A stretch of 33,634 nucleotides of DNA, taken from NCBI GenBank assembly GCA_015492295.1, contig WGFI01000113.1:1-33634 (forward strand). Direction: 5' to 3'. Every line of letters starts with the position of its first letter. Position 1 is the stretch's first letter. Both the position numbers and the translations under genes were made by a program. The notes beneath the pieces were generated by a model. The model had not been told where the DNA came from. It did no database searches and saw nothing but the letters and a program-made list of their open reading frames with translations. Shown here piece by piece: positions 1 through 33,634 of the stretch. Source of the DNA: Caldifarciminota bacterium (GTDB taxonomy: Bacteria > Hydrothermota > Hydrothermia > LBFQ01).

Positions 1-2
1 GG

Positions 3-377
3 GGGAACAGTTGGAGCGTTATGGGGAGGGTATCTTGGGCGGATTTTAGGATGAATGGGGATAGTTTGGAGGGGGATTATATGGGATTTGTATTTTCGGG
101 AGGTGGTTTATATGCCGTATGGGGGGGTGATAGGAGGGTGGCTGAGAGGATGGTGTATTTCACCAAGACTAAGCCGGCTGTTATAAGTGTTTCTGAGGGT
201 TTTGTTAAGGAGAGGTTATTTAGGGTATATAGAGGGGTTTTGGAGATGGTTCAGGATGGTGAGGTTTATTCGTTATCTGGAAGGTTGGTTTTTAGGGGTA
301 AAGGCAGGGTTGTTCTTCCAAGGGGTGTTTATTTCGTTAAGTTCAAGGATAGGGTATTTAAGGTTATAGTTAGGTAG
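3..377 (+). CDS. C-terminal part of a secreted protein with a Por/T9SS type-A-like C-terminal sorting domain (5' truncated by window edge)
   Basis: Frame is open to the left edge; C-terminus VLPRGVYFVKFKDRVFKVIVR matches the 'GVYFV...KVIVR' sorting-domain ending also seen in other ORFs in the window. Confidence 0.7.
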   Translation, partial: GNSWSVMGRVSWADFRMNGDSLEGDYMGFVFSGGGLYAVWGGDRRVAERMVYFTKTKPAVISVSEGFVKERLFRVYRGVLEMVQDGEVYSLSGRLVFRGKGRVVLPRGVYFVKFKDRVFKVIVR

Positions 378-379
378 TC

Positions 380-402
380 AAACACTCCAACTAGGGTGTT
401 TT
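380..402 (+). terminator. Putative intrinsic terminator
   Basis: AAACACTC-caacta-GGGTGTTT stem (8 bp, one G-T pair) followed by a short T run, 2 nt after the stop codon at 377. Confidence 0.5.
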
Positions 403-578
403 AGCAGGCCTTTGGGGTATTGTGCTGATAGGCCGATAATCTTGCCTCCGTCCTCATTCAATACTAAATTCTTTCCACTCACGCAATACTGGGATATGGT
501 CTTTAAGTTTATAGTTAGATAGAGGATTTTATCAGGTATGACCTCTGGGAAGTTTTTCCACCTTATAATTCCTTCGCT

Positions 579-2792
579 TTGAAAGTGCTATTATCCGACT
601 TGAACAGATTTCTTGAGCATGAGCTTTCCATATCTGAGGTTTTGGATGTGTTGGAAAGGATAGGTGTTGAGGTGGAAGATGTTATGACCATAGGAGAAAA
701 CTTTGGGAGAATCATCCCAGTTAAGGTTTTAGGGGTGGAGAAGGTGGGGAACCTAACATGGGTTGAGATCAGGGTCGATGGAGATAAAGTCCGTACCGCT
801 ACAACAGATCAGGTATATGTTGGTGAAACTCTACTTTGGGCCGATGTTCCACCTAAGAAATTCGGTGATAGAATCTCCTATGGAATGTTCATTTCCGAAG
901 AAGAGCTGGGTCTATCCCCAAAAAGCGAGAATCTTATAAGGGTGAGAGATGTTGAAACATACAAAGAAGATTTTCTCATAGGGGATTCGCTTATAGAGCT
1001 TTACATAACGCCCAATAGGCCTGATCTCTTCGGCGCGATGTGGATTGCTAAGGAAATATCCCTATTTTCAGGTGTCGCTTTTAAGGGTCTGAATTTGCGA
1101 GAGAATCCTAAGGATACATTCTCTTTTGAGATAGACATATCAACCCTTGGCTGTGATCTATACACTATAAGAAAAATCAGGTTGGGGAAAGGTAAAACGC
1201 CCGATGTAATACGGAGAAAGCTCTTCCTCGTGGGTTTCAATCCCATAAATCCCGCCGTTGATGCGACGAATTGGGTATCGTATATAGTAGGGCAGCCCTT
1301 ACATGCCTTTGATAGTAGAAAAGTCAAAGGGAGGATAAGGGTGATAGAGTCCCAGGGGGGTGAAACATTTATAAGCTTGGCAGGAGAGAAATATACCCTT
1401 CCCCCCGGAATAATATGCATAGCGGATGAGGAGAAGATATTGGCTCTCGGTGGTGTTATAGGGGGATTGGAAAGCGGAACTTATGAGGATACCGAAGAAA
1501 TCTTACTTGAAAGCGCCCATTTCCTTCCCGAATACATTAGAAAGGCCGAAACTCTTACAGGAATATTTACGGAATCCTCGCGTAGATTTGAAAAGAATAC
1601 CAGTCCCCATCTCGTTGAATTGGGATCCCTCTACGCCGCGGAATTGCTCAAAGAATGGTGTGGGGCGGAATATACGAACATACTTAAATCAGGCAGAGTA
1701 AAACCTCAGAAGGAAATAGAGGTAAATCTCAAAAAGTTCAACATATACTTTCCGGACTTTAAAGGGGATGTTAAGGATATTTTGGAAAAGTTGGAGTTTA
1801 GCATAGTGCCGAATGGAAAATCAATAAAGGTCAGACCACCCATCCACAGAACCGATATATCTTTTCAGGAAGATGTTTTTGAGGAAATCGCCAGATTCAT
1901 AGGATACGATAACATACCTTCAAAACCCTCACCCTTAGCTCCCCTACCTCCTTCTCCAAGAGATAGGATATACGATGAGATACTAACATTTCTATCTTCA
2001 AAGGGGGGTTATCAGGTTGTCAGTTTGGGATTGTTCTCGGATAGGGAGGTTGAAGGCTCAAAGGGTTATGAGATAACAAGCGGATTCAACGAATCTTTCA
2101 AATACCTTTCCACTTCGCCGATTCCCCATATACTAAAAGCAATATCCTACAATCTACGCTTGGGTAATCCGCCCAAACCGTTGTTCTCGCTGGTCAGGAT
2201 ATACGATCCCGATGAGAAGGTGTATATAATCATGGGTGCTTATAAGCCTATGAAATATTCCCATATAAAGGGTTTCCTTGATTCGCTACGAGAGAAGTTC
2301 GGGTGGAAGTATGACTATACCTTCCCATCGGATGACCCCTATCTCCATCCATCCGCAAGTGCGGATATATTTTTTGAAAATCGTAAGGTGGGTGCCGCTG
2401 GAACTGTGAGACCCAAAAAGGCGAGGGTTTTCGGTATAAAAAGGGAGGTTTATGTTTGGTACATTGAGGTTCTTCCACCTTCAAGTGCAGTGAAGAGAAG
2501 GATCTCAAAACTCCCAGCGAGTTTTAAGGACATTTCAATACTTGTACCTAGGGATACGAAGTATCACCATATAGAAAGGACGATTGAAGGAATCTGTAAG
2601 AAGTTCAAGGAGGTTGAGGGATGGCAGCTTATGGATATATATACCGGAAAGAACATACCCGAGGGAACCATCAGCTTCACTTTCAGATTTATCATCAGAC
2701 CTTTGGAGAAATCTTTGACCGAAGAAGAAATCAACGGTATATTTTCACAGATAAGAAGCAAAATAGCAGAGAAGTATAAAATTAGGGGGTGA
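579..2792 (+). CDS. pheT: Phenylalanine--tRNA ligase beta subunit
   Basis: TTG start; ITPNRPDLFG motif, B3/B4 and B5 regions, C-terminal FDX-ACB domain (PASFKDISILVPRDTKYHHIE...); followed by ZapA-like genes and rny. Confidence 0.93.
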   Translation: MKVLLSDLNRFLEHELSISEVLDVLERIGVEVEDVMTIGENFGRIIPVKVLGVEKVGNLTWVEIRVDGDKVRTATTDQVYVGETLLWADVPPKKFGDRISYGMFISEEELGLSPKSENLIRVRDVETYKEDFLIGDSLIELYITPNRPDLFGAMWIAKEISLFSGVAFKGLNLRENPKDTFSFEIDISTLGCDLYTIRKIRLGKGKTPDVIRRKLFLVGFNPINPAVDATNWVSYIVGQPLHAFDSRKVKGRIRVIESQGGETFISLAGEKYTLPPGIICIADEEKILALGGVIGGLESGTYEDTEEILLESAHFLPEYIRKAETLTGIFTESSRRFEKNTSPHLVELGSLYAAELLKEWCGAEYTNILKSGRVKPQKEIEVNLKKFNIYFPDFKGDVKDILEKLEFSIVPNGKSIKVRPPIHRTDISFQEDVFEEIARFIGYDNIPSKPSPLAPLPPSPRDRIYDEILTFLSSKGGYQVVSLGLFSDREVEGSKGYEITSGFNESFKYLSTSPIPHILKAISYNLRLGNPPKPLFSLVRIYDPDEKVYIIMGAYKPMKYSHIKGFLDSLREKFGWKYDYTFPSDDPYLHPSASADIFFENRKVGAAGTVRPKKARVFGIKREVYVWYIEVLPPSSAVKRRISKLPASFKDISILVPRDTKYHHIERTIEGICKKFKEVEGWQLMDIYTGKNIPEGTISFTFRFIIRPLEKSLTEEEINGIFSQIRSKIAEKYKIRG

Positions 2793-3001
2793 TTATGGGA
2801 ATAGAGGAAACCAAAAAGCACTTAGGCATGTTGATAAATCAACTCAAAAGGTATAAAGAGGAAAACGAAAGACTCAGAAGGAAAGTCTCGGATCTTGAAA
2901 GGGAGGTTGAAGAACTGCGCCAAAAAAACCAGCAGATCATGCGAGAACTGGACGAGATATCAAGATTGATAAATGAGGCTTTGAATGAAGATGAAGGTTA
3001 G
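2789..3001 (+). CDS. Small coiled-coil protein (ZapB-like)
   Basis: Heptad-rich 70 aa ORF between pheT and ZapA-like genes; overlaps the pheT stop; ATG at 2795 is an alternative start. Confidence 0.65.
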   Translation: MIMGIEETKKHLGMLINQLKRYKEENERLRRKVSDLEREVEELRQKNQQIMRELDEISRLINEALNEDEG

Positions 3002-3308
3002 ACTCAGAGTGAGAGAGATGAATTACGAATGTGAGGTGGATGTCCCAGAAGATATAATTGAAGATTTCAAATTAGCGCTGAAGAATCTTGAAAGCAGAGC
3101 CAGAAGTATAAACGCACCGATAGATGAGATACTTCAAAGGCTGCTGGTGGAAACCGCATACAATATAGCAATGGCGAATATAATGTTAAAAATGGGAGGA
3201 AAGCTTTATGAGAAAGGATTTGAAGATAATTATAAAAGTGGGAAGGGCGAGGTTGAAACAGAGTTTGAAGGTAAAAAAGGAGGATTTAAGGATCATCGGC
3301 GAGGATGA
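2985..3308 (+). CDS. ZapA-like cell-division protein, copy 1
   Basis: Beta-hairpin (KVRLRVREMNYECEV) then helix-loop-helix as in ZapA; syntenic position before rny. Confidence 0.5.
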   Translation: MKMKVRLRVREMNYECEVDVPEDIIEDFKLALKNLESRARSINAPIDEILQRLLVETAYNIAMANIMLKMGGKLYEKGFEDNYKSGKGEVETEFEGKKGGFKDHRRG

Positions 3309-3492
3309 GGAGATTTTGAGGGAGCTTGAAAAAGAGGTTGAAGGGATAGTAAATGCGAGTATAGAGCGGGTTTATAGTCCTTCAAAGAAGCTTAACAGTA
3401 TCCTGGCCGAGGCGCTTGTAAATATTACGGTTCAATCCGTGAAAATATCCAAGGAAATAGGAAGTTTGATAAAAGAGGGAGGTGAGATATGA
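3208..3492 (+). CDS. ZapA-like cell-division protein, copy 2
   Basis: RBS gggagg upstream of ATG; LKIIIKVGRARLKQSL...EEILRELEKEVEGIVN...LNSILAEALVNITVQ; ZapA-like layout; overlaps copy 1 by about 100 bp in another frame. Confidence 0.55.
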   Translation: MRKDLKIIIKVGRARLKQSLKVKKEDLRIIGEDEEILRELEKEVEGIVNASIERVYSPSKKLNSILAEALVNITVQSVKISKEIGSLIKEGGEI

Positions 3493-5027
3493 CAGGAAGT
3501 TTGATACTTTTGGCGTCTGTGGTTCTGAGTGCAATAATACTTGGTGTCAGCTTTTGGTACGCCAATGAGATAAGGAGGAGATATATAAAAAGGGCAAAGG
3601 AAGAAGCGAATAGGATACTCCATGAACACAGAGAAAAGGCGAAGAAGAAGGCGGAAGAGTACCTTAAAAACGCAAAGGAGAAGATAGAGGAGGAGAAAAA
3701 TAGATTGAGAGCGGAAATATCCAAGAAGAAGCATGATATTAAGGTTATGGAGAGAAATCTGAGGGATATGAAGGAGAAGCTGAAAAGGAAGGAAGAGAAT
3801 CTTCGTAGAAGGGAGAGGGAGATTTACAACCTTGAAATGCAGCTTAAAAAGAGGGAGGAAAGGGTCTCAAAGGCTGAGGAGGATATTACGAAGAAGCTTG
3901 AAGAGATAGCGAAGATGACGGTAGAGGAAGCTAGAAATGAACTTATGCGGATGGTTGAAACCAGAGCGAAGTTGGAGGCGGCGCAGCTGGCTATGAAGAT
4001 AAAAGAGGAAGCCAAACAGAAAGCTGAGGAGCAGGCCAAAGAAATCATAGCCATGGCTATACAGAGGTGCGCCGCTTCACGGACGGCCGAAGTGACTACC
4101 ACGATAGTTGAGCTGCCATCCGAAGAAATAAAAGGTAGAATCATAGGAAGAGAAGGAAGAAATATAAGGGCATTTGAGGCTATAACGGGGGTTGAACTTA
4201 TAGTTGATGATACACCTGAAATTGTGGTGCTTTCGTCGTTTGATGCTTTAAGAAGGGAGAAGGCTCGTTTGGTGCTTGAAAGACTCGTGCAAGATGGAAG
4301 GATACATCCAGCGAGAATAGAGGAAATAGCGGAGAAGGTTGATCAAGAGTTTGATAATTATGTGCGCCAGACAGGAGAGCAGGCATTGGTAGAACTCGGT
4401 ATTCCCTATATGCATCCTGATCTCGTTTATTTGATAGGTAAGATGAAATTCAGATCATCCTACGGTCAAAACCTACTTTCGCACTCAATAGAAACCGCGA
4501 AACTCGCCGGCATAATGGCCGCTGAGCTTGGAGTATCGGTTGAAGATGCGAAAAGGGCGGGTCTCCTGCATGATATAGGAAAGGTAGTTGAAGATGAAGA
4601 AGGCCCGCACGCCTTGGTTGGGGCATCGGTGGCGAAGAGGTACGGTGAAAAGGAATCCGTCGTAAATGCCATAGCCGCCCATCATGGTGATGTTGAACCT
4701 CAGTATCTTATAGCTCCACTCGTAGCGGCCGCGGATGCTATTTCAGGTGCAAGGCCAGGAGCGAGAAGGGAAAGCCTTGAACAGTACATAAAGAGACTCC
4801 ACGAACTGGAAAGTATAGCATACAGGTTTCCAGGTGTTGAGAAAGCTTACGCCTTGTATGCGGGTAGGGAAATAAGGGTGATAGTGAATTCTGAGCAGAT
4901 AAGCGATGTTGAAGCCTACGCTTTGGCCGAGGAGATAGCCAGAACGATAGAAAATGAAATGCAATATCCGGGTCAAATAAAGGTTGTGGTTATAAGGGAG
5001 GTGAGAGCGGTGGGGGTGGCTAAATGA
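3489..5027 (+). CDS. rny: Ribonuclease Y
   Basis: N-terminal TM, long coiled coil, KH domain (EIKGRIIGREGRNIRAFEAITGVELIVDDTPEIVVLSSFD) and HD domain (GLLHDIGK). Confidence 0.96.
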   Translation: MTGSLILLASVVLSAIILGVSFWYANEIRRRYIKRAKEEANRILHEHREKAKKKAEEYLKNAKEKIEEEKNRLRAEISKKKHDIKVMERNLRDMKEKLKRKEENLRRREREIYNLEMQLKKREERVSKAEEDITKKLEEIAKMTVEEARNELMRMVETRAKLEAAQLAMKIKEEAKQKAEEQAKEIIAMAIQRCAASRTAEVTTTIVELPSEEIKGRIIGREGRNIRAFEAITGVELIVDDTPEIVVLSSFDALRREKARLVLERLVQDGRIHPARIEEIAEKVDQEFDNYVRQTGEQALVELGIPYMHPDLVYLIGKMKFRSSYGQNLLSHSIETAKLAGIMAAELGVSVEDAKRAGLLHDIGKVVEDEEGPHALVGASVAKRYGEKESVVNAIAAHHGDVEPQYLIAPLVAAADAISGARPGARRESLEQYIKRLHELESIAYRFPGVEKAYALYAGREIRVIVNSEQISDVEAYALAEEIARTIENEMQYPGQIKVVVIREVRAVGVAK

Positions 5028-6292
5028 TAGAATTCTTAGGTATAGTGGTCGGTTTCGGATTGCTGGTTATATGGCATGAACTGGGTCATTTCCTCGCAGC
5101 CTTATCCGTCGGTATAAAACCCTCGGTTTTCTCAATAGGTTTCGGAAGGAAGATTTGGGGTGTAAATATCGGAGGTGTGGATTTTCGCGTTTCGGTTCTT
5201 CCTCTCGGAGGATATGTGAGGTTTGAGGATGAAGGTGCCGCAGGAATACCTTCTGGCTTTTTTAGAAAGCCTCTGTGGGCGAGACTCTGGATAGTTGGAG
5301 CGGGTCCCCTTTTCTCGTTCATACTCGGACCCATTCTGGCGTTTTTCCTATCGGCATATAGAGGATCCGTGTCCTTATACACCACGACGATTTATAGGTC
5401 AAAGGTCAAGGAGTTCCAAAGGGGAGATTCAATAATAGAGGTAAATGATATAAAAGTGAAATCCGGCGAGGAACTTTTGAGAATCCTTTCAGAAAAATCC
5501 GGGAAAAGGGTGACCGTTCTAAGAAAGGGTTTGGATGTACCCATCGTGAGATATATAGAGGGTGATTATTCGGACAGCATTGAACTCAGAATCCTTCCGA
5601 AGGTCGGATCAACTCTAAAAGGTTTTCCAGCCTATGGGAAGCTCCAAAAGGGAGATTGGATATATAAGGTTGATAGCGTATATGTTTATTCTTGGCAACA
5701 GCTCGTGGAATATGTTCAGGAAAAAAAGGAAGGTGATACCATAACACTAGGTATAATAAGAGATGGTAAGAGGATGGAAATCAGACTTCCCGTGAAGATT
5801 CAAGATGGAAAAGGTAAGATAGGTGTCTTCGTCGCTTACAGGGAAAAAAGGTTCGCAAGCCTAGCGGAGATTTTGGAAAATACATGGTTCTTTACGAAAA
5901 GGTTCTCTATGCTCATATTTGAAGGGATACACAAGCTTCTATCAGGTCATGCTAAGGTTCAGGAAAGTATTGGGGGACCATTAACCATAGGAATAGCGAT
6001 GGCGGAAGCGGCAACCTCGGGCTTTGATATTTGGTTATCATTCCTTATAGTGATAACGATAAACTTAGCGATAATAAACTTATTACCCATCCCTGGACTT
6101 GACGGAGGGCACCTTCTATTTCTGACGCTTGATGAGCTCTATTTCAGAATGTTTCGCAGAAGGATACCTGAAAGGGCGATGATGTGGATACTTATGGCGG
6201 GAATAATAACTATAATCGCTTTGGCGATATTTGTGATAACTTTGGACATACACAGACTCATTACGGGGGATATATGGAAAATGATAAGGTAG
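5024..6292 (+). CDS. rseP: Site-2 intramembrane zinc metalloprotease RseP with two PDZ-like regions
   Basis: HELGH zinc motif near N-terminus, PIPGLDGGH motif near C-terminus, PDZ-like segments between. Confidence 0.93.
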   Translation: MIEFLGIVVGFGLLVIWHELGHFLAALSVGIKPSVFSIGFGRKIWGVNIGGVDFRVSVLPLGGYVRFEDEGAAGIPSGFFRKPLWARLWIVGAGPLFSFILGPILAFFLSAYRGSVSLYTTTIYRSKVKEFQRGDSIIEVNDIKVKSGEELLRILSEKSGKRVTVLRKGLDVPIVRYIEGDYSDSIELRILPKVGSTLKGFPAYGKLQKGDWIYKVDSVYVYSWQQLVEYVQEKKEGDTITLGIIRDGKRMEIRLPVKIQDGKGKIGVFVAYREKRFASLAEILENTWFFTKRFSMLIFEGIHKLLSGHAKVQESIGGPLTIGIAMAEAATSGFDIWLSFLIVITINLAIINLLPIPGLDGGHLLFLTLDELYFRMFRRRIPERAMMWILMAGIITIIALAIFVITLDIHRLITGDIWKMIR

Positions 6293-6325
6293 ATGTGAAT
6301 CGTTCTGCGGTAGAATATCTTCCTA

Positions 6326-6715
6326 ATGTTGTGGTTTTTTATGGTTCAGCAGCAGGTGGATACATTGGATACTTTAAAGAGGAAGGATATATTTATAAAA
6401 TCACCGACATCCGCAGCGTTAAGGTCCGCTTTAATTCCAGGTTGGGGGCAATTCTACAATGGAAGGGGATTGAAGGGTATGATACTCGGAACATTGAACT
6501 TTATAAGCGTAGGATACACCCTGCGGAGATACATTGATATGAAAAATTCTCCGACCAATCAAAATGTTTCCAATTTTCTCGGTGCCTTGATACTGAATAT
6601 AGCGGTATGGGGTTATACCATAGCCGATGCTTTCGTGGATGCTTATCTTTACGGGTTTGGGGTGGAGAGGGATACGGTTTTAAAGGACATTGATACGAGT
6701 AATGAGGTTAAGTGA
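6326..6715 (+). CDS. DUF5683-type small membrane protein
   Basis: SPTSAALRSALIPGWGQFYNGRGLKGMILGTLNF signature; two TM-like segments. Confidence 0.65.
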   Translation: MLWFFMVQQQVDTLDTLKRKDIFIKSPTSAALRSALIPGWGQFYNGRGLKGMILGTLNFISVGYTLRRYIDMKNSPTNQNVSNFLGALILNIAVWGYTIADAFVDAYLYGFGVERDTVLKDIDTSNEVK

Positions 6716-6730
6716 AAAAGGAGGGAAAGT

Positions 6731-7870
6731 ATGAAACCGAAGATAAGACCATTACAAATAACGGGTTATTATGATAAAGTCATATTGACGGATCCCTTGG
6801 GAATATCGCAACCCGTTATGTTATCAAGAGGGGCAGTTTTACTTATAAGTCTTATGGATGGAAGCAGATCCTTGGAGGACATAGCCGTTGAATTTGAAAG
6901 GATAACAGGATATGAAATGAGTCCATCGGAAGTTTTCAATTTCGTTAAGAAACTGAACGATTGGTATCTCTTAGACAACGATAGGTTCTACGAGAAATAT
7001 AGCGCATTAGTGGAGGAGTTTCTATCCTTAAAAGTTAGACCCTTAGCCTTCGCGGGGGAATCCTATCCCAAGGATAAGGATGAATTGTTGGATATGGTAT
7101 CACCTGCGAAAAGGATGGAAAATCTGATAATAGCGAAACCCAAGGGTGTTATGCTGCCTCATATAGATCCCCGCAGGGGTTGGGATGTTTATCTTGAAGG
7201 TCTGAGAGCCATATACAGGACCGATGCCGATATTATGCTGATATTTGGTATAGCACACAGTTATATATCGCAGCCTGTAAATGCTTTGTCCATGCATCTG
7301 GATACCCCTTTGGGTATGGTTGAAACTGACATTGAGTTGCTTGAAGATCTGTCCCATGATCTGGATTTTGATCTTTTCTCCGATCCTCTATCCTTTAAGA
7401 ATGAGCATTCAATTGAATTCCCAGTGGTCTTCATAAAATCTTTACTTCATGAACGAAAATTCAAAGTTCTACCCTTCATATTCTTAACAGAAACCCTTGA
7501 AGATTACAGATTGATTGATGAGTTCGTAAGGGTTTTGAGACATAAGCTGAAAGATAAGAATATCCTTGTGGTTGCCAGTGTTGATTTGAGTCATGTTGGT
7601 AGGAGATTTGGAGATGAGGGAGTTAATAGGTTTGAGATGAGCCAGCATGATAAGATATTTCTGGATTACCTTAGCGATGGAAATGCCGATGGTATATTGA
7701 CTCTTTACAGGATGTACAACAACCCTACGAGTATAGATGCATTTCCTGCTGTCTATGCTATGCTCAGGTTCTTTGAGGGTGAGGTATCGGGAAAGGTCTT
7801 GAAATACAAGGTATCTTATGAGGAGGATACGGATTCGGCCGTTAGTTTCGCGAGCGCTGTATTGTATTGA
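6731..7870 (+). CDS. Memo-family protein (AmmeMemoRadiSam system protein B) with N-terminal PqqD-like winged-helix extension
   Basis: GGAGGG RBS; Memo-like PHIDPRRGW, LIFGIAHS, EHSIEFPVVFIKSLL, VVASVDLSHVG; N-terminal VMLSRGAVLLISLMDGSRSLEDIAVEFE resembles PqqD-like domains. Confidence 0.85.
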   Translation: MKPKIRPLQITGYYDKVILTDPLGISQPVMLSRGAVLLISLMDGSRSLEDIAVEFERITGYEMSPSEVFNFVKKLNDWYLLDNDRFYEKYSALVEEFLSLKVRPLAFAGESYPKDKDELLDMVSPAKRMENLIIAKPKGVMLPHIDPRRGWDVYLEGLRAIYRTDADIMLIFGIAHSYISQPVNALSMHLDTPLGMVETDIELLEDLSHDLDFDLFSDPLSFKNEHSIEFPVVFIKSLLHERKFKVLPFIFLTETLEDYRLIDEFVRVLRHKLKDKNILVVASVDLSHVGRRFGDEGVNRFEMSQHDKIFLDYLSDGNADGILTLYRMYNNPTSIDAFPAVYAMLRFFEGEVSGKVLKYKVSYEEDTDSAVSFASAVLY

Positions 7871-7877
7871 ATGCTGT

Positions 7878-8279
7878 CTAAATAAATATACCGGCTATAA
7901 ACACTATCGCACCCCACACCACAAAAGATGAGGCAAAGGGTAAAATTAAACCTTCCTTATGGAATTCGTAAGCCGACCATAGTAGAGCAAAAGGAATCAT
8001 TATAAACTGAACCAAAAACATTACAGCGAAGAATGGGGGACTGTTAAAACTCGCCAGATTCGTTATGGTTGATAGTACAAGGGCTACATTCAAAGGCATA
8101 AAAAGATTCCTTTTGAGGGTTTTATTTGAAAGGAGTTTCATACTAAATAAAAACAGCGGAAAATACAGTATAGACAACGCTGAGAGTAATAAGGATGAGA
8201 AAAACAATGTCTTTGAAACCGCAGAGAAACTGAATAGATAGAGCATAAGTAGGATGGTGAATATCAGAGCGTATTTCAT
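7878..8279 (-). CDS. Small integral membrane protein of unknown function
   Basis: Four or more hydrophobic segments; start overlaps deoC stop. Confidence 0.6.
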   Translation of the reverse strand: MKYALIFTILLMLYLFSFSAVSKTLFFSSLLLSALSILYFPLFLFSMKLLSNKTLKRNLFMPLNVALVLSTITNLASFNSPPFFAVMFLVQFIMIPFALLWSAYEFHKEGLILPFASSFVVWGAIVFIAGIFI

Positions 8280-8956
8280 ATCAGGTCAAAACCCTTTGAT
8301 GTTCCTATTCTATCCGCACCTGCCTTAATAAGCTTTATGGCAAATTCTTTCGTTCTTATACCTCCCGATGCTTTTATACCAAGGGAACAGGCCCTTTTCA
8401 TAAGAATAACATCGTATATGGTTGCGCCACCCTTTGAGAATCCTGTAGAAGTTTTTACAAACTTCGCACCTGCCTCCTCGGATATCTTACATGCCACAAC
8501 CTTCTCCTCATCCGTAAGAAGGCATGTCTCTATGATCACCTTTACGGGAACACCGAGTGATACAACGCCCATTATATCATCCTTCACCTTATCATACTCA
8601 CCTGCCTTTATATATCCTATGTGTATAACCATATCAAGCTCATCGGCCCCATCCTTTAAACATTTCTCACCTTCCTTGACCTTAGCATAGGTTGTGGTTG
8701 CTCCCAAAGGAAATCCCACAACGCTTATCACTTTCATGCCGTTTCCTACGGTTTTCTTGGCGAGAGAAACGAAGGAAGGATTTACGCATACACCGAGAAA
8801 CTTATGTTCAAGCGATTTTTTACAGAAGCTTTCAACCTCATAAGGTGTGGCCTCGGGCTTGAGAATGGTATTCTCAATATAAGACCTTATATCCATATCC
8901 TCAAACCTTTGATTTTCTATGCTTCTGGCGAGATCGGTTATATAGTCAAAGCTCAT
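8276..8956 (-). CDS. deoC: Deoxyribose-phosphate aldolase
   Basis: VCVNPSFV, VVGFPLGATTTYAKVKE, DELDMVIHIG, VKVIIETCLL, FVKTSTGFSKGGAT, IKASGGIRT, GADRIGTS. Confidence 0.95.
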   Translation of the reverse strand: MSFDYITDLARSIENQRFEDMDIRSYIENTILKPEATPYEVESFCKKSLEHKFLGVCVNPSFVSLAKKTVGNGMKVISVVGFPLGATTTYAKVKEGEKCLKDGADELDMVIHIGYIKAGEYDKVKDDIMGVVSLGVPVKVIIETCLLTDEEKVVACKISEEAGAKFVKTSTGFSKGGATIYDVILMKRACSLGIKASGGIRTKEFAIKLIKAGADRIGTSKGFDLI

Positions 8957-10764
8957 CAGTATATATACCCCCTGTAATCTTTCAAGGGCATGAGCTCCTC
9001 GAGTTCCCTTTGGAGATTCGTTAGGAGTTCCATAGCTTGCGTTTGTTGATTTTGCAGTATGAAATTAGATAACCTCTTTTCAAAATCCTTTCTGTCAGGT
9101 GGTATTTCATAGTGCTTTATAACATAATAAGCCCCATCCTCATAATCGTAAGGCCCCATCCAATTTCCGGTTTTTATATTCATAAGTACCCTATACAGAA
9201 CTTCCTTATTCGTTATTCCGGGAACATAAGCCCTATAATTCGTACTATCCGCCTTCCCTATGTATATTCCGTATTTGGAATAGCGATTTTTCAATGTATC
9301 CAAGTCTTCACCTGATTTCAGTTCCTTGATCACTTTCTTCATCAAACTCAGAGCAAACTCTCTCTTCTTGGATTTTATATACTCCTTTTTTACCTCATCT
9401 TTGATTTCATCAAAACTTGGCACACCTTCTTTGTATTTCTTTATAACCTGAACTATGGCGTAATACTTTGGCTTGAATATTATTCCTGATATATCTCCTT
9501 CTTTGGCATTTTTTATAAAGGTTATAAGGCTCCTATCCGGACCTATGAAGGGTATGAACCCCAAACTTATATCAAACTTTCCCGTGCTATCAACCCTGAA
9601 ACCGAATCTCTTTGCAGTTTCCAAGAAGTTCTCTTTCTTAACAACGGATAAGAACTTTATCAGACTATCTCTCAAACTCTGTCTGGTTTTATAGGAGGTT
9701 TTTATGGATACGAATATATGGGCGAGACGAACACTATCCTCCTTCTTTTCAAGGACTTTAACTATGTTGTATCCACCTGGAACATCAAACGGACCCAATA
9801 TGGAACCTGTATCCGCCTCCTCAACAGCCTTCCTGACATCTGGGGGTAAGGTGAATAAGGCTAACCACCCCAACTCACCCTCGTTTTCCTTCGTATTTTG
9901 GTCCTCAGAATAGATCTTGACGGCTTCTTTCCAATCTCTCAATGCTTCTTTCTTAGCTCTATTTATGAGGTCCTTAGCCTGTAAAGAGTCATCCTTGGAA
10001 GGATTTTTATATACTCTGATTATATACATATCGGCATAAGGTGGTTTGTAGAACTTTTCACGATTCTTTTCAAAGAACTTTTTAAGTTCCTCATCCGTAG
10101 GTTGCTTTATTTCCTCATCGGGAACGCGCGTGTATATGATATTGGCGAAAGTGAATCCGTACTTTGTGTTCTCAAACTTCCATTTCTCCCACATCTCCTC
10201 CTTTGAGATTACAGGAATCTTGGATATGAAGAATCTTATAAGATCAGCGGGTATCTCATTCCTGAGCTTTTGCTCATAACCTGCAAATATGGGAGCGAAC
10301 CTTTTATCGTTCAGAACCTGTAAATATTTCTGATAATCAAACCTTCCATCCCTTATAAAGTTGCTATCCCTGAGTAATTCAGGTGGGGGAAGTAAGGCTA
10401 TAAGTGTGAGTATCGCTTTATCTGAAAGCTTAAATCCATACTTTTCGGCCAACTTCTTCCATCTAAGGTTATCAACCAAACGGAAAAATACCGCCTCTCT
10501 TATATTATCCTCCTCCTCAGGAGTAAGAGATTCTACCTTCCTAACCCTTAAAGTCTCCTGTATCTCCTGTTGAACCAAGGCTTCATAATAATCGCTTGTT
10601 ATCTTTACATCACCAACCTCGGCGATTATGCCTTGCTCCCAAGGCTTAGCCCTATTGATGTTCAATATATTTGCACCGAGTTCAAAAACAAGCCACGCTA
10701 TGAATGCTATTGAAACTATCCATATAAGCCATTTAAAACTTTCCCTAAAAGTCCGCAAAGCCAT
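8956..10764 (-). CDS. PpiD/SurA-like membrane-anchored peptidyl-prolyl isomerase/chaperone
   Basis: N-terminal TM, SurA_N-like region, two parvulin-like segments (e.g. GELGWLALFTLPPDVRKAVEEADTGSILGPFDVPGGYNIVKVLEKKE). Confidence 0.87.
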   Translation of the reverse strand: MALRTFRESFKWLIWIVSIAFIAWLVFELGANILNINRAKPWEQGIIAEVGDVKITSDYYEALVQQEIQETLRVRKVESLTPEEEDNIREAVFFRLVDNLRWKKLAEKYGFKLSDKAILTLIALLPPPELLRDSNFIRDGRFDYQKYLQVLNDKRFAPIFAGYEQKLRNEIPADLIRFFISKIPVISKEEMWEKWKFENTKYGFTFANIIYTRVPDEEIKQPTDEELKKFFEKNREKFYKPPYADMYIIRVYKNPSKDDSLQAKDLINRAKKEALRDWKEAVKIYSEDQNTKENEGELGWLALFTLPPDVRKAVEEADTGSILGPFDVPGGYNIVKVLEKKEDSVRLAHIFVSIKTSYKTRQSLRDSLIKFLSVVKKENFLETAKRFGFRVDSTGKFDISLGFIPFIGPDRSLITFIKNAKEGDISGIIFKPKYYAIVQVIKKYKEGVPSFDEIKDEVKKEYIKSKKREFALSLMKKVIKELKSGEDLDTLKNRYSKYGIYIGKADSTNYRAYVPGITNKEVLYRVLMNIKTGNWMGPYDYEDGAYYVIKHYEIPPDRKDFEKRLSNFILQNQQTQAMELLTNLQRELEELMPLKDYRGYIY

Positions 10765-10802
10765 AAGCGGGAATTATAAAGACGGGAAAGATTTGAGCGT
10801 TT

Positions 10803-11324
10803 TCATTTTCCAATACCCACCGCTGCTAAAGTCTTGAAATAGAATCTCAAAACATTTTTTAATTCTTTTCTATATCTATATCGTTTTCCCCAACCTATAA
10901 CAGGATAATAAGATACCCCTATACGAGGGGAGAATATAAATGATACTCTAAGGGGGTGCATAGGAAAATTCAAAATGAATGGGGAAGAGATTTCCGTCTG
11001 AACCCCCCAGTAAGGTTGGGAAATGTACAAATCGCCAACGGTCGTAGCCATTGAAGAAACGATACCTACATATACATTAATCGCATTCACACTCCTTCCA
11101 ATCATAAACCTATAATCCTGTTTATATACAAATGCATCTTCGTTTGGGGGCATGAAGCTCGTACCATAGGACGCGTAGAATATCCAGGATCCTGAGCTCC
11201 CCCCTATTGCAGCTTCCGATAAACTTGCAGCGTTTATCTCAAAAAATTCATAATTATATACCCTTGCCAATGAAAGCGCATCAATATTACCTCCTATGAA
11301 AAGCAACCAGGTCAAGATAAACAT
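10803..11324 (-). CDS. Putative secreted/outer-membrane beta-barrel protein
   Basis: Start trimmed to internal Met (MFILTWLLFIGGNIDALSLARVYNYEF) from the 251 aa ORF that overlaps the divergent receptor gene; TTG at 11315 is another candidate start; beta-rich, aromatic sequence. Confidence 0.6.
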   Translation of the reverse strand: MFILTWLLFIGGNIDALSLARVYNYEFFEINAASLSEAAIGGSSGSWIFYASYGTSFMPPNEDAFVYKQDYRFMIGRSVNAINVYVGIVSSMATTVGDLYISQPYWGVQTEISSPFILNFPMHPLRVSFIFSPRIGVSYYPVIGWGKRYRYRKELKNVLRFYFKTLAAVGIGK

Positions 11325-11384
11325 TATAAAGCCGAAACTGATGCCCCGTAGGGGAAACTCTACTACCTTAGAATGATTTCCTTT

Positions 11385-13232
11385 ATGATTCTTACACTTA
11401 TTGCAGTAAAGATATGCGTCCTTGATGCTGAAACGAAAAAACCTATTGAAAACGCCTATGTCAGAGGTAAGTACGATTGGGGTATGACGAATAAGAAAGG
11501 TTGCGTTGAACTGCACAGGAAGGAAGATACTATTCTCGTTGTAAGGATCGGGTATCACAGTGTGAAAACGGCGTTTAAAGATACCATATATTTGGTACCT
11601 TCACCTTTGAGTTTGAGGGAGGTTGAAGTTTCAGCGGTTAGGATCAAGGCGATCTCTCACCTTCCTTTTTCCGTTGAGGTGGCTGATAGGGAGCTTAAAG
11701 TTGATGAGGTGAATATACAAGGTTTTGGAACCGCATACGCTAAACCCGTGATTCGCGGATTTGGCATAAAGCGGTTGAGTATAATAAGGGATGGATTTGT
11801 TATCTCGGATCTTTCGGAAGGGTACGATCATCCCTTGCACCTTACATATCCCGATGTTGAAGAGGTGGATATAATAAAAGGTTCCGCTGGGTCCGTATTT
11901 GGTGGAGGTTTCGGTGGATTGATATATGGTAAGAGCTCTTCAGCCAAATATGACACTATCTTCCACAAGTTTGATGTTCTTTTCAACAACAATGGCAGGA
12001 AATTTAAGGGTGAATATATGTTCAACTATGGAAATGATGCTCTGTCATCCTTAGTTGTTATAAGCGGTGAGGATTCTAAGAATTATGCCTCCGCTAATGA
12101 GTTGGTTCCTAACTCTTTCAGCCGTGAAATATACACATCCTTGAACCTTAGATGGAGATTTTGGGGATTTGACCCATCTCTGTATTTAAGATATAATTTC
12201 AAAAGATGGGGAATCCCATTTGAGAGTTCGGTATCAAACAACCGGTATTCGGATATAACATTTGTACTATCCGGATTTGGCTTAAATTATCAGAGAACGG
12301 AACAGCTTGAAATCTACGATGAGGGGAGAAGCACCGAAATCTTCTCCGAAACCTACCAGATGAAATACGAATATAAATACAAGCATTATCAAGGAATCTT
12401 GCGAGTCCTCATGGAAAGAATGCTTGAAAGTAGATTTGAAGGATTCGCATCCATATACGGACCTTTATATACATCCGAACGCTTTCAGATATTGGGAGGC
12501 TTGGGTGCAAAGGTTCTTAAAGATAAACATAACTTTTCGGCTTTCATAGGAGGTTCCTATGATATACCCTTTGGAAACTTGGGACTATCTTTTTCAAGAT
12601 CCTTCAGATTTCCAACCTTGTATGAGCTGTATTTTGAAGGGGTGCATCATGGGGTCGGTAGGTACGATGTGGGAAATCCGGATTTGAGGGAGGAAGTTTC
12701 ATACGAGGTTCAGGCCTCGGCGAAGCTTATGAAAGGGAATATAATATTTAACATTCAATCCTTTGGGATGCGGGTTTATGATTACATAGCTCTTATGTAC
12801 GATGGGAATTATATTGACAAAGGGGGTCATACGATCGGAAAATATAGGTGGGTTAATACGGATGCTCTATTCTACGGATACAATCTTAGGGGATCCTATG
12901 TCTTTAAAAATTCAACTTTAACTTTGAGCTATTCAGAAGTGAGGGCACAGTTTGAGAATCCCAAGGTTGTGGATTATCTTCCTTCCCCCGAACTCAGATT
13001 TTCATTATCAATGAGCCTTGGTATATTTTCACCCCAGGGATTTATAAGATACATACCTTCAAGAGGTAAAACCATAGGTGAGTTGAATCTAAGCGTAGGC
13101 AACGACGATATGAGGATGACTATGGGTATATTTAATCTTATGAATGCGGATTGGTTTGAACCGGTTGATCCCTTACGAACACCGATTCCCGGAAGGTCAG
13201 TTTATATTAGATTTTCAAAGTATATCCATTGA
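11385..13232 (+). CDS. TonB-dependent outer-membrane receptor with carboxypeptidase-regulatory-like N-terminal domain
   Basis: VLDAETKKPIENAYV repeat domain, plug (PVIRGFGIKRLSIIRDGFVISDLSEGYDHP..VEEVDIIKGSAGSVFGGGFGG), barrel ending IRFSKYIH; ORF opens at 11373 but Met at 11385 fits the TAGAAT box at 11369-11374. Confidence 0.9.
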   Translation: MILTLIAVKICVLDAETKKPIENAYVRGKYDWGMTNKKGCVELHRKEDTILVVRIGYHSVKTAFKDTIYLVPSPLSLREVEVSAVRIKAISHLPFSVEVADRELKVDEVNIQGFGTAYAKPVIRGFGIKRLSIIRDGFVISDLSEGYDHPLHLTYPDVEEVDIIKGSAGSVFGGGFGGLIYGKSSSAKYDTIFHKFDVLFNNNGRKFKGEYMFNYGNDALSSLVVISGEDSKNYASANELVPNSFSREIYTSLNLRWRFWGFDPSLYLRYNFKRWGIPFESSVSNNRYSDITFVLSGFGLNYQRTEQLEIYDEGRSTEIFSETYQMKYEYKYKHYQGILRVLMERMLESRFEGFASIYGPLYTSERFQILGGLGAKVLKDKHNFSAFIGGSYDIPFGNLGLSFSRSFRFPTLYELYFEGVHHGVGRYDVGNPDLREEVSYEVQASAKLMKGNIIFNIQSFGMRVYDYIALMYDGNYIDKGGHTIGKYRWVNTDALFYGYNLRGSYVFKNSTLTLSYSEVRAQFENPKVVDYLPSPELRFSLSMSLGIFSPQGFIRYIPSRGKTIGELNLSVGNDDMRMTMGIFNLMNADWFEPVDPLRTPIPGRSVYIRFSKYIH

Positions 13233-13975
13233 CCTATCTCCTTTTAATACTGACAGGATATTTCGCAGGATTTATAGGATCCCTGCTGGGTCTAGGTGGA
13301 GGAATAATAGTTGTTCCTTCATTGACTCTCATCGGCGTAGATATAAAATCGGCCGTTGCCATAAGTATTTTAACCACGATAGCGACCTGGGCATCGGCAT
13401 CGGAAAAATATCTGAAAACTCAACTCGTTGATTTCAAAATAGCGTTTCTTTTAGGCTCAGCGACATCCTTGGGCGCTTTCTTAGGTTCAAGATTCCTGTA
13501 CTTATTCTCGGAGAAGATTATAGTTTTCGTCTTTGTGATAATAGCCTTTGTGGTTATACTATCCAACCTGATGAACATAAGGAGAGATAATGAGAAGTAC
13601 GAGTATTCCTTGAGCAGATTGTTTGTATCTTTCCTATTTATGAATATCGCAGGTTTCATATCCGCGGTTTTGGGTATAGGTGCGGGTGTATTCAAAGTTT
13701 TCACTATGGACAGGATAATAAGGCTCCCTTATAGAACATCAACCGCAACTAGTATGTTCCTCATAGGGATAACCGCATCTTCAAGCGCGGTATATTATGC
13801 ATATAAAGGGGATTTTGAGCCGAGATACGCTTCTTTGGTAGCTATAGGTGCAATACTCGGTGGAATCACAGGTTCAAGGGTTATGTTGAGACTTCCCGTT
13901 AATATATTGAGAATAATATTTTCCGTTATCGTGGTCCTTTTGGTTATCAGTCTTATAATGAAAGTGTATCTATGA
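13229..13975 (+). CDS. TauE/SafE family membrane transporter
   Basis: GFIGSLLGLGGGIIVVPSL and ISAVLGIGAGVFKVF half-repeats; TTGA overlap with receptor stop. Confidence 0.88.
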   Translation: MTYLLLILTGYFAGFIGSLLGLGGGIIVVPSLTLIGVDIKSAVAISILTTIATWASASEKYLKTQLVDFKIAFLLGSATSLGAFLGSRFLYLFSEKIIVFVFVIIAFVVILSNLMNIRRDNEKYEYSLSRLFVSFLFMNIAGFISAVLGIGAGVFKVFTMDRIIRLPYRTSTATSMFLIGITASSSAVYYAYKGDFEPRYASLVAIGAILGGITGSRVMLRLPVNILRIIFSVIVVLLVISLIMKVYL

Positions 13976-14880
13976 GGATATTTGTGCTTGTAATATTGAT
14001 ACTTTCAATCGTCTTGGAGATCATAATGGGCAGAGTTTTTTCCACGAATCTGTTGATTCTGAGAATCATAAGGGTTCTCTTAGGTGTTTCCGTAGGTTTT
14101 GCCTTAGGTTCAACGGGAGCGGCATTGCAGAGAGTGTATAAGAATCCTTTGGCTGACGGTTATATTTTGGGTATATCGGGTGGGGCGATATTTGGAATCG
14201 CTTTTGGAGAGCTTACGAATATAAATATACCCGGAAGTTTGTTGGCATTGACCATGTCAATAATCGTTGGGATATTCGTTATAATGGCGAGTTTTCGTTT
14301 GGATGAATATTTAATACCGGTTTTCGGTATAGGGTTAGGAATGTTTTTTTCATCCTTGGCTATTTTACTTTTTATGCTTGCAGGTGTTGAATCAACGAGG
14401 ACTTTTTATGCCTTATGGGGATCACTCGGAAGATTCTTTTCTTTAAAGGATTTACCCCTCTCCTTGCTTATATTTTTTATGAGCATCGTACTCCCACTTT
14501 TCTTGGTTTTTAAGGATAGGGATCTTGATGCCGTATCTCTCGGGGAGATTGAATCCTTGTGTCTGGGATACGATCCTCGGAGGATAACGATATACTCAAC
14601 AATTGTATCCTCTATATTGGTAGCGATCCTGACATCTTATGTTGGTATAGTCGGGTTTGTTGGGGTAATGTCCCCTCATATAGTAGGTTTATTTTATAGA
14701 AAGGAGGGTAAGGACTTCTATCTTCTTTCGGGAATGGTAGGTGTAATTTTGGTTTTGATTGCGGATTCTTTCGGAAGGGTTATCCTTGGAATAGATCCAC
14801 CGATCGGTATAATAATGAGTATAATAGGAGCGCCTTTCTTTGTCTATTTGGTATTAAAGGAGAGGAGGGGAAGGGAGTAG
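13972..14880 (+). CDS. FecCD/BtuC-family ABC importer permease
   Basis: GSTGAALQRVYKNPLADGYILGISGGA, GIVGFVGVMSPHIVGL, PIGIIMSIIGAPFFVYL; ATGA overlap with upstream gene. Confidence 0.92.
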   Translation: MRIFVLVILILSIVLEIIMGRVFSTNLLILRIIRVLLGVSVGFALGSTGAALQRVYKNPLADGYILGISGGAIFGIAFGELTNINIPGSLLALTMSIIVGIFVIMASFRLDEYLIPVFGIGLGMFFSSLAILLFMLAGVESTRTFYALWGSLGRFFSLKDLPLSLLIFFMSIVLPLFLVFKDRDLDAVSLGEIESLCLGYDPRRITIYSTIVSSILVAILTSYVGIVGFVGVMSPHIVGLFYRKEGKDFYLLSGMVGVILVLIADSFGRVILGIDPPIGIIMSIIGAPFFVYLVLKERRGRE

Positions 14881-14888
14881 GAGTAGTT

Positions 14889-15326
14889 TTACTTTATAGG
14901 TATCTCCTTAGAGCGGGATTTCTCCGACTTAGGTATCTCTATATGGAGGACACCATTTTCAAGTTTCGCAGATATTTTATCGGCCTCAATGTTCGTGGGA
15001 AGCTGAATAGCCCTCTTGAATGAGCCGAATACTATCTCTCTCCTATGATACTGGGCATCCTTCTCCTCCTTTTCCTCCTTCCTCTCACCGGATATGGTAA
15101 GTACATTATCGGAAACTTCTATCTTCAAATCCTCCTTCTTTACACCGGGAACATCCACATCAAGGATGTACTTATCCGTCAGCTCTTTGATCTGGATGGC
15201 GGGAGTCCAAGGGAACTCTCTATCTATCACCCTATCGGATAGGAAACTATCAAAAAGCTTCTCCATCTCCCTTCTCAAATTCTCAAGTTCCCTAAAAGGA
15301 TCCCATCTTACTATTTCCCTTGCCAT
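14889..15326 (-). CDS. Small heat-shock protein, Hsp20/alpha-crystallin family
   Basis: VDVPGVKKEDLKIEVSDNVLTISGERK, LENGVLHIEIPKSE; RBS aggaggtga. Confidence 0.96.
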   Translation of the reverse strand: MAREIVRWDPFRELENLRREMEKLFDSFLSDRVIDREFPWTPAIQIKELTDKYILDVDVPGVKKEDLKIEVSDNVLTISGERKEEKEEKDAQYHRREIVFGSFKRAIQLPTNIEADKISAKLENGVLHIEIPKSEKSRSKEIPIK

Positions 15327-15367
15327 GACTTCACCTCCTTTTTAACTTATGTTAACCAATCCATTCA

Positions 15368-15396
15368 ATTATGTCTGAAATCGACCCCCTTGTCAA
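15368..15396 (-). promoter_or_regulatory. Sigma-A-type promoter of hsp20 (TTGACA-17-CATAAT) with an imperfect TTGAC-N6-GTCGA dyad
   Basis: Minus strand TTGACA at 15396-15391, 17 nt spacer, CATAAT at 15373-15368. Confidence 0.75.
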
Positions 15397-15600
15397 GTAA
15401 GGTCATCTTACTTTATATCACGCGGGTTGTTAGTTGAGGTATAGAGAATGGCAAAGAGAGTAAAGGCTTACTTATACCCGCTGCGTTTCCATGCCCAAAT
15501 CAGTATTTTATTCGTGTTTCTCAACAACTACCAATGCACCGCATCCTAACTTTACCTCGGACAGCTTACCCCTAAGGTGGAGGGAGAGGAATCTTTGATT

Positions 15601-16167
15601 TTATTTAACAATTACCTTGCGAACCTTACCTAACGCCCTTACAAAATATATCCCAGGCTTCAACTTAATCGTCTTTTCACCCTTAACCTGATACCTCCCG
15701 ATCCTACGACCTGATACATCCCATACTTCTACACTTACAGGCTTATCCTTGGAAAGCACCTTAACCTTCAATCCCCCTATAGTGGATGAAATCGTTAGAG
15801 GTTCATTTGCCTTTTGAAGAAAGCTTTTAGTTAAACTGTTGGGTGAAGGAGTCTCTACACTTCCGCAGCTGGGATCTTCATCCCTATAAACGCATACAAC
15901 AAAACACCCTACACCTGAATAGCACTTCATATGCCAATAGCTTATTTTACAAATATCGGATGCTCCTCCTCCATTACAGGGACCGCACCTTGGACAGCTT
16001 CCCCCACCACCTTGTTCCGAATGAGTAAAGAAATCCTTCTCCGCCCTTGGAATGCTAAAAGGTTTTGTGAGTTTTCTCCGCGTTTCCAGCGCTTTATCCC
16101 AAAGTTGAAGAATCCCCTTTTCCTGAGGTGTTAAATAAGGATTTGCGCTTAGCATAAGTATTATCAT
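15601..16167 (-). CDS. Small exported protein with an 8-cysteine, glycine-rich segment and C-terminal sorting domain
   Basis: Start trimmed to MIILMLSANPYLTPQEKG (RBS ggaggt); GGGGSCPRCGPCNGGGASDICKISYWHMKCYSGVGCFVVCVYRDEDPSC; C-terminus VSVEVWDVSGRRIGRYQVKGEKTIKLKPGIYFVRALGKVRKVIVK. Confidence 0.75.
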   Translation of the reverse strand: MIILMLSANPYLTPQEKGILQLWDKALETRRKLTKPFSIPRAEKDFFTHSEQGGGGSCPRCGPCNGGGASDICKISYWHMKCYSGVGCFVVCVYRDEDPSCGSVETPSPNSLTKSFLQKANEPLTISSTIGGLKVKVLSKDKPVSVEVWDVSGRRIGRYQVKGEKTIKLKPGIYFVRALGKVRKVIVK

Positions 16168-16197
16168 CTCTTTACCTCCTTTCCCTCTCTCCTTCAA

Positions 16198-16232
16198 GTC
16201 CTTTGGGTGAAGGGGGTTAAGCCCCAAAGGAC
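16198..16232 (-). other. Stable hairpin in the 5' UTR of the 8-Cys gene
   Basis: GTCCTTTGGG (16198-16207) and CCCAAAGGAC (16223-16232), perfect 10-bp stem, 15-nt loop. Confidence 0.7.
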
Positions 16233-16283
16233 CCCTCTCCCTCCACCCTGTCAGACTCACCTGTTATTCTGTGCAACCATTTA

Positions 16284-16312
16284 ATTATGTGTGAAATTGA
16301 CCCCCTTGTCAA
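16284..16312 (-). promoter_or_regulatory. Sigma-A-type promoter of the 8-Cys gene (TTGACA-17-CATAAT) with a perfect TTGAC-N6-GTCAA dyad
   Basis: Minus strand TTGACA at 16312-16307, 17 nt spacer, CATAAT at 16289-16284; near-duplicate of the hsp20 promoter. Confidence 0.75.
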
Positions 16313-16466
16313 ATGAGATCATCCTCTTTAACGATGGATTTATTTGACCAAGCATCATCAGCTTTTATAATCCCCTTATTTGGCTAACTTACTCGGCTTC
16401 TTAACGGTCTTTCCGTATCCAACGTTTTGGGACAAATACATCTTTCGGTGTTAGAATATCTAACTC

Positions 16467-19115
16467 ATGAAGAAATTCGTTTATTTCTTTGGAAATGGTA
16501 TAGCAGAAGGTTTTGGGCTCGGTAAGATGCTCTTGGGTGGTAAGGGTGCGGGATTGCATGAGATGGCTAATGCGGGATTGCCGGTGCCCCCAGGTTTTAC
16601 AATAACGACCGAAGTTTGCTCTTACTATTACAAGAACAACAAAAGCTTTCCTGCGGGGCTAGAAGATGAGGTCCTTGAGAATCTGAAAAAGGTTGAAGAA
16701 GCGAAAGGACAGAAATTCGGGGATCCCGAAAATCCTCTGTTGGTTTCCGTAAGATCAGGTGCGCCCGTTTCAATGCCCGGAATGATGGATACTATATTGA
16801 ATCTCGGCTTGAACGATGAAACTGTAAAGGGGCTGTCCAAGATGGCAAATGAAAGGTTCGCGTACGATTCATATCGCAGGTTTTTACAGATGTTCGGAGA
16901 TGTTGTTCTAAAAATAAAGAAGGATGAGTTTGATAGGGAGCTTGAAGAAGTCAAGATGAGTAAGGCTGCGAAGCTCTCAAAGGATGTGAAGGATATAAAG
17001 GATACGGATTTGGATGCCGAGGATTGGAAGGAGGTGGTTAAAAGGTTTAAGGAGGTTATAAAAAGACATGGGAAGAAAGTTCCAGAGGATCCGTATGAAC
17101 AGCTTTGGATGGCCATAAAGGCGGTTTTTGACTCTTGGATGAATCCAAGGGCGATAGAATACAGAAAGATTTACAAGATACCCGATGATTGGGGAACTGC
17201 ATGCAATGTTGTCGCTATGGTTTTCGGCAATCTCGGCGATGACAGTGGGACGGGTGTGATGTTCACGAGGGATCCTTCAACCGGAGAGAAGGTTATATTC
17301 GGTGAATTTTTACCGAATGCCCAGGGAGAAGATATAGTAGCAGGTATAAGAACACCTATGCCATTATCAAAGGTCAAGGAGTGGGATCCTGATATATACG
17401 AACAGCTCGTGGATTTGGCGAATAAACTTGAAAATTACTATAAGGAGATGCAAGACATAGAATTTACGATAGAGAGAAAGAAGGTTTGGCTTCTTCAAAC
17501 GAGAAAAGGAAAGAGGACACCAAAGGCGGAGATAAAGATAGCCGTTGATATGGCCAAAGAGGGACTAATAACGAAGGATGAGGCCGTTTTAAGGGTGGAT
17601 CCTTACAATCTTGAAAAGGTTTTGCATCCATATATAGATGAGAGGAATGCGCCTGAACCCTTAGCCAGCGGAATACCGGCATCACCGGGTGCGGCAACGG
17701 GTTATGTCGTTTTTGATCCCGAAGAGGCGCATGCTTGGAAGGAGGGAGGTAAAAAGGTCATACTCGTTAGGACGGAGACATCACCTGAGGATATTAAAGG
17801 CATGGCCGCTGCTGAGGGGATATTGACTTCAAGAGGTGGTAAAACTTCACATGCCGCCGTGGTAGCCAGGGGGATGGGCAAGCCTGCCGTCGTAGGTGCC
17901 GAAAGTTTAAATATAAACGAAAAGGAAGGTTTCTTCACGGTGGGAAATATCAAGGTATCAAAGGGAGATGTTATAACCATAGATGGCTCATCGGGAAAGA
18001 TATATTTGGGAGATGTACCCAAGGTGATGCCCGAACTTACAGGTGAAGTTGCCGAGATCCTAAACTGGGCGGATGAGTTCAGGAAGATAGGCGTTAGGGC
18101 AAATGCGGATACGCCGAAAGATGCCGAAATAGCGAGGAACTTTGGTGCCGAAGGTATAGGGTTGGCCAGGACGGAGCACATGTTCTTCGGTGAAGATAGG
18201 ATATGGAATTTCAGGACGATGATCATATTCGCTGAGAGCAAGGGAGAAAATTATGAAAGGGCGAAGGAGAAGATAAAATCTTATCAAAGGGAGGATTTCA
18301 AGGGCATATTGAAGGCTATGGACGGACTACCCGTTATAATAAGATTGCTTGATCCCCCATTGCACGAATTCCTACCTACTGAGGAAGAGCAAATTAAGGA
18401 GATGGCTCAGAAACTCGGCGTTGAGGAAAAACTCATAAAGACACTGGTTGAAAATACAAAGGAAATCAACCCGATGTTGGGGCATCGTGGCGTGAGATTG
18501 GCCATCACATTCCCAGATATATATATTATGCAAACGGAGGCCATAGCGGAGGCGACATTAGAACTCAAAAAAGAGGGCTATAATCCGAAACCCAAGATCA
18601 TGCTGCCGTTGGTGGCTTTTGAGACCGAGATGGAATATATGAGAAAACTCATAAAGGAAACCCTACAAAAATACGGTCTTGAAAATGAGATTGAGGTGGG
18701 AACCATGATTGAACTTCCGAGGGCCGCATTGATGGCCGATCGCATAGCAAAGTTCGCGGATTTCTTCTCCTACGGGACGAACGATCTAACCCAAACCACA
18801 CTCGGATTTTCAAGGGACGATGTTGGAAAATTCCTTTATAAGTACCTTGAAAACAAGCTCGTGCCCGAGGATCCTTTCCAGAGCGTTGATGATGGCGTGG
18901 TTAAGTTGGTTGAGATGGGTGTTAAATTGGGAAGGAGTACGAATGAAAAACTGGAAATAGGCGTATGCGGGGAGCATGGTGGGGATCCAAAGAGTATATA
19001 CAAGTTCTACGAGGCGGGTGTGGATTATGTTAGTGCATCACCTTATAGGGTTCCCGTAGCGAGGCTGGCAGCCGCGCAGGCATCCTTAAAGCAATTAACC
19101 GGCGCAGCAACTTAA
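16467..19115 (+). CDS. ppdK: Pyruvate, phosphate dikinase
   Basis: GGKGAGLHEMANAGLPVPPGFTIT, GGKTSHAAVVARGMGKPAVVG, PMLGHRGVRLAI, GVCGEHGGDPKSI. Confidence 0.97.
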   Translation: MKKFVYFFGNGIAEGFGLGKMLLGGKGAGLHEMANAGLPVPPGFTITTEVCSYYYKNNKSFPAGLEDEVLENLKKVEEAKGQKFGDPENPLLVSVRSGAPVSMPGMMDTILNLGLNDETVKGLSKMANERFAYDSYRRFLQMFGDVVLKIKKDEFDRELEEVKMSKAAKLSKDVKDIKDTDLDAEDWKEVVKRFKEVIKRHGKKVPEDPYEQLWMAIKAVFDSWMNPRAIEYRKIYKIPDDWGTACNVVAMVFGNLGDDSGTGVMFTRDPSTGEKVIFGEFLPNAQGEDIVAGIRTPMPLSKVKEWDPDIYEQLVDLANKLENYYKEMQDIEFTIERKKVWLLQTRKGKRTPKAEIKIAVDMAKEGLITKDEAVLRVDPYNLEKVLHPYIDERNAPEPLASGIPASPGAATGYVVFDPEEAHAWKEGGKKVILVRTETSPEDIKGMAAAEGILTSRGGKTSHAAVVARGMGKPAVVGAESLNINEKEGFFTVGNIKVSKGDVITIDGSSGKIYLGDVPKVMPELTGEVAEILNWADEFRKIGVRANADTPKDAEIARNFGAEGIGLARTEHMFFGEDRIWNFRTMIIFAESKGENYERAKEKIKSYQREDFKGILKAMDGLPVIIRLLDPPLHEFLPTEEEQIKEMAQKLGVEEKLIKTLVENTKEINPMLGHRGVRLAITFPDIYIMQTEAIAEATLELKKEGYNPKPKIMLPLVAFETEMEYMRKLIKETLQKYGLENEIEVGTMIELPRAALMADRIAKFADFFSYGTNDLTQTTLGFSRDDVGKFLYKYLENKLVPEDPFQSVDDGVVKLVEMGVKLGRSTNEKLEIGVCGEHGGDPKSIYKFYEAGVDYVSASPYRVPVARLAAAQASLKQLTGAAT

Positions 19116-20435
19116 AGCCTTCGTCTTATCAACCCTAAGGGAAGCCATCCTGACACCTTCGGTGAATGTTAGGAAAGGTATGAACATATCTTGGAGGGAT
19201 CTGTAAGTCAGATTTTCCTTAATGGCGAGGGTTAGAATGTTTATCATCTCCCCCGCATTCTTTCCGACTATACGTGCCCCTACGATCTTGTCGTTATGCG
19301 AAAGCAGAATTTTGACGAAACCGTACTCGTAGTTTATCAACTCCGCTATCGGTATATCCTTGAATTCAAGGTATCCCTTCCTGTAATCTAGATCTAAGGA
19401 TCTCAAAAACCTCTCTCCAACCCCTACTCCCGCTATCTGTGGATCCGTAAATATCACATACGGGACGCATCTGTAATCCACCTTCCCATTCTCGTTCATT
19501 ATCAGATTTCTCGCCGCTGTCTTCCCCTCCCTCGCCGCAACATAAACGAAAGGATATTTGCCATTTACATCACCAACAGCGTAGATATTTTCAATGTTCG
19601 TTCTCAAGCTGTCATCCGTTATTATATATCCACGAGGATCCGTTTTTATGCCCAATTCCTCAATTCCCAATCCATCCGTATTTCCGACCCTACCAGTCGC
19701 GACCAAGATATGGGATCCCGAAACCTCGCACTTCTCTCCGTCTTTTTCACATCTCACAACTATCTCACCATTATGGGACAAAACCTCATAAGCCTTCGTA
19801 TTTGTAAGAATATCTATTCCTTCGTTCTTAAAAACTTCCGTCAAGACCTCCGCGACATCCTCATCCTCATTGGGTAATATATGCTCCCCTATGTCTATTA
19901 TAACAACCTCACTTCCAAATCTCCTGAAAGATTGGGCCAGTTCAACACCTATGTATCCGCCACCCAATACCACAAGTTTCTCGGGCAACTCCTTCAAGTT
20001 GAATATGCTTAGATTCGTGTGATAATCCACATTTTCCAAGCCTTTTATAGGGGGGATTGAAGGTCTTGACCCCGTAGCTATTATAAAACCCTTACCCCTT
20101 ATCACCTCTCCATTGACCTCAACCTCTCTCTCCGAAACGAACTTAGCCTTGCCGGCTATATAATCAAAACCGTATATATCTATCAATTCCTCGTACTTTT
20201 TCCTTCTCATACCCGAGACTATATTCGGGAGTTTCCGTTTAACCGTATCAAAAGGGTATCCAAACTCGGCCATCTTCAAGAGGTACTTTGATGGAACGCA
20301 ACCCACATTTACGCAGGTACCTCCTACGGTGCCATCGTTTATTACCAAGGTCCTCGCTCCGAGTTCCGTCGCCTCTATCGCCGCTGAGAAACCTGCGGAA
20401 CCTCCACCTACGATTATAACATCGTATTCACCCAT
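19095..20435 (-). CDS. merA: Mercuric reductase (class I pyridine nucleotide-disulfide oxidoreductase)
   Basis: GGTCVNVGCVPSK redox motif, FAD/NAD motifs and the C-terminal vicinal cysteine tail LSCCAG typical of MerA; lacks the fused N-terminal HMA domain; next to MerT- and MerP-like genes. Confidence 0.88.
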   Translation of the reverse strand: MGEYDVIIVGGGSAGFSAAIEATELGARTLVINDGTVGGTCVNVGCVPSKYLLKMAEFGYPFDTVKRKLPNIVSGMRRKKYEELIDIYGFDYIAGKAKFVSEREVEVNGEVIRGKGFIIATGSRPSIPPIKGLENVDYHTNLSIFNLKELPEKLVVLGGGYIGVELAQSFRRFGSEVVIIDIGEHILPNEDEDVAEVLTEVFKNEGIDILTNTKAYEVLSHNGEIVVRCEKDGEKCEVSGSHILVATGRVGNTDGLGIEELGIKTDPRGYIITDDSLRTNIENIYAVGDVNGKYPFVYVAAREGKTAARNLIMNENGKVDYRCVPYVIFTDPQIAGVGVGERFLRSLDLDYRKGYLEFKDIPIAELINYEYGFVKILLSHNDKIVGARIVGKNAGEMINILTLAIKENLTYRSLQDMFIPFLTFTEGVRMASLRVDKTKALSCCAG

Positions 20436-20436
20436 A

Positions 20437-20733
20437 TCACATCTCCTGAATGAGCATATATACGCTTATGCCTACGAGTAGCAATGTGGAGATTATGAGT
20501 AAAGTCCTATTTATTATGAGCTTCTTCCTATCGCATGAGCATTTCCTAAGGAACTGGTCATAGTACCCGTATCCGAGAATCAGGAATGATAATCCCAGAA
20601 GATGCCATCTGTACTGCGCTATCTTGAAGCCCAAACCAGCCGGCAGAGCGGCCAAGACCAAAGGGAATATACAGCATAAGGAGGCCAAAAAGGCCGTAGT
20701 AATGGATAGTATTGAACTAAGTATCGCTTTCAT
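20437..20733 (-). CDS. merT: MerT-like mercury transporter
   Basis: Three TM segments, vicinal Cys in TM1 (ASLCCIFPLVLAALPAGLG) and a cytosolic Cys pair (RKCSCDRKK). Confidence 0.75.
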   Translation of the reverse strand: MKAILSSILSITTAFLASLCCIFPLVLAALPAGLGFKIAQYRWHLLGLSFLILGYGYYDQFLRKCSCDRKKLIINRTLLIISTLLLVGISVYMLIQEM

Positions 20734-21034
20734 CTTTCTTCACCATCTCGCAACCGTATCCGGCCTTCCTTACCGCTTTCTCAACATCCTTGGGGTTCAA
20801 CTTACCATCATGCCAAACCTTCAAAATCCTCTTCTCCCATATATACTCCATACCCAAAACACCCTTAACCTTCCTCAGAGCCTTCTCTATCTTCTTAACG
20901 CAACCTTCACACATAACGCCCTTTATCTTAAACTCATAGCTCTCCTTCTTACTTATGTTTTCATCAACGAAAACGCTTTTATATGTTTCAGATACTAGAA
21001 TCACGGGCTGAGACATAACCAACATCCAAAGCAT
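20717..21034 (-). CDS. MerP-like heavy-metal-associated (HMA) protein with short hydrophobic N-terminus
   Basis: YEFKIKGVMCEGCVKKIEKALRKVKGV...VEKAVRKAGYGCEMV; HMA fold pattern. Confidence 0.8.
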   Translation of the reverse strand: MLWMLVMSQPVILVSETYKSVFVDENISKKESYEFKIKGVMCEGCVKKIEKALRKVKGVLGMEYIWEKRILKVWHDGKLNPKDVEKAVRKAGYGCEMVKKDESDT

Positions 21035-21037
21035 ATC

Positions 21038-21532
21038 TCACCTCCTTATAACCTTATAAACCTTTCCCGCGGTAAGAATAAAGTATATACCTCTTTTGAG
21101 GTTAAACTCGGCCATTTCCCCCTCAAATACCTTCCTACCATAGATATCAAACACCGTTACCTTTCCTTTCTGTGGTATCTCCTTCTCATAAGTTTCCAAT
21201 GGAAAGTCGCATCCGCAGTAAGCGGTCTTGGTATTGTTGGATGTGTTTATATCACCTACGGTATCTATGGCAAAGGTGAAGATATAAGTTCCGGGGGAAG
21301 TCGGAACGAAGGTTGAGGGGAAATTGATAACTATGGATTGCAATGGATTCAGAGGTGGAATTTCGCTTATGTCCGAATATACGGTATCGTATCCAGATAT
21401 ACCTATCACCTTTATCGTCTTTGAAGGGGATACATCGTTTCCAAGATTCTTTATCTCAACGGAGGGGGTATATGTGTAATTCACATACATGCTCAAAGGC
21501 GGAGAGAGTATGGAGAGGATTGCCAAATCCAT
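21038..21532 (-). CDS. CARDB-like domain plus C-terminal sorting domain protein inside the mer-like operon
   Basis: DLAILSILSPPLSMYVNYTYTPSVEIKNLGND...GTYIFTFAIDTVGDINTSNNTKTAYCGC (CARDB-like), then VFDIYGRKVFEGEMAEFNLKRGIYFILTAGKVYKVIRR. Confidence 0.75.
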   Translation of the reverse strand: MDLAILSILSPPLSMYVNYTYTPSVEIKNLGNDVSPSKTIKVIGISGYDTVYSDISEIPPLNPLQSIVINFPSTFVPTSPGTYIFTFAIDTVGDINTSNNTKTAYCGCDFPLETYEKEIPQKGKVTVFDIYGRKVFEGEMAEFNLKRGIYFILTAGKVYKVIRR

Positions 21533-21534
21533 GC

Positions 21535-21753
21535 CTAAACCTCCTTCACCTCAACCACCTCATAACCCGCGGACGAGATCACATTGACGGGATCAGGGCA
21601 ATGGCATGTATCCGTACATCCGCATTCAAACTCCGCTATCCCGCTTTCCAGCTCAACCTTTCCAACCTTGTATCCGGCCTTTTTCAAGGCCCCTTCCACC
21701 CTTTCAACGCAGTCATTGCAGTGCATACCTTTGATTTTTGCTATTCTCTTCAT
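21535..21753 (-). CDS. Heavy-metal-associated (HMA) domain protein with Cys-rich insertion
   Basis: AKIKGMHCNDCVERVEGALKKAGY...FECGCTDTCHCPDPVNVISSAGYEVVEV. Confidence 0.8.
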   Translation of the reverse strand: MKRIAKIKGMHCNDCVERVEGALKKAGYKVGKVELESGIAEFECGCTDTCHCPDPVNVISSAGYEVVEVKEV

Positions 21754-21811
21754 GGTACCGAGTATCCTAAGGCTGCGTCTATCTATGAGGTGAGCCGGTT
21801 TGATGGTGGAT

Positions 21812-23542
21812 TCATCCTAAGTATCTCTTCAAGGTTTCCGCCACTTTTCTGTTGAAACCAGGCAACGATGAGATCTCCTCAACCGACGCTCCCCTTATCT
21901 TAGATATGCTTCCAAAGTGGGCAAGCAGGATTTTCTTTCTCTTTTCACCTATACCCGGTATGGCATCAAGTGCGCTTTTCTTACTCTCCTTACTTCTCAA
22001 AGTCCTATGATATTTCAGGGCGAACCTGTGGGATTCATCCCTTATATATTGTAGGAGTTTAAGGGCAGGTTCATTCACAGATAGCTGTATAACCCTATTT
22101 CCCGGAAGTATAAGGGTCTCAAATCTCTTCGCCAATGCAACCGTAGGTATATTGAGATTCAATTCTTTAAGTGCCTTCAACGCCGCGTTCAACTGCCCTA
22201 TACCTCCATCTATAAGTATAAGATCCGGAAGTTCCCCTCCCTCGGATACTACCCTCCTATACCTCCTCAGCACGACTTCGTACATACATGCGTAATCATC
22301 TATCCCCTCAACCGTCTTTATTTTAAATCTCCTGTATCCAGATTTAAAAGGTTTTCCGTTTTTAAAAACTACGAGAGATCCAACCTTATATTTCCCGAAT
22401 GTATGGGATATATCAAAGCCTTCTATTATGCTTGGAATCTTATCAAGATTTAAAACCTTTTGCAAGGATTCCAAGGATGGATGAACCCTCTGGGATTTAA
22501 CGATGTAGTTCTCAACCTCCAACCTCGCCGACATCTCGGCGGCCTTCAAAATCTCCTTCTCGCTCTCCTTCGGTGTCCTTATCGGGATACCGTTTATCTC
22601 ATCAATTTCCAAACTGAAAGGCACTATGATCTCATCCACATTCTTTGGATTGTTGGCGTAATAGATCATAAGGAACTCTTCCAACGTCCCTTTATCACCG
22701 TACATTGATGTTGAGGTTAGAAACTTGTAAGTTTCAATTATGTTCCCATCCTTCAACGAATATAACACCACGCACGATGTATTCTTAATTGAATACACGG
22801 CCCAGAGCTCCTTCTCTCCCCTACCCCTTTTCACCATAAACTCATTTAGACTCCTCAAACGATCCCTCCATATAGCGGCAGCTTCAAAATTCAACCTTTT
22901 CGCCTCTTCATTCATCTTTTCAAATATGTACTTTGCTACCTCTCCGACATCACCGTTCAAGAACCTTTTAAAGTTTTTTACCATCTCCTTATACTGGTCG
23001 TATATCTCGTATCTACAAGGGGCGGAACATCTACCTATATGATATTCAATGCAAGGTGTGTGTTTCTTCTTTGATGGGAGTTTTAAAGAGCAGTTCCTTA
23101 TGGGAAAGAGTTTCCTCGCAAATTTTAAGAAGAATCTAACCTGAGATCTGTTTATATAGGGGCCGAAATTATCACCCCCATCCTTAGGTTCCCTCGTTAA
23201 AACCACCCTCGGATAGACCTCATCCGTTATGTGTATATAGTAGAAAGGTGTTTCGCTTTTAAGCCTTATGTTATATTTCGGCTTGTATTTTCTTATGAGA
23301 CTCGCCTCAAGATAAATCGCATTCCTCTCGCTATCCGTGGTTATTATCTCCAGCTGACTCGCCTCACCTATCATCTTTAAGATCCTCTCATCCTTCGGAT
23401 CCACATAACTTCTCAAACGATTCCTTAAATTCTTAGCCTTACCTATGTAAAGATACTTATCATCACATTTGAAAATATAAACTCCGCTCTTTTCGGGAGC
23501 GCTCTCTATTATGTTAAGGATTTCCGAGTTTAAAAGACGCAT
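21812..23542 (-). CDS. uvrC: Excinuclease ABC subunit C
   Basis: N-terminal GIY-YIG (SGVYIFKCDDKYLYIGKAKNLRNRLRSY), UVR motif, EGFDISHTFG, DLILIDGGIGQLNAA, C-terminal HhH (LDAIPGIGEKRKKILL). Confidence 0.96.
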   Translation of the reverse strand: MRLLNSEILNIIESAPEKSGVYIFKCDDKYLYIGKAKNLRNRLRSYVDPKDERILKMIGEASQLEIITTDSERNAIYLEASLIRKYKPKYNIRLKSETPFYYIHITDEVYPRVVLTREPKDGGDNFGPYINRSQVRFFLKFARKLFPIRNCSLKLPSKKKHTPCIEYHIGRCSAPCRYEIYDQYKEMVKNFKRFLNGDVGEVAKYIFEKMNEEAKRLNFEAAAIWRDRLRSLNEFMVKRGRGEKELWAVYSIKNTSCVVLYSLKDGNIIETYKFLTSTSMYGDKGTLEEFLMIYYANNPKNVDEIIVPFSLEIDEINGIPIRTPKESEKEILKAAEMSARLEVENYIVKSQRVHPSLESLQKVLNLDKIPSIIEGFDISHTFGKYKVGSLVVFKNGKPFKSGYRRFKIKTVEGIDDYACMYEVVLRRYRRVVSEGGELPDLILIDGGIGQLNAALKALKELNLNIPTVALAKRFETLILPGNRVIQLSVNEPALKLLQYIRDESHRFALKYHRTLRSKESKKSALDAIPGIGEKRKKILLAHFGSISKIRGASVEEISSLPGFNRKVAETLKRYLG

Positions 23543-23954
23543 AGATGAAAGGCACAGGTAAGATTCCGAACTTACCCTCCTGCGACAAAAGATATACGGG
23601 CAAATTCAAACCGAACTCAAAGAACTTCAATCTATATCCACCTCTAAATAACAAAGCCGTATAGCTCTGATCATCAATGTTCAACCTACCTATGCCCGCG
23701 GTCGTTGCCATGAAACCCAAAGAAATATCCCAATTCCTTATATAACTTCCAAATCCAACGGAGGAGTTTAGAACGGTTATATTCTCCCCTCCGAATGAGT
23801 ACTTTATTCCGCCTATCTCAAAATTCCCATAGATATACTTTCCGAAGTTGGTTGATACGCCGAGCGAAGGATAAGCGAAAACCTTTGGCAATTCCTTACT
23901 AACAACGGCGGGAAAAGTGCTTAAAACCGAAAAACTAAAAGCCAAACCTGACAT
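23514..23954 (-). CDS. Putative outer-membrane/exported beta-rich protein
   Basis: Start trimmed to MSGLAFSFSVLSTFPAVVS (signal-like); beta-rich with amphipathic strands; overlaps upstream OM ORF. Confidence 0.55.
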   Translation of the reverse strand: MSGLAFSFSVLSTFPAVVSKELPKVFAYPSLGVSTNFGKYIYGNFEIGGIKYSFGGENITVLNSSVGFGSYIRNWDISLGFMATTAGIGRLNIDDQSYTALLFRGGYRLKFFEFGLNLPVYLLSQEGKFGILPVPFIYASFKLGNP

Positions 23955-24999
23955 AATCCACCTCCATCCCCAAGTGAAAGCTCCTATTCTCATTGTAATA
24001 GCCTATTATGATGTTCCTCCTGAACATATCAATGGTTATCCCTCCGAATATCCCTCTATCGCTGGGATAAAAATAACCTAAGAATACCTCCATTCTCGGC
24101 CTCCTTGCGAATTTAAAGCCCACACTTGGTTCAAAACCGTAGTTTTCACCACCTTTACTTATGAACCATCTGAAATTCAGCTTGCCTTCCCCGGATGCGA
24201 AGAAGCGTGTATATCGTATCCTATGCTCAACTATGAGTCCTTTATAAAAGCTCCTTGAGCTAAAAACATAACCCACGAACAGGTCGTTATCAATGTTATA
24301 CTTGCCGAGTATGAACCTCTTACTTATGTTCATATCCGACCTAACCGGGAGTATGGTCGTGGATAGAAACGAGATCTGCCTTATTCTCAGATTAAATCCG
24401 CTTATCTCCTTCGTGAAACCCGACCATATAGGAATTCCCCTTTCGCTGTAAGAGAATCCGCTGAAAAAACTGTAAAGATCCCCTCGTGATATGAACTCAA
24501 ATCCCACATTGTCAAAGTATATCCATTTCTCATAGAATTCCAATACCGTATCTCCATAAGGAAACCTTCCTATGTAGGCGCTTCTCTGAAACATATTATA
24601 AAGGATACTTATGGTGTATTCCCGCAGGAAGCTCGCATAAGAGGACAAATTCAACCTACCCGAATAAACCTGATAGTCTCCCTGCCTATCAACATAGCTT
24701 CCCCAGAATCCACCGTCAAATTGAATATAGTACTTCCCCATCTTCCATCCCAATGAAACTTCCGTGGGTTTATAAAATGAAGGTTGAAAGATACTCGCGC
24801 TGTCGGAAGTGTATTCGGTTATCGGAGAGGAGGCGTTGTAAGGATATGTGTATGCGAATACATTTTTCCTGAGAATCCTTGAAGAACCCACCGTTGAATT
24901 GTAATTGGCTATATCCTCAAAGTTTTTGTATCTGTCGGGAACCGAAAGGGTTAAACCCCCCTTTAAAACTAAGTATATGATCGGAAGCGTATCTATCAA
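23935..24999 (-). CDS. Putative outer-membrane beta-barrel protein
   Basis: 354 aa with alternating aromatic/polar strands (e.g. RIRYTRFFASGEGKLNFRWFIS, MEVFLGYFYPSDRGIFGG); only available start is TTG directly after the tRNA. Confidence 0.6.
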   Translation of the reverse strand: MIDTLPIIYLVLKGGLTLSVPDRYKNFEDIANYNSTVGSSRILRKNVFAYTYPYNASSPITEYTSDSASIFQPSFYKPTEVSLGWKMGKYYIQFDGGFWGSYVDRQGDYQVYSGRLNLSSYASFLREYTISILYNMFQRSAYIGRFPYGDTVLEFYEKWIYFDNVGFEFISRGDLYSFFSGFSYSERGIPIWSGFTKEISGFNLRIRQISFLSTTILPVRSDMNISKRFILGKYNIDNDLFVGYVFSSRSFYKGLIVEHRIRYTRFFASGEGKLNFRWFISKGGENYGFEPSVGFKFARRPRMEVFLGYFYPSDRGIFGGITIDMFRRNIIIGYYNENRSFHLGMEVDYVRFGF

Positions 25000-25000
25000 G

Positions 25001-25074
<74 letters not shown>

Positions 25075-25121
25075 TTCAAGTTGAGTATTTTATACTGGAA
25101 AAATTTCTCGGTGGAGATTTT

Positions 25122-26552
25122 TCAGAACATTATAACCTTCTTCCAACCGTTTTTATGTCTGATAAAATACACTCCACGCCTTAAACTCTCGGTCTTTCTC
25201 CCATCAACGGTATATATAACGCCATATTCGTTCCTCTGATCCGCGTTGAATTCATTTATATCCAATTCTCCATCGGAAGTCAGGATTCCGCACGAGGAGG
25301 AGTTGGTCGGAGAATCGTAAAGAACATCCTTACCGGATGCGCATCCATCGCACTCTATCATCACCTCCACGCATCCATCGTTATCCGCATCACCTATGGC
25401 GAATCCATCCCCGTACCCTGCGAAGGTCCTTATTAAGGTGCCTGATGAGGAAAGTAGATAGGAATCGTTGGATGACCAAGCGCTGGGTTCCATGAGAACT
25501 AAGATTTCCAAGCCGTTGTATGCGGGCAGGAGATCCGCCAAACCTATTGATCCATAAGGATAAACTCCTCTACCCGATACCGTATATGACCATTCCAAAG
25601 TTCCCGTATTCGCGGTTAAGCTAACCACTTTTCCGCATACATTTCCCGCTATAACCTCAACGAATCCATCCTGATCAACATCACCGACAGCGGGTGCGGA
25701 TCTAACTTCACATCCGGTATTATAACTCCATATAAGACCGCCCGTGAGGCCGTTAAGAGCATACACCCTTCCATCCCCGCTTCCTATTATAACATCAAGG
25801 ATATAATCCCCGTTTATATCAAGCATAGCGGGGCTTGACCATACGCTTCCACCAGTAGTATATGACCACACCAGATTACAGTTTGCGTCAAGGGCATACA
25901 CCTTTCCATCAAAGCTACCTATAACTATCCTATTATCCAGAAGTGCCGCCGTGGATCTTACGGCACCGCCCGTTGTATAATTGCACAGCAGACTTCCATC
26001 TAAACCCCTTAAAACATACACCTTTCCATCATCGGAACCTATCACGACCTCTACGAATCCATCTCCATTTATGTCATAAATCTTAGGGGAGGAGTAAATG
26101 ACACCACCTACATTCGTTCTCCATAGAACGGAGCCATTCGTTCCGCGAAGAGCGACCACCTGATTTGAACCGAGCCTATCATCATCGGTAATAACCTCGT
26201 TCAACCCATCGTTGTTAATATCGCCGACAGCGGGAGCGGGTAGCCAGCCGGTTCCTGATTTTAAAAACTGCCATTCTATGGCACCCGTGGAGCCGTTCAT
26301 GGAAACTATGTACGAGGAATAGCTTCCTATAACCTCGTTGGCACCGTCGTTATCAACATCTGCTATTACGAACTGGGCATAGTTCTCGTATGAACCACCG
26401 CTGCTGAACGATGTACTCCATTTCACATTCCATCCTCCGGAGAAGTCACCTTTCATTATCTGCTCGGATGTATTTAGGGACGCCCCGTTGAACAACTCCC
26501 ATGTTATATGTGCAAAGCTAAAAGGCACAGCACTTACAACTATGCCCATCAT
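25122..26552 (-). CDS. Secreted FG-GAP/VCBS-type beta-propeller protein with C-terminal sorting domain
   Basis: Repeats ADVDNDGANEVI, GDINNDGLNEVI, YDINGDGFVEVVIGSDDGKVYVL, GDVDQDGFVEVIAG; ends LRRGVYFIRHKNGWKKVIMF. Confidence 0.85.
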   Translation of the reverse strand: MMGIVVSAVPFSFAHITWELFNGASLNTSEQIMKGDFSGGWNVKWSTSFSSGGSYENYAQFVIADVDNDGANEVIGSYSSYIVSMNGSTGAIEWQFLKSGTGWLPAPAVGDINNDGLNEVITDDDRLGSNQVVALRGTNGSVLWRTNVGGVIYSSPKIYDINGDGFVEVVIGSDDGKVYVLRGLDGSLLCNYTTGGAVRSTAALLDNRIVIGSFDGKVYALDANCNLVWSYTTGGSVWSSPAMLDINGDYILDVIIGSGDGRVYALNGLTGGLIWSYNTGCEVRSAPAVGDVDQDGFVEVIAGNVCGKVVSLTANTGTLEWSYTVSGRGVYPYGSIGLADLLPAYNGLEILVLMEPSAWSSNDSYLLSSSGTLIRTFAGYGDGFAIGDADNDGCVEVMIECDGCASGKDVLYDSPTNSSSCGILTSDGELDINEFNADQRNEYGVIYTVDGRKTESLRRGVYFIRHKNGWKKVIMF

Positions 26553-26599
26553 AAGAATATATTATAAAGGGGAAAAGGTATCGTGTGGATAACTTCATA

Positions 26600-27085
26600 T
26601 TAGAGATTCTGCATATTCCCTACGGAGCTCAAAAATGCCTGCAAGGCTGCACTTATAAACGTGCTTATAACTATGTTTATAATCCAAAGTATCATATTTA
26701 TTAGAGTTATCCAACCATGAAATTTTATAAAAGATGAGAGCTTCTCCATACCAATGTAAGCGTAGTCGGTATCTCCTGTGTCCTTAAAACGCGAGAGATC
26801 TTTTGATGCTTCCAATAAACTGCTCCCCGTGCGCAGATGTAGTATTATCATAGCCGCCGCGAATATTAAAAATGGAATACCTATCAAAAGAAGAAATATC
26901 AGTATAAACATACGTGCCGCGGTTTCTACGCGTGATATAACACCTACACTAAGGGGTATCAGTACAATTATACCTATAAGAATGGCCAAAATCATCAACA
27001 CACCTTTTGCAAGAAATATTATCGCTATAAATTTAGCCCATCTTAAGTTATTTATAGAACCTTTCAATCTTTCTATATCCATCAT
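26600..27085 (-). CDS. DUF5362-like membrane protein, paralog 2
   Basis: Start trimmed to MMDIERLKGSINNLRWAKF (ATGATGG overlaps upstream stop); SKDLSRFKDTGDTDYAYIGMEKLSSFIKFHGW matches paralog 1. Confidence 0.65.
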   Translation of the reverse strand: MMDIERLKGSINNLRWAKFIAIIFLAKGVLMILAILIGIIVLIPLSVGVISRVETAARMFILIFLLLIGIPFLIFAAAMIILHLRTGSSLLEASKDLSRFKDTGDTDYAYIGMEKLSSFIKFHGWITLINMILWIINIVISTFISAALQAFLSSVGNMQNL

Positions 27086-27411
27086 AGTCTCGCTAAATAC
27101 ACAAAAATCGCAAATATCACCCCTACCGTGATTAATGTCAGAGGTATGAGAATTAACCATCCATAAAGCCTCATAAAGGATGAGAGTCCCTCAATTCCTA
27201 TGTAAGCGTATTCGGGATCACCCAAGTTTTTAAAGCGAGAGAGGTCATCCGATGCTTGCCATAATTTAAGTCCAGCCATTATTGATAGTATCCCCAACGG
27301 CAATGTTATACATCCGAACACTAAGATTGCTCCTTCCAAGATAAATCCTACCGCCATCACCTTTGCCCATATCAAATTGTTCAAAGAATTTTTCAACCGC
27401 TCCGTATCCAT
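27082..27411 (-). CDS. DUF5362-like membrane protein, paralog 1
   Basis: MDTERLKNSLNNLIWAKV...SDDLSRFKNLGDPEYAYIGIEGLSSFMRLYGW. Confidence 0.65.
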   Translation of the reverse strand: MDTERLKNSLNNLIWAKVMAVGFILEGAILVFGCITLPLGILSIMAGLKLWQASDDLSRFKNLGDPEYAYIGIEGLSSFMRLYGWLILIPLTLITVGVIFAIFVYLARL

Positions 27412-27456
27412 AATATGATATTATAAGGACGAAAAATCTCTATAAACGGCCGTTCA

Positions 27457-28413
27457 TCAAACCTTCTCCTTTGCTATCTTTTCAAGTTTTTCAACCAATT
27501 CGGGGAGAACATCTTCCCACTTTGATACCAAACCGTAATCCGATATGGTGAATATAGGGGCTTCGGGATCCTTGTTTATGGCTATTATGTTCTTTGATGT
27601 TCTCATACCCGCCTGGTGCTGTATGGCCCCAGATATACCTATGGCGAAGTATATCAAAGGTGAGACGGTCTTTCCAGTTTGGCCGACCTGATGTGAATGA
27701 TCCACCCAGCCGGCATCAACCACCGCCCTTGATGCTCCATTCGCTACCTTTAAACCCGTGGCCTTTGATAATGCGTCTCTTAATGCTATTATCCACTTAT
27801 GATAATTCTCGGGACTCCCCATACCTCTTCCACCTGAAACGACTATATCCGCTTCCGTAACATCAACCTCCTCGCTGCTCTTCTCATGAATCTCCAAGGG
27901 TTTTGATTTGAACAGCTCCTGAGGAAGCTCCTTGTTAAGTTTTATTATCTCAGGCTCGGTGTCTTCTTCCACAGGTTTGAAAGCGCGGGGTCTGGTTGAG
28001 AGTATAAGAGGCTCACCGTCAATCTTTATATGAGCAAACACCTTGTTTGAATAGAAACCTTTCAAATATACCCCATCCTTATAAGACATAAAGTCGTCAA
28101 GTATAGGAGCGTTGAACATGGCCGCAAGCATACCTCCCAGCTCCTTACCGAAACTCGTAGCAGGAAGTATTATATACTTGGCGTTCTCTTTGGACTGGAC
28201 TTCTTTAATGACCTCCGCCACAGGCCTCGCTATGGGAATACTCAGTCTTTCATCTTCAAAGACATACAGTTTGTTCAGACCTTTGATGTTCTCCGGCTTC
28301 CCTATGAAAACCCCTACGACCTCGTCGGATATACTCCTCGCGAATCCCACGGATTCAAACGATGCCTCCCTTGGAATGCCCTTTACACTCTCAATAAAAA
28401 CCAAGGACTTCAT
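27457..28413 (-). CDS. etfA: Electron transfer flavoprotein alpha subunit
   Basis: VVSGGRGMGSPENYHKWI, GASRAVVDAGWVDHSHQVGQTGKTVSPLIYFAIGISGAIQHQAGMRTSKNIIAINKDPEAPIF. Confidence 0.96.
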   Translation of the reverse strand: MKSLVFIESVKGIPREASFESVGFARSISDEVVGVFIGKPENIKGLNKLYVFEDERLSIPIARPVAEVIKEVQSKENAKYIILPATSFGKELGGMLAAMFNAPILDDFMSYKDGVYLKGFYSNKVFAHIKIDGEPLILSTRPRAFKPVEEDTEPEIIKLNKELPQELFKSKPLEIHEKSSEEVDVTEADIVVSGGRGMGSPENYHKWIIALRDALSKATGLKVANGASRAVVDAGWVDHSHQVGQTGKTVSPLIYFAIGISGAIQHQAGMRTSKNIIAINKDPEAPIFTISDYGLVSKWEDVLPELVEKLEKIAKEKV

Positions 28414-29150
28414 AGCACTTTAACCTCCTCTTTGAGGGCCTTTATAAGCTCATCTACATTTTCAAGTATTTTAACGCCTTTGCGGGGAGGTGGAGGGGTG
28501 AAGGTTTCAATTGAATAGGTGTATTGGGGAAGGTTTATTTCTATTTCCTCAATGGTTTTCCTCTTCGCCATCATTATACCCCTCATATTGGGTAATCTCG
28601 GTTCATTTAAACCCCTTTCAGCGCTTACAACCACAGGAAATTCTGCCTCCCAAACCTCGTTTCCAAGGTCCGTTTCCCTTTCCGCTTTAACTTTTCCATC
28701 AAGATATTCAAGCTTGGTAGCATAAGTTATCAGGTTATAATTCAACTTGTAGGCTACATAAGGAGCCAAAGAGTAGGTGTAGTCATCTATGGTGAGCTTG
28801 CCCAAGATTATCATATCCGGATTTTCGCGCTTGGCCACTTCAACGATAGATTCTCCTATCTGAGAAGGATTCAACTTCCAGAACTCGCTATGCTTAACGA
28901 GTATAGCCCTATCTATACCCATGGCAAGGGCTCTGCGGAGTTGCTCCTTCACCTCATCTCCACCTATGGATACAACGACGGTCTCAGCTCCTTTGCTCTC
29001 TTTGAGTTTAACGGCTTCCTCCACAGCGAACTCATCGTAAGGGTTTATTATAAACGGTACATTCTCCCTGTTTATATCCTTCCCATCGGAAGAAGGTTTT
29101 ATAATTGCGGCGGTATCAGGAACCCTCTTTATAAAAACCATTACCTTCAT
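28410..29150 (-). CDS. etfB: Electron transfer flavoprotein beta subunit
   Basis: MKVMVFIKRVPDTAA, INPYDEFAVEEAVKLKE, ILGKLTIDDYTYSLAPYVAYKL, EPRLPNMRGIMMAKRK. Confidence 0.95.
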   Translation of the reverse strand: MKVMVFIKRVPDTAAIIKPSSDGKDINRENVPFIINPYDEFAVEEAVKLKESKGAETVVVSIGGDEVKEQLRRALAMGIDRAILVKHSEFWKLNPSQIGESIVEVAKRENPDMIILGKLTIDDYTYSLAPYVAYKLNYNLITYATKLEYLDGKVKAERETDLGNEVWEAEFPVVVSAERGLNEPRLPNMRGIMMAKRKTIEEIEINLPQYTYSIETFTPPPPRKGVKILENVDELIKALKEEVKVL

Positions 29151-29181
29151 AAGAGCGAAGATTTTAAGGATGATGGAGTTA

Positions 29182-30819
29182 TCAGTTTGTGGATACCTTG
29201 AAAACCGTCCTCTTATCCCCTCTTAACACCTCAACGAAATAGACACCTCCTTTGAGTGGAACATTTATAATTCCCGCAAACTTATTAAGAGATTTACTGT
29301 ATATCCTCCTACCATCGGGTGAGTATATGTTTATCGTTAAGTTTCCTTCACTCTTTACCCTCAATCTCAGATTCTTACCTATTATGGCGTAATTTATCTG
29401 ACAATCAACGTACCTCTCATCAATTCCGAGTTCATCATCGCTTCCAAGAGGATCAAGACCACAGTTTATCCTTCTTCCTACGACGACATCCTGAACACTT
29501 ACGGTGTAATTGCTAACCGTCATACTAGGAGAATAGACCGCAAAGCTGCCCGAATTTGAGAATGTTGGATAGGTTATAGTAGGATAGTAGTTTCTCCAAT
29601 AACATGTGTCCAAACCGCCGGAATCTGCTGCAACAAGACCATCATAACTCCCGACCACCCATGCGGTTTGATTGGTATAACCTGCCACATAAGGTATTCC
29701 CGTTGATGGTCTCAAATCCATACTCCTTCCACTCTCATCGGCTCCGGAAAGGAGTCTCCTCACCTCCACAACATAACAATCCGTCTTCCTTATCTTCGCT
29801 ATGAATAGGTCATTTCCACCTACACCCAACTGACCCGTGACCCAGTACCAAGTGGGTCCTTCAACGACATCTATTCCGTAATCGTTTCCTGGGGTGGCGA
29901 TCCTCGCCGCGCAAACGAAATACCCTAAGGAGTTGAACTTCATAAAGAGTATATCATCATTGCTACCCGCTATGTGAGTCGTTAGTATGAAACCACCATC
30001 CGATGTGGGCTTACCCCAGGAGAGGGTTATAGCCGAACCCGCTATGTTCCTTGGGTATCTCCTTTGCCAAATCAATCCACCCGATGGGCTAAATTTTAGT
30101 ACTCCCACCTCATAGAAACTCGGAGCGAGGAGGACATAGTTTCCGTCGGTCGTTTCAAAGGCTGTGGTTGCTATATTATCGTCAGCCGCATAATCCACTA
30201 TCCTTATCCACTGCAATCCTCCGGTTGAGTTGAACTTGGCTATAAAACCGTCGGCATCGCTACTTATGCAATTACCCCAACCATCATCAATGTTGTATAC
30301 CAGGATGCCTGCTGTTAAGAAACCACCATCGCTCGTCGGTGACACATCAAGTATTCTGGTTTCTCTATTACTATTCCCTGAGCAACCCCATTGGTTTGAG
30401 AAGTCCGCATGCCTACCCCATAGGAAGTTCCCGGATGAGTTTAAACCGACCACGAAACCGTAGAGTGGGGCGTAGCAGCTGCCGGGTCCCGCTCCACCAT
30501 CGTTGCACCAAGCTCCACCTACAACTATATTTCCGCTGTTCAGCCACACAGTCTTGTACATCCAGTCATCCCTTCCACCCGTATTTCCTATGACTTTTTG
30601 CCAATAAGGGGTTATAAGGACATAATCCTCATCGCTTCCGCTTATGGAGTAAGATATAGTGAATAAACCTAAAACCGGATTGGAACCCCCCCTGAAATCT
30701 ATCGCCCACATCTGATCATAATCCGCTCCTCCGAAGGTTGAAAGCCCAGCCCAGGTTTGAGCTTTTACCGTTCCAAAAACCAAAACCAACAAGGTCAAAA
30801 CCTTAGAAACGTATTTCAT
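29182..30819 (-). CDS. Secreted delta-60-repeat-like protein with C-terminal sorting domain
   Basis: Signal peptide MKYVSKVLTLLVLVFGTVKA; repeated 'GGFILTTHIAGSNDDILFMKFNSLG'-type segments; ends LTINIYSPDGRRIYSKSLNKFAGIINVPLKGGVYFVEVLRGDKRTVFKVSTN. Confidence 0.82.
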   Translation of the reverse strand: MKYVSKVLTLLVLVFGTVKAQTWAGLSTFGGADYDQMWAIDFRGGSNPVLGLFTISYSISGSDEDYVLITPYWQKVIGNTGGRDDWMYKTVWLNSGNIVVGGAWCNDGGAGPGSCYAPLYGFVVGLNSSGNFLWGRHADFSNQWGCSGNSNRETRILDVSPTSDGGFLTAGILVYNIDDGWGNCISSDADGFIAKFNSTGGLQWIRIVDYAADDNIATTAFETTDGNYVLLAPSFYEVGVLKFSPSGGLIWQRRYPRNIAGSAITLSWGKPTSDGGFILTTHIAGSNDDILFMKFNSLGYFVCAARIATPGNDYGIDVVEGPTWYWVTGQLGVGGNDLFIAKIRKTDCYVVEVRRLLSGADESGRSMDLRPSTGIPYVAGYTNQTAWVVGSYDGLVAADSGGLDTCYWRNYYPTITYPTFSNSGSFAVYSPSMTVSNYTVSVQDVVVGRRINCGLDPLGSDDELGIDERYVDCQINYAIIGKNLRLRVKSEGNLTINIYSPDGRRIYSKSLNKFAGIINVPLKGGVYFVEVLRGDKRTVFKVSTN

Positions 30820-31093
30820 AATCCTTTACCCCCGCTTTCCTTATTATTTCCCCCAAGAGCGCGGTATCTATCTTCGCACCGTTTATAACCTTTAAGTAAA
30901 AGGTTCTCTTCAAGGTTGAATACGCCACGAATTGTAGGTAATCCTGAAAGGAACGGTAAATTTCCCTTCTGAGATTCTCAACGCATCTGGAACATGACCA
31001 GAATCCATCATCCCTTATATTCACCCTCCACATATTCACATCCCTTTTAAACACATAAGGATTTGCAATTTGCGTTAAAATGACCATCATCAT
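30803..31093 (-). CDS. Divergent HMA-like small protein with CxxC motif and short hydrophobic N-terminus
   Basis: RBS aggaggtgagat; MWRVNIRDDGFWSCSRCVENLRREIYRSF...TFYLKVINGAKIDTALLGEIIRKAGVKDYEI follows a beta-alpha-beta-beta-alpha-beta order; overlaps next gene. Confidence 0.55.
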   Translation of the reverse strand: MMMVILTQIANPYVFKRDVNMWRVNIRDDGFWSCSRCVENLRREIYRSFQDYLQFVAYSTLKRTFYLKVINGAKIDTALLGEIIRKAGVKDYEIRF

Positions 31094-31114
31094 ATCTCAC
31101 CTCCTATTACGGTA

Positions 31115-31144
31115 ATTATATGGTGGAAAGATTTTCTGTGTCAA
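31115..31144 (-). promoter_or_regulatory. Sigma-A-type promoter (TTGACA-18-TATAAT) for the HMA-like / sorting-domain pair
   Basis: Minus strand TTGACA at 31144-31139, TATAAT at 31120-31115. Confidence 0.7.
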
Positions 31145-31166
31145 GTCAAAAAACCTGATAAAATCA

Positions 31167-32513
31167 TCAAGAGGTATAATAAGCCTTAAATCCCATATCC
31201 CTAAGGATCTTGGCCATCTGCCTACTCTTCATACCTTCCCTGCATATAAATACATAAACCTTATTCCTGTCAAAGGTTTGAACCTTATCCAATACATCGT
31301 AGAAATCAACCTTTTCAAGATCTATAACCTCGGCATTTTTAGGTAATTCCTTTATAAATAACCCATCTTCCGAAAAACTTTCAAGTTGCATATCGTATCT
31401 TTTCGCAGAATTTATAATGGTATCAATAACATTCATCACCTTTTTCTCCTCACGCACTATATCCTGTAAATTTGCCCTGGGTGGTGGGGCGGGGGCTATG
31501 GCGCAGAACTCAGGGATCCTTTCGGAAATCTCGTATGTTCCTATTCGCCTCGCCAAGTCTATAATCTCTTCCTTGTCGTGGAATATAAGCGGTCTAAAAA
31601 CGGGAATGTTTATGCTCTCTTCAATTATCCTTAGATTATGTAGAGTCTGTGTTGATACCTGCCCCAGAGATTCGCCCGTTATAATACATTCGGCATTCAG
31701 ATTCTTGGCCAGTATCTCGCCTAAACGGTACATAATCCTTTTAAGTATTATCAACCTGTACTTCGGTTTTACCTTACTCAACTCCCTCAGAAGTGGCCAA
31801 AATTCAAGAACATAAAGGCTGGGTTCATATCCGTATATCCAATCATTGTAAAGTTTCCTAACCAAGGAAAGCACCCCATCAACATGCTCCTTCCCTCCCA
31901 TGTCAAACAGAACGAAGAAAACCTTTAAACCTCTCCTTAAAGCCATCCATGAGGAAACCGCGGAATCAAATCCTCCAGATATTAGGGATATCGCCTTACC
32001 CTGCGTCCCAACGGGAAAACCTCCGTATCCTCTTATAGTTTCCGTGTAAGCGTATATATCTTCACCGCGAATCTCAACATTCACCTGAACATCTGGGGAT
32101 TCAAGATTTACGCCCTTTGAAAGATCATATAGAACAGAGCCCAGTTCCCTTTCAAGAAATCTGCTTGATATATTTTTATCCCTTACCTTAACCCTCACGG
32201 CAAACTCCTTCCCCTTTACGATGCTGCCGAAGTTCTCTCTTATAAATAGCTTCAAATCATTCAAGGATAAATATCTGGTGTGCAAACTCGGCGAAAAGGA
32301 GCTTACACCGAAGACTTTCTTTATAACATCCCTCACATCCTCGTCCGTAAAAACATAAACCCTATCCCTATCTCTCTTTACATAGGATTTTATACCCGCC
32401 CTTTCAAGGGCATCGCTTATGTTCTTATAAAGAGCGTATATCAGCTGTCTCTTTAAACCTTCACCCTTCGTGAAGATCTCAGAGGAATACCTTACAAGAT
32501 ATACCTTATCCAA
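31167..32513 (-). CDS. thiI: tRNA 4-thiouridine synthetase ThiI with THUMP, PP-loop and rhodanese-like domains
   Basis: THUMP region, PP-loop SGGFDSAVSSWMALRRG, ITGESLGQVSTQTLHNL, IPEFCAIAPAPP, rhodanese loop FICREGMKSRQMA. Confidence 0.93.
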   Translation of the reverse strand: MDKVYLVRYSSEIFTKGEGLKRQLIYALYKNISDALERAGIKSYVKRDRDRVYVFTDEDVRDVIKKVFGVSSFSPSLHTRYLSLNDLKLFIRENFGSIVKGKEFAVRVKVRDKNISSRFLERELGSVLYDLSKGVNLESPDVQVNVEIRGEDIYAYTETIRGYGGFPVGTQGKAISLISGGFDSAVSSWMALRRGLKVFFVLFDMGGKEHVDGVLSLVRKLYNDWIYGYEPSLYVLEFWPLLRELSKVKPKYRLIILKRIMYRLGEILAKNLNAECIITGESLGQVSTQTLHNLRIIEESINIPVFRPLIFHDKEEIIDLARRIGTYEISERIPEFCAIAPAPPPRANLQDIVREEKKVMNVIDTIINSAKRYDMQLESFSEDGLFIKELPKNAEVIDLEKVDFYDVLDKVQTFDRNKVYVFICREGMKSRQMAKILRDMGFKAYYTS

Positions 32514-33477
32514 CCTTCACACTTTCCAAATGCCTTATATATTCATCGGCCATTATTGCGGCCGTCGCCCCATCGGACAATGCATGAACGAGTTGCCTTA
32601 GGGGTTTTATTCTTCCATCGCCCGCAACGAAAAGCCCCGGGGTCTTTGTCTTCGTGTCTTCACCTACAAGGGCGAATCCCCTTTCATCAAGATCAACATA
32701 ATCCTTTATGAGATCATTTACAGGTCTCAAACCTATGTATATGAATGCTCCATCAACTTCAAGAAAACTCTCCTCACCAGTTTTCGTATCTTTGAGTCTT
32801 AAACCTTTGAGAAACTTATCGCCAACGAACTCCACCACCACCTTATTCGTTAAAATTTCGGATTTGGGATTTGATTTGAGTTGTTCAACATAGTATCTCT
32901 GCGCCCTAAACTGCTCTCTACGATGTATGAGATAGAGCTTTCCAACCATATTTAAGAGATAAAGCCCTTCCGTGAATGCCGAATCTCCACCCCCAATCAC
33001 GGCCACGGTTTTGCCTTTAAAGAAAGCCCCATCGCATACGGCGCAGTAAGAAACCCCTCTTCCCGTAAATTCCTTCTCACCTGGAACTCCCAATTTCTTA
33101 GGTTCCGCGCCCGCAGCCCATATAACCGCCTTCGCCCTGTGTTTCCCCTCAGTAGTTTCAAGTATAAACTCATCTTCAACCTTTTTTATGGATAGAACTT
33201 CCGCAAAAATGATTTCAGCTCCAAAATCCCTCGCGTGCTTCTCAAACATCGCCGCAATTTCAGGCCCCTTCGCCCTTATACCCGGATAATTATCAACCTC
33301 ATCGGTCGTTGCTATCTGCCCACCTAACACGCTTTTCTCAAAAACAACAGTTTTTCTCATGGATCTTGAAGCGTATATGGCCGCTCCCAACCCCGCCGGC
33401 CCTCCTCCCACTATGGCTATATCCCATTCATTGCCCTTATCGGATGATTCCAAATCCATCACCTTTACATCCAACAT
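32506..33477 (-). CDS. trxB: Thioredoxin reductase
   Basis: GGGPAGLGAAIYASR, GVSYCAVCDGAFFKGKTVAVIGGGDSA, FVAGDGRIKPLRQLVHALSDGATAA. Confidence 0.95.
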   Translation of the reverse strand: MLDVKVMDLESSDKGNEWDIAIVGGGPAGLGAAIYASRSMRKTVVFEKSVLGGQIATTDEVDNYPGIRAKGPEIAAMFEKHARDFGAEIIFAEVLSIKKVEDEFILETTEGKHRAKAVIWAAGAEPKKLGVPGEKEFTGRGVSYCAVCDGAFFKGKTVAVIGGGDSAFTEGLYLLNMVGKLYLIHRREQFRAQRYYVEQLKSNPKSEILTNKVVVEFVGDKFLKGLRLKDTKTGEESFLEVDGAFIYIGLRPVNDLIKDYVDLDERGFALVGEDTKTKTPGLFVAGDGRIKPLRQLVHALSDGATAAIMADEYIRHLESVKVG

Positions 33478-33539
33478 AAGTTGAAAATTCTAAGGCTGAA
33501 AAACCCAAAGAAACCTTTCCCCTTTAAAATACCGTTATT

Positions 33540-33634
33540 ATGGCAGTGATAAAAATACCAGAAGCATTAAAGGAGAAGCTTGCAAAGGAAGGAAGCGAAG
33601 CCTTAATAGAGGTATTAAACCAGGTTCAAGAGGA
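33540..33634 (+). CDS. Start of a small coiled-coil-type protein, 3' truncated by window edge
   Basis: MAVIKIPEALKEKLAKEGSEALIEVLNQVQE...; open to the window end; TAAAAT box 9 nt upstream. Confidence 0.5.
   Translation, partial: MAVIKIPEALKEKLAKEGSEALIEVLNQVQE

Follow-up and report, generated by a model that had tools for sequence, protein, structure and literature searches.

Results

hsp20 and a gene for a Cys-rich secreted protein have the same promoter

The window, the whole 33,634-nucleotide (nt) stretch of DNA that we analyzed, belongs to a genome of 1.96 Mb in 121 contigs (G000). Its minus strand carries hsp20 (14889..15326; 145 aa; Pfam HSP20, E value of 3.5e-29) and a gene for a secreted protein with eight cysteines (the 8-Cys gene; 15601..16167; 188 aa from ATG). 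A copy of the same promoter precedes each gene, on the same strand, at 15361..15410 for hsp20 and 16277..16323 for the 8-Cys gene. When the window was compared with itself, 15361-15407 matched 16277-16323 over 47 nt, ungapped, with 87% identity; the 21-nt core, TTGACAAGGGGGTCRATTTCA, occurs twice in the window and in none of 100 dinucleotide shuffles. Both copies read TTGACA-N17-CATAAT on the minus strand (15396-15368 and 16312-16284), with the -35 and -10 hexamers at 15396-15391 and 15373-15368 for hsp20 and at 16312-16307 and 16289-16284 for the 8-Cys gene. Each copy also contains a TTGAC-N6-GTCAA dyad, free of mismatches in the 8-Cys copy (16297-16312) and with a single mismatch in the hsp20 copy (15381-15396). 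A preliminary description of this DNA had reported the near-identical stretches, their hexamers, the state of the dyad at each site, and a promoter common to the two genes, and our analysis bore out all of these. At the 8-Cys gene, the similarity runs on downstream into a leader that is common to 16S rRNA and is absent at hsp20.

The 8-Cys protein has a hydrophobic N terminus and a C-terminal tail like that of type A substrates of the type IX secretion system (T9SS). The tail scored 22 bits against TIGR04183 (cutoff, 23), and three relatives exceeded the cutoff. The N terminus and tail are conserved; the Cys-rich middle of the window copy is unlike that of its paralogues. A Pfam scan assigned no family to the Cys-rich proteins, and the only matches of the Cys-rich domain to solved structures had E values of at least 0.19. 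Since the Cys genes have dN/dS ratios of 0.15 to 0.55 (0.39 for the window copy versus its paralogue on contig C48), we consider the reading frame to be coding.

Copies of the promoter precede rRNA, tmRNA, chaperone, and secreted-protein genes

G000 contains about 13 copies of the promoter element (13 by BLAST of a longer element and 7 with the exact core GACCCCCTTGTCAA); the genomes compared look like draft metagenome assemblies, and several copies lie at contig ends. Outside the window, copies precede groESL and a second 8-Cys gene (C57), the 16S rRNA gene and a third 8-Cys gene (C48), the 5S rRNA gene (C61), and the tmRNA gene (C16). Others stand ahead of two short secreted-protein genes truncated by contig ends (C48 and C54), another secreted-protein gene (C45), a dnaG-led gene run with a sigma-70-like gene next (C33), and lanthipeptide-like precursor peptides adjoining a LanKC gene (C84). 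The identities of the 16S, 5S, and tmRNA genes were confirmed with Rfam. Of 15 exact TTGACA-N18-ATAAT sites in G000, 10 are due to the element. Among unrelated genes, the common part spans the region from -35 to about +1. A search of 59 relatives yielded no similar copy, with one weak partial match outside the core.

In relatives from the sister genus, TTGACA-N17-CATTATT precedes the 16S, 23S, groES, and hsp20 genes alike, with a different spacer each time. Because the relatives have the same -35/-10 class at rRNA and chaperone genes, this class of strong promoter is likely to be old; because each of their promoters has its own spacer, the common spacer in G000 points to a recent copying event. 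We rejected a heat-shock sigma factor recognizing the -10 sequence CATTATT because the 16S and 23S promoters of the relatives have that same -10. In G000, the same promoter stands ahead of rRNA genes (16S and 5S) and of the tmRNA gene, as is expected of a strong promoter of the rRNA type, which argues for a high-output housekeeping promoter. Judged by its sequence and its targets, we conclude that the repeated element is the general high-output, rRNA-type sigma-70 promoter of G000 and does not mark a stress regulon. High transcription would be expected from a promoter of this type.

Near-identical promoter sequences are found ahead of unrelated genes within a genome in cases of promoter propagation, also described as putative mobile promoters, and G000 shows the same pattern. 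Here, in contrast to those cases, the source is identifiable as the rRNA-type promoter, most targets are high-output genes, and a gene family carries copies along with it. Promoter-like matches near contigs C94 and C60 represent another promoter, TTGACAGGATCATTTTCCACCTTATAAT, which lies near CRISPR repeats (Rfam CRISPR-DR2) on C94 (L049:58-288) and recurs at the start of C60. Class III lanthipeptide clusters with a RamC-like LanKC and small MKKVL.LQK precursors also have promoters of the strong class to which the repeated element belongs (L047, on G000 C84; L259; and L264).

The preliminary description had judged that the 8-Cys gene probably belongs to one stress regulon with hsp20, under a single repressor that occludes the -35 of both promoters by binding to the TTGAC-N6-GTCAA dyad. 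The near-identity of the spacer at the two window sites and the presence of the element at groESL are consistent with this proposal, as is the retention of GTCAA in two divergent copies (C48_4852 and C57_13137) in which the middle of the spacer has changed. However, the 16S, 5S, and tmRNA genes carry the same element, and for this reason we rejected the proposal as the main explanation and, with it, the membership of the 8-Cys gene in such a regulon. Of the 13 copies in G000, 8 have an intact dyad, those of hsp20 and 16S have it broken in the same way, C45 has it in a shifted position, and C84 and C33 lack it; the dyad is thus imperfect at hsp20 itself, and the hsp20 and groES promoters of relatives have none, which argues against its being an operator. 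The shared spacer, from which a single regulator had been deduced, is not common to the corresponding promoters of relatives, and recent copying explains its identity in G000. Other copies had been expected at groEL and dnaK: a copy does drive groESL, but dnaK of G000 has no such promoter. The copies sit at promoters, as had been foreseen, but mostly away from stress genes. We regard a single repressor acting on the dyad as highly improbable. Growth-rate or stringent control is another reading: a single global regulator, acting on chaperonin genes and on genes related to the ribosome, would bind the conserved block from -35 to +1, dyad included, and the Cys-rich proteins would be growth linked. 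In its favor are the targets (the 16S, 5S, tmRNA, and groESL genes and the dnaG-led run with its sigma-70-like gene) and the end of conservation among unrelated genes at about +1. Against this, the corresponding promoters of relatives have only TTGACA-N17-CATTATT in common and no shared spacer, and copying again explains the identity of the spacer in G000. We consider this type of control doubtful.

A candidate heat-shock operator downstream of the hsp20 promoter

Between the -10 and the Shine-Dalgarno sequence of hsp20 lies another dyad, GTTAACATAAGTTAA (15342-15356, minus strand), a candidate family-wide heat-shock operator. Sites of this type precede hsp20 and groESL across the family. The 13-mer GTTAACATAAGTT has 16 exact occurrences in eight family genomes, 12 of which are at hsp20 or groESL; 2 resemble chromosomal dif sites, and the other 2 are ahead of an orthologous gene of unknown function. 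With one mismatch and in inverted orientation, it is found ahead of dnaK in five relatives. The 8-Cys, rRNA, and tmRNA promoters lack it, and upstream of dnaK in G000 there is neither a GTTAACATAAGTT site nor the repeated promoter. On this sequence distribution, GTTAACATAAGTTAA is a better candidate for a heat-shock operator than the TTGAC-N6-GTCAA dyad, and heat-shock control of hsp20 and groESL is most likely exerted through this separate operator just downstream of the promoter.

Like the CIRCE/HrcA and HAIR/HspR systems, GTTAACATAAGTTAA is a short dyad adjoining chaperone promoters; it matches neither consensus. Reading the sequences upstream of groESL, hsp20, and dnaK by eye, we saw no CIRCE element (TTAGCACTC-N9-GAGTGCTAA), in agreement with the preliminary description, which had held that the dyad over the -35 is not CIRCE. 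The same reading of chaperone-gene upstream sequences gave no HAIR element (CTTGAGT-N7-ACTCAAG). No HrcA match exceeded the cutoff in the 8 family genomes, whereas 7 of 14 control genomes exceeded it. The regulator acting at GTTAACATAAGTTAA is probably not HrcA, and the site points to an HrcA-independent heat-shock operator. A dif-like site resembling GCACATAAnGnAnCTTATGTTAAC occurs once per genome, in several cases downstream of a LemA-like gene (L084:1501-1523, on G000 C19; L083; L102; L103; L105; and L108); its XerD-type arm has GTTAACATAAG in common with the candidate operator.

The 8-Cys message is flanked by complementary arms, one of them shared with the 16S leader

Over ~97 nt, the promoter and leader of the 8-Cys gene can be aligned with their 16S counterparts; the alignment stops at GGTGGAGGGAGAG, the sequence that serves 16S rRNA as the 5′ arm of its leader-trailer pair. 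The 5′ arm of the 8-Cys transcript, AGGGTGGAGGGAGAGGGGTC (16230..16249, minus strand), whose first part is common to the 16S rRNA leader, is complemented by a 3′ arm, GATTCCTCTCCCTCCACCTT (15574..15593, minus strand), located 8 nt past the stop codon. Together, the arms make an uninterrupted 20-bp helix, with a score reached by none of 200 shuffles. Closing helices of 12 to 21 bp were found in seven Cys-gene units from five genomes. Those of the other two Cys genes in G000 are 21 and 17 bp long, and helices made from different arm sequences occur in G003 (12 bp), G004 (12 bp), G006 (15 bp), and G007 (14 bp); taken singly, the G003 and G004 helices are weak, with scores reached by 4 and 1 of 200 shuffles, respectively. 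The arms of a gene paired with each other scored 32 to 50, most swaps of arms between genomes scored less than 30, and 76 control genes scored at most 30. The exceptions among the swaps were G003/G007 and G004/G006, which have related leaders and scored 30 to 37; because the arms are purine or pyrimidine rich, some cross-pairing is expected. In G000, the 16S trailer is a poorer match to the 5′ arms of the Cys genes than are their own 3′ arms. A degraded copy in G005 has a 12-bp stem, and the message for a lanthipeptide precursor in G006 has a 17-bp stem; two lanthipeptide precursor units of G005, taken singly, showed no clear stem.

In bacterial rRNA, complementary leader and trailer sequences flank the RNA and pair as a long helix (PMC10250234). 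The Cys units likewise have long complementary arms that flank an RNA, maintained with compensatory change and adjoining an rRNA-type promoter; in G000, the 5′ arm is the 16S arm itself. However, the Cys stem does not enclose mature rRNA: it holds a protein-coding message whose reading frame is under purifying selection, together with a pseudoknot and a Shine-Dalgarno sequence. In a limited search of the literature, we found no case of a protein-coding message inside a leader-trailer helix. We rejected a mobile element with terminal inverted repeats (15576-15596 and 16227-16247), since these repeats proved to be the two arms, in leader and trailer, of the 8-Cys transcript. The interval of ~800 to 900 nt between copies had suggested integron-like cassettes, which were also rejected; single-gene units explain the spacing.

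The leader contains a predicted pseudoknot

Inside the stem, the leader motif TCCTTTGGGGCTTAACCCCCTTCACCCAAAGGA (16199..16231, minus strand) is predicted to fold as an H-type pseudoknot. Positions 16223-16231 and 16199-16207 would pair as stem 1, and stem 2 has its 5′ strand at 16209-16216; the window copy retains only a degraded 3′ strand of this second stem. The pattern GGGGCTTAACCCCN1-2TCACCC has 15 occurrences in 7 of the 8 family genomes; 32 genomes from elsewhere in the class and a reversed-pattern control gave none. Fourteen leaders fit a 9-bp stem 1 with compensatory changes at three positions (covariation score reached by 25 of 20,000 permutations) and have a 7- to 8-bp stem 2 adjoining the Shine-Dalgarno sequence. 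The same pseudoknot leader precedes lanthipeptide precursors in G005 and G006. It resembles the H-type pseudoknot riboswitches of the preQ1-II and SAM-II classes in being compact and directly ahead of the Shine-Dalgarno sequence, but it lies below every Rfam gathering score, and the Rfam search gave chance matches only (for preQ1-II, 15.7 bits versus 47).

Cys genes adjoin rRNA genes

A Cys gene is directly upstream of the 23S rRNA gene in G003, G006, and G007 and of the 16S rRNA gene in G004 and G000 (C48); the 23S gene of G000 was not located, and adjacency to rRNA in that genome refers to 16S. The leader of the G004 Cys gene includes a diverged second copy of the 16S promoter, the 16S leader, and the first ~46 nt of mature 16S rRNA. 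By its sequence, we take this 16S segment to be a fossil that records descent from an rRNA unit. The hsp20, groESL, 16S, and tmRNA promoters of G000 each have a Cys gene or the decayed remnant of one immediately upstream, and C45 also carries one; upstream of 5S is the end of a gene whose tail is similar. Frameshifted Cys-rich copies are present at C45 of G000 (L241 and L046) and in G005 (C2; L261). A decayed copy is present at G000 C16 (L021), and the frameshifted and decayed copies of G000 stand upstream of intact promoters. Given these frameshifted and decayed copies, the family appears to undergo fast birth and death.

Several other arrangements were seen. In G002 and G005, a Cys-rich relative without an rRNA-like leader is oriented divergently from dnaK, which adds another chaperone gene to the neighbors of the family (L113:3490-3951). 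The rRNA genes are apparently unlinked: in G000, the 16S gene is followed by a protein gene, and 5S is elsewhere, with its own promoter (L017, L020, and L211). Just upstream of the 23S and 16S promoters of the sister genus is a second promoter-like sequence, CCCTTATAATAnCCGG, which abuts the 3′ arm of the Cys gene (L221, L222, L220, L223, and L211); this suggests tandem rRNA promoters in that genus. A 16S gene of G007 (C46; L207) has a deviant start and deviant flanks and is probably assembly contamination.

Discussion

The sharing of the promoter, the homology to the 16S leader, the compensated pairing of the arms, the adjacency to rRNA genes, and the covariation in the pseudoknot stem are all features of the sequences themselves. 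On these grounds, we think it probable that both sites in the window are copies of an rRNA-type promoter, that heat-shock control uses a separate operator, and that the 8-Cys gene sits in an rRNA-like shell of transcription and folding, closed by its arms, that would give high output of a secreted protein. The repeated promoter would supply strength at hsp20 and groESL. The 8-Cys copy is longer and would provide, besides the promoter, the 16S 5′ leader as far as the point where the leader-trailer arm ends. The proposed cistron would consist of the rRNA promoter, the 5′ arm, the pseudoknot leader with its Shine-Dalgarno sequence, the reading frame, and the complementary 3′ arm. After this arm usually comes the promoter of the next gene downstream; in five genomes of the family, that gene codes for rRNA. 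The 8-Cys transcript would then be made at rRNA-like rates, and pairing of its arms would form a closed loop, which might be trimmed by RNase III or some other nuclease. The loop would protect the message, leading to very high output of the small Cys-rich protein. We infer that the 8-Cys mRNA is made, and probably processed or stabilized, like pre-rRNA; the strength of its transcription, like the identity of any regulator, is likewise deduced from sequence.

A simpler history would be passive spread, in which units of promoter, Cys gene, and promoter multiply by recombination between promoters and the arms and leader are neutral leftovers of rRNA duplication. The Cys genes and remnants upstream of so many G000 promoters, the gene end with a similar tail upstream of 5S, and the frameshifted copies at C45 and in G005 are what such a process would leave behind. 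The closing stem might indeed be a mere relic of recombination with rRNA genes, and the degraded stem 2 in the window's own copy is a point against a functional shell. However, neutral leftovers would not be expected to keep pairing in seven units despite sequence change or, in G000, to fit their own 5′ arms better than the 16S trailer does. The reading frames are under purifying selection, and lanthipeptide precursor messages have the same leader, one of them with a 17-bp stem. We consider passive spread unlikely and favor the rRNA-like shell.

More broadly, and more tentatively, this lineage may have adapted its 16S unit as a cassette for expressing secreted proteins and peptides, with an rRNA promoter, a closing leader-trailer helix, and a lineage-specific pseudoknot that sets translation; it is not far from an even chance that the mRNA is, in this sense, a pseudo-rRNA. 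The copies in G000 show how copying within a single genome can bring a strong promoter to genes for rRNA, tmRNA, chaperones, and secreted proteins. Leader-trailer helices are familiar from rRNA precursors, and here a protein gene keeps one through compensatory change. If the rRNA-like shell is real, it would be a natural test of the roles of the helix apart from ribosome assembly, in processing, in stability, and in transcription by the rRNA elongation complex, and it would serve as an existing template for designing bacterial messages that are stable and strongly expressed.
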